Assembly (NCBI RefSeq): GCF_002019645.1
Contig: NZ_KV917374.1
Coordinates: 5,354,369 to 5,418,368, forward strand
Direction of reading: 5' to 3'
DNA: 64,000 bases
Origin: Litchfieldia alkalitelluris
GTDB lineage: Bacteria > Bacillota > Bacilli > Bacillales > Bacillaceae_L
The stretch's first letter is position 1. Every line of letters starts with the position of its first letter. The notes under the pieces were generated by a model that worked only from the letters and a program-made list of their open reading frames with translations, ran no database searches and had not been told where the DNA came from. Position numbers and translations under genes: made by a program. Below, piece by piece: positions 1-64,000 of the stretch.

Positions 1-1
1 T

Positions 2-1078
2 TTAGAAAAAAACTTAAAAATCCTTAACGGCGTTAGAAACCGTACAGGATGTAAGATTATCTTGGCACAAAAAGCATTTTCAATGTATAAGCTGTATCCT
101 CTTATTGGTGAATATTTAGATGGTACGACTGCAAGTGGCTTATACGAAGCTCTTCTTGGTCATGAAGAAATGGGCAAAGAAAACCATGTCTTTGCCCCAG
201 CATTCCGGGATGATGAAATCGATGAAGTGATTTCAATTTGTGACCATATCATTTTTAATTCCTTCTCGCAGCTGGAAAGATATAAGGATAAAGTGCTTAA
301 AGCCGGCAAAAAAGTTGGTTTGCGCATAAATCCTGAACGTTCCACGCAAGATGGACATGATATCTATGATCCATGTGCTCCTGGTTCTCGTTTTGGGGTA
401 ACTAAATCTCAGTTCCGTCCCGATTTGCTCGAAGGCGTTTCTGGCCTGCATTTTCACACACTTTGTCAACAAAACTCTGACGATTTAGCTAAGACACTTG
501 AAGCTGTAATTGAAAAGTTTGGTGAGTATCTTCCACAGATGGAATGGATTAACTTCGGCGGCGGTCACCATATTACAAGAGTAGACTATGATATTCCATT
601 ACTAGAAGAGTGTATCAAGAAAATGCAAGATAACTATGGATTAGAAGTATATCTAGAGCCAGGTGAAGCAGTTGCGCTGAATGCAGGTTACTTAATCACA
701 ACGGTCCTTGATACGATTAAAAACGGAATGGATATCGCTATTCTTGATACGTCTGCATCATGCCACATGCCTGACGTATTGGAAATGCCTTATCGCCCAC
801 CTCTTTTTGGGTCAGGTGAAACAGGGGAAAAACCATTTACGTATCGCCTTGGTGGACAAACATGTATGGCTGGAGATGTGATTGGAGATTATTCCTTTGA
901 TCAGCCATTACAGCTTGGAGATCGTTTAGTATTTGGTGATATGGCCATTTATTCAATGGTTAAAAACACTACGTTTAACGGAATGGCACTTCCAGCAATC
1001 GCTGTTCAAGATAAAGATGGTAACTGTCGTGTCGAGCACCAATTTGGTTATCAAGATTTTAAGATGAGACTAGCATAA
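2..1078 (+). CDS. nspC: Carboxynorspermidine decarboxylase, 5' end cut by window edge
   Basis: This is a PLP-dependent, alanine-racemase-fold (fold III) decarboxylase that turns carboxynorspermidine or carboxyspermidine into norspermidine or spermidine in the cytoplasm. The frame is open from base 2, so the TTG at 62 is not the start; the true start lies before the window, probably only about 15-20 codons away. The PLP lysine is expected in the LAQKAF motif (Lys codon 71-73). The family motifs DGTTASG, INFGGGHH, LEPGEAVALNAGY and CHMPD follow in order. In related genomes nspC usually follows a carboxyspermidine dehydrogenase gene, which would lie outside the window. A strong terminator follows the stop codon, so this is the last gene of its transcript. 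The family assignment is confident; the exact polyamine product is inferred. Confidence 0.93.
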   Translation, partial: LEKNLKILNGVRNRTGCKIILAQKAFSMYKLYPLIGEYLDGTTASGLYEALLGHEEMGKENHVFAPAFRDDEIDEVISICDHIIFNSFSQLERYKDKVLKAGKKVGLRINPERSTQDGHDIYDPCAPGSRFGVTKSQFRPDLLEGVSGLHFHTLCQQNSDDLAKTLEAVIEKFGEYLPQMEWINFGGGHHITRVDYDIPLLEECIKKMQDNYGLEVYLEPGEAVALNAGYLITTVLDTIKNGMDIAILDTSASCHMPDVLEMPYRPPLFGSGETGEKPFTYRLGGQTCMAGDVIGDYSFDQPLQLGDRLVFGDMAIYSMVKNTTFNGMALPAIAVQDKDGNCRVEHQFGYQDFKMRLA

Positions 1079-1085
1079 ATAGTTT

Positions 1086-1125
1086 AAACCAGATTTCTAT
1101 TTGTAGAAATCTGGTTTTTTATTTT
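1086..1125 (+). terminator. Intrinsic terminator of nspC
   Basis: Perfect inverted repeat AAACCAGATTTCTA / TAGAAATCTGGTTT with a short TTTG loop, followed by a long T-rich run. It lies 8 bp after the nspC stop codon. Confidence 0.93.
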
Positions 1126-1239
1126 TTTAAGCAAAGGGAATTAAAAATTCAAAATATTCATCATTACTTCATATTTATACACTTCTGTTCAGCAAATTCG
1201 TGTATAATATACAAAAACGGGTAAAAGAGAGATGATATT

Positions 1240-1491
1240 TTGTTGTACAAAAGTCTAGAATTTAAAAATGCAGCTGGTCAAAAAGTAAAAATCATTGAAA
1301 TTCCTGTGGTAGGAAACACTAATCATTATTACTTTATGATCCAAGCACGTTTACAACATTTCATTTCAAAGCTTTATAATAGGCCACAAGAAAAAACATG
1401 CTATTCATTTCGTGAATATATGAAATTGAAAATGAATTGGACTGATTTTAACAATTTATTTAGTATGGAGGAGTTAAGAAATAACTCTTAA
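1240..1491 (+). CDS. Small hypothetical protein (83 aa)
   Basis: I do not recognise this protein. It encodes 83 residues, starting at TTG 1240 or TTG 1243. The upstream ribosome site is weak (AAGAGAG). It is charged and aromatic-rich, with no signal peptide or obvious membrane segment; the middle reads as a short helix-rich basic region. In favour of a real gene: it stands alone between two good terminators, a TATAAT box sits at 1203-1208 about 30 bp upstream, and no competing frame exists. The -35 region is poor. Function unknown. Confidence 0.5.
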   Translation: MLYKSLEFKNAAGQKVKIIEIPVVGNTNHYYFMIQARLQHFISKLYNRPQEKTCYSFREYMKLKMNWTDFNNLFSMEELRNNS

Positions 1492-1508
1492 TATAATGAT
1501 TTAAATGA

Positions 1509-1545
1509 TAAAACACTCTATCTTCTTAAGATGGAGTGTTTTCCA
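1509..1545 (+). terminator. Intrinsic terminator of the 83-aa gene
   Basis: A 15-bp stem, AAAACACTCTATCTT against AAGATGGAGTGTTTT with one G-U pair, has a CTT loop and lies shortly after the stop of the small gene. Confidence 0.85.
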
Positions 1546-1601
1546 TTTCACAGTTGTACTCTTCACAACTATAATGTTGGTTATTTCACTGTGGGTGTAT
1601 A

Positions 1602-1790
1602 TTAAACGGAAAAATTCCGCTTAAATCGGTAAATATTAACATTTTTCCAAAAATAACGGGGATTTTTCCGCTTATATGAACCTAATCTTTAGATTTAGAC
1701 ATATATTAGAGAAGTTAACCGGAATTTCTCCGTCTATATTGCTTCTTAAGTCCCTACTGGAAACATTAGCCGGAATTTCTCCGTCTATGA
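1602..1790. repeat. Four-palindrome dispersed intergenic element, copy 1
   Basis: Four palindromes of about 25 bp (core pattern TTAAnCGGAAAAATTCCGCTTA) are spaced 40-60 bp apart. The same four-unit layout with related spacers occurs at 9964-10156 and 40955-41143; for example the spacer between units 2 and 3 carries AATCTTTA-GATTT here and AATCTTTAAGATTT in copy 3. No coding frame spans it. It occupies most of the gap between the small gene and the GH3 gene. Confidence 0.75.
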
Positions 1791-2005
1791 GTTCCTATAC
1801 CCAAGCGAAAAACCAACTTTTCTAATATCCCCCACAGTCCCTAAACTTTTCAACCCCTTAATGACGATAGGACGTATTTTGAACCAAACTTTTTCTTAAA
1901 TGCATCCCATTGTTGATTTTTATAAAAAAATATTCGGTTTAAGTTATTAGTCTCCATACACGACAGTATCAACGACTGTAGTATTCCAAAATTTTATACA
2001 CTAAT

Positions 2006-2036
2006 AAAGACCCTACCACTCTTCGGTAGGGTCTTT
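2006..2036 (-). terminator. Terminator downstream of GH3 gene
   Basis: Perfect 12-bp inverted repeat AAAGACCCTACC / GGTAGGGTCTTT, followed on the minus strand by ATTAG and a T-rich stretch. It lies about 110 bp after the GH3 stop codon and is the first good stem downstream. Confidence 0.75.
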
Positions 2037-2147
2037 CACATTATAATAGGATATTTTTTCTTACCAAAAAAGCGGCTTACCATAATCAAGAGCACAGCAA
2101 CGTTTTACCAATTTCTTAAACTACCAACATCATCCGTAACGTGATTG

Positions 2148-4568
2148 CTACAACTTAACCTTAGTGAACCTTACCTTCTTGTTTCGTTCTTTCCACACAT
2201 GACGCAAACCTTTAAAGAAATGCCCGTTAACCATCATTAAAATTCCATCCAACATTGGCATATTAACAACGCCACCTGTTAATCTAGCAATTCCCCTAAA
2301 TGGCATATGATATATTGACATCATAATTAGGTTTGCTGAACTTCTTTTTCCAACTTTACGTAGATACCAGTGAGCAAATACAACTAAACGATAAGTGAAT
2401 CTTGCAACCCATCCCTTAGCATACTGACACTGTGCAATAATGTCGTTATAACCAAGCGGCTTTGTGCGATCCCACGTCGAAACAGGTACTTTACGTCCTA
2501 AAAGAATCTCAAATTCTTCTTCATCCACATTGGTCACTTTTCCCGCAAAATAAGATGGAAGCTTGATTTTGTCATACGGAAGTGGAGCTCCAGTACCTTC
2601 GACATGGATACGGTCCACTAGTCTAATATCAGTACTTGATGCACCGATCAAAACACTATATTCTGCTTCCTCTATTTCCCACTTATTCGTTTTTATATTA
2701 TAATAGCGAAATGTTTTATCATCAAAAGGAATTTTCACTTTCTTTGATTCTCCGGCATTAATAAATACCTTATCAAAACCTTTTAATTCCTTTTTTGGTC
2801 TAAAAATGTCCTCGGAATCACATCCAACATATAACTGCGCGATTTCCATCCCTGCAATACGTCCCGTATTCGTAATTATGAAAGTTACGCCGTCCTTAGT
2901 AACCTCTAAATCTGAGTAAACAAATGTCGTATAACTTAGACCAAATCCAAACGGGAAAAGCACATTCACATCAGCTGTATCATAATATCGATAGCCAATA
3001 TACATTCCTTCACGATATTCTACGCTAGCTTCATTACCTGGAAAATGGCGAAAAGAAGGTGTATCCTCATATCGCAATGGATAGGTTTCGGCTAATTTCC
3101 CTGATGGATTTACATCACCCGACAGTACTCTTAGTATCGCTCTCGCTCCAGCTTGACCACCTAAATAACCGTGTAATAGTCCCTTTACTTTCCCAATCCA
3201 TGGCATCTCAACGGCAGACCCACAAGAAAGAATCGCGATAATATTCTGATTAACTTCATATATAGCGTTTAATAATTGAATTTGGTTCTCCGGAATTTTC
3301 ATGCTATCTCTGTCAAGTCCCTCAGCTTCAGTCGCTTCGTCTAGACCAAGATATAGTAAAATAACATCTGCTTTTTTTGCTAGTTCACATGCTTCATCTA
3401 TTTTATGCTGACTTTTCTTACCATATCGTTCAAATCCAGGTTCATATCCAATACTAACAATTCCAGATTCCTCAAAGCAATCTAAAGTATGATCCAATAT
3501 CGTTGGATTTACAATTGATGAACCTGCACCCTGATAGCGCGCATCCTTGGCAAAGTCTCCGATGACAGCCACCTTTTTCCCAAATCGAAGAGGTAAAATA
3601 TTCCCTTCATTTTTGAGGAGTACAATCGATTCTTCTGCAACCTTTTGTGAAACTCGATGATGTCTTTCAACATTAAATTCCACATGAGGCCGTTGATAGG
3701 CCTTCTCTGTTGTAAAAATAAGATCTAGCAATCTGTCCACACATTCGTCTAATACATCTTCTTTAATTTCCCCACGTTTAATTGCCTGTATTATTTCTTG
3801 ATCAGTTTCTCCTGCCGTGGTTGGCATTTCTAACTCATTACCTGCTAACAATCCTGCTATACGATCATTGCTTCCGCCCCAATCAGTAATAACAGTACCT
3901 TTATAATCCCATTCACCACGTAAAATATCCTGCATTAAATGTAGGTTTTCATTCGTATAAGTTCCATTTAATTTATTATAAGAAGACATAATTGATTTCG
4001 TCTTACCTTCTTTAACAGCAATTTCAAAAGCAGTAAGATAGATTTCTCGAAGCGTCCGTTCATCAACGATTGTATCAATGGACATACGTCTCTCTTCCTG
4101 ATTGTTTGCAGCGAAATGCTTTACACAAGCCGCAACTCCGTATGACTGAATTCCTCTTATATAACTGGCAGCCATTTTCCCCGCAAGATATGGATCCTCA
4201 CTGAAATATTCAAAATTCCTGCCACATAAGGGATTTCTTTTCATATTAACACCAGGTCCAAGTAGGACATTCACTTTTTGTGCGATTGCCTCTTCACCAA
4301 GGTACTCTCCAACTTTTTCTCCTAATTCTGCATTCCAACTATTCGCAACCGTTGCAGCAGTTGGATAGCATGTCGCTGGTTCACCTGCATTAAGGCCTGG
4401 TTTGTCTGCTCCTACTGCCTGTTTTCTAATTCCATGCGGCCCATCAGCAAGAAATATACTATTAATTCCAAGACGCTCAATATTCTGAGTTTGCCAAAAG
4501 TCTTTTCCTGACATTAAAGATGCTTTCTCTTCTAACGTCATTTTCGCAATTAATTCTTTATATTTCAT
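2148..4568 (-). CDS. Glycoside hydrolase family 3 beta-glycosidase with C-terminal extension
   Basis: An 806-residue GH3 exo-acting glycosidase, probably a beta-glucosidase or beta-xylosidase. No signal peptide is visible, so it is likely cytoplasmic. The N-terminal (beta/alpha)8 domain carries the KHFAANNQE motif (about residues 150-159) and the nucleophile Asp229 in VITDWGG. The second alpha/beta domain follows, then a fibronectin-III-like domain (YREGMYIGYRYYDT, FPFGFGLSYTTF). Residues beyond about 680 form an unusual extension with basic and hydrophobic helices that is not part of the usual GH3 core. The start has a good AGAGGAA site. The gene is monocistronic. A decayed piece of a paralogue's C-terminus lies at 6924-7340. 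Substrate cannot be told from sequence. Confidence 0.92.
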   Translation of the reverse strand: MKYKELIAKMTLEEKASLMSGKDFWQTQNIERLGINSIFLADGPHGIRKQAVGADKPGLNAGEPATCYPTAATVANSWNAELGEKVGEYLGEEAIAQKVNVLLGPGVNMKRNPLCGRNFEYFSEDPYLAGKMAASYIRGIQSYGVAACVKHFAANNQEERRMSIDTIVDERTLREIYLTAFEIAVKEGKTKSIMSSYNKLNGTYTNENLHLMQDILRGEWDYKGTVITDWGGSNDRIAGLLAGNELEMPTTAGETDQEIIQAIKRGEIKEDVLDECVDRLLDLIFTTEKAYQRPHVEFNVERHHRVSQKVAEESIVLLKNEGNILPLRFGKKVAVIGDFAKDARYQGAGSSIVNPTILDHTLDCFEESGIVSIGYEPGFERYGKKSQHKIDEACELAKKADVILLYLGLDEATEAEGLDRDSMKIPENQIQLLNAIYEVNQNIIAILSCGSAVEMPWIGKVKGLLHGYLGGQAGARAILRVLSGDVNPSGKLAETYPLRYEDTPSFRHFPGNEASVEYREGMYIGYRYYDTADVNVLFPFGFGLSYTTFVYSDLEVTKDGVTFIITNTGRIAGMEIAQLYVGCDSEDIFRPKKELKGFDKVFINAGESKKVKIPFDDKTFRYYNIKTNKWEIEEAEYSVLIGASSTDIRLVDRIHVEGTGAPLPYDKIKLPSYFAGKVTNVDEEEFEILLGRKVPVSTWDRTKPLGYNDIIAQCQYAKGWVARFTYRLVVFAHWYLRKVGKRSSANLIMMSIYHMPFRGIARLTGGVVNMPMLDGILMMVNGHFFKGLRHVWKERNKKVRFTKVKL

Positions 4569-4978
4569 CTCAATTCCTCTTTTATATTCAAATAATACCC
4601 CCCGCAGAGGTACCGAGATACTTCACTTATTTATATTAGTTTCTAAAGATTTATTTCACTAGTTAATATTCTACTATAGAATCTATGGATTTTAAACATT
4701 TCTTAGTTTGGCTTCTTTTAAAAAACAACCGTTTTCATTTTAACATAGTAAAGACTCATAATGGAAAAAGAGTACCATTTCATTCTATTTTAAATAAGGA
4801 TATTCAGGAATAGTAGAGGTAATAATGACCACTTTAACATATTGTTAATACTTTTATATCTTAACGACATATAAAGTCGTTTTTTATACATGAATAGTGC
4901 TTTTATTGTGTTAGAGGTATTTGGAAGATAGAGAGAACTTTTTGGTGGTTTGATAAATCGTTGTCTAGCCTGTAATAA

Positions 4979-5100
4979 GAAAAGCGGAAGGCGCTTGTTC
5001 ATCGGCGACAGGAATAAGACAAGATGGCTAGAAGGTTGCTCTTTAACCTTCTAGAAGGATTGACTTAGACCTGAGAGCCGATAGCGCCTGGAGCTAGACA
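4979..5100. repeat. Structured dispersed repeat (AAAGCGGAAGGCGC ... GGAGCTAGACA type)
   Basis: About 120 bp that folds as a long stem: GGCGC near the left end pairs with GCGCC near the right end, ATCGGC pairs with GCCGAT, and a perfect 10-bp inner hairpin CTAGAAGGTT / AACCTTCTAG sits at 5028-5054. I know this end pattern as a common intergenic repeat in Bacillus relatives. Its left end alone recurs at 49617-49655. A 70-codon frame over it (4790-5002, minus) is an artefact of the repeat. Confidence 0.7.
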
Positions 5101-5131
5101 CAAACTAAAAGTATAAATTACTAACTTTTTT

Positions 5132-5174
5132 CATACTCCATGGTGCGAATATTTAAATTTGCGCGGGTGTCTAC
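5132..5174. repeat. CCATGGTGC hairpin repeat, copy 1
   Basis: A 43-bp segment closely matching 58856-58898 (shared CTCCATGGTGC, AATATTTAA core and a following GCRYGGRTG block). The centre is an inverted repeat, GCGAAT against ATTTGC. The second copy has GCTAAT against ATTAGC, so both arms changed together. Confidence 0.5.
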
Positions 5175-5195
5175 TAAAACAAATATTCATGCAAT

Positions 5196-5242
5196 ATAAA
5201 AGGTTAGGCGGTACCTAGTTTGAGGTACCGCCTAACACCTTA
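5196..5242 (-). terminator. Terminator of the GT2 gene
   Basis: Perfect 14-bp inverted repeat GTTAGGCGGTACCT / AGGTACCGCCTAAC with a 6-bp loop, followed on the minus strand by CTTTTATATT. It lies about 60 bp after the glycosyltransferase stop. Confidence 0.85.
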
Positions 5243-5304
5243 AGGATAGTAATATAATATAAAATTTTTCTTATAAAATAGAGATATTAATCCTCAACCA
5301 CAAA

Positions 5305-6321
5305 CTAATTAAAACCAACTAGCCTTTGAGAGATTTTATATGCTCCAACAGATATACTACGTCCAGCACGTCCAGGTAAGTTAGTTAAACCACCCAGTAT
5401 TCCATATTTTAGAGATTGGTATAATAGAGTATCTGTTTCTTTTATATACATCCATAATTCTTTTTTCTTCTTAAGATTTTCTACTGTACCTGAACGAATT
5501 AATAAAATTGTAGATACTACTGTAACAATTTCAAGATGCTTAAGCATATAGTTTCTTAATTTCAGATTTGGAATCGTCTCTAGGTCCACCTGCTCAATCA
5601 TCATTTTATTTACTTTAATCTGTTGATCAATTCGTTTGATCATGATATTTTCTTGAACCGACTGATCCTCTCTCCCGATAAAGTATCTATAAAAGTCAAC
5701 ATTAACATAATACATCGTCTTTACATGTTCAAAAGGAGTATAGACATATAAATTATCCACATAAAACGTATGCTTAGGAAGTTCAAGTTTACAATCCCTT
5801 AGTAATTGTGTTCGATAGATGACAGCATGCATCAATAGATATTGTCCTTTACGAAATTGTTTAATGTCATCCCAAGTAAAAGTGTGACCTTCGGGAAGAA
5901 CATTATCAAACTTCATGACTTTTTTATATCTTGCGCCCTCTTTTTCATAGACAAAATTACTAATCATCATATCTACAAAATTTTCGCCAACGACTAAATC
6001 TTTTAAAGTCTTTAATATTTTTAAATATGCACGAATATCAACCCAGTCGTCACTGTCCACAACCTTAAAATACAATCCGGTAGCATGTCGGATACCTGCA
6101 TTTACGGCTTCTCCATGTCCGCCATTTTCCTGATGAATTGCTTTTACCATGGTAGGATATCTTTTTGCATACCCATCTGCAATCGTTGCTGTTTCGTCTA
6201 CGGAGCCGTCATTCACTATCAGTAACTCTACATCTTCTCCACCTGGTAATAGGGACTCGATACAATATCTCATATAATCCTGCGAATTATAGCAAGGTAT
6301 AACTACTGATAATAATTTCAT
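5305..6321 (-). CDS. Family 2 glycosyltransferase
   Basis: A 338-residue GT-A fold glycosyltransferase (GT2). The N-terminus reads SVVIPCYNSQ, followed by the nucleotide-binding VNDGSVDET and the metal-binding DXD-type motif in VDSDDWVD (about residues 90-97). The C-terminal third is helical and basic, with only a weak hydrophobic stretch. ATG 6321 is preferred over GTG 6327 because AAAGGTAG is then about 7 bases upstream. It is the last gene of a decayed operon whose upstream members, a GtrA-like membrane protein and a GH3 enzyme, are broken. It may therefore have lost its original partner. The sugar donor and acceptor are unknown. Confidence 0.85.
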   Translation of the reverse strand: MKLLSVVIPCYNSQDYMRYCIESLLPGGEDVELLIVNDGSVDETATIADGYAKRYPTMVKAIHQENGGHGEAVNAGIRHATGLYFKVVDSDDWVDIRAYLKILKTLKDLVVGENFVDMMISNFVYEKEGARYKKVMKFDNVLPEGHTFTWDDIKQFRKGQYLLMHAVIYRTQLLRDCKLELPKHTFYVDNLYVYTPFEHVKTMYYVNVDFYRYFIGREDQSVQENIMIKRIDQQIKVNKMMIEQVDLETIPNLKLRNYMLKHLEIVTVVSTILLIRSGTVENLKKKKELWMYIKETDTLLYQSLKYGILGGLTNLPGRAGRSISVGAYKISQRLVGFN

Positions 6322-6359
6322 ACTCACACTACCTTTACATTATCCTGTTTATCAGGTTC

Positions 6360-6922
6360 TTATTTTAAAATCACTTTAAAGATTAGGAGGAATATCCAGA
6401 AGGAAATAGCACTGTTAATAATCATCGTAATGATATCTGCCGTTGTTTCTTCAACTGCTCCCATTCCTCATGTTTCCATTAATATATTATAGATTGGTGT
6501 TTATATAAGCATTGAGCTGCTACTACACCTATAGTAATCAACATAAGCAACTAAATACCGAAATGCTGCGTCCCAAATGTTGCTGTTTAATTTAAAAGTC
6601 ATACTTCTTTTGAGCAAAGAAGTTAATAATCTGTGCAATCCCAATGGTAATTTGAACTGTTAGGAATAAGCTAGACCACCTCCACCACCTGATGAAAGTG
6701 CACCTGCTACATAATCGAAGACAAAATAAGGGCTGGTATCAAAGTTTTAAGACCAAACTGTAAAACTTGGAAACTAGTACTTATAAGCAGTAATATTAAT
6801 TGTAACACTGTAATTCCATTACTCAACATAAAAAACACTACAAACAGTGCAGTATTTGGATGTTTTTCTTATTCGTGTCCTAAAGCCTAACGGCATGTTA
6901 ATTGTATCTTCTCTTTACTCAT
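6360..6922 (-). pseudogene. Decayed GtrA-like membrane protein gene
   Basis: No long frame survives, but frame-hopping on the minus strand gives a continuous GtrA-type protein: LQLILLLISTSFQVLQFGL, then FDYVAGALSSGGGG after a frameshift, then GIAQIINFFAQKKYDF, then FKLNSNIWDAAFRYLVAYV after a stop, and finally INSAISFWIFLLIFK. At least four frameshifts or stops separate the pieces. GtrA-like proteins move lipid-linked sugars and usually sit beside GT2 enzymes, as here. Its start (about 6922) directly follows the remnant GH3 stop (TAAAATG). Confidence 0.8.
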
Positions 6923-6923
6923 T

Positions 6924-7340
6924 TTACATTTCCTTTATTGCATTTACTACTGTCAGTTCTTGGTTCTTCGCAATCTTTATCATTTTTTTACGTTCTCTTA
7001 ACAAATTTTTCCCCTTTAAAGAAGTGACCACTAACCATCATCAACATACCATCCAACATTGGCATATTTACAAAACCGCCAATCAATCTCGCAATACCTC
7101 TAAATGGCTGTGGTAGATCGACATCATAATGATATTTGCAGCGGTTCTTTGCCCATCTGTTTTAAAAGCCATTGCACAAAACTGATGGAGTGAAATGCAA
7201 ACCTTTCAAATACTCCTTTTGCATACAGACACGAGCAATTGTATCGTTATAGCTGAGATGGTGTGAACGATTCCACGTAATGGAAACATGCAATTTAACT
7301 CCTAGCAGATGGTTCAAATTCTTCTAATTAACATTTTTTG
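6924..7340 (-). pseudogene. Remnant of a second GH3 gene (C-terminal extension only)
   Basis: The minus-strand translation in pieces matches the C-terminal extension of the intact GH3 at 2148-4568: a piece reading LIGGFVNMPMLDGMLMMVSG corresponds to LTGGVVNMPMLDGILMMVNG in the intact enzyme. Nucleotide similarity is visible over roughly 7010-7330 against 2200-2530. Frameshifts and deletions interrupt it, and the catalytic domains are gone. The fragment ends with a TAA stop at 6924-6926. Confidence 0.8.
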
Positions 7341-7372
7341 CTTTAGTGAATTTTAGTTAACTATACAAAAAA

Positions 7373-7415
7373 GTTATCGATTCGATGGACTATTTGGGCA
7401 CATCAAATCGACAAC
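7373..7415 (-). terminator. Terminator overlapping the LysR stop codon
   Basis: A 15-bp stem (GTTGTCGATTTGATG against CATCGAATCGATAAC, two G-U pairs) is followed on the minus strand by TTTTTTG. The upstream arm spans the stop codon of the LysR gene. Confidence 0.8.
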
Positions 7416-8284
7416 CTTTTTTCTTTTATATACGTTCGGAACAGTGAAACTGCCTTAGATTGAATACCCCTTTTTCTAAAAACAAGATACACGTTTTGCG
7501 GAATTTTTTCTTTTAACTTTAAGACTTTTAAATTTTCCTCTTTCAGAGACTCCTCAACAAAATCGATTGAAATGGCCACAAACCCATTCGTTTCACAAAG
7601 TCGATGAGCTGTTAAAATACTACCAAATTCATGGATAACTTTAGGAGTATAGCCAGCATCTAGACATTTTTCAAGAAAGCCGTGCTCTTTCCCTTCACCC
7701 ACAGGTTTGATCATGAGAGATTCATGTTCTAAATCCATTACAGAAATTTCATCTTTTACTGCTAACGGGTGATTTTGGGATACAACTACAACTACTTCTC
7801 CATGCCCTACCATCTCATATTCAAAATTTTCAATTTCATCATTTCCGATCACTAACCCTACATCAACTTCTTCTTCGAATAATTTGCCGATTCCATATTC
7901 ATCCGGATATTCTCTTATTTTCAATTGAAATTCCGGGTGTAGTTCTGTAAACCTATATAAATAATCTACTGGTAAAATTGAAGTGGTAGAATAAGTAGCA
8001 ACAACACTTAAAACACTCTTTCCTCCACTGATTATGCTAATTTCTTTTTTTATATCTTCCATAAGATACCGAATATGTTTTGCACGAGCATGAAGTAACT
8101 CACCAGCTTCAGTTGCTTCCATTCCACGGGGACCACGGTAAAACAGCTCGGTTTCCAACTCTAGTTCTAGCTGTTTGATCGTTTTACTGATTCCTTGTGG
8201 AGTGATGTACAAGTCCTTAGCTGCTGCAGTAACACTTTTTTTCTCATAAACTTTTATGAAATATTCCAATGCTTCTGTATTCAT
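7403..8284 (-). CDS. LysR-family transcriptional regulator
   Basis: A 293-residue LTTR. The winged HTH is at residues 1-60 (ALEYFIKVYEKKSVTAAAKD, then ITPQGISKTIKQLE), followed by a periplasmic-binding-like effector domain (SVVATYSTTSILPVDYLYRF). ATG 8284 is the start because AAAGGAAA lies just upstream; the frame extends 17 codons further but has no ribosome site there. It is divergent from glf, with about 290 bp between them, so it may regulate glf or itself. The effector is unknown. Confidence 0.88.
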   Translation of the reverse strand: MNTEALEYFIKVYEKKSVTAAAKDLYITPQGISKTIKQLELELETELFYRGPRGMEATEAGELLHARAKHIRYLMEDIKKEISIISGGKSVLSVVATYSTTSILPVDYLYRFTELHPEFQLKIREYPDEYGIGKLFEEEVDVGLVIGNDEIENFEYEMVGHGEVVVVVSQNHPLAVKDEISVMDLEHESLMIKPVGEGKEHGFLEKCLDAGYTPKVIHEFGSILTAHRLCETNGFVAISIDFVEESLKEENLKVLKLKEKIPQNVYLVFRKRGIQSKAVSLFRTYIKEKRLSI

Positions 8285-8570
8285 ATTGTTTCCTTTCGTC
8301 TGTGAACGACCGCGTTTGTATTGATAGTATAGCATAATTTTATTTCTTAAAAACTATTCTCCAATCATAACAACTATTTCAACACTTGTTATGCAGATCA
8401 CCATTTGATTGATTTAATTATAATGCTATTATAAATTGATATATATATCATAATATAAAGAACATATAAAAAAGGGACTACAGGGCGGAAAGTGGTATAA
8501 AAGAAACAGAATTGGAGAGAAAATTGATATCATTTCTCATTTTTTTCTGTCTAATAAAGGAGAGTTTTTC

Positions 8571-9674
8571 ATGTATGATTACTTAATCGTTGGTGCTGGC
8601 TTGTATGGATCAGTATTTGCATATGAAGCAAAACAAAGAGGCAAAAAGTGTCTAATTATCGACAAAAGACACCACATTGGTGGAAATATATATACAGAAG
8701 AAATCGAAGGCATTAACGTTCACAAATATGGGGCTCATATTTTTCACACGAACAATAAACGAATTTGGGACTATGTTAATCGTTTTGCTGAGTTTAATCG
8801 ATATACGAATTCACCTGTCGCCAACTACAAAGGGGAATTATATAACCTCCCTTTTAATATGAATACCTTTAATAAATTATGGGGAGTCATCAGTCCCGCT
8901 GAAGCGATGCAGAAAATTGAAGAACAAAGGAATGCAGCTGGTATTACAGATCCTAAGAACTTGGAAGAACAGGCCATCTCACTCGTTGGAACAGACATCT
9001 ATGAAAAACTGATCAAGGGGTATACAGAAAAACAATGGGGGCGACCGGCCAAGGAATTGCCTGCTTTCATTATCAAACGCCTTCCTGTTCGTTTTACATA
9101 TGACAACAACTACTTTAATGATCGCTATCAAGGAATCCCTATAGGTGGTTATACTGGCATTATCGAAAAAATGCTTGAGGATATTGATATTAGATTAAAT
9201 GTTGATTTTTTTGAGGACAGAGATGAACTCACAAAGATTGCGAAAAAGGTAGTTTATACAGGGATGATTGACCAGTATTTTGATTATAAATTTGGCGTTT
9301 TAAAATATCGAAGCTTACAATTCGAAACAAAGGTATTGGATGATACTGACAATCACCAAGGGAATGCAGTTGTTAACTATACGGATCGTGAAACCCCTTA
9401 TACTCGAGTGATTGAGCACAAGCACTTTGAGTTCGGAACACAAGACAAAACAATTATCACCGAGGAGTACCCAAGTGAGTGGGAGCCGGGTGAAGAGCCA
9501 TATTATCCAATTAATGATGATATAAATAACGATATGTTTAAGAAATATAAGGAGCTAGCTGACGGGGAGCCGAATGTTATTTTCGGAGGCAGGCTGGCGA
9601 ACTATAAATACTACGATATGCACCAGGTTATTGGAGCAGCATTAGTTACTGTTGAGAAGGAGTTTGGTGAATGA
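8571..9674 (+). CDS. glf: UDP-galactopyranose mutase
   Basis: A 367-residue FAD-dependent enzyme that interconverts UDP-galactopyranose and UDP-galactofuranose, the donor for galactofuranose in surface glycans. The N-terminal Rossmann motif GAGLYGS is at residues 8-14 and the family signatures HHIGGNIYTEE, YGAHIFHTNN and YTEKQWGRPAKELP follow. A good AAAGGAG ribosome site precedes ATG. Length is typical. No galactofuranosyltransferase lies next to it; the nearest glycosyltransferase is the GT2 at 5305-6321. Family identity is secure. Confidence 0.96.
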   Translation: MYDYLIVGAGLYGSVFAYEAKQRGKKCLIIDKRHHIGGNIYTEEIEGINVHKYGAHIFHTNNKRIWDYVNRFAEFNRYTNSPVANYKGELYNLPFNMNTFNKLWGVISPAEAMQKIEEQRNAAGITDPKNLEEQAISLVGTDIYEKLIKGYTEKQWGRPAKELPAFIIKRLPVRFTYDNNYFNDRYQGIPIGGYTGIIEKMLEDIDIRLNVDFFEDRDELTKIAKKVVYTGMIDQYFDYKFGVLKYRSLQFETKVLDDTDNHQGNAVVNYTDRETPYTRVIEHKHFEFGTQDKTIITEEYPSEWEPGEEPYYPINDDINNDMFKKYKELADGEPNVIFGGRLANYKYYDMHQVIGAALVTVEKEFGE

Positions 9675-9737
9675 TATAGCAAAATAAACGGAGTTTTGTG
9701 ATCTAACAGGTTCGGATTTAGAATACAAACAGTACAC

Positions 9738-9780
9738 CAATTAGCAGTCCTATTCGCAACTGATTAGACTGCTGGTTTGT
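9738..9780 (+). terminator. Possible terminator of glf
   Basis: Inverted repeat AGCAGTC / GACTGCT with a 17-bp loop, followed by GGTTTGT. The loop is long and the T-run short, so this is a weak candidate. A second candidate is GGGGTTCAA / TTGAACCCC at about 9791-9840. Confidence 0.35.
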
Positions 9781-9963
9781 CGGAATATATGGGGTTCAAT
9801 AAACTAAAACGGTAAATCCGCCTCTGAATTTTGAACCCCGTTAATTATGGTGTCATAAGTTTTTGTCTGCGTGAAATTCGCAAGTTAATGGTTATAACAA
9901 TTGGCGTGCGGGTGAGAGGCAGACATTCTTTCTTAACCGTAATTGAGTAACAACTGATAATTT

Positions 9964-10156
9964 AAATAAGCGGAGTTTTTACCGTTAACCTGCAGATTAG
10001 AGCTGGTTCGGGGGATATAAGGGGAGTTTTTACCGTTATGGTAAAGAAAATGGTCCATTTTCATATTTTTCGATTAAATAGGTGGAATCCTTCCCTCTAT
10101 TTTATCGTTTTTTTGTACTTTTTCCTCATTAAGAGGAATTTCTCCCCTTATATTAG
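9964..10156. repeat. Four-palindrome dispersed intergenic element, copy 2
   Basis: Four palindromic units: AATAAGCGGAG-TTTTTACCGTTA, ATAAGGGGAGTTTTTACCGT, AAATAGGTGGAATCCTTCC and TTAAGAGGAATTTCTCCCCT. The order and spacing match the copies at 1602-1790 and 40955-41143. It sits in the 1.2-kb gene-free gap after glf; apart from this element and two terminator-like stems I see no gene in that gap. Confidence 0.75.
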
Positions 10157-10518
10157 TAACTTATTTCCTGGCAATTCATGAAGATTTGGAAATCAGTGAA
10201 CCGTGCTTATTTGAAATAAAAAAATGCTTGGAGCATATGTCTCCACGCATTTTCTGATTTACTTGCCAAATCGCTTCTTAATTTAAGGGTGAATTACTAT
10301 ACAAGCAATGTTAATTCGATTTTGCACTTCAAAACAGATCTCGTTAATTAGGACTCACGTCGTTTTTATGTTTTTGTCAGGAAGTAATAGCTAAAACCAA
10401 TTATTATCTGTTTAGATAATATGTATATTTTGGGGTAGCCGCCTAAAAATAATAGTAAGAGACTGGAGAGAATCCTATGAGATTTCTTTAATTACTGGAT
10501 GTGCTGCAGACCAAGAAG

Positions 10519-10553
10519 ACGGAGCAAAGGCCACTTTGCTCCGTTTCTTTTGT
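10519..10553 (+). terminator. Orphan intrinsic terminator
   Basis: Perfect 11-bp stem ACGGAGCAAAG / CTTTGCTCCGT with a GCCA loop, then TTCTTTTG. No plus-strand gene precedes it for more than 800 bp. About 65 bases upstream is a GGAGAG site followed by a five-codon frame ATG AGA TTT CTT TAA. Confidence 0.7.
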
Positions 10554-10882
10554 ATTGAACTCTAGTAATTATCAAAACCCATTATACCAAAGTCTCTAGG
10601 TCCAAAACAGGCATTAATTTTAGCCCAGCTTACATCCCCTTCCTCCCCTTTTTAGAGATTTGAACCGCCTTCTCTTGTTCTATCTGTCGAGCCCAATTGA
10701 CTCTCGCTAAAACCAAAAGCTATAACAAGCTATGAATTCTAAGTTCTACCCTATACCGTTGGAAACATGTTACAGTTAATTTACATCAAATATAGAATTG
10801 CTACATAAAGAAGAATGACTAATTGTTTCGTAGTAAAGGGTAGGGTTTTATCAAAAATTTTAGCGAGAAAGAAGGAATTCAA

Positions 10883-11986
10883 ATGACAAAGACAATGATT
10901 AAAGCACCATTTAGAGCTGATCATGTGGGAAGCTTACTTCGTCCTCAATCAATTCATGATGCTAGGAAGAAATTTGCAGAAGGTAGCATTACAGCTGATC
11001 AATTACGTGCAGTGGAGACAGAAGAAATTAAACGAATTGTAGACAAACAAATTGAGGTTGGTCTTCAAGCGGTAACAGATGGAGAGTTCCGTCGTAGATT
11101 TTGGCATACTGATTTCATGGAACATTTAAACGGTGTAGAGGGTTACGTGCCAGACCATGGTTATAAATTCAATGGCATCGAAACTGAAGCTTATAATGTA
11201 CGTGTCATTGGTAAAGTTTCTTTTAATCACGACCACCCTCACGTTAAAGATTTCATTGAATTTAACGAGATTGTTGGTGACCGTGCAGTTGCAAAAATGA
11301 CAATTCCAAGTCCAAACCAATTTTTTAATGCTGGCATTCGAAATGAAGAGATTTATCCAAATATTGAAGATTTCGCTCAAGATGTAATTCAAGCCTATCG
11401 CGATGCAATTCATGCATTTTATCAGGCAGGCTGCCGTTATTTACAGTTAGATGATGTATATATTGCAGGGCTTTGCGCTCCAGAACTCCCATTTGCCAAT
11501 AGTGAATTAGAAAGAAAGCAGTTAATCGATCTTGCACTGGATGTTGTAAACAGAGTGCTTGAAGGAAAACCAGAAGACTTAATTGTGACGACACACCTGT
11601 GCCGTGGAAACTATCAATCTGCTTGGGCATTCGAAGGTCCCTATGACAAAATCGCACCTAGTTTCTTTGCTAAAGAAAAAGTGGATGGCTTCTTTTTAGA
11701 ATATGATGACGAACGTTCTGGTGATTTCAAGCCTCTTGAGCATGTCCCAAATGGCGGAGCGCAAGTAGTAGTAGGCGTGTTCACCTCTAAAAACGGGGAA
11801 TTAGAAGATAAAGAAGCAATCAAGGCTCGTGTACAAGAAGCAGCTAACTATGTTCCACTTGAACAAATTTGTATTAGCCCACAATGTGGATTTGCTTCCA
11901 CTCACCACGGCAATAAATTAACTGAAGAGCAGCAATGGGAGAAGTTAAAATATATAGCTGATGTTGCAAAGGAAATTTGGGGATAA
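10883..11986 (+). CDS. MetE-like cobalamin-independent methionine synthase (YxjG/YxjH type)
   Basis: A 367-residue protein made only of the C-terminal catalytic barrel of MetE, as in B. subtilis YxjG/YxjH. It is expected to transfer a methyl group to homocysteine or a related thiol. Probable zinc ligands are His238 and Cys240 (TTHLCRGN), Glu273 (FLEYDD) and Cys335 (SPQCGF); the last two are spaced as in MetE. DHVGSLLRP near the N-terminus is also a family signature. It is monocistronic, with a good GAAGGAA site. I see no S-box or T-box features in its 250-bp leader. The methyl donor in this short family is not settled. Confidence 0.9.
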   Translation: MTKTMIKAPFRADHVGSLLRPQSIHDARKKFAEGSITADQLRAVETEEIKRIVDKQIEVGLQAVTDGEFRRRFWHTDFMEHLNGVEGYVPDHGYKFNGIETEAYNVRVIGKVSFNHDHPHVKDFIEFNEIVGDRAVAKMTIPSPNQFFNAGIRNEEIYPNIEDFAQDVIQAYRDAIHAFYQAGCRYLQLDDVYIAGLCAPELPFANSELERKQLIDLALDVVNRVLEGKPEDLIVTTHLCRGNYQSAWAFEGPYDKIAPSFFAKEKVDGFFLEYDDERSGDFKPLEHVPNGGAQVVVGVFTSKNGELEDKEAIKARVQEAANYVPLEQICISPQCGFASTHHGNKLTEEQQWEKLKYIADVAKEIWG

Positions 11987-11998
11987 AAATAGAGATTA

Positions 11999-12041
11999 AT
12001 AAAACATGGGTGAAGCTTTGCTACACCCATGTTTTTTACTG
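11999..12041. terminator. Bidirectional terminator
   Basis: Stem AACATGGGTG / CACCCATGTT with an 11-bp loop, followed by TTTTTTA on the plus strand and by TTTTATT on the minus strand. It can end both the MetE-like gene and the convergent GH88 operon. Confidence 0.85.
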
Positions 12042-12121
12042 ATCAAACTTTAGTCTATTTTATCAATTTAGATTATCTGACAGTGTGCGTTTTTTATCCA
12101 TAGATTTGGAAAAGAAACACC

Positions 12122-13273
12122 CTAAAATGCATGGTCTATTAGGAATTCCTGCCCCGACCAAGCCCTCTTTGATGTCCACTCCATTGATGGATCACTCCAA
12201 AATGAATCAGAACTCGGTAACCCCAACGGTAAAAAGGCTGCTGTACATAAATACAAACTACCTGTCGAAATATAAAATTCACCGATACCTGGTTGATGTC
12301 CACAAAAGCCGACCGTGAGCCATCCCGATTCCATAAATGTGCCCGGAGCCGACAGCGTCTTCTTTATCACTTCAGTTAACGCACTCCTGACCTGAGCAGG
12401 AGGAAGTTCTGATGGCAAGTCTTTTCGAAGTGCATGTTGAGCTAATGACTGAAAAACACCAAAACGATAAGCAAGAGACCTTCCGACAGGCGGAAAAGTT
12501 CCCTCAGGTGAAATCGTTCGCTCCTGAATGACAGCATATCTCTGAGATCTCTTTACGATTGCTTCTTTAAATACTGCCCACTCTCTGTATTCATCTCCTA
12601 CGATTTCAATTAAATCCACTAACATCGGGTGAATGACAAAGCTGTTGTAGTAATCATGATGATATTCTTGACCATCACTATACATCCCGTCTCCTAGGTA
12701 CCATTGATCAAACTGTTTGATTGCGTAATCGACTCGCATTGGATCCCAACTTTTATCTCCCACTTTGTATAAAAACGCCTCAATGATTGCCGAGAACAAT
12801 AACCAATTTGAAAAAAAGGGCTTTCTTGTTCGCGTAAGTTTTACCGCTTCAATTACATTTTGTTTTACTCGATCATCAAGCTTTTCCCACAACTCGTTTG
12901 GCGCTCTCAAGATTGCATGAGCAAGAAAAGCAGTATCAACAATAGGTTGAAAATCATCCGAAAAATTCATATAATCGGGTGATTTTGGGTCTGTACCTGC
13001 ATCAATCGCTTCTCTGGAAAGCTCTGCATACTTCAAACGTAGATTTTCCTCTTCTTCAACTTCACTTGTATTTTCTAACCAGGGAGCCATTCCTACTAAT
13101 AAGCGAGACAGTGCTTCTAGATGTGAAAATTTTTCACGTACCGTTCCTTCATGCATCTCTATTGGCATTTCCTGTTTTAATGTTCTATCTTTTAAATGAT
13201 GAAGAACAGGATTTGCTATTTTTAGCATCGAATCAAGCCAAAACTTTCGGTCTGTATTTTGTAGTACTAACAT
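12122..13273 (-). CDS. DUF2264 domain-containing protein
   Basis: A 383-residue protein that I place in the DUF2264 family from motifs such as GMAPWLE, NWLLFSAIIEAFLY and FDQWYLGDGMYSDGQEYHHD. The family is predicted to adopt an (alpha/alpha) toroid like polysaccharide lyases and unsaturated-uronide hydrolases. This member is shorter than many, lacking the extra C-terminal half. It is the last gene of the GH88 operon, with 21 bp between it and the upstream isomerase gene. No secretion signal is visible. A role in processing the same uronate oligosaccharide is inferred from context only. Confidence 0.8.
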   Translation of the reverse strand: MLVLQNTDRKFWLDSMLKIANPVLHHLKDRTLKQEMPIEMHEGTVREKFSHLEALSRLLVGMAPWLENTSEVEEEENLRLKYAELSREAIDAGTDPKSPDYMNFSDDFQPIVDTAFLAHAILRAPNELWEKLDDRVKQNVIEAVKLTRTRKPFFSNWLLFSAIIEAFLYKVGDKSWDPMRVDYAIKQFDQWYLGDGMYSDGQEYHHDYYNSFVIHPMLVDLIEIVGDEYREWAVFKEAIVKRSQRYAVIQERTISPEGTFPPVGRSLAYRFGVFQSLAQHALRKDLPSELPPAQVRSALTEVIKKTLSAPGTFMESGWLTVGFCGHQPGIGEFYISTGSLYLCTAAFLPLGLPSSDSFWSDPSMEWTSKRAWSGQEFLIDHAF

Positions 13274-13294
13274 CTTATCCCCCCTTTAGACTAA

Positions 13295-14164
13295 TTACTG
13301 TCCACTCTCAATCTCAGAAAGTAATCTTTTAACAGTCTCAATATTGTGCTTCAATGATTCTTTTGTACCGAATGAACGACTAAAATCCTCCATTCCAACA
13401 TATCCATCGTAACCAACTGCTCTTAAGTCACGAAATACTTGCTTCCAATCTACTACGCCTTTTTCTAGTTGTGCCCACTCGACAAACCAATCCACGGTTC
13501 CATCCTCATGCTCATGTTTCTTTTGCCAGAATGCATTTTTCACATGAACATGTGCAAGGTAATCACCTAACAATTCTAATCCCATACGATAATTCTCATA
13601 ACCTTCATGAACCATATTGCCTGGATCATATAGCACACCTATATGATCTGGGTCAAATTGACTAACTAACCGATAAGCTAAACTAGCACTAGGCGCAATA
13701 GTTACATGATGTGTTTCAACTAGGCCCTTAATTTTGTATTGCTTACACATCTGCTCTACTTCTTTTAGATACGTAACGCCTTTTCTAAAAAGGTCATTAT
13801 AATTTTGCATACGTTCATAGATGGGAACTCCTAGACGAATTGTGGAAGCACCAAATTTCTGGGCAACCTGTAGTACATGTTCTGTTGCAACTATGTCTCC
13901 AGCCTGTAAATAGGGAGTAACACTCACAACTTCAATGTTGTTTTTTGCTGCCTTCACTCGTAAATCTTCAATCTCTTGATTTGTGATTTCAGGCAATATC
14001 GTACATAAGTTATTACCCCAAAAACTATATTGCTCTTTTCTCAATTCACCAGGTATTTGTTTAAATCTCCATTCGACTCCATCATAATCTGTTTCCTTAA
14101 GATAGTCTAGAAGCTGTTCAGGAGTTGTATCCGGTGTCATTACTGAAAACACTGAGAATTTCAT
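13295..14164 (-). CDS. Sugar phosphate isomerase/epimerase (TIM barrel)
   Basis: A 289-residue xylose-isomerase-like TIM barrel (AP endonuclease 2 superfamily). Visible metal-site motifs are GLVETHHV (Glu), GVLYDPGNM (Asp), HVHVKNAFW (His) and YVGMEDFS (Glu). ATG 14164 is chosen because AGGAGGT is 8 bases upstream; GTG 14170 would be too close. It is the fourth gene of the GH88 operon and may isomerise a keto- or dehydro-sugar made by the two neighbouring dehydrogenases. The actual substrate is unknown. Confidence 0.87.
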   Translation of the reverse strand: MKFSVFSVMTPDTTPEQLLDYLKETDYDGVEWRFKQIPGELRKEQYSFWGNNLCTILPEITNQEIEDLRVKAAKNNIEVVSVTPYLQAGDIVATEHVLQVAQKFGASTIRLGVPIYERMQNYNDLFRKGVTYLKEVEQMCKQYKIKGLVETHHVTIAPSASLAYRLVSQFDPDHIGVLYDPGNMVHEGYENYRMGLELLGDYLAHVHVKNAFWQKKHEHEDGTVDWFVEWAQLEKGVVDWKQVFRDLRAVGYDGYVGMEDFSRSFGTKESLKHNIETVKRLLSEIESGQ

Positions 14165-14184
14165 AATCACTTACCTCCTTCCTT

Positions 14185-15282
14185 TTATTGATTAAAAACT
14201 TTAGTATACTCATCAATTCGTATCGCTTGTTTTTGAGCAAGCAGACATAATTCTGCTGCTTTAAATGCATGCTCTTGAGTCATCGCATTTTCCGTCCGAT
14301 TGATGCAATCTAATATGAATTCCCCAAAAAATGGATACCCTACCTGACCACTTAAACTAAAATGTTTTTCACCCTCGGCATTAACCAAATAAAGGTGGTC
14401 CCCGCTATTTTCTCTGGCCACATCAATATATTTTCGGATTTCAATATATCCTTCAGTTCCTACAACAAATGTTCTCCCATCACCCCATGTACCCAAGCCA
14501 TCAGGTGTAAACCAATCTACTCGGAAATAGTGAGTTGATCCATTTTCTCCAACAAGGGTTGCATCCCCGAAATCTTCTAATTCAGGATAATTAGGATTAT
14601 TATAGTTAGCTACTTTACTAGATAACACCTTTGCCTCTTTGTTTTTCGTAAAATATAAAAACTGTTCAATTTGGTGACTGCCTATATCACATAAAATACC
14701 GCCATAGTACTTCTCCTGAAAAAACCAGTCTGGTCTGGAAGGAGCATTTAAGCGATGTGGACCAAAGCCAGTTACTTGTATCACTTTCCCTATTGCACCT
14801 TCATCGATTAATTGCCCAGCAAACACAGCGCTTTCAACATGTAGCCGTTCACTATAATACACCATGTACTTCATTCCAGTTTCTTTTATCTTCTGCTTTG
14901 CCAGACGTAATTGCTCTAGTGTTGTAAACGGGGCTTTGTCGGTGAAGTAATCTTTTCCGTGATCCATTACCCTAAGACCTAATTCACAACGCTTGGAGGG
15001 AATGGCAGCTGCTGCAACTAATTCAACCTTAGAATCATCAAGGATTTCCTGCTCAGATGATGCGACTTTCACCTGTGGAAATGTTTGTTGGAAAGCTTCT
15101 ACCTTTTTAGGATCTTGATCAAACACCCACTTTAGACTAGCACCCGCTTCAATTAAGCCATTACACATACCATAAATATGTCCGTGATCCAATGCCATTG
15201 CAGCAAAGCTAAATTCCCCTTCTTTAACAACCCTATTAATCTTTCCTTTAGGAGCGTAGTTCATGCCATCTTGTCTACTCAT
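14185..15282 (-). CDS. Gfo/Idh/MocA-family oxidoreductase (first of two)
   Basis: A 365-residue NAD(P)-dependent sugar dehydrogenase of the Gfo/Idh/MocA family. It has an N-terminal Rossmann half, DKAPFTT in place of the usual EKP lysine motif, and a C-terminal alpha/beta half with GGILCDIGSHQIEQFLYF carrying the Asp and His expected at the active site. The N-terminus is about 25 residues longer than the family norm. It is third in the GH88 operon, 18 bp after the next dehydrogenase. It is divergent from that neighbour, so the pair probably acts on different steps. Confidence 0.88.
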   Translation of the reverse strand: MSRQDGMNYAPKGKINRVVKEGEFSFAAMALDHGHIYGMCNGLIEAGASLKWVFDQDPKKVEAFQQTFPQVKVASSEQEILDDSKVELVAAAAIPSKRCELGLRVMDHGKDYFTDKAPFTTLEQLRLAKQKIKETGMKYMVYYSERLHVESAVFAGQLIDEGAIGKVIQVTGFGPHRLNAPSRPDWFFQEKYYGGILCDIGSHQIEQFLYFTKNKEAKVLSSKVANYNNPNYPELEDFGDATLVGENGSTHYFRVDWFTPDGLGTWGDGRTFVVGTEGYIEIRKYIDVARENSGDHLYLVNAEGEKHFSLSGQVGYPFFGEFILDCINRTENAMTQEHAFKAAELCLLAQKQAIRIDEYTKVFNQ

Positions 15283-15300
15283 TTTGATAACCCCTCACTT

Positions 15301-16461
15301 CTAATAGGTTCCTTCCAAATCTAATGAGATACTTTTAGCTTCTTTTTTCACAGTAGAATTCGCGATCTTTTCTTGCAAATACTTGTAGTACAACTCTTCA
15401 TCAAGTGGAAATTCCACCCAATTATCTATCCAAGTTGAAAGTTGCATGGCGTTTGATAACGATAACCCTTTAATCCCTTCTTCACCTGGTGCTAAAAGCG
15501 GCGTATCTTTTAAAATAGCATCTACAAAGTTTTGCGTAATGCCAGCATGAGCTGTTTCATGTCCAATAATAGGTACTTCCACTTTCCAGCATTCGGGCTC
15601 TCCGAATCCGCCCTTATATTCACGGTTAAATTCTGACTCTGACACACGGAGTCTCCAAAAGTCTAACTTGTCATTTTCTACGACCACTTTTCCGTGGTCA
15701 CCCGTTATTTCTAAGCGATTTGTTCCCGGTGATTCTCCAGTAGTCGTAATAAATACACCAGTTGCACCGTTATCATACTCTGCATATGCAGTCACGTCAT
15801 CTTCAACTTCAATATTACGATATTTGCCAAATTGACAAAATGCTCGCATCCGTGTTGGCATCATTCCAGTCAGCCACTGCCATAAATCTAGTTGATGTGG
15901 ACACTGGTTAATTAACACCCCGCCACCTTCTCCAGCCCAGGTTGCACGCCATCCGCCTGAATCATAGTAACTTTGAGAGCGATACCAATTAGTAATAATC
16001 CAGTTAATTCTACGGATTTCGCCTAATTCTCCAGTCTGGATAAGACTACGTAATTTTTGATAAAGCGGATTTGTACGTTGGTTATACATCATTGAAAATA
16101 CCTTACCACTCTTCTCGGCCGCTTCATTCATTTTTCTCGCTTGTTTTGTATACACACTAACAGGCTTTTCGCAAAGGACATGAAAGCCAAGTTCAAATGC
16201 TTTTATAACTAAGTAAGAATGTTCGTAGTGTGGTGTCGCTACTAAAACGGCATCAATTAGCCCGGATTCAAAAAATGCATTCTCATCGTTGAACACTTCA
16301 ATATCATGATTTAAGATCGACTTTAATTCGTTACTACGCTGCTCATTCTTTTCTAAAATAGCTGTTAAAACCGCTCCCTCTATGACTCCTTTTTGCAAGT
16401 ACATTGCATGTTGCGTCCCCATATTACCGCCACCAATTATTCCTAACCTTACGTGATTCAT
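15301..16461 (-). CDS. Gfo/Idh/MocA-family oxidoreductase (second of two)
   Basis: A 386-residue NAD(P)-dependent dehydrogenase. The Rossmann motif GIIGGGNMG starts at residue 7, the conserved lysine is in LCEKPVSV, and the catalytic block GGGVLINQCPHQLDLWQWL is present. A good AAAGGGG ribosome site precedes ATG. It is second in the GH88 operon. Pairs of these enzymes next to uronide hydrolases suggest oxidation and reduction of the released sugar, for example inversion through a keto intermediate; this is inference. Confidence 0.9.
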   Translation of the reverse strand: MNHVRLGIIGGGNMGTQHAMYLQKGVIEGAVLTAILEKNEQRSNELKSILNHDIEVFNDENAFFESGLIDAVLVATPHYEHSYLVIKAFELGFHVLCEKPVSVYTKQARKMNEAAEKSGKVFSMMYNQRTNPLYQKLRSLIQTGELGEIRRINWIITNWYRSQSYYDSGGWRATWAGEGGGVLINQCPHQLDLWQWLTGMMPTRMRAFCQFGKYRNIEVEDDVTAYAEYDNGATGVFITTTGESPGTNRLEITGDHGKVVVENDKLDFWRLRVSESEFNREYKGGFGEPECWKVEVPIIGHETAHAGITQNFVDAILKDTPLLAPGEEGIKGLSLSNAMQLSTWIDNWVEFPLDEELYYKYLQEKIANSTVKKEAKSISLDLEGTY

Positions 16462-16570
16462 GGGATTAACACCCCTTTAAATGATTATTTATGTATCTCG
16501 CTTTTAAACAGTAAAATACTAGGCTTTTCTGTAATATTAGTGATGTTATTTTTAGAATCGCATTCTACCA

Positions 16571-17683
16571 TTAAAAAATACGTCGTTCCCACCCATTTAG
16601 CTTAGCTATCGCTTCAATATAATAATAATCACCATAGATAAGTGAAACATTAATATTTTCATTAGCCGGCTTATGTCCTGTTCCTCCGACAAGAATTCCA
16701 TGATGTTCTGGCTGATCCCAAGTCGCATAATTCTCAGTTAAAGAAGCTAGTATATTTGTTGCAGCATCTGCATATAGTCGTTTTTCATTACTCGGTACCG
16801 AGTCAGCAATTTCTAGTAACCCAGAAGCGGCAATTGCTGCTGCAGAACTATCTCTAGGCTCACCTTTAACTGAATTTACACGAAAATCCCAATAAGGTAC
16901 ATGATCTTCTGGAAGACCTGCAATAAAATGATGTGCGACCCGCTTGGCTGCATTTAAATAACGAATATCTCCTGTATGTCGGTAAGTATTAGCAAATCCA
17001 TAAACTGCCCATGCATTTCCTCTACTCCAAGCAGAATCAGGTGCGTTCCCTTGACCACCAATCGATTCAATAAACTCACCTGTCTCAGGATCGAATGATA
17101 AAATATGACAAGTTGTTCCATCCTCTCGAACCCCATATTTTAATACAGTGTCCGCATGTAGGGTAGCAATCTGTTTATATCTAGGATCTCCAGTTACACG
17201 ACTTGCCCAGAATAATAGAGAAAGATTCATCATACAATCAATAATCGCCCAACCGAGTTTATCTCCGTTCCAGGCACGGATAAATTTCCCAACTGGGTTA
17301 AAACGTCCTGCTAAATAATTCGCAGCTTGCAGCCCTATTCCAAAGCTACTCTCGTTTTCTAGAATTTCATGTTTAATCACAGCTGTTAGTAAAAATTGAA
17401 ACCCTACATCATGATCCAATCCACTTGGGTGCTCAGAAAGACATACTTGTAGCTTTTCATCCCAATCCATTGCAGCATCCTTAAACTTCTCATTTCCAGT
17501 CATATCATGCATCACCCACAACGAACCTGGCCAGAAGCCAGATGTCCACCAAGAATGTCGCATATCATCATACACTCCATCAGCTCGCGCTACGTGTGGT
17601 GATTTATCGCCTATTTGCTCTACCATACGCTCAACTTTTTCTTCAAGCATTTTTAATATCTCTTGTTGATTTAACTTGTACAT
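16571..17683 (-). CDS. GH88 unsaturated glucuronyl hydrolase
   Basis: A 370-residue (alpha/alpha)6 enzyme that hydrates the 4,5-double bond of unsaturated uronic acids left at the ends of oligosaccharides by polysaccharide lyases. Asp92 (LDHDVGFQF) and Asp149 (AIIDCMMNLSLL) match the catalytic pair known in Bacillus sp. GL1 UGL (Asp88, Asp149). Other GH88 signatures are SAWSRGNAWAVYGF and PRDSSAAAIAASGLLE. No signal peptide is seen, so it acts on imported oligosaccharides. It is first in the operon, with a GGAGGG ribosome site, and is divergent from an AraC regulator. GH88 is preferred over GH105 by these motifs. No lyase or transporter gene lies nearby. Confidence 0.92.
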   Translation of the reverse strand: MYKLNQQEILKMLEEKVERMVEQIGDKSPHVARADGVYDDMRHSWWTSGFWPGSLWVMHDMTGNEKFKDAAMDWDEKLQVCLSEHPSGLDHDVGFQFLLTAVIKHEILENESSFGIGLQAANYLAGRFNPVGKFIRAWNGDKLGWAIIDCMMNLSLLFWASRVTGDPRYKQIATLHADTVLKYGVREDGTTCHILSFDPETGEFIESIGGQGNAPDSAWSRGNAWAVYGFANTYRHTGDIRYLNAAKRVAHHFIAGLPEDHVPYWDFRVNSVKGEPRDSSAAAIAASGLLEIADSVPSNEKRLYADAATNILASLTENYATWDQPEHHGILVGGTGHKPANENINVSLIYGDYYYIEAIAKLNGWERRIF

Positions 17684-17791
17684 GATTTCCCTCCTACTTA
17701 GTTACTAAATAAAGTATAACTTCGGCCATAGATTAAAAGTTGTTGTATAATAACTAATAATATGGTTCTGTTGTTCTGTTAGGAGGCTACT
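17684..17791. promoter_or_regulatory. Divergent promoter region, GH88 operon / AraC regulator
   Basis: This 108-bp gap separates two divergent starts. On the minus strand TATACT lies near 17714-17719, with no good -35 hexamer at the right distance, as expected for a promoter needing an AraC-type activator. The plus strand has TTGTATAATAAC close to the regulator gene. Confidence 0.5.
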
Positions 17792-18658
17792 ATGGATCGT
17801 TTATTTGAATCAATATTGTTTGATTTAAAGCCCTTTCATTGGATTTATCGTCGGATATCCGATGATAACTTTAGAGGATTCTACCACTGGCATCAAGGGT
17901 GTGAAATTTTATTCGTTCATCGTGGACAAGGACGTGTCATTGTTAATCAACAAACCTATGAGATGAAACCGGGAATGCTTTTCTTTTTCCAACCTTTTCA
18001 GTTACATATGGTTCATGTAGAAGTATCCAAAGAGACACCCTACGAACGAAGCATCTTACATTTCGACCCTATCTCCCAAGGGAAAAACTTACATACCTTC
18101 CCAGGGCTTAATAACTTATTCCACCGACTACAAAATGGCATTTATGAAAAGCAAGCATTTGATTTATCCGGTCGTTCCCAATATGTTGCTGAGATGTTTA
18201 ATGCCTTTGATCAATCAATTACAACAAATAACTGGGAGGAAGATTATCAGCTCTTTCTTATGCAAATCCTCTCTTGCATCCGAGCGAACTCCCAATACCA
18301 GGATTCGACCCTTCATCACAAAACATTACGTTCACTAAGATACTCGGAAAAAATCATGCAATGGATCGAAGAGCATTATATGGAATCCTTTGACTTAGAA
18401 AAGCTTTCTCTTGAACTCCATCTATCAAAGCCCTATGTATCTCGAATATTCAAACGCGAGACCGGAAGTAACCTTACTGAATACTTAACTGTTCGTAGAA
18501 TAAAGCAAGCATGTCATTTACTTCAAATGACTGATAACTCTGTTGAATTTATCGGTGTACAAGTAGGGATTGGTAATGTGTCTTATTTTATCCATTTATT
18601 TAAAAAGACAATTGGTACAACACCGCATCAGTATAGGCTTTCGCATCAAGTAATTTAG
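17792..18658 (+). CDS. AraC-family transcriptional regulator
   Basis: A 288-residue regulator with an N-terminal cupin sugar-sensing domain (HWHQGCEILFVHRGQG, MKPGMLFFFQPFQLHMV) and a C-terminal AraC double HTH (about residues 185-288: LHLSKPYVSRIFKRE, then VGIGNVSYFIHLFKK and TPHQYR). A TAGGAGG site precedes ATG. It is divergent from the GH88 operon, which is its likely target, probably activated by an unsaturated uronide or breakdown product. Confidence 0.92.
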   Translation: MDRLFESILFDLKPFHWIYRRISDDNFRGFYHWHQGCEILFVHRGQGRVIVNQQTYEMKPGMLFFFQPFQLHMVHVEVSKETPYERSILHFDPISQGKNLHTFPGLNNLFHRLQNGIYEKQAFDLSGRSQYVAEMFNAFDQSITTNNWEEDYQLFLMQILSCIRANSQYQDSTLHHKTLRSLRYSEKIMQWIEEHYMESFDLEKLSLELHLSKPYVSRIFKRETGSNLTEYLTVRRIKQACHLLQMTDNSVEFIGVQVGIGNVSYFIHLFKKTIGTTPHQYRLSHQVI

Positions 18659-18680
18659 GAATGTTGGAAAATAAAATAAA

Positions 18681-18727
18681 GAAGCTTTGAAAAAGGGAAT
18701 ATACTTTTTCAAAGCTTCTTTTATATT
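18681..18727 (+). terminator. Terminator of the AraC gene
   Basis: Perfect 15-bp stem GAAGCTTTGAAAAAG / CTTTTTCAAAGCTTC with an 8-bp loop, then TTTTATATTTT, about 20 bp after the stop. Confidence 0.93.
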
Positions 18728-18978
18728 TTACCTTTCATAGCTAATATAAATAGAAAAAAGAAGGAAAATAAAATGACTAACTCTATTTATTTAAACTCAG
18801 ACATAGGCTGAGCAAGTGATGCTAGTACAATTTCAGTTCTACTGCCAGACACATTCTGCTTTCACGTAGAATTCCTTTGATTGCTCGATCTGGTCAGATC
18901 TTCTTCGCATCTCGTCGGATTATGGAGCACACCCGCCGGATGCTCACTTTTCTCGCGTGATTTTGAATTATAGGGACA
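18728..18978. other. Gene-free gap between AraC gene and dus
   Basis: No supported gene. A 12-codon frame (ATG at 18771) behind AGAAGG is too short to call. The stretch 18850-18960 is richer in GC than its surroundings and contains GATCTGGTCAGATC, which may be a repeat fragment. Confidence 0.3.
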
Positions 18979-19962
18979 CTACTGTTCCCCCACCCCTTCA
19001 AAATTCTTTGATTCAAAGTCATGAAGCAATTCACGTACTTCATCTGTTGACTTTGTATTCATTAATTGATTTCTTAATTCACTTGCCCCGTGAAACCCTT
19101 TGACATATATCTTAAAAAAGCGATGAAGAGCAGTGAATTTTCGTAGCTTTAAATTTGAATATTTGTCATGGAGATCCATATGCAGCCTTAAGAGATCCAG
19201 CAATTCCTGACTACTATGATCTTTCGGCTCCTTTTCAAAGGCAAATGGATTATGGAAAATACCACGCCCAATCATCACCCCATCAATTCCGTATTGATGA
19301 GCAAGCTTTAAGCCTGTTTGACGGTCATGGATATCGCCATTGATCGTCAAGAGTGTATCTGGTGCAACCTCATCACGAAGCTTCTTAATTTCCGGGATCA
19401 GTTCCCAATGAGCATCTACTTTACTCATTTCTTCTCGTGTACGCAGATGAATAGAAAGATTCGCAATGTCTTGCTTCAATATGTGTGTCAACCAGTCGCG
19501 CCATTCGTCTACTTCCGTGAACCCAAGCCTTGTCTTTACACTTACAGGCAACCCTCCAGCTTTTGCTGCTTGTATTAATTCTGCTGCAACTTCTGGACGG
19601 AGGATTAAGCCACTTCCCTTTCCGTTTTGCGTCACATTAGGTACAGGACAGCCCATATTGATATCCACACCTTTAAAACCAAGTTCCGCCATTCCAATAC
19701 TCATTTGCCTAAAGTTCTCAGGCTTGTCTCCCCATATATGAGCAACAATCGGTTGTTCATCCTCTGTAAAAGTCAAACGCCCACGCACACTTTTGTTCCC
19801 CTCTGGATGACAATAACTATCCGAATTTGTAAACTCTGTAAAAAACACATCCGGTCTAGCTGCCTCACTCACTACATGACGAAAAACAACATCCGTCACT
19901 TCTTCCATTGGTGCCAGTATAAAAAAAGGTCGTGGTAAATCACGCCAAAAGTTTTCTGTCAT
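18979..19962 (-). CDS. tRNA-dihydrouridine synthase
   Basis: An FMN-dependent Dus enzyme of about 327 residues that reduces uridine in the tRNA D-loop. It has the N-terminal [11 protein letters not shown] motif, the catalytic Cys in INMGCPVPN, and the FMN phosphate site [13 protein letters not shown]. The start is uncertain: TTG 19974, TTG 19968 (best spacing from GAGAGGA) and ATG 19962 are all in frame; ATG is given here. It is shorter than, and distinct from, the DusB gene usually found beside lysS in Bacillus, so it is probably a second, YfjN-like paralogue. It stands alone between a catabolic island and the Wadjet operon. Confidence 0.9.
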
Positions 19963-19974
19963 TTTCAAATTCAA

Positions 19975-20506
19975 ATCCTCTCATTATGGGAAATCTGGTC
20001 AATCTCTTATCCCAAAGTTGAAAAGCAAAATGTCTCTGCTTCTTTTACACTTATACCATTTTTGAGCACATTTTATCAATCTGAACAGCATTGTTAATTT
20101 CATGAAATCAGGGTTTGTATCTAAATATGTTTAATTTTTTCCTTATAGTCATCAGGATCCTCCTGTCACGTTAAAATAATACTATTGTTAAAAACAACTG
20201 ATATAAGAACAATGGAACAACGGTTTAACAGAAAAAATCTCCTGTATTCGCAAAAAAGTTTTTAACGAGAATAAGGGATAGTTGCAACATTACTTTAAGT
20301 TGAGATGTGAGGCGCACTCCACTTTTGTTTACTGTCGTTGACTACATTTTTCTCTAAAAAAGATAGAGGTGTAACTTTATTGGTAGAAACTTTTTTTATA
20401 TAGTGAAACTGAGTTAAATAAATATGCTAAAACTAGTAAACTTTTAATTTTGAGGATTATATGATAAATTCTTTTACTTCTTGGTCTATTTTCTTCCCTT
20501 ATACAG
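19975..20506. other. AT-rich gap between dus and jetC
   Basis: About 530 bp without a credible gene on either strand. It is AT-rich with short frames only. It may mark the edge of the defence island; I see no tRNA, attachment-site duplication or transposase remnant. Confidence 0.3.
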
Positions 20507-20507
20507 A

Positions 20508-20534
20508 TAAAAAACCTTCCACGAAGGAAGGTTC
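20508..20534 (-). terminator. Terminator of the Wadjet operon
   Basis: Stem GAACCTTCC / GGAAGGTTT with a TTCGT loop, followed on the minus strand by TTTTTTATC, immediately after the jetC stop codon. Confidence 0.9.
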
Positions 20535-23500
20535 TTAAAACAGGGACATTTGCTCCCGCTCCCCTAGCCGCACGATGGCTTCAGGGTCATTGTCCTTAAA
20601 GAACGCTGTTCGGATTTCTTTGTTTTTGGTCATGATTTGGGTTTCTCCGCTTGCCGACTCTCTAAGGCGACAGCTATAAATGACAGGAAAGTACTTACGA
20701 ATAAACTTTCCTTCTGCATGAGCAGTTAAAGCGATTATTTGAAAACCTAATTGCTCAGCGATGAAAAATACTGGGTCTAATACATGGTCACTCGATGCTT
20801 TTCCAAATGGATTATCGACAATAACTGTACGATGACGCTTTTGGTTGCCTTGAAGTGGCACTCTTTTTTCGGCTAAATAGTTCAGAATGCCGAGGAACAG
20901 TGTCATATTTTTACTCCATTTTTCCCCTCCAGACCAAGCGTTGGACTTTTCCCAGCTTGTTAGAGCACCACTTACTTTACCATCGTTACTTACTTTCCTA
21001 CACTTAACTGTTATGTCTTTTTCTTTCATGACATTTTTCAATAGCTGTTTTGTGTGTAACCACTTCTCAATCTGTTTTCGAATGAGGGATTCGTCCTCTT
21101 TCCCCTCATCATCTTTATATTCGTCTTTTTCTAGTTGTATTACCATCCAATCGATGTGTTGACGAAGCGCTTCTTTTCCTTCCTGCTCATCCCAATCTGG
21201 AACAGAGAAGATATATATGTCTTTCGTTTTGTCCTCTACTTTAACTCGTGTTTGCCTTGGTATTAACCTTAATTCATCTGCAATCGTTCGCAGGTAAAGA
21301 TGCAAATGAGCTATGAATTGTTGTAATTGCTTATCGTGCTCTCGCATATCCTCTTCAGCAATTTTCACTGTTCTGTGGATTCGATCACTCATTTTCTCTT
21401 GCCATTCAGTCACATCATCATACGTGAGTTTATGTTCAATCCCTGTAATACAAGTGTTTCGTAATTTTATATCAATAATGTTGTCATTACAGAATTTAAC
21501 AAAATGTACCTTTTCTTCGTTTCTCCTTTTTTCCATAGAAGTCACTTTTTCTTGCACAGATGAAATTGTTTTTATTAATTTTAAGATTATATCCATCCGC
21601 ATATAGGAATAATCTTGTTTGATTTGATCTTCTAAAAGTTGTTCCATGACATTTTCATGTAAAAAAGCAAAGCGCATATCTTGCTTCTCTAATTCAATAA
21701 TTGCTTTATTTATATCAGTCTCCAACGACATAAATCTTTTTTGCTCGCTAGTTAAAAACTTATATCGTTCCTGCAACCTTTTCCACTCTTCATCAAGCTT
21801 GCCCTTCACTTCTATTAGTGACTCTTTAAAGATTACTATTTCTTGATAAAGTTTATCAAAATCACTCTTGCGTAGATCGTATTCATTATTTGCTTTATTC
21901 CACTTTTCACGAAGACCACTCACAGTAGGTCTTAAAGCATCAATTCTTTCATCTAATTCCCTAGAATTCTTACTAAGCTTTGTAATTTCTTCATTCCCAT
22001 GAGCTGGAAATTCAATTACTTCGACTATTCCATATTGTTGCTCAAGCAGCTTCATTTCATTTGTTAGCTCTTTAAGCTTTACCTTTACTGTATCTAGTTT
22101 TTCTTCTAATTGAACTCTTCCTTGTTGCTTACCTTCTAACTGACTTCGGAGCGTTTTCCTTTCACTTACTAAAAGCTCCAAACTCTTAGAAGAATATTTC
22201 GGTTTCTCTGCTACTACCTCTTTGTAATATGTATCTCCTTTTAGTCCATATAATGGTTCCTTGGCCAACGTTAATTGATCATCTAACTCTTCAAGTATTT
22301 CACTCAAACTCTTAAGAATTCTTTTTGATTTTTCTAGTTTTCTATTCTCTACATTAATCTCTTCACGAATTCTAATTAATTCTTTCGTGTAGAATTCGAA
22401 ATCTTTCTTTTTAACAAAGTACTTTCTTCCATTACTCAACCTATTCATTAAACCGTTATATAAGCTATTTGTTTCGGATAATCGTCCCTGATAATCTCTT
22501 ATCTCTTTATCTATTTTATCTATTTGTGTAGTTAATTCATGCAACACTCTTTTTTGTTTCGCTTCTTCCTCAGAAGCTAGTTTAAACTGTTCTTTCATTT
22601 GAATAAATTGATCAAATGGGTACTTTTGTACAAATGAACGAACCTTCGCTAATGCCTCTCTCCAACTCTGTAGCTCTAATTCTTTTTTCGCCCGCTCCAC
22701 TTTCGACTCATTTGCTAACCTCTGTACCTCAGTTTTCCAGTTAGTAAATTTCTCCTTAGAGAGGTTTTCTTTCCATAGACGTGGAATAATACGTTGGTCA
22801 CTAGAATCCCCCTGACTGTGAATTAACGACCGAGCTTCTTCCTCGGTACAAATATATACCGGATGCGACATTTCCATTTCAACAGAAAGTAGCTTATTAC
22901 GCAGCTTAGCGACTTCTGCCTCAGTTACAATGAATGTGATTGCCCAATAAGGATAGTTGCTCTGATATTCCTCAACTGTTCCTTCCAAAGAACGAACCGC
23001 CTGCTGTACAAAATCTGTTCCTAGCTCAAGATAGCCAAACTGATTTCTCCATCTGTTTTTCCACAGCTCTAGCTTAGGATCTGCGGTAAACGATGTGTTA
23101 TTTTCATAGTCATCTGCAAATCTAGTCGTTTGTCTTTCTTTAAATAGTAACTCTTCTTTGTCTCTCGATAGCTTTTCGACTTTTTCTTCAAGCTGACCTA
23201 AGATCGTTTCTTCTTTTTCATAAATCGAATAATAATGCTGCCATTGTGGCATTCGAAAAACCAATTCTGTTAAGATCTCGTTTTGCTGATCTTCTATCAC
23301 ATTCATTTGTTGTTTGAACGTCGTTGCTTCTTCTCGATATCTATCGTATTCTTTTTGTACATTTGGAATAGTTTCCTTAAGCTCACGTTTCGTTTGTTCC
23401 AGTCCTTTTAAATGATTTTCATAGCTGACAATCTCTTGCTCATAACGTTGAAAATCGACGTCCCATTTAGGAAACTCATCCTCTACTCGCTCTTTTAGAG

Positions 23501-24962
23501 GGTTAGATAATATTTCTTTTGCAATTTCAGCCATATCTTTTTCTAAATAGTTTTTCTCACTTTCTAAACTAGTTTCATTTAATTTCTTATTATTCATATC
23601 TTCAACTAGTTTATCAAAAACTTCTTTCTCTCGATCTACCTCTTCCTTCTTTCTATCTATTTGGAGCTTCACTTGCTTTATATTTTCTTGAATCTTTTCT
23701 TCTTCGTTAAGATAGTATCCTTTCAAAAATGCAGTATTGTCTCCTAATTGCTCCTCTAGGTCGACCGTTTCTTCATCTTTTTCTAGCAAGCTTATCATTT
23801 CTTCAAAATGGTTATATAATTGTTCGTTTTTCTTTATTTCCGCATTAACCTTCGATACTCTCAGTTGTGCTAGTCGAATTTTCTTTTCTTTTTGATCCTG
23901 TACTAATTGATCAAAATCATCCTGCTCTACTTTATATTTTTCAAACGCATCATCTTTCTTTTGTTCCAGTAGTGAGATCTCATAGGATTTCTCCTTCCTT
24001 TCCCACTCATTCTTCTCAGCTTGCCAATCTTCTATGCTAGTCTGTATTTTTGATAAAGTTGCTTTCGTCTCTTCCTGCTCTTGCTTCGTATGAAAATATA
24101 GAGCTTTCGCATTCACTTTTTGTTCATCTAATCTTTTTTCTTCCTTATCTAATTGTTTAAAGGCTGAGACATAGCTTTCTATTTGCTTTTCTACTTGTTT
24201 GTTCTCTTCAATGACTCGTCGTAACCGTTTATGAGCTTTGAAATGCTCACGTTGTTTCTCAAAAGTTTGTACAAAATCAACTGACCCTTTGCCAGCGATT
24301 GCTTCTTCTACTGTTGGAATAAGTAATTGGTCTACAAGCTGCGAGGTCGTTTTACAGCCATCAAAATAACTTTCCACTCCACCCTCTGAACTATTAATTA
24401 CTATTATTTTTTTCCACTCAGAAGCAATGATTTTAAACCTGTCTTCTAAGTGCTGATGATAACCTTTAACCGTATCAAATGTGTGTGCCTTTAAGGGATG
24501 GGTTGACTTCATTGTCGTATAATAATCATGCATCTCATCTCGGCTCGCAGGTCGTACCTTTCCACCTACATTCGTTCGGACAAATGGCAATTGCTCGATT
24601 CTATGCTTGTCCCCTTCCTCATACTCATACGTGTAACGGTTCGATTTCATTCCTTCTTTTTCCATATATAAAGTTACAGCTGTTAGTCCATAGCGTCTTG
24701 GGCGTTCATTAATGATCCATTCAATTGCAATATGTGCACTCGATGCCTCGAGAGAGAGGGTATCCTTCATTTTACGTTCTGCGAGCTCGACATTGGGTAG
24801 TATCGCTTGAATAGCAGTCTGAATGAATACTGTCTTTCCTCCGCCATTTTCAAGTAAAATCGCCCCGTTATGGCTATCAAATAGGAAAATATCGTCATTA
24901 TACCGCTTTGCTCCACCTTCATACACAACATTGGTGAACCTAATCTTTGAAATGGAAGGCAT
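20535..24962 (-). CDS. jetC: Wadjet SMC-like ATPase JetC (MksB type)
   Basis: A 1475-residue SMC-type ATPase, the motor of a Wadjet/MksBEFG system that extrudes plasmid DNA loops so that they can be cleaved. Walker A is at residues 38-44 (ENGGGKT). Two very long, charged coiled-coil regions fill most of residues 230-1330, with a globular interruption around 640-760. The ABC signature SGGEKW starts at residue 1344, and Walker B is VIVDNPFG near 1380, with Asn after the Asp as in related SbcC/JetC proteins. The H-loop lies in LTAHAEG. TAATG overlap with jetB and an AAGGAGG site show coupled translation. It is longer than many JetC proteins. It is the last gene of the operon. Confidence 0.88.
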   Translation of the reverse strand: MPSISKIRFTNVVYEGGAKRYNDDIFLFDSHNGAILLENGGGKTVFIQTAIQAILPNVELAERKMKDTLSLEASSAHIAIEWIINERPRRYGLTAVTLYMEKEGMKSNRYTYEYEEGDKHRIEQLPFVRTNVGGKVRPASRDEMHDYYTTMKSTHPLKAHTFDTVKGYHQHLEDRFKIIASEWKKIIVINSSEGGVESYFDGCKTTSQLVDQLLIPTVEEAIAGKGSVDFVQTFEKQREHFKAHKRLRRVIEENKQVEKQIESYVSAFKQLDKEEKRLDEQKVNAKALYFHTKQEQEETKATLSKIQTSIEDWQAEKNEWERKEKSYEISLLEQKKDDAFEKYKVEQDDFDQLVQDQKEKKIRLAQLRVSKVNAEIKKNEQLYNHFEEMISLLEKDEETVDLEEQLGDNTAFLKGYYLNEEEKIQENIKQVKLQIDRKKEEVDREKEVFDKLVEDMNNKKLNETSLESEKNYLEKDMAEIAKEILSNPLKERVEDEFPKWDVDFQRYEQEIVSYENHLKGLEQTKRELKETIPNVQKEYDRYREEATTFKQQMNVIEDQQNEILTELVFRMPQWQHYYSIYEKEETILGQLEEKVEKLSRDKEELLFKERQTTRFADDYENNTSFTADPKLELWKNRWRNQFGYLELGTDFVQQAVRSLEGTVEEYQSNYPYWAITFIVTEAEVAKLRNKLLSVEMEMSHPVYICTEEEARSLIHSQGDSSDQRIIPRLWKENLSKEKFTNWKTEVQRLANESKVERAKKELELQSWREALAKVRSFVQKYPFDQFIQMKEQFKLASEEEAKQKRVLHELTTQIDKIDKEIRDYQGRLSETNSLYNGLMNRLSNGRKYFVKKKDFEFYTKELIRIREEINVENRKLEKSKRILKSLSEILEELDDQLTLAKEPLYGLKGDTYYKEVVAEKPKYSSKSLELLVSERKTLRSQLEGKQQGRVQLEEKLDTVKVKLKELTNEMKLLEQQYGIVEVIEFPAHGNEEITKLSKNSRELDERIDALRPTVSGLREKWNKANNEYDLRKSDFDKLYQEIVIFKESLIEVKGKLDEEWKRLQERYKFLTSEQKRFMSLETDINKAIIELEKQDMRFAFLHENVMEQLLEDQIKQDYSYMRMDIILKLIKTISSVQEKVTSMEKRRNEEKVHFVKFCNDNIIDIKLRNTCITGIEHKLTYDDVTEWQEKMSDRIHRTVKIAEEDMREHDKQLQQFIAHLHLYLRTIADELRLIPRQTRVKVEDKTKDIYIFSVPDWDEQEGKEALRQHIDWMVIQLEKDEYKDDEGKEDESLIRKQIEKWLHTKQLLKNVMKEKDITVKCRKVSNDGKVSGALTSWEKSNAWSGGEKWSKNMTLFLGILNYLAEKRVPLQGNQKRHRTVIVDNPFGKASSDHVLDPVFFIAEQLGFQIIALTAHAEGKFIRKYFPVIYSCRLRESASGETQIMTKNKEIRTAFFKDNDPEAIVRLGEREQMSLF

Positions 24963-25705
24963 TAGACCCCCTCCTTTTGACGATCAACTGAATAAATAAA
25001 CTCCAAAATTCCTCGGTTATACTCTAGCTCCATGAAATATCTTTGTACGATTACTTTTGCTTTTTCCGTTAACTGTAGTTCATCATTACCAATGTCTTGT
25101 ACTAACTCTTGCGCGACTAAGAATCTTTTTACCGTATGAAGAAAGCTAAGTCTACTAATCGTTCTTCCTGACTGTGCTTTAGCGGTCTCTTTTAAATCAT
25201 CCATATCTGCCCATTTACCAATAATTGCACTCCAGTTGTATTCATAATCCTTCTCGAGCTCTGTTAACTCTTCTTCTTCAATTGCTTGTAGCGTTTCTAG
25301 CCGTTCATTAACTTGTTCTAGCCAATCACTCATTGAAATAAAATCGCGTGTTGGATTTGTTGTTTGGTAGCTATCATAAAATTCTCCAATTAGAATAATT
25401 ATGGTCACATACATAAAATAAATATCTGCATTGAGCGTTTTCCCAGTAAAGTATGTTTTTTTCAATGTATCGTTGGAAATATGGAAGATAGAATTAATGG
25501 CAAGTGGAACAAAATAGAGTCGTTCCCCTACGGAGAAGATGGTACAATCTACTTCTTGTGCAAACTGGTCGACCAATCCTCTAACCTTGTCTTCTGCTAA
25601 ATAAAGTCTGAGCTCATCCCCTTCACTATATCCCTTTCGACTAATCTTCGCGTAAATTTGAAAGGCCTTCATCACTTCATCTTGTCTATAATCCATTCTC
25701 TTCAC
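24962..25705 (-). CDS. jetB: Wadjet KITE subunit JetB (MksE type)
   Basis: A 247-residue acidic protein at the position and size of the winged-helix KITE subunit that bridges kleisin and SMC heads. It has no catalytic motif. The C-terminal part (FLHTVKRFLVAQELV, LTEKAKVIVQRYFMELE) looks like a winged helix. Assignment rests mainly on operon context between a kleisin-like and an SMC-like gene. The start may be GTG 25705 or ATG 25696; both overlap the end of jetA. It is not obviously DUF4194, so the system is probably not a type I Wadjet. Confidence 0.78.
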   Translation of the reverse strand: MKRMDYRQDEVMKAFQIYAKISRKGYSEGDELRLYLAEDKVRGLVDQFAQEVDCTIFSVGERLYFVPLAINSIFHISNDTLKKTYFTGKTLNADIYFMYVTIIILIGEFYDSYQTTNPTRDFISMSDWLEQVNERLETLQAIEEEELTELEKDYEYNWSAIIGKWADMDDLKETAKAQSGRTISRLSFLHTVKRFLVAQELVQDIGNDELQLTEKAKVIVQRYFMELEYNRGILEFIYSVDRQKEGV

Positions 25706-27197
25706 CCACTTTTAAACGCATTGTCATGTTTTGAATTGAAAATCGCTCCGTCACATTAATAATCTCTTGTAATTCTTCAACTTCTATAAAGGAATACTGG
25801 TGTTTAATTAATTCTAAAACTTCCTCAAACAATGATTCATTACGATTCTCTGTTTTTTCATATGCAATCGGCGAACGTTGATGCATGACATACCAAAATT
25901 GATAAAATATTCTTCTATTTAACCAATCCAAATCCGCTTCAAGGATATGTTCTATAACTTCTTTTAATGTAATTTCCTCTTTCCCTTGCATAACCATTAA
26001 TACAAGATTCATAATATCCCTGAATAGTTTTCGGACCTTCGCATTTTCCAGTTCCTGCAATACCTCATCTGAGAAATCATCAAAGTCAGTTGTGCGCTCT
26101 CCCCCGTCTTGTGTTTCAATACGCTGTTCTGAAAATATAACTAGTGGTGACCATGTTTCACTTTGTTCGATGTTCAGAAATGGCTCTATTAACTGTTTTG
26201 ATGCGACTAAAGGTAAAGGTTTGCTTACGAGTGCAGCCGTAATCTCTTGCTTGAAGTTAAAAGAGTCAATACCTACATAATATAGAGCCTCTTGTGCGGC
26301 GTTTAACGCTGTTGTTTTTAAATCAATGCTTTCCTTCAATAACATGGTATGGTTATGATGCACCTCACCAAGCTCTTGATCAATTTGTAAAATTAATTCA
26401 TAAGCTTTTCGGTCCTTCTCGGAGTTCATATCGTATGCTAAGCGGTTCTTCGTTTCTTTTACAAATGTATGTAATTCACTGAATTCTTCATTCTCTCTCG
26501 TTAATCGTGTATTGATATCCTCGACCATTTGTTTATAACGGTCGTATGTTTCATCAGAAATGATATTTCGTTGGATTTCATGCTTCACAACCGTCATTCG
26601 ATTTCTTAACGATTCTACATCAATATGCATTTCATCAATCTGCCTTAACGCTCCGACAAATTCCCCTTTTTCTAGTTGTTTTCTCAAGACTAACTGGTTA
26701 ATAGATAACTGAAATTCAGTAAAATATTCCTTTGTCGCAAAAACTAATTCTAGGCCTTGTTCATCCAATTTATAGTATTGGGTATTCGTATTGATATCTG
26801 CTCGATCTGCTTTCAAAATCGAATAATGTACAGATTCATGTTCCCTAGTTTCCCAGTTATAAAATACTTTTTCATTCCGCTTCCCACTAGGTGGTCGAAA
26901 GGTTTCAACTACGGTTCTAGCAACCTTTTCATATCCTTCTAGGGTAAGTGAATATTCCCCTTGATTTAACTCGTAAAAATACTCCGCTAAATCTTGGATA
27001 CTCGTTTTTTTATTTCGTATTAACATATTTTCAAAGAAAAACAAAAGGGTTAACAGACCATATCCGAAGTAATCAATGGGCTGGTTTTTCTTATCCTTCT
27101 CCCGCTTATTTTCTAATCGGAATAATGGGTCAAATAAAGATAATCGCTGCATTCGTTCACGATAATTTTCCGTTATCCCTTTTAATTGTCTGTCCAT
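25686..27197 (-). CDS. jetA: Wadjet kleisin-like subunit JetA (MksF type)
   Basis: A 503-residue protein at the kleisin position of a JetABCD operon. The N-terminus looks like a winged-helix domain (YFGYGLLTLLFFFENMLI ... DLAEYFYELNQ). The middle (about 180-310) is a helical bundle rich in charged heptads, and the C-terminus (ITLKEVIEHILEADLDWL) is another winged-helix-like region. ATG 27197 is chosen since GGAGGAA is 6 bases upstream; the TTG at 27212 is inside that ribosome site. It overlaps the end of jetD by 16 bp, so translation is coupled. No enzyme motif is visible. Confidence 0.78.
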   Translation of the reverse strand: MDRQLKGITENYRERMQRLSLFDPLFRLENKREKDKKNQPIDYFGYGLLTLLFFFENMLIRNKKTSIQDLAEYFYELNQGEYSLTLEGYEKVARTVVETFRPPSGKRNEKVFYNWETREHESVHYSILKADRADINTNTQYYKLDEQGLELVFATKEYFTEFQLSINQLVLRKQLEKGEFVGALRQIDEMHIDVESLRNRMTVVKHEIQRNIISDETYDRYKQMVEDINTRLTRENEEFSELHTFVKETKNRLAYDMNSEKDRKAYELILQIDQELGEVHHNHTMLLKESIDLKTTALNAAQEALYYVGIDSFNFKQEITAALVSKPLPLVASKQLIEPFLNIEQSETWSPLVIFSEQRIETQDGGERTTDFDDFSDEVLQELENAKVRKLFRDIMNLVLMVMQGKEEITLKEVIEHILEADLDWLNRRIFYQFWYVMHQRSPIAYEKTENRNESLFEEVLELIKHQYSFIEVEELQEIINVTERFSIQNMTMRLKVGEENGL

Positions 27198-28210
27198 AAC
27201 GCGTTCCTCCAAATAGTGTGTAACTCTTCCTTCGTTAGAGCTTCTTGAGGATAATAACCATTTTCATGAAACATGACTTTAATAATCTCTTGGTCTTCTG
27301 ATCCAAAATAGTTTAAAAAATGATTTACCGCATCTTCATTTCTGTTATGATTTTCTTTCCCTTTATAGAAAGGCTTCAGGAACAGTGCTTGGTAAAAACA
27401 CGTAGCAAGGTTCACTTGGTATTTCCCATAAAGATGATAGAAAATACTAATCCCTTCATAATCTAAGTCTCCAAAATAATAGATTTCATGCTGCCCTTCC
27501 GTATCACTGAGACCGAGTTGTTTAGGAAGTTGATCTAAACTTGACGCTATTTTCCAGCCCGAACCATATATTAATGTAGTGAAATTTGTAGTTTGTAATG
27601 ACTCTAGTAGTCCTGAATAGGTGGCTTTGTTTTCTACAATAAGGTGTTTATGTATTTTGAGATTAGATGTTAGTTGGTTTGGGTTTATCGCAAACATGAG
27701 AGGATCTGGGGTTTTCATTATTTTCAACTTATCAAATAGATTGATTTTTTCTAAAAGAGCTTTTCCACCCTTTTCATCAATCCATTTCTCATCTTTCATT
27801 AATTCATAGGAGCGTTCCGAGCTATTAGTATAGGTAGTAGGCAAACCGTTGCTCTGTAAGTACTCATCGATGAGCATAATCCATGGCTTATCCTCCATCC
27901 ACTTCTTTTTTGAAGAAGTAAAATATGCTCGTAACTCTATTACAGTATGCACTTTAAATTGCACCTCTTGAATCTCTTCAATGAGAGGTTGCTTCACTTT
28001 TCCTTTCTGGATGCGGAAACTATTAGGAAGTCCATACCAATTGGTCCCATGGCTATTTACAGCCGTAATAAATCCTTCGTCTATTAACGTTTGAACAGTA
28101 GTTGCAAAAGCTTCATACGTATCAAGAGTCTCAGCAACCTGCTCTAATTCTCCAAGCGTTATCGTAGCCTTTTTAGCTAATTCAAGGATAGTGACTAACT
28201 TTTTTCTCAT
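27182..28210 (-). CDS. jetD: Wadjet Toprim nuclease subunit JetD (MksG type)
   Basis: A 342-residue protein whose C-terminal half carries a Toprim-like nuclease site: Glu193 in HLIVENKATY and the acidic cluster Asp248, Asp250 and Glu252 in YYFGDLDYEG. This matches JetD/MksG and DUF2220/DUF2399 proteins, which cut DNA after SMC-driven extrusion. The N-terminal half looks like winged helices (TLGELEQVAETLD, LIDEGFITAV). It is the first gene of the operon, whereas jetABCD is the order most often drawn for Wadjet. Its leader is a 315-bp gap that also holds two structured hairpins. Toprim identification is by motif and is fairly sure; subtype is not assigned. Confidence 0.84.
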   Translation of the reverse strand: MRKKLVTILELAKKATITLGELEQVAETLDTYEAFATTVQTLIDEGFITAVNSHGTNWYGLPNSFRIQKGKVKQPLIEEIQEVQFKVHTVIELRAYFTSSKKKWMEDKPWIMLIDEYLQSNGLPTTYTNSSERSYELMKDEKWIDEKGGKALLEKINLFDKLKIMKTPDPLMFAINPNQLTSNLKIHKHLIVENKATYSGLLESLQTTNFTTLIYGSGWKIASSLDQLPKQLGLSDTEGQHEIYYFGDLDYEGISIFYHLYGKYQVNLATCFYQALFLKPFYKGKENHNRNEDAVNHFLNYFGSEDQEIIKVMFHENGYYPQEALTKEELHTIWRNALWTDN

Positions 28211-28356
28211 AACATCACCTCATCTTTCCAAAAGATTTTCTAATTAAGATGCAATGATTTCATTTAATCAACACCTTTATAATAATCCCTTTTATTGTAA
28301 AGGTTATTGACACACTAAACAATGTATATTAAACTAAAATAAAGTTAACGATACGG

Positions 28357-28460
28357 ATAATCGTTGTTTTCTCCGCCACATTGGCTAGGGCTGATAACGA
28401 TTAACAATCAAAATCACCCTTTCTCCGCCACATTGGCTAGAGCTGGGGTGATTTTTTTTT
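28357..28460. repeat. Twin hairpins with a conserved loop and different stems
   Basis: Two stem-loops lie side by side. Copy A (28357-28402) pairs AATCGTT with AACGATT. Copy B (28411-28460) pairs AAATCACC with GGTGATTT and is followed by a T-run on the plus strand. Both enclose the segment TTTCTCCGCCACATTGGCTA. Inside that loop GCC and GGC can also pair around AATGT on the minus strand. Confidence 0.7.
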
Positions 28461-28477
28461 AGAAAAGATGCCTAGCT

Positions 28478-28515
28478 AGAAAAGGTGCCTGCCCGTATGG
28501 GGGGAGGCACCTGAA
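28478..28515 (-). terminator. Terminator of rlmCD
   Basis: Stem AGGTGCCT / AGGCACCT around a 14-bp loop, then TTTTC on the minus strand, about 12 bp after the rlmCD stop codon. Confidence 0.75.
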
Positions 28516-28525
28516 TTATAAAGTG

Positions 28526-29899
28526 CTATATCAAAACTAACTGTGCCACACACTCAACATGCGTCGTATGAGGAAACATATCTACCGGCTGCACTTCAAG
28601 CGTCTTGAACCCACCATCTTCAAGCACGCGCAAATCCCTTGCCAATGTGCCCGGATTACACGAAACATACACCACACGTTTCGGCTTCATCTCAATAATT
28701 GTCTGCAACAGTGCATCATCACAGCCCTTACGTGGTGGATCAACGACAATCACTTCAGCCGTATTTCCTTCCTTTTTCCACTGAGGAATAACCACTTCCG
28801 CTTCGCCCACCGCAAACTCAGCATTCTTAATCCCGTTCAATTCTGCATTTCTCTTTGCATCCTCAATTGCCTCAGGTACTATTTCTACACCAAATACCTT
28901 CTTCGCCTTTTGAGCTAAAAACAGAGAAATGGTCCCGATTCCACAATAAGCGTCAATCACCGATTCTTCACCGGTTAAGCCTGCATATTCTAATGCCTTA
29001 TCATAAAGCACCTTCGTCTGCTCAGGATTTACTTGATAAAAAGATCTAGCTGAAATTGCAAACTTGATATCTCCAATCGAATCGTAGATATACTCCTCGC
29101 CCCAAAGCACATTCGTTTCGTCACCAAATATCACGTTCGTCCGCTTAGTATTAATATTCTGAACGACAGATTTAATTTCTGGAATTTCACGTACAATCTC
29201 TTCAATAATCTTAACCTTATGAGGTAATTCTCCCATTCTTGTAACTAGCACCACCATAATTTCACCAGTTACGACACCATACCGAGCCATAATATGGCGA
29301 ATTGTACCTTTATGACTTTTCTCATCATACGCTCGAACTCCATACTTCTCGCAAATTCTCTTTACAGCTTGTACCACTTGATCATTTTTCTCCTGCTGAA
29401 TCATACAGGCTTCCATATCAATGATTTCGTGACTACGTTGCTGATAAAATCCTGCAACAAGTCCACCTTCACGCTCTGCAACAGGTACCTGTGCCTTATT
29501 CCGGTAACGCCACGGGTCGTCCATTCCTAAGACAGAATGTACGGTGACATTCTTCAGATGACCAATTCGAGTTAAAACTTCTTCAACTTGCTTCCTCTTC
29601 GCCACTAATTGCCCTTCATAGCTTAAATGCTGAAGCTGACAGCCCCCACATTGTTTATAAATCGGACATGGCGCATCGACTCTAAATGGGCTTTCTTCAT
29701 ATAATTCAACAAGGCGTCCGAAGGCATAGCCTTTTTTCACTTTAGTAATTTTAATCTTCGCTTTTTCATCTGGTAAACCATTTTGAACAAAGATCGGAAA
29801 GCCTTCTACCTTTGCGACTCCCGCTCCATCATGTGTGAGATCCTCAAATGTAACATCATAGTATTCATTTTTCTCAATTGGGACAGTTTGTTTTTCCAT
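28526..29899 (-). CDS. rlmCD: 23S rRNA (uracil-C5)-methyltransferase RlmCD
   Basis: A 457-residue SAM-dependent enzyme, the YefA orthologue, that methylates U747 and U1939 of 23S rRNA in Bacillus. Domain order: TRAM domain (residues about 8-65), iron-sulfur cysteines in [15 protein letters not shown], then the methyltransferase domain with [26 protein letters not shown] and the catalytic Cys in [14 protein letters not shown]. Length is typical. It closes a conserved block shared with B. subtilis (gatCAB, dagK, yefA), and the Wadjet operon follows immediately downstream. Confidence 0.96.
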
Positions 29900-29958
29900 G
29901 TGTTTTAACTCTTCCTTTACGTCGGGTTGCTGAAACTGATTTTATCATAGATTCGGTT

Positions 29959-30417
29959 TTAATGGCCAATTTCGTAATAGTGGGAGGACTTAAGGAAACG
30001 CTCGGAATCGCTTACGAATCCGAGTGCTTGATAAAATCGGTCTCCTTGTTCTGTATCTGTATGTAATACTAATACGTTAAACATACCATCTGCATCCTTA
30101 ATGAGTTGCTCAATAAGTAGCTTTCCAATACCCTGTCCACGCATTTCATTAGCGACATAACACCTTCTCACTCGACCTATCGTATTTTCCCCTGAATAAG
30201 GATTCCTGTTCAATCCCGCAACAGCTACTAAGAGACCATTCCTATCATATGCACCATACAATACTTCACCTTCAAGAGAAAATGAATTTTCCCCATTCAA
30301 ATATTCGTTCACAAGCCGCCTAACAAATCGAAAACCCTGCTTTTCACTTTCTTCAATTAAATGTGATAAATTCTCAAATTCAACCTTATCAATTCTTTTT
30401 ATATTAATATGAGCCAA
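29959..30417 (-). CDS. GNAT-family N-acetyltransferase
   Basis: A 152-residue GNAT acetyltransferase. The acetyl-CoA loop is RGQGIGKLLIEQLI, preceded by RRCYVANE and followed by YQALGFVSDSER. TTG 30417 is taken as start because AGGGGG lies 6 bases upstream; the longer frame to 30474 would begin inside the dagK terminator. It lies between dagK and rlmCD on the same strand, behind the dagK terminator. Substrate unknown. Confidence 0.85.
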   Translation of the reverse strand: MAHINIKRIDKVEFENLSHLIEESEKQGFRFVRRLVNEYLNGENSFSLEGEVLYGAYDRNGLLVAVAGLNRNPYSGENTIGRVRRCYVANEMRGQGIGKLLIEQLIKDADGMFNVLVLHTDTEQGDRFYQALGFVSDSERFLKSSHYYEIGH

Positions 30418-30437
30418 ATTATTTCCCCCTATGAAAA

Positions 30438-30463
30438 AGAAAAAAACCTGGCATATGCCAAGC
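30438..30463 (-). terminator. Terminator of dagK
   Basis: Stem CTTGGC / GCCAGG with an ATAT loop, followed by TTTTTTTC on the minus strand, directly after the dagK stop codon. Confidence 0.75.
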
Positions 30464-31378
30464 TTATTTCCCACTCATCTTTTCTGCTTTTTCTTTTGAA
30501 ACAAACACTTCTATATGCTGATATAAGTTCACGAATTCGCCTGGTAACAAGCCACCATATTCACCATCAAGGTTGAGCTGCATTTTATCAGTTGCTTTCA
30601 CCTTAATCCGATTAGCTTTTGTATAGATGATATGTGGATCATGGACATGCTCACCACGAACGGCAAGTGAGGCAATTTTAATAAAATCAGCTAGATTTGC
30701 CTTTTTCAAAATGATCAAATCGAACAAACCGTCATTCAACGAGGAATCAGGTGCAAGCTTTTCAAAGCCACCGACTGAGTTTGTTAAAGACACTAAGAAA
30801 AGCATAATCTCTCCATCAAATAGCTTACCATCATATTCAATCTCAACCTCTGTTGGCTTGATTGATGGAAGCATTTCAATTCCTTTTAAATAATAGGCAA
30901 GCTGCCCAATCATCGTTTTCATTTTACTTGGTACTTCATAGGTTAACTCGGTTAGTCGGCCTCCACCAGCAATATTGATGAAATAACGATCATTGACTCG
31001 CCCGACATCAATCGGCATTGAAATTCCGTCAACAATGACATCACATGCCGCTTCAATCGTTGAGCGTGGGACACCAATTGCTCTGGCAAAATCATTGGTT
31101 GTTCCAACTGGAATAATTCCAAGCTTCGGTCTGTAAGGTTGCTCTGCTAGACCATTAACGACTTCATTAATCGTACCATCCCCACCGGCTGCAACCACCA
31201 GATCATATTGTCGTTCCACGGCAATTTTCGCAGCTGTAGTAGCATCTCCAGCACCTGTTGTCGCATGACATGAAGTTTCATATCCTGCCCGCTCTAGCCG
31301 GTCTAATACTTCAGGTAAGTGCTTTTTAAAAACTTCTCTCCCTGAAGTTGGGTTATAAATAATTCTCGCTCTTTTCAT
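30464..31378 (-). CDS. dagK: Diacylglycerol kinase
   Basis: A 304-residue soluble lipid kinase (YerQ/DgkB orthologue) that phosphorylates the diacylglycerol released during lipoteichoic acid synthesis, recycling it to phosphatidic acid. The DAGK catalytic domain shows IIYNPTSG near the N-terminus, the nucleotide loop AAGGDGTINEVVNG, and GIIPVGTTNDFARAIG. The C-terminal half has the expected beta-sandwich with LDGEYGG. Length and position near gatCAB match B. subtilis. Confidence 0.96.
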   Translation of the reverse strand: MKRARIIYNPTSGREVFKKHLPEVLDRLERAGYETSCHATTGAGDATTAAKIAVERQYDLVVAAGGDGTINEVVNGLAEQPYRPKLGIIPVGTTNDFARAIGVPRSTIEAACDVIVDGISMPIDVGRVNDRYFINIAGGGRLTELTYEVPSKMKTMIGQLAYYLKGIEMLPSIKPTEVEIEYDGKLFDGEIMLFLVSLTNSVGGFEKLAPDSSLNDGLFDLIILKKANLADFIKIASLAVRGEHVHDPHIIYTKANRIKVKATDKMQLNLDGEYGGLLPGEFVNLYQHIEVFVSKEKAEKMSGK

Positions 31379-31481
31379 TACACATCATCCTAATATTGTT
31401 AAAAATATGTAATTCCCTATCACTTTAACATGATAGCTTATCCGAAATGAATAAGCAATTCTTAGCCTAAAGCGAGTAGAC

Positions 31482-32417
31482 CTATTTTTGATTTTCTAAT
31501 ACATGTAGTGCTACCCATTCACTATTCACAATATCTAAATGATATGCTCCAGATCCTAGGGTTAAGGTACCTTTGTACTGACGGTTATATTCCTCTTCTT
31601 TCCCGCTTTCCACTTCAACCTTTTCCCATGAACTTTCTCCGACGGCCAAATCACTCCGAGAGACCGCTGACAGCTTTACGTCACTATTTTCACTGACATG
31701 AACATTAACACGATCTACTCCATTTACGACCCAGTGGTTGGATATTGATGACGCATGCAACTCGATTTGATTATGCTGACCTCGAACCTCAAGTCTGATA
31801 TCTTCTGGCACAACAATTGTAGGATTTAGATGTGTATACATCGAAAGTGGCCCTGTGTTTTGTGTTGGTTCTTTTACGTATATATAATATGTATTGCCAA
31901 CAACCTTTGTCATCACATAATCATCAATCTTATTAATTGGATAATCTTCTTTTCGGTTGACTGCTGCACGATAGGTCCCAAACGTATGAATTTCATGTGC
32001 TTCAGTACCCTCAATCGAGACCGCTTGATTGCCTGTTTCAACAATGACTCTCTTAATCTCACTTGATAGTTTTTCTTCAAAGGCAGGCAAATTGACTGTT
32101 GTTTCCTCTGAACCTACCACTACCTGAACTTGTTGTAATAGCCCAGTAGATGTTAGGACGGTTAGCACGATGCCAACCGTTCCTAATACACCTACAAATA
32201 GAATACTTAGAAAATCATATTTTATGATGGGATTTTCTTGTTTTGAGATAAAAAGGTAGAGAAGAATTTCAATTCCAAGAACTACTAAGATCGCTGGCCA
32301 CCATACTAGCAATGGTTGAAAAGCTTCATTTCCACTAAATTGAGATATCACTAGAAAAACTCCTAGTAAAACAAGTGAAAGCCCCATCGATACCGTTCCA
32401 ACACGCCACTTCCTCAT
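31482..32417 (-). CDS. Membrane protein of the ECF-sigma operon
   Basis: A 311-residue protein with three predicted N-terminal membrane segments (about residues 9-27, 35-53, 67-92) and a C-terminal beta-rich domain, probably outside. The membrane part resembles LiaI/LiaF-type envelope proteins (VWWPAILVVLGIEILLYLF); the outer part resembles DUF4097-type adhesin-like repeats. The start overlaps the preceding stop (ATGA). It is the fourth and last gene of the sigma operon. Envelope-stress function is inferred from context. Confidence 0.75.
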   Translation of the reverse strand: MRKWRVGTVSMGLSLVLLGVFLVISQFSGNEAFQPLLVWWPAILVVLGIEILLYLFISKQENPIIKYDFLSILFVGVLGTVGIVLTVLTSTGLLQQVQVVVGSEETTVNLPAFEEKLSSEIKRVIVETGNQAVSIEGTEAHEIHTFGTYRAAVNRKEDYPINKIDDYVMTKVVGNTYYIYVKEPTQNTGPLSMYTHLNPTIVVPEDIRLEVRGQHNQIELHASSISNHWVVNGVDRVNVHVSENSDVKLSAVSRSDLAVGESSWEKVEVESGKEEEYNRQYKGTLTLGSGAYHLDIVNSEWVALHVLENQK

Positions 32418-33532
32418 TGCACTCTCTCCTTTCGACTCTTACTTCCAACAAGTAATTTAATTCCCCCACCGATTAACAACGTACAAACAACGAACGTTTG
32501 GAAATAGTTATAGTACCAGTAAGTCAGATCCACTCCAAAGAAACTTTGGAATACCGGCCCAAATGCTCCAACAATTAAATTATCAAACATGTAATATAAT
32601 CCTAATACAAGTAACCCTATCCCAAACCAACGCTGATGATTGATAAAATATGAGACTATTGGGATATCCTCGATTTCTTCTTCTCCATGCTTCGATACCT
32701 TTTGTAAAGCATCAAAAAAGCTATAAAACCAAATCAATGGGATAAAAAATAAGAAAAGTGATAATCTTAGAGCATCTAAAATCCAAATTCCAAATAAGAA
32801 CGCGGCCATCAGTTGTAACCCTCGTCTTTGTAATCCGAGATACATATGCCCAGCCCCAGGGAAAATCGATAAAATTGTTGCTAGCGCCTTACTTTTCTTG
32901 CCTTGCTCTCGTCTAGTTTCTTCAAAATCCTCTAACACAGTTCGGTCGACCAATTCTTCGCCATTTTGTTTTTTTGCAAGAAGCTGCACTGTATCAAACA
33001 TATTATAAATCCAAATAATTGGTAGTGCTCCTAGAAAAACAATAAATCCACCTTGACTTGTAATGGCTGTGATAAACACAATCATAATGCCTAATCCGAA
33101 AAACCCAATGATAAAGGTTAATCCTCTATTCATAAGGCCTAAGTGAAAATGGCCTAGTCCAGGAATAAGCGATAACAGTATCGTGAAAAAGCGATCACTT
33201 TCGTTTGGTGTTTTTTGATCTCCAGTATCAACTGTGTCCCCACTGGATTGAACAGATGCAGTTTCTTGATTCTTTGTCTGTAGTTGGAAACTACGCAACA
33301 GCTGAATAATCATATCCATCATATTAATGGTACCAATAATAAATACAAGAACAAATGCCATTATAATAAATGGCTCCGCATGCCATGGTTCAATTAACGC
33401 TATAAATATTGGAATTATAAATGATAATGCTGCGCTAAATCCGTAGAAATATCCTCTTTTACGACCTAAATAAAGATGTCCTACACCTGGTAAAAATGAA
33501 AGCATAAATGCTACCATCGGTTTTTTAGTCAT
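32414..33532 (-). CDS. Multi-pass membrane protein with three internal repeats
   Basis: A 372-residue polytopic membrane protein. The motif PGxGHxxLGxxxRG occurs three times: FLPGVGHLYLGRKRGY near the N-terminus, LIPGLGHFHLGLMNRG near residue 125, and IFPGAGHMYLGLQRRG near residue 225. Each copy is followed by two membrane segments, giving a triplicated TM2-like unit. Acidic linkers separate them, and a LiaF-like final membrane pair follows. ATG 33532 has GGAAGG 8 bases upstream. It is the third gene of the sigma operon. Function unknown. Confidence 0.78.
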   Translation of the reverse strand: MTKKPMVAFMLSFLPGVGHLYLGRKRGYFYGFSAALSFIIPIFIALIEPWHAEPFIIMAFVLVFIIGTINMMDMIIQLLRSFQLQTKNQETASVQSSGDTVDTGDQKTPNESDRFFTILLSLIPGLGHFHLGLMNRGLTFIIGFFGLGIMIVFITAITSQGGFIVFLGALPIIWIYNMFDTVQLLAKKQNGEELVDRTVLEDFEETRREQGKKSKALATILSIFPGAGHMYLGLQRRGLQLMAAFLFGIWILDALRLSLFLFFIPLIWFYSFFDALQKVSKHGEEEIEDIPIVSYFINHQRWFGIGLLVLGLYYMFDNLIVGAFGPVFQSFFGVDLTYWYYNYFQTFVVCTLLIGGGIKLLVGSKSRKERVQ

Positions 33533-33533
33533 T

Positions 33534-33977
33534 TTATTCACCTTCCTTTTGATGTTCTAATACTTTATCAATCCAAGAAATGACTTTATCCATTAAGTTC
33601 TCTGAAACAGGCGCCTCAACTCTAGTTGTTGAAGCTGCTTCGACTGTTGCTACTACCCCTGTAATACTTTGAAAAAATCCTGATGTCATTAAGCTAAATG
33701 TAATCATTGCAGCGATCCCATAATGAAATAACGGGTACTGAGTCAACCTTCTCTTCGTTTTACCTTTTTCTTCAACCGAGATCTGTTCAAGCATTTTATC
33801 TGTAAAGCTTTCATTACTCATATCTGGCAGTTCGACCTCTTGTTGTTCCACCATCATCATGTACATTTCTAAACATTGGTCACAGGAGTATAGATGATCT
33901 TCCATTTGCTCACGGTGTGCGTCTATTAACTTATCATTGATATAGTCTAGCCATTGTTGTTGCTTGTAGTGGTTCAT
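33534..33977 (-). CDS. Anti-sigma factor with zinc-finger (zf-HC2) domain
   Basis: A 147-residue anti-sigma factor. The N-terminal zinc-binding module has His-x3-Cys-x2-Cys (HLYSCDQC, residues about 28-36), and one membrane segment lies at about residues 86-104 (YGIAAMITFSLMTSGFF). A short outer tail follows. The start ATG 33977 overlaps the sigma-factor stop in TGATG. The partner is the ECF sigma factor upstream; the protein should hold it at the membrane until a signal arrives. Confidence 0.9.
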   Translation of the reverse strand: MNHYKQQQWLDYINDKLIDAHREQMEDHLYSCDQCLEMYMMMVEQQEVELPDMSNESFTDKMLEQISVEEKGKTKRRLTQYPLFHYGIAAMITFSLMTSGFFQSITGVVATVEAASTTRVEAPVSENLMDKVISWIDKVLEHQKEGE

Positions 33978-34522
33978 CAAAAATCATCCTCCTTCCAATG
34001 CTTTTTTATCCATTTTCTTGCTCGATGAAGCTTCACCTCGACCGTTTTCACAGCCACATTTTGTTCCTCTGCAATTTGTTTATAATTCTTTTCCGTTATG
34101 TAATAATCCTCAATCACATCTCGGTAATTATCTGGCAATTCTTTAATTCTCGTACGAACCACTTCTCTTTGCTCTTTTCGCAGCAATGAGACAGCTGCAC
34201 TTACTTCTGTTCCTGTTACTTGTTTTAAAATTTCATCATCAACTGCACTTTCCTGTTTCCTTACTTGCTTTCTCGTTACATCAATTGCTGTATTCATCGC
34301 AATTCGTGTTATCCATGTTTTGAAGCCCTGCTTTTGATACTTCGGGAGAGCGTAATAGATTTTGATAAATGTTTCTTGCGTAACATCTTCAGCGTCTTTT
34401 TCATTACGAACAACAGGATAAACCACTTTGTACAGATAATGACGATATTTCTCCACTAACAACCGAAAAGCCTGTTCATTGCCGGCAATGGCCTTCTCGA
34501 TTAACTTCTCATCCTCTATCAC
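33977..34522 (-). CDS. ECF-type RNA polymerase sigma factor
   Basis: A 181-residue sigma-70 factor. Region 2 has AFRLLVEKYRHYLYKVV, NEKDAEDVTQETFIKIY and FKTWITRIAMNTAID; region 4 has LPDNYRDVIEDYYITEKNYK and VKTVEVKLHRARKWIK. GTG 34522 is the start, behind AAAGGGGGAG. Upstream on the minus strand CCGTC (about 34552) could be an ECF -10, with TGTAGG about 17 bases before it, suggesting autoregulation; this is weak. It leads a four-gene operon with its anti-sigma factor and two membrane proteins. I cannot match it to a named B. subtilis sigma factor. Confidence 0.92.
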   Translation of the reverse strand: MIEDEKLIEKAIAGNEQAFRLLVEKYRHYLYKVVYPVVRNEKDAEDVTQETFIKIYYALPKYQKQGFKTWITRIAMNTAIDVTRKQVRKQESAVDDEILKQVTGTEVSAAVSLLRKEQREVVRTRIKELPDNYRDVIEDYYITEKNYKQIAEEQNVAVKTVEVKLHRARKWIKKHWKEDDF

Positions 34523-34777
34523 ACTCTCCCCCTTTCTCTCTGTCTAATTAATAGACGGATAGAATTATGGAATCCCTACACTTTTTCAGAAAAATTTTCC
34601 TATACTTCTATTCTACTCTTTTTAACATTATCTGGTACAAGCAAGTTTGTATGGAAAGAGTGATTATTATTGATAGAGAAAGGGTAAACAGGTTTTACTT
34701 GGAAATGATCCTTAAATCCGGGTCAGTTACTGTGACATTTGGCATTTTGAAACGATTTAGATTATTTATCTGCAAGT

Positions 34778-34905
34778 TTATCGTTATAGCAGTGATACTA
34801 GGCGTTAGTTATTCAACAAACCAATGGTTATAGGCGACTTTATCCATTTTATTGTCCACTTTTGGAGTTTTATTAGCCATTTTGAAGTTCTTATTAGCCA
34901 CTTTC
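34778..34905. repeat. AGCCATTTT intergenic repeat, copy 1
   Basis: Begins with ATCGTTATAGCAG and continues to a tandem of degenerate units containing TTTTATTAGCCATTTT. The same order occurs again about 290 bp away. A plus-strand frame of 88 codons (34567-34833) runs into it but has no ribosome site and is not called. Confidence 0.65.
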
Positions 34906-35065
34906 TAATATTTATCAATATTTACCATGATTTAATTAGATATATCATAAAAAATAAGGATGAAAAATAGATTTTTAAAGTATTAACACATATTGAATTC
35001 CTCCAATTAAAATTTTAGTTAGAAACTGTTGATTTATGGTTTCATTAACGATTTTTCAGCTGAGT

Positions 35066-35195
35066 CATCGCTATAGCAGCGAGACTGGATCCCCATTTTT
35101 TAACATACACATGGTTTATTGGCGACTTTGATCATTTTATTAGCCATTTTTAGAGTTTTATTAGCCATTTTGACCAGTTTATTAGTCAAGTTTCG
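35066..35195. repeat. AGCCATTTT intergenic repeat, copy 2
   Basis: Second copy of the preceding element: CATCGCTATAGCAGCGA, then TGGTTTATTGGCGACTTT, then three TTTTATTAG-type units. The first part alone is an inverted repeat (TCGCTATAGCAGCGA). The 160 bp between the copies is AT-rich and holds no gene. Confidence 0.65.
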
Positions 35196-35246
35196 ACTAA
35201 ATATCAATATTACACTTAAAATCATTCATTTCCCCATCCAAAACCA

Positions 35247-35282
35247 ACAAAAAAAACCTAGGTTCAACACCCTAGGTTCTAA
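35247..35282 (-). terminator. Terminator of gatCAB operon
   Basis: Stem AACCTAGG / CCTAGGTT with an 8-bp loop, followed by TTTTTTTG on the minus strand, just after the gatB stop. Confidence 0.92.
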
Positions 35283-35287
35283 ATTGA

Positions 35288-36718
35288 TCAACGCTTATTC
35301 AATTCCTCAGCCAAAATCTTATTCACCAACTGCGGATTCGCCTGACCTTTTGTTTCCTTCATTACTTGCCCAACAAGGAAACCAATCGCCTTACCTTTAC
35401 CACCTTTAAAATCTTCAACCGATTGTGGATTTGCATCAATAATCTTCGTGATGATTTCAGTCAGTGCACCTTCATCAGAGATTTGTACAAGTCCTTTTTC
35501 TTTTACAATCGTTTCGGCGTCGCCACCATTTTCGATTAATTCCTTGAAGACGGTCTTGGCAATTTTAGAAGAAATCGTTCCGTCAGCAATTAGCTTAATC
35601 ATTCCTGCTAAGCCCTCAGCTGTTAATGCCACTTCATGTAATTCCTTTGATTCTGCATTCAGATATGCAGAGACGTCACCCATAATCCAGTTTGATGCCT
35701 GCTTTGCATCGCCACCAGCTGCGACTGTACTTTCAAAGAAGTCTGCCATGTCCTTTGACATCGTTAAGACTGCAGCATCATATTCAGGCAGTCCCCAGTC
35801 TTCGACATAACGCTTTTTACGTGCATCTGGAAGCTCAGGAATTTCCGCACGGACACGAGCCTTCCATTCATCATCAATATATAACTCAACTAAGTCTGGC
35901 TCAGGGAAATAACGATAATCGTCAGATCCTTCTTTTACACGCATTAGTTTCGTTGTTTTTGTATTCTCGTCATAACGGCGAGTTTCTTGGCCAATCGTAC
36001 CGCCTGCTTTTAATATTTCTGCTTGGCGTATTTCTTCATATTCTAAGCCTTTTTGAACAAATGCAAATGAATTTAAGTTTTTAAGTTCAGTTTTTGTCCC
36101 AAATTCTTCTTGTCCAACGGGACGAAGTGATATATTTGCATCACAGCGAAGTGAGCCTTCCTCCATTTTCACATCAGAAACACCTGTATAGAGAATAATC
36201 GATTTTAATTTTTCTAGATAGGCATATGCTTCCTCAGGTGTACGGATATCCGGTTCAGATACAATCTCAATTAATGGTGTTCCTTGACGATTGTAATCGA
36301 CTAGTGAGTATCCATCACCTGTATGTGTAAGCTTACCAGCATCTTCTTCAAGGTGAAGTCTTGTAATTCCGATACGCTTCTTTTGGCCCTGCACTTCAAT
36401 CTCAATCCAACCATTTTCACCAATCGGCTTATCAAACTGAGAAATTTGGTAAGCTTTTGGATTGTCTGGATAAAAATAGTTTTTCCGATCAAACTTTGTA
36501 TCTGTGGCAACTTCACAGTTAAGCGCCATTGCCGCACGCATCGCATAATCAACCGCGGTTTTATTTAAAACAGGGAGGACACCTGGATATCCTAAGTCAA
36601 TTACTGTTGTATTTGAGTTCGGAGCCGCACCGAAGGCGTTCGGACTGCTTGAAAAGATTTTTGATTTAGTTTTAAGCTCAACATGGACCTCAAGTCCAAT
36701 GACTGTTTCAAATTCCAT
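35288..36718 (-). CDS. gatB: Asp-tRNA(Asn)/Glu-tRNA(Gln) amidotransferase subunit B
   Basis: The tRNA-binding and kinase subunit of GatCAB, which converts misacylated Glu-tRNA(Gln) to Gln-tRNA(Gln). It has 476 residues from ATG 36718, the same length as in B. subtilis; the extra four codons upstream lack a ribosome site, while AAGGGG is well placed for this ATG. Motifs: [36 protein letters not shown], and EDAGKLTH near the kinase site. The C-terminal YqeY-like tail domain ([17 protein letters not shown]) is complete. It is the last gene of gatC-gatA-gatB. Confidence 0.97.
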
Positions 36719-36733
36719 TATTTGTTTCACCCC

Positions 36734-38191
36734 TTACAATTGTGGATTTTCTTTATGAAATTCTGTTGCTTGCTCGAATGCATGTGCAACACGATATATG
36801 GTACTTTCATCGAAATGCTTACCGATAATTTGAAGTCCGAGTGGAAGACCATTGGATAATCCACATGGAACTGAAATAGCTGGAACACCTGCTAAGTTCA
36901 TTGGGATGGTTAAAATATCGTTCGCATACATGGTAAGTGGATCTGAGATTTTTTCACCAATCTTAAATGCTGGAGTTGGTGTTGTAGGTCCAATAATGAC
37001 GTCATATTTTTCAAATACATCTTCAAAATCTTTTTTGATTAATGTACGAACTTTTTGTGCTTTTTTATAATAAGCATCATAATAACCAGAGCTAAGTGCA
37101 AAGGTCCCAAGCATGATTCGGCGCTTCACTTCATCACCAAAACCTTCCGCTCTTGTTTCCTTGTACATTTCCAAAAGGTTTTCCGCATTATCTGTGCGAT
37201 ATCCGTATCTCACTCCATCGAAACGAGATAGGTTTGCTGAAGCTTCTGACGATGATAAAAGATAATAGGTAGCTACTGCATATTTAGAATGTGGAAGTGA
37301 AACCTCTTCCCAAGTTGCACCTAGTTTTTCTAGAATCTTTAATGCACCCAATACAGATTGCTTAACCTCTTCATTTACACCTTCCCCAAGATATTCACTA
37401 GGGACGGCAATTTTCAAACCTTTTACATCACCGGTTAATGCTGATAAATAGTCAGGTACGTCGACATTGGCGCTTGTCCCATCCATTGGGTCGACTCCAG
37501 CGATTGCTTGTAAAAGATATGCGTTGTCTTCGACATTACGTGTAATTGGTCCAATAATATCAAGTGATGATGCAAACGCAACAAGTCCAAAACGTGATAC
37601 ACGACCATATGTAGGCTTTAATCCAACAACTCCACAGAAGGAAGCCGGCTGTCTTACTGAACCACCTGTATCAGATCCAAGTGAAAATGGAACCTCACCT
37701 GCTGCTACCGCGACGGCAGAACCACCACTCGATCCTCCTGGAACATACTCTGTGTTCCATGGATTTTTTGTTACCTGGAATCCAGAGTTCTCAGTTGATG
37801 AACCCATCGCAAACTCATCCATATTTAACTTTCCAATTGTAACAGCTTCAGCTTGTTGTAGTCTTTGTACTGCTGTCGCATCATAAATTGGGTCAAAGTT
37901 TTCTAAGATTTTACTAGCACATGTTGTACGCAAATTTTTTGTAACAATATTATCCTTAATCCCGATTGGCATTCCAAAAAGGAGACCATATTGGTCTTTA
38001 GTTCCGATTGCCTCATCTAGTTCTTTTGCATATGCTCTCGCTTTTTCTTCATCTAATGTTAAAAATGCTTGAACTTGTTCCTCAACCTCATTAATTCGTT
38101 TATATGACTGATCCACTAGGTCAGTGACTGATATTTCTTTTTTATGTAACATGCTATGTAATTCTGAAATTTTATGACCAAAAAGAGACAT
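36734..38191 (-). CDS. gatA: Asp-tRNA(Asn)/Glu-tRNA(Gln) amidotransferase subunit A
   Basis: A 485-residue amidase subunit that releases ammonia from glutamine for GatB. The Ser-cisSer-Lys triad is visible: Lys in PIGIKDNI (about residue 78), the two serines in the glycine/serine-rich [15 protein letters not shown] block and in [13 protein letters not shown]. Length equals the B. subtilis enzyme. Gaps of 18 bp and 15 bp to its neighbours indicate one transcript. Confidence 0.97.
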
Positions 38192-38209
38192 CCTCTAACT
38201 TCCCCTCCC

Positions 38210-38500
38210 TTACTCAATAATTGATGGAACACGGAAATGTCCATCCTTCGCATCTGGTGCGTTCTTTAATACATCTTCTACCGGTAATCCTTTTTGTGGG
38301 ACATCCTCACGAAGTACATTTTTCACTGGTAATACATGTGATGTTGGCTCCACTTGCTCTGTATCTAATTCATTTAACTGCTCAGCAAATGTGATAATAT
38401 CATCTAATTGCTTTGCAAACATTTTCGCTTCATCTTCAGTTACAGCAAGTCTCGCAAGATTTGCGACATGCTTTACTTGATCGATTGAAATTCTAGACAT
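38210..38500 (-). CDS. gatC: Asp-tRNA(Asn)/Glu-tRNA(Gln) amidotransferase subunit C
   Basis: A 96-residue linker subunit that wraps around GatA and GatB. ATG 38500 gives the family length and has GGAGGTG upstream; the frame extends six codons further. Motifs: [17 protein letters not shown] and the conserved C-terminal LREDVPQ ... HFRVPSIIE. It is the first gene of the operon. Confidence 0.96.
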
Positions 38501-38780
38501 AAAACCTTTCACCTCCACGGATTTCGCCCATTAACAATATACTGATAATACCAAAGTTTAAGGCTTTAAAGCAAGAATTCACAGGGAAAATAAAGAATAA
38601 CCTGAAAATTTTGGGATGAGTTAGGAATTATGTGGTATTTACGAGGTGAACAGATGTGTGTTTAGGAAGGATAAAATTCTTTGTTTGGATTATTGATTCT
38701 ATATAATTAGATGATTGGCGTTAGATTTACAGTTTTCCACCGAGAGAAAAATAGCCATTTAATATCCAAGGTCTATTTTA
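38501..38780. promoter_or_regulatory. gatC upstream region
   Basis: A 280-bp gap holding the gatCAB promoter on the minus strand. I see AT-rich hexamers but no single convincing -35/-10 pair, and no other gene. Confidence 0.3.
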
Positions 38781-38833
38781 CAAAAAAAAAAAAAACGAAC
38801 CCAAATGTGAATTAACACACCCGAGTTCGTTCT
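38781..38833 (-). terminator. Terminator of putP
   Basis: Long stem GAACGAACTCGGGTGTG against CACATTTGGGTTCGTTT, followed by a run of more than ten T on the minus strand, just after the putP stop. Confidence 0.95.
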
Positions 38834-38850
38834 ATTATTCTAACTATCTA

Positions 38851-40296
38851 TTAACCTCTAGCTTTTTCAAATTCATCTTGAATTTCTTGTGATGGTGCTT
38901 CTGTTACTAAACTTACGATAAATACTGCAATTGTTGAGATAATGAAGCCTGGTACGATTTCATATAAATCAGACCCAATATTACTCCATATTACAACTGT
39001 GATTGCTCCAGTGATCATTCCAGCTAAAGCACCCCAACGATTCATCCGTTTCCAGAATAGGGATAAAATGATAACGGGACCAAACGCAGCTCCGAAACCA
39101 GCCCATGCATAGCTTACTAAGTCTAAAACAGAGCTATCTGGATTCATAGCTAGTAAAAGTGCAATTAATGCGATAACACCAACTGAAATTCTACCAACCC
39201 ATACAAGTTCTTTTTCTGAAGCATCTTTCTTAAGAATTGCTTTGTAGAAATCCTCTGCTACAGCACTTGAAGAAACAAGTAACTGAGAATCAATTGTACT
39301 CATGATAGCTGCTAAAATCGCTGCTAATAGAACACCTGATACCCATGGGTTAAATAATACTTGTGTAAACATAATGAAGACTTGCTCTCCATCTGGTAGT
39401 GGGCTTTCTGCGAAATACGCGATACCTGCAAAACCAGTGAATACTGCTCCAAATAATCCAAATACCATCCAAACCATACCTATTAATCTAGCTTTAGGTA
39501 CATCTTTTACAGAACGTAATGCCATAAAACGTGTAAGGATATGTGGTTGACCGAAGTAACCTAATCCCCATGCTAGTAATGAAATGATTCCAATACCAGT
39601 CATGCCAGTGAACGCATCAAGATACATAGGATCTAATTCACCAACTGTATTTACTGTATTGCTCCAACCACCAAGTTCAGTTACTGCAACAATCGGAACA
39701 ATGATCAATGCTAAGAACATTAAAATTCCTTGGATAAAATCTGTCCAACTTACGGCTAAGAATCCACCTAAGAATGTGTAAGAAATGATAACTATTGCAC
39801 CAATCCAAAGTGCTTGATTATAAGAAAGCCCAAATGAAGCTTCAAACAACTTAGCTCCACCTACCATACCTGAAGAAGTATAGAATGTGAAGAATAATAA
39901 AATTACTAGTGCTGAAATCACGCGTAATGATTTTGATGTATCTTTAAAACGATTTTCAAAGAAATCTGGAATTGTAATTGAATCATTAGCAACCTCAGTG
40001 TAAGATCTTAAACGACCTGCAACAAATTGCCAGTTTAAGTATGCACCGACAGTTAAACCAACTGCGATCCATATTTGATTCATACCTCCACTAATATAAA
40101 CTGCCCCAGGTAGACCTAGTAATAACCAACTACTCATGTCTGATGCACCCGCACTTAGCGCTGCAACTCCTGGTCCTAGTCGCCTTCCTCCTAATACATA
40201 GTCTGAAAGATTACTAGTTAACTTATAGGCTGCGATACCTATGCCTAACATACCTACTAAATAAATTATAAATGTGGTTAATACTGCAGCATCCAT
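38851..40296 (-). CDS. putP: Sodium/proline symporter
   Basis: A 481-residue SSS-family (LeuT-fold) sodium/proline symporter with about 13 membrane segments. Motifs: SDYVLGGRRLGPGVAALSAG and ASDMSSWLLLGLPGA near the sodium/proline sites, then TFLGGFLAVSWTDFIQG and MSTIDSQLLVSSSAVAEDFY. In B. subtilis the osmoregulated opuE lies next to gatC at the same place, so this may be OpuE. The neighbouring P5C dehydrogenase gene argues for catabolic PutP. Sequence alone does not separate the two. Its ribosome site (GGGAGAGG) lies inside the mini-gene just upstream, so the two are probably coupled. Confidence 0.93.
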   Translation of the reverse strand: MDAAVLTTFIIYLVGMLGIGIAAYKLTSNLSDYVLGGRRLGPGVAALSAGASDMSSWLLLGLPGAVYISGGMNQIWIAVGLTVGAYLNWQFVAGRLRSYTEVANDSITIPDFFENRFKDTSKSLRVISALVILLFFTFYTSSGMVGGAKLFEASFGLSYNQALWIGAIVIISYTFLGGFLAVSWTDFIQGILMFLALIIVPIVAVTELGGWSNTVNTVGELDPMYLDAFTGMTGIGIISLLAWGLGYFGQPHILTRFMALRSVKDVPKARLIGMVWMVFGLFGAVFTGFAGIAYFAESPLPDGEQVFIMFTQVLFNPWVSGVLLAAILAAIMSTIDSQLLVSSSAVAEDFYKAILKKDASEKELVWVGRISVGVIALIALLLAMNPDSSVLDLVSYAWAGFGAAFGPVIILSLFWKRMNRWGALAGMITGAITVVIWSNIGSDLYEIVPGFIISTIAVFIVSLVTEAPSQEIQDEFEKARG

Positions 40297-40299
40297 CTC

Positions 40300-40419
40300 T
40301 TATCCTCTCCCTTCAGATTTACTTTTTGCTGGTCTGTACGTTACGACTGATAGAACTACTGTAGCTAGCATCGGTACAAATAACCAAAACCAAGTAGCGC
40401 CTGTTAAAGAGTGTTCCAT
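40300..40419 (-). CDS. 39-aa single-span membrane protein upstream of putP
   Basis: A mini-gene with a textbook AGGAGGTGAAGGG site directly before ATG 40419 and a TAA stop only 3 bp before the putP start. The protein begins MEHSLTGATWFWLF, has one hydrophobic helix (about residues 9-27) and ends in a basic, polar tail (YRPAKSKSEGRG), so the C-terminus should face the cytoplasm. I infer a small accessory subunit of the symporter, like the short membrane proteins found beside some other sodium:solute symporters. It is easily missed because of its size. Confidence 0.8.
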   Translation of the reverse strand: MEHSLTGATWFWLFVPMLATVVLSVVTYRPAKSKSEGRG

Positions 40420-40950
40420 CCCTTCACCTCCTAAGAAAAGCCTTGTCACGAATTAGAATATGCACAAGCATACAATTTCATGATAACTCTTTTTGAAGCT
40501 ATTAATGAACAATAATTTCATAACACCTTAACAATCATAACATAATATCGATTTCTGAACAGATTGAATATTCTAAAAGTTATCCCTTGGTGAATAAATA
40601 TACACAAAATCGTATCATTTTACCGTTATATAGGTATATAGATTATATCTATTCATCGAAATTCATAAAATTAAGTTGGGCTTTAAGGAAATTTTATGGA
40701 AAACCGGCTTGTTTTAGGGGTTAAAAACCGGTGAGTATTTTATTATAAATTAATAAGAAAATCGTCCTATGTTTTTGAACTATTTCCTATGAAGCTCATA
40801 ATTTAGGATTTCGAATGAAGCATCAGTGACATTTGATAGATTGGTTATAATTCTGTTTCAATTTTGCAAACCCCTTCGACAAAATCCGGCAAAAACCGGG
40901 TGGTGTCAGGCCCCACTCTGTTAAAACTGAAAGTTGACATCACTGTGTTT
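40420..40950. promoter_or_regulatory. putP upstream region
   Basis: A 530-bp AT-rich region that must hold the putP promoter. It includes AACCGG-rich short repeats (40717-40733, 40880-40915) and the block ACCGGGTGGTG, which recurs at about 41231. No gene seen. Confidence 0.35.
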
Positions 40951-40954
40951 GGAA

Positions 40955-41143
40955 AATAAGCGGAGAAATTCCCTCTAAGTTGGGAAATACCCACATTTCC
41001 TAAAAAATAAGGGGAGTTTTTCCGCTTAAATGACCCAAATCTTTAAGATTTTGTGTTATTTAGAGTAGTTAAGGGGATTTTCTACCCTTATATACGCTTC
41101 TTAAGCTTCCCTTAATAGAATAAGAGGAAATTCTCCCCTTAAG
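40955..41143. repeat. Four-palindrome dispersed intergenic element, copy 3
   Basis: Four palindromes (AATAAGCGGAGAAATTCC, ATAAGGGGAGTTTTTCCGCT, TTAAGGGGATTTTCTACCCT, ATAAGAGGAAATTCTCCCCT) in the same order and spacing as copies at 1602-1790 and 9964-10156. The spacer before the fourth unit shares CGCTTCTTAAG / GCTTCTTAAG with copy 1. Confidence 0.75.
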
Positions 41144-41251
41144 AATCTCATACTACGAAAAATTGATTCAAAAAGGAGGAGGCTTGCAAACTTGGGATAC
41201 GGAGTAGATATCAAGGGTACAAACCCTAAACCGGGTGGTGCCTATCACCAA

Positions 41252-41283
41252 AAAAAGTCCCCAAAACCCGGGGACTTTTCTCT
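41252..41283 (-). terminator. Terminator of P5C dehydrogenase gene
   Basis: Stem AAGTCCCC / GGGGACTT with a 7-bp loop and a following TTTTT run on the minus strand. Confidence 0.92.
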
Positions 41284-41290
41284 TTTTCAT

Positions 41291-42841
41291 TTATAGCATT
41301 TCAGATGTAGTCTTAGCTTGCATGTGTAGTAATAGGTAGTCTGGGCCACCTGCTTTTGAGTCGGTACCTGACATGTTGAAACCGCCGAATGGTTGGTATC
41401 CAACGATTGCACCTGTACATCCACGATTGAAGTATAGATTACCTACATGGAAGTCTTCACGTGCTTTTTCGATGTTTTCACGGTTGTTAGAAATAACCGC
41501 ACCAGTTAAGCCGTATTCTGTGTTGTTTGCAATATCAATGGCATGATCAAAGTCTTTTGCTTTACAGAATGCAACAACAGGTCCGAAGATTTCTTCCTTC
41601 ATTAGGCGGGCATTTTCATCCACATCAGCGAAGATTGTTGGTTGAATGAACCAGCCTTCTGAATCGTCACCTTCACCACCATGTACTAGCTTACCTTCTT
41701 CATTTCCAATTTCAACGTAGCTCATAATCTTGTCATATGCACCTTGATCATTAACAGGCCCCATTGAAACAGTTGGGCTAGCAGTTGTGTTACCAACAGT
41801 TAGCTCTTTTGTTAATTCAACCACACGCTCTAATACTTGATCATACACATCTTCAAGCACAACAGCTCTTGAACATGCAGAACATTTTTGGCCTGAGAAA
41901 CCGAAAGCAGATGCTACGATTGATTTAGCCGCTAATTCAAGATCAGCTTCTTTATCAACTACAATCGTATCCTTTCCACCCATCTCCGCGATCACTCGCT
42001 TCAACCAAATTTGGCCTTCATTAAGTTTTGATGCACGCTCATATATACGTAATCCAACATCACGAGAACCTGTGAAACTGATAAATCGAGTACGAGCATG
42101 ATCAACTAAATAGTCACCAACTTCAGACCCACTACCAGGTATGTAGTTTACAACCCCTGCAGGAAGGCCTGCTTCTTCTAACACTTCCATGAATTTAGCA
42201 GCAATAATAGGCGTTGTACTAGCAGGCTTTAGTAATACTGTGTTACCAGATACTAATGCCGCAGTTGTCATACCAGCCATAATTGCAAATGCGAAATTCC
42301 AAGGTGAAATGATTACACCTACACCAAGTGGAATATAGTTAAAACGATTATATTCGATAGGACGGCTCTCAACTGGAATACCGTCTTTTAATTTAAGCAT
42401 TTGACGTCCATAATACTCCATGAAATCAATTGCTTCAGCTGTATCAGCATCTGCCTCGTTCCATGGTTTACCCGCTTCTTTTACAAGTAGTGCAGAGAAT
42501 TCATGTTTACGGCGACGTACGATAGCAGCAGCACGGAATAAGATATCAGCACGCATTTCTGGCTTTGTTTTACGCCATGTTTGAAACGTCTTATCTGCAA
42601 TCTGCATTGCTTTTTCCGCATGCTCACGAGTGGCTTTAGATACACGACCTACAACCTCAGAACGTTGCGCTGGGTTAACCGATACGATTTTATCTTCTGT
42701 TGAAACTCGTTCTCCACCAATAATTAAATCATAATCTTTTCCTAAATAAGCCTCAACTGTTGCAAGACCAGCTTCAAAAGCCTTCTTATTTTCCTCAACA
42801 GTAAAATCAGTAAATGGTTCGTGTTTGTAAGGTACTACCAT
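41291..42841 (-). CDS. pruA: 1-pyrroline-5-carboxylate dehydrogenase
   Basis: A 516-residue NAD-dependent aldehyde dehydrogenase (RocA/PutC group) that oxidises glutamate semialdehyde to glutamate, the second step of proline breakdown and the last of arginine breakdown. The catalytic Glu is in VIAEMGGKD and the catalytic Cys in [12 protein letters not shown]. Other signatures are [11 protein letters not shown] and [12 protein letters not shown]. Length matches RocA (about 515). It lies beside putP, though 870 bp apart with its own terminator, and no proline dehydrogenase gene is nearby. Confidence 0.95.
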
Positions 42842-42892
42842 TCTACTTTCGCCTCCCTTTCTACTATTGGCTATTCCCCATATACCTTTGCT

Positions 42893-42906
42893 TTTAAACG
42901 GTTACA
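42893..42906. promoter_or_regulatory. Possible cre (CcpA) site upstream of pruA
   Basis: TTTAAACGGTTACA fits the cre consensus TGWAANCGNTNWCA with one mismatch (second base). It lies about 55 bp before the start of pruA. Catabolite repression of amino-acid degradation would make sense. The rest of the 410-bp gap to camS shows no gene. Confidence 0.35.
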
Positions 42907-43221
42907 TGTACCGACCGCCTCGAACTAAGTAGAGTGGTATCTTTTCTTCCGTAAAATGAACCTAAGATTACGCATGATTTTTTCTACAACTCTACAACGG
43001 TTCTCATAGCAAAAACATTACAGAAAAGAGCCCTACTATAAAGCAGTTTCTTATCCTTCATCATCATTCTACTAGATAAAGCGCAACTCTTCAAACCCTT
43101 ACAAATAGTTAGATTCTTCAAAAAACAAACCTATAAAACTAGGACAAATTTTCATACACCACTATGAAGCCATTTTAGCAAAATAGGAAAACTCTTAATT
43201 TTCCCAAAAAAATTTTTTGTA

Positions 43222-43252
43222 AAAAAAGAGACCCAGAACTGAGCCTCAATAA
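43222..43252 (-). terminator. Terminator of camS
   Basis: Stem GAGGCTCA / TGGGTCTC with G-U pairs, followed by TTTTTTT on the minus strand, right after the camS stop codon. Confidence 0.8.
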
Positions 43253-43254
43253 AA

Positions 43255-44466
43255 CTAATTATAAATATGGACATAAGGTTCTTCTTCACCAGCATCTCGG
43301 ATAATAATACTTTCCTGTCCACTTCCTGAAGTAATATAAATTCGGACATTTACATAGCTAGGGAAATGCTCCATTACTAACCCGGTAACATATTGGGTAA
43401 AGCCAATGACTTCACCTTTGCCATAAAATTGCATCGGAATCGTGATTGTTAGCTCCTGAAGATCCTCATTTTTGTAAAATCCTTGACCAATGACGCCCGT
43501 ATAATTGGAAAAGTAATCATCGATATCTGCCTTAAAGTATTCCATCTTCATCGCATCTTCTGGGTACGCATTTGTGGCAGCGGTTGAAGGGAAGAAGTGG
43601 TATTCTTCATTGATATCCTCCCATTTACCGAGTTTCGAGCTATTGGCATCCACTTTAGCACGGGAAACAAAATGCCCTGGAACAATTGAAGAGATTTCCT
43701 CCTGCTCAAACAGTGAAATCACAATCGGTACTTGTGCGAGCTCAGGTATATTACGTAATCGCCTTATGATTTCATCAGCAATTTTCTTTCCCTCTTCCTC
43801 AAGCTTTGCTGAACTTATCTCTACTTCTCTTTGAAAACCTCGATATTCCTCAATATGATAATCATCTGGAAGCTTATAATAATACACAGAATTTAAAGCT
43901 AAACCAATGGCTATACCACCTAATTCAACCTGTCCCTGATCATTTTTTATAAGATAATTATGCTCAAGGATACTTGATAAATAGATCGGACTTTTCTTCA
44001 TTTGTTCTTCATATGATTGATTTTTATCATATACAAATGTTGGATTTAGTCCTACATTCGGAACTTCTTCATCAGGTTTATCTTTATCTTTTAACGCTTC
44101 TAATTGCTTATTTGATAGCTTTCTTCCCAACCATCCCTCAACTGTATCTTTCTCTAGATATTGACCTTCTTGATACAAGTATTTATCCACACTAAATGTG
44201 TCTTGTGCCATTCTCATTAAACCAGTTTCGAATTCATCAATGTCTAACCGAGTATTTAATGTACCGAGCACAAGACCTCTTGCTTCCCCAGATTTAAATG
44301 GTAAAATTGTGCGATAATAGGACTCAGAGATGTTATATTTTGGGATGATGGCTGTCTCTTTTGTATCGTTTGTTTCTTGGACAACCTCTTCTTCCTTCTC
44401 GAAGTTAGGTACACATCCTGAAAGAAGAAGAACCAATGTAAGACCTACCAACAATAGGTTTTTCAC
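43255..44466 (-). CDS. camS: CamS-family lipoprotein (YerH)
   Basis: A 403-residue secreted lipoprotein of the CamS sex-pheromone-precursor family. The signal peptide KNLLLVGLTLVLLLSGC ends in the lipobox LLSGC, so the mature protein is anchored by its Cys. GTG 44466 is taken as start, with AAGAGGTG 6-7 bases upstream; GTG 44475 is too close. It follows ligA with a short gap, as in B. subtilis (ligA-yerH). In enterococci and staphylococci the signal peptide of this family is processed to a pheromone; in Bacillus the role is unclear. Confidence 0.92.
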   Translation of the reverse strand: MKNLLLVGLTLVLLLSGCVPNFEKEEEVVQETNDTKETAIIPKYNISESYYRTILPFKSGEARGLVLGTLNTRLDIDEFETGLMRMAQDTFSVDKYLYQEGQYLEKDTVEGWLGRKLSNKQLEALKDKDKPDEEVPNVGLNPTFVYDKNQSYEEQMKKSPIYLSSILEHNYLIKNDQGQVELGGIAIGLALNSVYYYKLPDDYHIEEYRGFQREVEISSAKLEEEGKKIADEIIRRLRNIPELAQVPIVISLFEQEEISSIVPGHFVSRAKVDANSSKLGKWEDINEEYHFFPSTAATNAYPEDAMKMEYFKADIDDYFSNYTGVIGQGFYKNEDLQELTITIPMQFYGKGEVIGFTQYVTGLVMEHFPSYVNVRIYITSGSGQESIIIRDAGEEEPYVHIYN

Positions 44467-44527
44467 ATTTAACACCTCTTACCGTAGTTTGTTTTCACGA
44501 GCAATTACTTCATCTCTACAACCTATG

Positions 44528-48806
<4,279 letters not shown>

Positions 48807-48885
48807 ATCATCACTCCTTATCTTGTATTCCCTCTTTTTAGAACATATGTTTCCATTTTAACTGAAGTTAGGTGTTTTTTGAAGT

Positions 48886-49572
48886 CTATCCTTTTACAGC
48901 TTGTACAGTTTTTAGAGCTGCAGCAAGATCTCGATACACAATATTCCCTACAATGATGGTATCCGCAACAGCAGCCATCTCTTTTGCTTGCTCAGGTGTT
49001 GTGATTCCACCTCCATAGAAAAGTTTCGTGTTTGAAAGTACATTCCCGACCTGCTCGACAATCTCCCTTTTTCCATACATTCCACTATACTCTATATAAA
49101 AAATAGGTAAATGGAACATTTTTTCAGCCATTTGGGCATAAGCAATAATATCATCTATGTCTAAATCTGTTTTTGCATCCGTTAATGCGGCTGCTTTACA
49201 GTCTTTATTTAATATGCAATAACCTTCCATAATAATTTCATCCCAGTTCATCAACTCACCATATTCCTTAACCGCCTCATGATGAAGTCCCGTAATCCAG
49301 TCGGTCTTACGACTATTTAGAACCGTTGGGATAAAATAAAGATCAAATCCTGGGGTTACCGACTCAACAGTTGATACCTCTAGGACACAGGGAACCGTGT
49401 ATCTTCGCACACGTGACATTAAATGAATGACATTATCTATCGTCACCCCGTCACTTCCTCCAACTAAAATCGCATCTGTCCCTGACTCACAAATCGCTTC
49501 TAGTGCCTCATCACTAATTTCTTTATTAGGATCCAGCTTAAAAACGTGCTTCCACTCTTTATAATCGTACAC
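48886..49572 (-). CDS. pcrB: Heptaprenylglyceryl phosphate synthase PcrB
   Basis: A 228-residue TIM-barrel prenyltransferase that joins heptaprenyl diphosphate to glycerol-1-phosphate, making an archaeal-type ether lipid. GTG 49572 is chosen: it gives the known N-terminus [17 protein letters not shown] and has GGAGG 6 bases upstream, whereas ATG 49578 overlaps that site. Phosphate-binding motifs [16 protein letters not shown] and [12 protein letters not shown] are visible. It leads the pcrB-pcrA-ligA-camS operon. Confidence 0.96.
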
Positions 49573-49605
49573 GTTCATCCTCCATTCTCATGATTCCATT
49601 ATTAC

Positions 49606-49614
49606 ATTATAACA
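49606..49614 (-). promoter_or_regulatory. Extended -10 promoter of pcrB operon
   Basis: The minus strand reads TGTTATAAT, an extended -10 box (TGnTATAAT), about 35 bp before the pcrB start. No clear -35 box: the upstream bases belong to a truncated repeat element. Confidence 0.6.
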
Positions 49615-49616
49615 TC

Positions 49617-49655
49617 TTGAAAAGCGGAAGGCACCCTGATAACCGATGTATGTTT
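49617..49655. repeat. Truncated copy of the AAAGCGGAAGG structured repeat
   Basis: TTGAAAAGCGGAAGGCACC then ATAACCGATG resembles the left end of the 120-bp element at 4979-5100; the remainder is missing. It abuts the pcrB promoter. Confidence 0.5.
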
Positions 49656-49712
49656 TGGTATCGAGTCCATAGATTTCTAGCTAGGAGAGATTGGTGTCTA
49701 CGGAGGTTAATA

Positions 49713-51880
49713 TGCAATCTGAAGTTACCTTACCTTCGGACAACTTGACTGGTGAAATTGAAAAAGCTGTCTGAAGTTACCCTAACTTCGAACAGCCTGA
49801 CTCCGAAAAACCCTAAAGCTGTCTGAACCTACCCCACCTTCGGACAGCTTGACTCCCTAAAACCCAAAAGCTGTCTGAACCTACTCCACCTTCGGACAGC
49901 TTGACTCCCTAAAAACCAAAAGCTGTCTGAACCTACCCCACCTTCGGACAACTTGACTCCGAAAAACCCAAAAGCTGTCTGAACCTACTCCACCTTTGGA
50001 CAACTTGACTCCGAAAAACCCAAAAGCTGTCTGAACCTACCCTGACTTCGGACAACTTGACTCCGAAAAACCCAAAAGCTGTCTGAACCTACTCCACCTT
50101 TGGACAACTTGACTCCGAAAAACCCAAAAGCTGTCTGAACCTACCCTGACTTCGGACAACTTGACTCCGAAAAATCCAAAAGCTGTCTGAACCTACCCTG
50201 ACTTCGGACAACTTGACTCCGAAAAATCCAAAAGCTGTCTGAACCTACTCCACCTTCGGACAACTTGACTCCGAAAAACCCAAAAGCTGTCTGAACCTAC
50301 CCCACCTTCGGACAGCTTGACTCCTAAAAACCCAAAAGCTGTCTGAACCTACTCCACCTTCGGACAGCTTGACTCCCTAAAACCCAAAAGCTGTCCGAAC
50401 CTACTCCACCTTCGGACAGCTTGACTCCCTAAAACCCAAAAGCTGTCTGAACCTACCCCACCTTCGGACAGCTTGACTCCCTAAAACCCAAAAGCTGTCC
50501 GAACCTACTCCACCTTTGGACAGCTTGACTCCCTAAAACCCAAAAGCTGTCCGAACCTTCCCCACCTTCGGACAGCTTGACTCCCTAAAACCCAAAAGCT
50601 GTCCGAACCTACCCCACCTTCGGACAACTTGACTCCTAAAACCCATAAAGCTGTCTGAACATTACTCGACTTCGGACAGCTTCACTCCTAAAAACCATAA
50701 AGCTGTCTGAACATTACTCGACTTCGGACAGCTTGACTCCGAAAAACCCAAAAGCTGTCTGAACCTAATCCACCTTTGGACAACTTGACTCCGAAAAACC
50801 CAAAAGCTGTCTGAACCTACTCCACCTTTGGACAACTTGACTCCGAAAAACCCAAAAGCTGTCTGAACCTACTCCACCTTTGGACAACTTGACTCCGAAA
50901 AACCCAAAAGCTGTCTGAACCTACCCTGACTTCGGACAACTTGACTCCGAAAAATCCAAAAGCTATCTGAACCTACTCCACCTTCGGACAACTTGACTCC
51001 GAAAAACCCAAAAGCTGTCTGAACCTACTCCACCTTTGGACAACTTGACTCCGAAAAACCCAAAAGCTGTCTGAACCTACCCTGACTTCGGACAACTTGA
51101 CTCCGAAAAATCCAAAAGCTATCTGAACCTACTCCACCTTCGGACAACTTGACTCCGAAAAACCCAAAAGCTGTCTGAACCTACCCCACCTTCGGACAGC
51201 TTGACTCCTAAAAACCCAAAAGCTGTCTGAACCTAATCCACCTTCGGACAGCTTGACTCCCTAAAACCCAAAAGCTGTCTGAACCTACTCCACCTTCGGA
51301 CAACTTGACTCCGAAAAACCCAAAAGCTGTCTGAACCTTCCCCACCTTCGGACAGCTTGACTCCCTAAAACCCAAAAGCTGTCCGAACCTACCCTGACTT
51401 CGGACAACTTGACTCCGAAAAACCCAAAAGCTGTCTGAACCTACCCTGACTTCGGACAGCTTCACTCCTAAAAACCATAAAGCTGTCTGAACATTACTCG
51501 ACTTCGGACAGCTTCACTCCTAAAAACCATAAAGCTGTCTGAACATTACTCGACTTCGGACAGCTTGACTCCTAAAAACCATAAAGCTGTCTGAACCTTC
51601 CCCACCTTCGGACAGCTTCACTCCTAAAAACCATAAAGCTGTCTGAACCTACCCTGACTTCGGACAGCTTCACTCCTAAAACCCATTAAGCTGTCTGAAC
51701 CTTCCCCGACTTCGGACAGCTTGACCGCTCAAAATCAAAAAGCTGTCTGAACCTACCTCACCTTCGGACAGCTTGACTCCCAAGAAAGCTAAAAGCTGTC
51801 TGAACCTACCCTGACTTCGAACAGCTACACTCCCAAAAACCATAAAGCTGTCCGAACCTACCGCACGTCATACAACCTCC
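49713..51880. repeat. Tandem array of about 42 hairpin units with a 52-bp period
   Basis: Units start at 49713 (degenerate), then at 49765 + 52n for 39 consecutive starts through 51741 with no length change, then 51794 and 51846. Each unit has an arm AGCTGTCYGAA, an 11-bp loop (such as CCTACCCCACC, CCTACTCCACC, CCTACCCTGAC, CATTACTCGAC), an arm TTCGGACAGCTT and a spacer with two A-tracts (GACTCCGAAAAACCCAAA or variants). On the minus strand each hairpin is followed by TTTTGGGTTTTT, like an intrinsic terminator. The first two and last three units are the most diverged. Fifty-two is not a multiple of three and frames are broken; the 85-codon frame at 51208-51465 only reads the repeat. It is not a CRISPR, since spacers are not unique. 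Confidence 0.95.
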
Positions 51881-51883
51881 CAA

Positions 51884-51932
51884 CAAAACAAAAAGCAGCC
51901 CAAATCGCATGAAACCTCGATTCAGACTGCTT
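51884..51932 (-). terminator. Terminator of yerC
   Basis: On the minus strand AAGCAG-TC-TGAATCG pairs with CGATTTG-GG-CTGCTT, then TTTGTTTTG. Its 3'-arm region on the plus strand (TTCAGACTGCTT) resembles the array arm TTCGGACAGCTT, and it directly adjoins the last array unit. Confidence 0.85.
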
Positions 51933-51997
51933 AAGATCCATAAAACTAGACCCAGCTTTTATTAAACTAAACTCTTTCTCACGACAGAACTTAAAAA

Positions 51998-52315
51998 TCA
52001 AGCGTTCTCTGTAGGAGCTTCTTGATTTTCTTTTACACGATCTAGTGCCATTTTATAAGCGTCATTTCCATAATTCAAACATCTTTTCACCCTAGATATC
52101 GTAGCTGTACTAGCACCTGTTTGTGTTTCAATTTTATGATAGGTATTTCCTTCTTGAAGCATTCTAGCAACTTCAAGGCGTTGTGCAAGAGATTGAATTT
52201 CATTAACAGTACACAAGTCATCAAAAAAACGATAGCATTCTTCTAAATCTTTAAGCGAAAGAACAGCATTAAATAGTTGATCAAGTTCTTTTCCACGTAG
52301 CTTTTCTATTTGCAT
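51998..52315 (-). CDS. yerC: TrpR-like regulator YerC
   Basis: A 105-residue protein of the TrpR/YerC/YecD family. The helix-turn-helix is at about residues 45-80 (LAQRLEVARMLQEGNTYHKI, then GASTATISRVKRCLNYG). Family length and position beside yerB match B. subtilis. It probably binds DNA as a dimer, but its regulon is poorly known. It is the nearest DNA-binding protein gene to the 52-bp hairpin array; any link is speculative. Confidence 0.94.
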   Translation of the reverse strand: MQIEKLRGKELDQLFNAVLSLKDLEECYRFFDDLCTVNEIQSLAQRLEVARMLQEGNTYHKIETQTGASTATISRVKRCLNYGNDAYKMALDRVKENQEAPTENA

Positions 52316-52357
52316 ATGTTTGATTATCTCCTTTAGCTAGTTAATTTCATAGATACT

Positions 52358-53407
52358 TTAATAAGATACAGCTCCAGCAATCCCTGGGTTAGTAGGAATC
52401 ACATTAATCCATGTCTTCCCCGGAACAAGTCCTACTGGTTTCCCATCTAACAAAGGAATAATTCGACCGTCTTGGTTTTCCCATTCAACCTCAAAGGCCT
52501 TACCTTTTTGGAGCAATAATCCTTTTCCGCCTGAAGTGACATCGATCTTTTTTCGACCAACATCATCAATCACAGAATGAGCTGTCTCAACAATGAATAC
52601 ATTATCTAAAGAAACTGGATTCTTTGTTTCACGATCTACTGTTTGTTCATTATTACTATAACGATCATACTTTTCTGTCTGTTCATTGTATTGATATACA
52701 GCAGCAAACATTTCTCTTTGTGAATAAGCAACTCGAACATTCATTGCTTCAGCACCTTGAATGTCCTTCATCTCATCTTCAGTTAAAAAAGATATACTTT
52801 GCACAGAGCTTTCTAGCTTAATTCCGAGATTATCCGCACCTTTTTTTATATTTTTATAAGAGATGTAGGAATTATGCGGTGCAACCCTAGTGTTATCTCT
52901 CCAAAATAAAATTCCATCATATTCAATGCCGTTCATATTGGGAACTACTTGTGCTTGTAGCAAATTTTTTGCCTCAGGGCTCCAGCCATGTGCAACGAAA
53001 AAAGAATTGAAACCTTTACTTAAATCAATGTAATAATCACGCGCACTCCGAACTGGTCCAATGATTTCCGGCTTTTCACTTTGATAAATCGCCAAAAACC
53101 TCGTGACATCACCTTCAGCCAATACTTCATATACAATATCAGCTTGAGATAAACCTGACTGTGGCCTTGCACTTGTATGGTTATTGATGACTACACCAAT
53201 CGGTTGGTTTGTGACTTCTTCATCTGTCCGTATTCCTGTTAGAGGATATACATTTGCAGGTAAGTTAGGAACTGCTTTCTCTGGATGTACAGAATCTTGA
53301 TTCTTTGTTGGCTGTTCCTCAACTAGGTCCTCGTCAGTTCCATTGCTACAAGCAGCTACCATAACGAAAAGTGAAATGATGAAGAACATAGTAATGCTCC
53401 GTCTCAT
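52358..53407 (-). CDS. yerB: DUF3048 lipoprotein YerB
   Basis: A secreted lipoprotein of about 349 residues. The signal peptide RRSITMFFIISLFVMVAAC ends in the lipobox VAAC. DUF3048 N- and C-terminal domains follow, with motifs NNHTSARPQSGLSQADIVYE, RSARDYYIDL and HGWSPEA. ATG 53407 is taken; the TTG four codons upstream has no room for a ribosome site. It lies between yerA and yerC as in B. subtilis. Biochemical function unknown. Confidence 0.92.
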   Translation of the reverse strand: MRRSITMFFIISLFVMVAACSNGTDEDLVEEQPTKNQDSVHPEKAVPNLPANVYPLTGIRTDEEVTNQPIGVVINNHTSARPQSGLSQADIVYEVLAEGDVTRFLAIYQSEKPEIIGPVRSARDYYIDLSKGFNSFFVAHGWSPEAKNLLQAQVVPNMNGIEYDGILFWRDNTRVAPHNSYISYKNIKKGADNLGIKLESSVQSISFLTEDEMKDIQGAEAMNVRVAYSQREMFAAVYQYNEQTEKYDRYSNNEQTVDRETKNPVSLDNVFIVETAHSVIDDVGRKKIDVTSGGKGLLLQKGKAFEVEWENQDGRIIPLLDGKPVGLVPGKTWINVIPTNPGIAGAVSY

Positions 53408-53453
53408 ACCTAGACACAACCTTTATACGATTAATAAGTTTTACTTTTATATT

Positions 53454-55196
53454 TTAACGCATTATAGACGGAAAGAGTACCATTTTATTCATCACATCAT
53501 AAATTCCCCTTGGAGTAATCCGAATATATGGCAAATGTGTTGATGATAAAAATAACAATGTGTAGATTGGATCACTATATTGATATCCTCTCTCTCGCAA
53601 TAATATAGTCAACTGCTTTTCTTCTACCATCAAGTCTTCCATTGATCTATCTGACATATGCCCTATCAATGGCAACGGAATTTCGTGAATCACTTGCCCA
53701 TCCTCTGTTAAAACAATGCCACCTCCAAGCTCCTTCATTCGATTAAATGCTAGAATCATATCTTCTTTGCTTTTACCTATTAAAATAATGTCTCCTGTAT
53801 TTGAAAACGAACTAGCAAACCCAGAAACCTTGTTTGCAAAGCCTTTAATAATTGTATTGATTCGCCACTTTCCTTTTCGATCAACTAACATTAGTAGACT
53901 TTCATCATGGTTGGTTGAAATCGTTGATGAAGATGCATCTATCGTCACTGAGAACGGTTTCATAATTACTGAGTTTACCATTTCCATTCCAAACGGCATC
54001 GAGAATTGTAAATCATCCATCGAAAGCTCCCAATCTAGTTGTAATTTTTTAATATCATGAGCTTCCCAATTTACCTGCATACTATTCGGAACAACCTCAT
54101 TGTTTATCTTAATCCACTGGCCTTTTGCGAGGACAGAAACAGGTGTTGGTTGATTTTTTGCTGATAAAAAGTTTATGTTCGCAACTCTACCCGTTGCAAT
54201 ATTTCCATGAAGATATTCGATATTATAATATTTTGCGATATTAATAGTCGCCATATTATAGGCATCTTCAATAGGAACCCCTTTATCGATAGCAATTTTA
54301 ATCAACAAATCAATCATCCCTTGTTCATAAAAGGAAGGTGGAGACCCATCTGTTGTAAGGAAAAACTTATCATATTGATCGATTCCAAGCTCATGAATTT
54401 CATCCAAAATGGTTGGGAGATCAGGCCTTATTGATGAATATCTCAATGATGTTGTGTAGCCTTGCAATAATCGATTCATTACATCCTGACCTGACATTGA
54501 TTCATGATCACAATCTGCCCCAAGTAACATCAGCTTAGCCAATGTTTTTTCCGATGCACCTGGAAAATGTCCCTCGATTTGCTTTCTCATTCTCTTCGCC
54601 TCTTGAATCCAGTGCAGCATCAGATCGTCTCCATCTAAAAGCTTCGGCCAAGCCGTTAGCTCTCCGCCTTGTAATACCGCATCATGCTCTAACCATGACC
54701 TAATATTAGCATGAGAAAATACCATCTCCTCATCTTGTATTTCAGTTTGTGGATCAAAACGACACCACCAATACATACTCACAGGTAATTGTCTTAGCTC
54801 ACTAATAAGTGAAAACGCTTTCTTTTTGTCCGAATGTAAAGCTAATGTGAGGTTGTCATTTATAATCGTTGTTGTTCCACTTTGAGATGCATATTGGGCA
54901 AAAGAGTGGGGATTATATAATTGAGATGGATGCGCATGTGGTTCGATATAGCCTGGGACTAAAAAAAGATTAGAACAATCAACTACTTCACAGCCCTTAG
55001 TATTATCAGGAAATTTCTCTCCCACATAAACGATACGATCTTCATAGATCCAAATATTCGCAAGTATCCATTTTTTTATCATTTGATTTAAGTACATAGC
55101 ATTTTTAAGTAATAACGTCGGTGCTAACTTTCCATCTATAACAGCAACATGCTCTCTTAGCTTTTTGTTTTTCCATCTATAACGTTGATCAAGCAT
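53454..55196 (-). CDS. yerA: Adenine deaminase-like amidohydrolase YerA
   Basis: A 580-residue metal-dependent amidohydrolase related to adenine deaminase (Ade). The metal motif EPHAHPS, a GLY-like LFLVPGYIEPHAHP strand, a conserved GHFPGA segment and FFLTTDGSPPSF, with the Asp of the last metal site, are visible. B. subtilis YerA is the direct orthologue and is called a putative adenine deaminase, distinct from AdeC. It is adjacent to the purine operon but separate from it. A GGAGGAAAA site precedes ATG. Confidence 0.9.
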   Translation of the reverse strand: MLDQRYRWKNKKLREHVAVIDGKLAPTLLLKNAMYLNQMIKKWILANIWIYEDRIVYVGEKFPDNTKGCEVVDCSNLFLVPGYIEPHAHPSQLYNPHSFAQYASQSGTTTIINDNLTLALHSDKKKAFSLISELRQLPVSMYWWCRFDPQTEIQDEEMVFSHANIRSWLEHDAVLQGGELTAWPKLLDGDDLMLHWIQEAKRMRKQIEGHFPGASEKTLAKLMLLGADCDHESMSGQDVMNRLLQGYTTSLRYSSIRPDLPTILDEIHELGIDQYDKFFLTTDGSPPSFYEQGMIDLLIKIAIDKGVPIEDAYNMATINIAKYYNIEYLHGNIATGRVANINFLSAKNQPTPVSVLAKGQWIKINNEVVPNSMQVNWEAHDIKKLQLDWELSMDDLQFSMPFGMEMVNSVIMKPFSVTIDASSSTISTNHDESLLMLVDRKGKWRINTIIKGFANKVSGFASSFSNTGDIILIGKSKEDMILAFNRMKELGGGIVLTEDGQVIHEIPLPLIGHMSDRSMEDLMVEEKQLTILLRERGYQYSDPIYTLLFLSSTHLPYIRITPRGIYDVMNKMVLFPSIMR

Positions 55197-55217
55197 GGTT
55201 TTTCCTCCTAGTTTGTG

Positions 55218-55231
55218 AATGCGTTTACATT
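55218..55231. promoter_or_regulatory. Possible cre site upstream of yerA
   Basis: TGAATGCGTTTACA fits the cre consensus TGWAANCGNTNWCA with one mismatch (fifth base). It lies about 20 bp upstream of the yerA start, close to the ribosome site. Confidence 0.3.
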
Positions 55232-55330
55232 ATTCTATCACATAACATGTTTTAACGCATTAAAGAGTTATTATAATCATATTACATTTATGTTAAATTT
55301 GCCCAAACACTAGAAAGGGATGAGTAATTA

Positions 55331-55615
55331 ATGAAACCAAACATTGGAGTTTTAAATGCATTAGTACGAATAACCTGTGGGTTTACAATGGTTGCTTGGG
55401 CGACTGCTAAAATGGTCAAGCGTCCTTGGAGGGATAGTTATTTAATTCCCGCCATATTAGGTGGAATGAAGATTGGTGAAGGTATTACTCGTTTTTGTCC
55501 TTTAACATACCTGGTAGAAAAGCAAGCTCAAAACAATAAAAATCCTTATTTTAACAAAGAGCAAACCGAACAAGAACACGAAGCTACACCCTTTAACCCA
55601 TTAAATAAAATTTAA
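55331..55615 (+). CDS. DUF2892 membrane protein
   Basis: A 94-residue protein with a DUF2892 (YgaP-like) hydrophobic hairpin at about residues 8-63: NALVRITCGFTMVAWA, then LIPAILGGMKIGEGITRFCPL with the family's conserved Cys-Pro. A polar, acidic tail ends it. AAGGGATG precedes the start at moderate distance. It is divergent from yerA. Function unknown. Confidence 0.85.
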   Translation: MKPNIGVLNALVRITCGFTMVAWATAKMVKRPWRDSYLIPAILGGMKIGEGITRFCPLTYLVEKQAQNNKNPYFNKEQTEQEHEATPFNPLNKI

Positions 55616-55623
55616 AACAAATA

Positions 55624-55652
55624 AAGTGCCTGTAAGAAACCAGGCACTTATT
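55624..55652 (+). terminator. Terminator of DUF2892 gene
   Basis: Stem AAGTGCCTG / CAGGCACTT with an 8-bp loop, then ATTATTATTTATT, a weak T-run. Confidence 0.6.
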
Positions 55653-55679
55653 ATTATTTATTATAAAGGAGTCGAAAAT

Positions 55680-57033
<1,354 letters not shown>

Positions 57034-57046
57034 TTAGCACACTCCC

Positions 57047-58585
57047 TTAATGTTTAAAATGACGCACGCCAGTGAATACCATCGTCATTCCATATTCATC
57101 CGCTTTTTTAATTGAATCCTCATCACGAATCGAACCACCTGGCTGAATAATCGCTGTTACCCCAGCCTTAGCTGCTGCTTCTACGGTATCATCCATTGGG
57201 AAAAATGCATCAGAACCGAGAGCTGAACCTTGAGCTTTTTCACCCGCTTGAGTAATCGCTATGCTCGCAGCACCAACACGATTCATTTGCCCAGCACCAA
57301 CACCAACTGTCATTCCATCCTTCGCAAGAACAATCGCATTTGACTTCACATGCTTCACAACAGACCAAGCAAGCTTAAGGTCTTCCCACTCTTTTTCAGT
57401 TGGCTCACGTTTTGTAGGAACTGTAATCGTTGCATCCTCAAACGAGAATGTATCTTCATCTTGAACAAGTAATCCACCTTGAACCGAAGTTAAACTCTTT
57501 TCAACTTTTGCAGTTGTAGAGAAATCAATGGTAAGTAGACGAATATTTTTCTTTGATGTTAAGATTTCTAGTGCTTTCTCTGAAAATGATGGAGCTATAA
57601 CGATTTCCAGAAAAATCTCGTGTAATTTTGTTGCAGTTGCTTCATCCACTTCCCCATTAAGTGCAACAATACCACCAAAAATGGAGGTAGGATCAGCTTG
57701 GTATGCCTTATCATAAGCTTCTTCAACCGTTTTTCCTACACCTACACCACAAGGATTCATATGCTTTACTGCAACCGCTGCAGGTTCAGTGAATTCCTTC
57801 ACGATCTGTAATGCTGCATTCGCATCATTGATATTATTGTACGAAAGTTCTTTTCCATGTAACTGGGTTGCTGCTGCTATTGAAAATACAGAACCAAGAG
57901 GTTTTTTATAAAACGCAGCCTTTTGATGAGGATTTTCCCCATATCGTAGGTCTTGTTTTTTCTCATATGTCACTGTATAGGATTCTGGACTTTCTTCACC
58001 TGTCATATTTGTTAAGTATTCTGCAATGACTGCATCATATGCTGCAGTATGACGGAACACCTTTGCACCTAAACGACGCTTTGTTTCAGAAGTCACTTCA
58101 CCATTCTCTTTTAGTTCTGCTAAAACTATTTCATAGTCTGCAGGATCAACTACCACAGTAACCGACTGATGGTTTTTTGCTGCAGAACGAAGCATCGAAG
58201 GTCCACCAATATCTATATTTTCAATCGCATCAGCAAACTCTACATCTGGCTTTGCAATCGTTTGTTGGAAAGGATAAAGATTTACAACCACTAAGTCAAT
58301 TGGAGTAATATTGTGTTGTTGTAGGGTATTCATATGTTCTTCGTTATCACGTACTGCTAGAAGGCCTCCATGAATATTTGGATGTAATGTTTTTACACGT
58401 CCGTCCATGATTTCAGGAAATCCGGTTACTTCAGAAATCCCAATTACAGCAATCCCATTTTCTTCAAGGGTCTTTTTCGTCCCACCTGTTGAAATTACTT
58501 CTACCCCTTGGTCAACTAGTGATTTGACAAAAGGAACAATTCCTTCTTTATTAGATACACTTACAAGTGCTCGTTTAATGGTCAT
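57047..58585 (-). CDS. purH: AICAR transformylase / IMP cyclohydrolase
   Basis: A 512-residue bifunctional enzyme for the last two steps of IMP synthesis. The N-terminal IMP cyclohydrolase domain (about 1-190) has [27 protein letters not shown] and [17 protein letters not shown]. The C-terminal transformylase domain has [28 protein letters not shown] and [19 protein letters not shown] good AGGAGAG site precedes ATG. In contrast to the tight pur operon elsewhere, 336 bp with a GC-rich repeat separate it from purN. Confidence 0.98.
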
Positions 58586-58707
58586 AATATGATCTCTCCT
58601 AGTAAGGTTATAAAATTTATTTTATGGAAGTTGGGCTGATAATACAAAGATTATGAAAGGTGGTCTAATGGACGAGTTCATGGATATTTTTAAAATAGGG
58701 TTAGTTA

Positions 58708-58836
58708 ATTCCATTCGCTGCGATCCATGCCCTTTCCGCGGGCGGTGCGGTGAGCCTCCTCGTCGCAAAAGCTCCTGCGGGGTCTCACTTTGCCCCGTGT
58801 ATCCCGCAGGAGTTGCACGGCTCTCCGCTCATTCCA
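58708..58836. repeat. GC-rich palindromic repeat inside the pur operon
   Basis: About 130 bp much richer in GC than its surroundings. A nested hairpin centres on CTCCTGCGGG / CCCGCAGGAG with flanking GAGCC / GGCTC and CGCAA / TTGC pairs. I know this sequence type (CCGCGGGCGGTGCGGTGAGC) as a dispersed repeat in Bacillus relatives. It lies in the purN-purH gap and must be transcribed as part of the operon. The 75-codon plus-strand frame across it is spurious. Confidence 0.75.
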
Positions 58837-58855
58837 AACACGGTGTACACATCTT

Positions 58856-58898
58856 CATTCTCCATGGTGCTAATATTTAATTAGCATGGATGCTACCC
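58856..58898. repeat. CCATGGTGC hairpin repeat, copy 2
   Basis: Closely matches 5132-5174. The core TGCTAAT / ATTAGCA forms a perfect 7-bp stem around ATTTA. It immediately follows the GC-rich repeat and precedes the purN stop codon. Confidence 0.5.
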
Positions 58899-58921
58899 AA
58901 GATAATTAATTGATTTTATCC

Positions 58922-59500
58922 CTAAGCCAGACTCAACCTCCGAGCTAATTTCTGCAATACCTCCGGATAAAACAAATGCTCAATTTCATGAATTTTACGC
59001 TCTACATCACTAAGCTGATCTCCAGCTGCAACTGGAACTTCTCTTTGTGCAATAATTGGGCCAGTATCCATGCCTTCGTCCACATAATGAATCGTTACTC
59101 CAGTTACACTTACACCTGCACGGAAAGCCTGGCCAATCGCATCCCTTCCAGGAAATGCTGGCAACAGTGATGGGTGAATATTTATGATCTGTGATGGAAA
59201 TGAGGATAACAAAGTATCTCCAACTAATCTCATATACCCTGCTAGAACAACTAAATCAATTTTTCTAGCTTGAAGTTGACCAACAATTTCAGCCTCAAAA
59301 TGCGATTTGCTAGCATAATCCTTAGCAGAAAACACAAACTGATTAATCCCAGCGGCTGCTGCACGTTCAATCACCTTCGCACCTGGTTTATCACAAACGA
59401 GTAACGAAATTTCAGCATCTAACATTCCAGCCTTAACTGCATCCAAGATCGCTTGAAAATTAGATCCACTACCTGAAGCAAATACAGCTAATTTTATCAT
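58922..59500 (-). CDS. purN: Phosphoribosylglycinamide formyltransferase
   Basis: A 192-residue folate-dependent GAR transformylase, step 3 of purine synthesis. N-terminal LAVFASGSGSNFQAI binds the phosphate; DLVVLAGYMRLV, INIHPSLLPAFPG (with catalytic Asn/His) and TIHYVDEGMDTGPII follow. Its ATG overlaps the purM stop in TAATG, so the two are translationally coupled. Confidence 0.97.
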   Translation of the reverse strand: MIKLAVFASGSGSNFQAILDAVKAGMLDAEISLLVCDKPGAKVIERAAAAGINQFVFSAKDYASKSHFEAEIVGQLQARKIDLVVLAGYMRLVGDTLLSSFPSQIINIHPSLLPAFPGRDAIGQAFRAGVSVTGVTIHYVDEGMDTGPIIAQREVPVAAGDQLSDVERKIHEIEHLFYPEVLQKLARRLSLA

Positions 59501-60537
59501 TAAAGAGCCCCTCCGCCAAAAGTTACTCCTTCGCCTTCCTTTACTCGACCAATGATCGATGTTTTTTCACCATGCGCCTCTAAAATGGCAATTACATCGT
59601 GCAATACTTCTTCACCTACTGCTAAAACCATTCCAATTCCCATGTTAAAGATATTAAACATTTCTTTCTTGTTCAAATCACCCGTTTTTTCAATTAAATC
59701 AAAAATGGCTGGTATTGGCCATGATCCATAATCAATTTCTGCTCCCAGGCCAGCAGGAAACATTCTCGGAATATTTTCAATAAAACCGCCACCTGTGATA
59801 TGTGACATTCCTTTAACTTCATATGACTTCATCACTTCTAATAATGGTTTTACATAAATTTTCGTTGGACGTAAAAGCTCTTCACCAAGAGACAGTTCAA
59901 GGCCATCATATACAGCATGAAGATCAAGCTTCCCTTCCTCCAAAAGCACCTTTCGAACAAGAGAATATCCATTACTATGAATGCCACTAGAAGATAATCC
60001 TATTAAAATATCCCCCGCTTTAATAGAATCACCTGTTACAAGTTTCGATTTTTCAGCTACACCGACAGTAAACCCTGCAAGATCATACTCATCCTCACTA
60101 TACAGGCCAGGCATTTCCGCTGTCTCTCCGCCAATTAAAGCACAGCCAGCCATTTCACAGCCATCGGCAATTCCCTTGACAATGCTTTCTATTTTTTCAG
60201 GAACTGCTTTCCCACATGCAATATAATCTAGGAAATAAAGTGGCTCTGCACCTTGAACAACAATATCATTTACACACATCGCGACTGCATCTATCCCGAT
60301 TGTGTCGTGTTTATCCATCATAAACGCGAGCATCAATTTTGTACCTACACCATCCGTACCAGAAACAAGTACAGGTTCTTTCACATTAACCTTGGAAAGA
60401 TCAAACATTCCACCAAATCCACCAAGACCTCCAAGAACCTCTGGACGAATTGTTCGCTTTACGTGTTTCTTCATTCTCGTTACAGCCTCATAACCAGCTT
60501 CTATATCTACCCCAGCTTGCTTATAAGCGTTAGCCAT
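59500..60537 (-). CDS. purM: Phosphoribosylformylglycinamidine cyclo-ligase
   Basis: A 345-residue AIR synthetase, step 5 of purine synthesis. It starts [22 protein letters not shown]-binding and dimer motifs include [46 protein letters not shown] and [16 protein letters not shown]. Length matches the family. It lies 36 bp after purF and overlaps purN. Confidence 0.98.
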
Positions 60538-60573
60538 TCTTTATCCTCCTAAATGAAACCATTTTCGTATACC

Positions 60574-61986
60574 CTAAGCCTTTTCATGTGGAAGAACTGT
60601 ATCAGGATAGATGTCTGTTGGATATTTCCCATTAAAACATGCCATACACTGACCTTTAAATTCCCCATCATCAGACCTGCCAATTGCATCCACTAATCCT
60701 TGTTCACTTAAAAACACAAGCGAATCTGCACCAATCAACTGTCTCATTTCTTCAATTGAGTGTGACGAAGCAATTAACTCCTCATGTGTTGATGTATCAA
60801 TTCCATAAAAACATGGATTTTTAATCGGCGGTGAACTAATTCGCACATGAACCTCAGTTGCTCCCGCTTCTCTAAGCATTGTTACAATACGGCGACTTGT
60901 TGTTCCACGAACGATTGAATCGTCAACCATAACTACACGCTTTCCTTCAACAACCCCGCGAACCGGTGATAGCTTCATTTTTACCCCTTGTTCACGTAAT
61001 GATTGTGATGGTTGTATAAATGTACGACCTACATAGCGATTTTTAATCAGACCTAATTCATACGGAATACCAGAAGCTTCTGCAAAACCAATCGCTGCAG
61101 ACATACTTGAATCAGGTACACCTGTAACAACATCTGCCTCAATTACCGCTTCTTCAGCTAGCTTTTTCCCTAGGCTCTTACGTGCTGTATGAATATTAAT
61201 TCCACCGATATTACTATCTGGTCTTGAAAAATAAATATATTCCATGCTACAAATCGCACGGTTTGTATTTAATGAGAAATGCTCTGACGTCATTCCTTCA
61301 TCATTTATCACTAAAAATTCACCTGGCTCAACATCACGTACATATGTTGCTCCTACCACATCGAATGCACAGGTTTCTGAAGCGACAACATATGCATCAC
61401 CTAAACGTCCTAGTGATAATGGACGAAGACCGTTTGGATCAAGTGCCACCATCATTTTTTTCTCCGTCATTAAAATAAACGCATACGCGCCTTTAATCAT
61501 CGATAAGGCGTTTTTAACACGGTCATGAATTTTTGTATAACCACTTCTTCTTGTTAAATGTGCTAAAACTTCTGTATCAGAAGTAGATTGAAAGATACTA
61601 CCTTGATTTTCTAACTGATGCTTTAAAGCATTAGCATTTACTAGATTTCCATTATGAGCAATCGCTAATCCTCCAACCTGAGAGTGAAACAATAACGGCT
61701 GAACATTTTCAATGCCCCCGCCACCCGCTGTTGCATAACGCACATGGCCAATCGCTGCTTTACCACGAAGATCCTCAATTTGTCCACCACTAAACACTTC
61801 TGTCACAAGACCTTCGCCTTTATGAGCCTTTAGCTTTTCTCCATTACTTACAACAATTCCTGCACCCTCTTGTCCACGGTGTTGTAAGCTATGAAGTCCA
61901 TAATACGTAATTTGTGCAGCATCTGGGTGACCCCAGATGCCAAATATCCCACATTCTTCATTTAAGCCTTTGAGTTCAGCAAGCAT
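60574..61986 (-). CDS. purF: Amidophosphoribosyltransferase
   Basis: A 470-residue glutamine PRPP amidotransferase, the committed first step of purine synthesis. ATG 61986 gives the Bacillus-type propeptide of 11 residues ([11 protein letters not shown]) that is cleaved to expose the catalytic Cys in ECGIFGIWG. The PRPP loop [16 protein letters not shown] is present, and C-terminal [16 protein letters not shown] carries an iron-sulfur Cys motif. AAAGGGG lies 8 bases upstream. It overlaps the end of purL by about 25 bp. Confidence 0.97.
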
Positions 61987-64000
61987 GGGATAGCCCCTTT
62001 CCAAGCGGCACGCAACTCCTCAACAGAGTTGTTGATAAGCTCGTTGCCTTCACTGTTTAATATCACCACATCTGCATTGTTAGTCACTTCACCAACAAGT
62101 GCAGCATCTACTAATTGTTCGAAACGCTCTTTGTTTTCAGCTTTAACTGACACTAAGAAACGTGATTGTGTTTCACTAAATAATTCACTCAAAGCCTCAC
62201 CTTGGACCGTTACACGTGCACCAAGATTCTTCGTACTAAATGTAGATTCTGCTAACGCAACAGCTAAACCACCTTCAGCTAAATCATGAGCAGATGCAAC
62301 CACACCAGCACGAATCGCTGTTAATAGACGCTTTTGTCGATCACTTTCAATCTCTAAATCTAATTCTGGCGCTTGCCCATAAATTTTACCTTCAACAAGC
62401 TTTTGAAGCTCACTTCCACCAAATTCAAGCTTAGCTTCACCGATCACATAAATTAAATCTCCTGCATTCTTGAATTCTTGTGTTGTAATATGTGCTGGAT
62501 CTGAGATTAAACCAACCATCCCAATCACAGGTGTTGGATAGATTGCTACACCATTTGTTTCATTATAAAGTGATACATTCCCACCGATTACTGGTGCGTT
62601 CAACGCACGACAAGCTTCACTAATTCCATCTGCTGCTTGCTCGATTTGCCAGAAAATCTCAGGTTTTTCTGGATTACCAAAGTTTAAGTTATCAGTAATC
62701 GCTAATGGCTCGCCACCTGAGCAAACAATATTACGAGCAGCTTCGCTCACAGCAATTTTCCCACCTACTAATGGGTCAAGATATAAATAGCGAGAGTTAC
62801 AATCAGTTGTCATTGCGAGAGCTTTTTTCGTTCCACGAATTCGAACGACTGCAGCATCAGAACCTGGTGCAACAACTGTATTTGTGCGAACCATATAATC
62901 ATACTGATCATAGACCCATTCTTTGCTCGCAATAGTTGGTTGTGATAATAAATCTACTAACGCTTGGTTATAATCATCTACCTTTGGAGCTTCCACAGTC
63001 ATTGCTTGGAACTCACGGTAATATGCTGGTTCAGCTGATGGTTTGTGATAGACTGGAGCATCTTCAGCAAGCGCATCGACTGGTACATCTGCAATCACTT
63101 CACCTTTATGAAGTAAACGAAGACGTTTGTCATCTGTAACTACACCAATCGCTACTGCTTCTAAGTCATACTTTTCGACGATATCTTGAATTTCTTGCTC
63201 TCTTCCTTTTTCAACGACGATTAACATACGCTCTTGAGACTCTGAAAGCATCATTTCGTATCCAGTCATTCCTGTTTCACGTTGTGGAACAAGGTCTAGA
63301 TTCATTTCAATTCCAGATCCTGCTTTACTAGCCATTTCAGCTGAAGAACTTGTTAATCCCGCTGCACCCATGTCTTGAATTCCGACCATCGCATCACATT
63401 TGACAAGCTCTAAACATGCTTCTAAAAGTAACTTTTCCATAAATGGGTCCCCTACTTGAACCGCTGGACGCTTTGCATCTGAATCCTCAGAAAGCTCCTC
63501 TGAAGCAAATGTCGCACCGTGGATTCCGTCACGACCTGTTTTCGCTCCGATATACATCACTGTGTTTCCTACACCTGTTGCTTGACCTTTTTTAATGTCT
63601 TCATGGTTGATTAATCCTACACACATCGCATTTACTAACGGGTTCCCTTCATACGAAGGATCAAATTGGATTTCTCCACCTACTGTCGGAATTCCAATAC
63701 AGTTCCCGTAACCCGCAATCCCTGCCACTACTTCTTCAAACAAGTATTTTACACGAGGAGATTTTAGCTCTCCAAAACGTAGTGAATTCAATAAAGCAAT
63801 TGGTCTTGCCCCCATTGAAAATACATCGCGAATAATTCCACCTACACCTGTTGCAGCTCCTTGATAAGGCTCAATTGCTGAAGGGTGATTGTGGCTCTCA
63901 ATTTTAAAAACAACCGCTTGATTGTCACCAATATCAACAATCCCTGCACCTTCTCCAGGCCCTTGAAGAACCTTTTCACCAGTTACTGGGAACTTCTTCA
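61962..64000 (-). CDS. purL: Phosphoribosylformylglycinamidine synthase subunit PurL, 5' end cut by window edge
   Basis: The large ATP-dependent subunit of FGAM synthase (step 4), small-PurL type that needs PurS and PurQ. The frame stays open to the window end, so the Met at 63815 is internal; upstream codons give the substrate-binding [22 protein letters not shown]. About 680 of roughly 740 residues are present. Other motifs: GMQ-type [51 protein letters not shown] and [17 protein letters not shown]. It is the first visible gene of the purL-F-M-N-H-D run. Confidence 0.97.

Follow-up and report, generated by a model that had tools for sequence, protein, structure and literature searches.

The yerC-pcrB intergenic region

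The window analysed here, a stretch of 64,000 nucleotides from contig NZ_KV917374.1 of Litchfieldia alkalitelluris, carries a long tandem array of hairpin units in the spacer between yerC and pcrB, and a likely intrinsic terminator of yerC (score 23.6 on an ad hoc score) lies between that gene and the array (Table 1). TRF run on the window reports this region as one array at 49718-51866 with a period of 52 and 41.3 copies (score 2912, with 89% of matches and 0% of indels), and a hairpin scan finds 42 hairpins with a loop of 11 in 41 of them and a period of 52 in 40 of the 41 intervals. Both confirm the initial annotation, which had described about 42 head-to-tail units with a 12-bp inverted repeat around an 11-bp loop. 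A listing of the units likewise bears out its claim that 39 unit starts, from 49765 to 51741, follow each other at exactly 52 bp; the next steps are 53 and then 52 bp.

Table 1. Coordinates of the features discussed (window positions, unless a locus is named).
Feature	Position	Strand	Remarks
pcrB (PF01884), downstream gene	48886..49578	-	
52-bp satellite array, whole, about 42 hairpin units	49713..51880	.	TRF, unit listing, hairpin scan
First unit, degenerate	49713..49764	+	
38 units, each exactly 52 bp	49765..51740	+	35-bp hairpin (12+11+12) and 17-bp spacer
Terminal units, decayed end	51741..51880	+	One 53-bp step
Likely yerC intrinsic terminator, between yerC and array	51887..51930	-	Stem 51895-51930, T run on minus strand
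yerC (Trp_repressor family, PF01371), upstream gene	51998..52315	-	
Unrelated-sequence 52-bp array in yerC-pcrB spacer of G008	L071 1979-2162		
Unrelated-sequence 52-bp arrays in yerC-pcrB spacer of G014	L077 707-905, 971-1370		
PF00872 element insertion	L017 about 5180-6679		
PF00872 element insertion	L030 about 4718-6216		

The stem of the units is AAGCTGTCYGAA/TTCRGACARCTT, and the core of the 38 exact units reads TGTCYGAA-N11-TTCRGACA. The 39 in-register units comprise 27 distinct sequences, and 18 of the 39 have a C-A mismatch at unit position 31. Folded as single-stranded DNA, a well-matched unit reaches -9 kcal/mol (z -6.6) and a mismatch-bearing one only -4.1 (z -2.0), which is weak support for a hairpin. 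Spacer variants that keep the same length through compensating changes, as had been noticed earlier, are present (unit 50597 compared with unit 49817). No convincing gene had been seen inside the array, and this agrees with a single, mechanically called ORF of at least 60 aa (85 aa) and with a period that is not a multiple of 3. The 4-kb bin at 48001-52000 has the strongest GC skew of all such bins in the window (-0.323), probably because the array is pyrimidine-rich.

A function tied to yerC or pcrB had been considered, and a search of relatives at this locus had been suggested. Sixteen further genomes of the family were compared over 3.3-kb loci; the exact core is absent from the yerC-pcrB spacer in 16 of 16, and the spacer measures about 135 bp in two congeners (G001 and G002). 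Two relatives, G008 and G014, have 52-bp arrays of other sequence there; their spacers are filled separately with unrelated arrays, which suggests that this spacer tolerates such arrays and that no particular one is kept. Because the array is missing from the spacer in all the relatives, a conserved local role is not indicated. A function specific to either gene, which is at odds also with some 30 such places in the genome, was therefore dropped.

Related arrays in the same genome

A 116-bp piece of the window array gives 201 BLAST matches in its own genome (5.43 Mb), and the exact pattern GCTGTCYGAA-N7..15-TTCRGACAGC occurs there 221 times, against 0 for the reversed pattern. The sample of this genome consists of 26 stretches around listed match sites together with the window, so that array numbers are lower bounds; it holds at least about 30 hairpin clusters, 27 of them with at least 5 units. 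The array that had been singled out is real, and it is one of at least about 30 of its kind. Over the 27 loci, 479 hairpins were counted, with a loop of 11 in 465 and a period of 52 in 428 of 449 intervals. A modal period of 52 and a modal loop of 11 are found in every one of the 27 arrays, two of which are the two sides of a single array interrupted by an insertion. Identity between arrays is 0.94 for the stems and 0.42 for loop and spacer, as against 0.30 for shuffled sequences (better of two strands).

A mutator-type (IS256-like, PF00872) element was found inside two different 52-bp arrays, with 99.4% identity over 1502 bp. A 60-bp repeat at G000:C1:5253301-5253802 (8.4 copies) has a 218-codon open frame over it and is probably coding.

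Flanking ORFs were assigned mechanically, and 37 of 51 arrays have two of at least 240 bp; 24 of these arrays lie between co-directional, 12 between convergent and 1 between divergent ORFs, as raw counts without a genome baseline. Of 47 gaps that separate a gene end from an array, 19 hold a strong terminator-like hairpin (score threshold 17), where 0.45 were expected. The threshold was raised to this value because a loose one gave no clear signal (28 of 47 gaps compared with 46% of shuffles, no clear excess). When the strand of the T-G/C-A wobble was compared with replichore or gene direction, the signal was weak.

Distribution across genomes

Of 396 genomes in the order, 27 have the core TGTCYGAA-N11-TTCRGACA, and they belong to 13 of 135 genera; the reversed control pattern occurs in one genome, with one hit. 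The core is patchy within genera; genome G204, for example, has 306 hits and G229 none. At class level it occurs in 8 of 398 genomes, namely L. alkalitelluris itself, G002, G099 and G128 within the order and, beyond it, G421, G525, G535 and G554; only G535 among the latter four has more than one exact hit (13). The array of this genome from another order (G535:C14:75840-76258) advances in 52-bp steps that are broken twice by 66-bp steps. Twenty-one loci were fetched from 16 other genomes, and the array filter was passed by 19 (L037 and L057 failed); these 19 loci have a loop of 11 in 150 of 158 hairpins and a period of 52 in 123 of 139 intervals. Among named genomes, at least 115 core stretches came up, and the 80 matches listed include Texcoconibacillus, Mesobacillus, Neobacillus, Cytobacillus, Robertmurraya, Evansella, Calidifontibacillus, Peribacillus and others. 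Five loci with such arrays (L187, L191, L199, L202 and L205; JAGGQZ01...) come from records titled Chryseobacterium sp. ISL-80, a title that looks wrong.

A frame shared between 52-bp families

The wider class was sampled in 200-kb stretches of six genomes (G002, G014, G016, G022, G204 and G251), picked by contig, and array density in this sample is a biased estimate because G002:C18, G014:C33, G204:C1 and G251:C1 were already known to have core hits. Tandem repeats whose period is 30 or more number 42 in the six stretches, and 31 of them are of 51-53 bp or multiples thereof (14 in G002, 8 in G251, 7 in G204, 2 in G016, 0 in G014 and 0 in G022). The remaining 11 have periods of 36, 42, 91 (twice), 99, 117, 122, 168, 203, 246 and 456. 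An open frame of at least 137 codons lies over 8 of these 11; the 122-bp repeat is without one, and the 91-bp repeats contain, by eye, tRNA-like sequence.

TGTC-N19-GACA occurs exactly in 15 of the 31 arrays (shuffled mean 0.02), 12 of the 15 lying outside the TGTCYGAA/TTCRGACA core, and with at most one mismatch in 20 (shuffled 0.94). Gaps of 5-44 between TGTC and GACA were tested, and only 19 (15 arrays) and 37 (one array) occur. The exact frame is missing in 16 of the 31 arrays, and in 11 it is missing even at one mismatch. Among the 27 published consensuses shown, the frame is present in 7 (5 exact and 2 with one mismatch), as compared with 0.0007 exact and 0.017 one-mismatch occurrences per family in shuffles of those 7, and was not found in the other 20.

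The inner arms differ by subfamily, being YGAA, AA, CAATA or CTTCAT, and GTTCAT in one of the published families shown. To count their pairing, 69 arrays (30 of them from L. alkalitelluris) were collapsed by genome and arm to 54 distinct rows, in which the conservation of TGTC is circular since the rows were selected by the frame itself; loci from the named-genome scan were excluded because the search pattern had fixed their core. Watson-Crick pairing of the inner arms over six pairs amounts to 67%, compared with 53% after shuffling of the right arms (67% is reached in 0 of 2000) and 14-31% when the arms are slid; neither this shuffle nor that of the frame is a probability, because arrays within a genome are related, and comparison with shuffles makes the evidence look stronger than it is. 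Several families described as unrelated have one frame in common, TGTC-N19-GACA at a pitch of 52 bp, and its arms vary in concert. No earlier account of the core letters or of the frame was found in the open-access texts consulted.

Constancy of unit length and helical pitch

Loop and spacer within arrays show 17 distinct indel units against 485 minor alleles (3.5%), and ordinary yerC-pcrB spacers show 10 gap events against 211 substitutions (4.7%; eight pairs, which share sequences). Arrays do not have clearly fewer indels than ordinary spacers, which argues against strong selection on every unit. Given this near-background share, length would be guarded, if at all, between arrays, where the modal value is unchanged across the 27 arrays of L. 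alkalitelluris despite much substitution. Homogenisation could be part of this constancy, and either off-length units fail to amplify or drifting arrays get lost.

Periods of 51, 52 and 53 fit five helical turns, and a step of 41-42 or 62-63 was not found in core-bearing arrays of the same genome or of the 16 other genomes. The 66-bp steps of G535 tell against helical phasing, as do a few non-coding repeats of other period that lack the core, recorded outside the 200-kb stretches at 30 bp (L050), 45 bp (L063) and 66 bp (L175). Core-less repeats of 41-42 bp comprise five rows of 42 bp, two of them the same locus in G204, and one of 41 bp (L197). The repeats in L145 and G204 are overlain by open frames of 218 and 137 codons, and those in L183 and L197 resemble, by eye, doubled 20-21-nt repeats. 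Helical phasing of the array is possible. The suggestion that all hairpins or half-sites would face one side of the DNA holds for whole units, which are in phase, but not for every half-site, since half-sites in the window array are alternately 23 and 29 bp apart.

Possible origin and function of the array

The window array almost certainly belongs to the 52-nt class of non-coding satellites already published for Bacillus-like bacteria. The best explanation overall is probably that of such a satellite locus forming an array of dyads at the DNA level, and we infer with moderate confidence that it acts at that level. Each unit would present the dyad TGTC-N19-GACA, with arms tending to stay complementary, and tandem duplication together with unequal exchange may have spread the units in non-coding spacers, mostly downstream of genes. 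Our preferred, if tentative, reading of the mechanism is that the dyad is bound by a candidate dimeric protein, probably of the nucleoid type, and that the array is a fast-turnover satellite of such sites. The five-turn pitch would let neighbouring dimers stack on one face, and off-length units would then not take over arrays though loops and spacers drift. That the array docks a DNA-binding or nucleoid protein, as the published authors also propose (PMC8161180, in the text available), is possible; the protein is putative, none that binds the dyad being known or found here. Other points that weigh against this reading are the indel share inside arrays, the locus that relatives do not keep, the arrays and published consensuses without the frame, the broken stem pair in many window units, the 66-bp steps of G535 and the transcription of B. 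coagulans 52-nt satellites. With similar reserve, many of the 52-nt families may be regarded as one superfamily, defined by TGTC-N19-GACA dyads, a 52-bp pitch and co-varying arms, and served by one conserved putative protein that would build a regular DNA filament in many genera.

The array being real and its class published, we would rank the mechanisms approximately in the order of dyad sites, selfish satellite and RNA role. Directly after dyad sites, and as a serious possibility if not the one we would choose, comes satellite DNA that is selfish or neutral and whose units spread by slippage, by unequal exchange and now and then by being copied into a new spacer; constant length would then reflect common descent and amplification bias, without function for the cell. 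The orthologous spacer without the array in all 16 relatives, the patchiness within genera seen in G204 and G229, the near-background indel share within arrays and the array-specific loops and spacers are all in its favour, as is the partial conservation of the satellites between B. coagulans strains described in PMC8161180 (in the text available). It accounts less well for a length of 52 bp that is held between arrays despite the low identity of loop and spacer, and a cross-genus frame with co-varying arms is not what would be expected of drifting junk. A function at the RNA level, also suggested by the published authors, in which transcribed hairpin chains serve as sponges or small RNAs, appears unlikely. 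Room is left for it because the 52-nt satellites of B. coagulans are transcribed, being present in RNA-seq reads (PMC8625621, in the text available), and because the arms pair and co-vary. On the other side stand the strong terminator-like hairpin found between gene and array in 19 of 47 gaps, and likewise after yerC, the lack of an Rfam family at gathering score, and, from an informal reading of the table, a C-A mismatch that many arrays have on one strand, a strand whose orientation to the adjacent genes varies.

The further idea of a transcription barrier or insulator shielding pcrB-pcrA-ligA would fit the position of the array between yerC and pcrB, as well as the mostly convergent or co-directional contexts of the arrays. 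It is nevertheless very improbable: the likely terminator of yerC is already present, no examined relative has the window array at this place, and the units are without a long terminator-type T run on the plus strand.

The shared frame recasts a class described as having constant length and no common sequence as a concrete binding-site hypothesis, and it supplies a bait sequence, a spacing series (47, 52 and 57 bp) and a comparison of families across genera. Should a binder exist, spore formers would have a new nucleoid organiser that recognises a specific sequence; should there be none, these arrays would be a clear example of satellite DNA in bacteria governed by an amplification ruler.

Comparison with known repeat systems

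REP and BIME elements are extragenic palindromes present in many copies, often downstream of genes, and are associated with RAYT transposases. The 52-bp arrays resemble them in being extragenic, palindromic and numerous, and differ in being long, head-to-tail and of fixed pitch. A GTAG or CGTC tag at REP/BIME palindromes is named in the title of PMC3733652. A REP/RAYT system was rejected, since the Y1 transposase PF01797 shows no association: it occurs in 9 of 10 genomes rich in arrays and in 8 of 10 that are free of the core; G099, with 195 core hits, has no PF01797 match.

Regular palindromic repeats are also a property of CRISPR arrays. The loops and spacers here are alike within the array and not unique, and the neighbours are yerC and pcrB; the earlier view that the array is neither CRISPR nor a known riboswitch agrees with this and with the absence of Rfam families at gathering score within the window. 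An Rfam RNA was set aside on the latter ground, and a coding repeat in view of the single 85-aa mechanical ORF. An array of intrinsic terminators was rejected as well, the units reading TTGACTCC or similar 3' of the stem on the plus strand; their minus strand has, by eye, a short T run only. A six-unit piece of the array gave no match in plasmid and phage collections, and a mobile carrier was accordingly discarded.

Bacillus repeats of 52 nt were reportedly treated already in J Bacteriol in 2020. Non-coding tandem repeats of 51-53 nt in Bacillus, with constant length and variable sequence, were described by Subirana & Messeguer (IJMS 2021, PMC8161180), who in the text available count 1886 of this length among 4029 repeats in 176 genomes, find that about 30% of species have the 52-nt class, with several families per genome, partly conserved between strains of B. 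coagulans, and with short signals often accompanied by their reverse in one repeat, and suggest that a polymerising protein or small RNAs are involved. Their data include Bacillus alkalitelluris (NZ_KV917374.1, 5.43 Mb, GC 36.4%) with 69 repeats of 51-53 nt, among them family 71_52_7 with the signal AAAGCTGTC, the published consensus of which, as shown, is that of array L014 of this genome apart from soft positions. Taken as tandem repeats of 51-53 nt in at least 4 copies, the class includes the window array, which has 52 bp and 41.3 copies; it is likewise non-coding, and the 27 arrays of the genome combine equal length with different sequence (loop and spacer identity 0.42). The authors state in the available text that there is no conservation of sequence between species, whereas here a core and a frame recur across many genera. 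The 27-bp dyad, its 11-bp loop and the co-varying arms do not appear in that text, in which the word hairpin has 0 occurrences.

The 20-21-nt Bacillus repeats, as presented in the same text (PMC8161180), are alike in having a constant length close to whole helical turns and a variable sequence, and differ in spanning two turns instead of five. Repeats of 21 bp (TTTATTAGCCA...) at 34847-34915 and 35115-35185 of the window are of this published 20-21-nt constant-length class. The 52-nt class itself is already known, for B. (Litchfieldia) alkalitelluris too, and what is added to it here is the shared frame that links its families.
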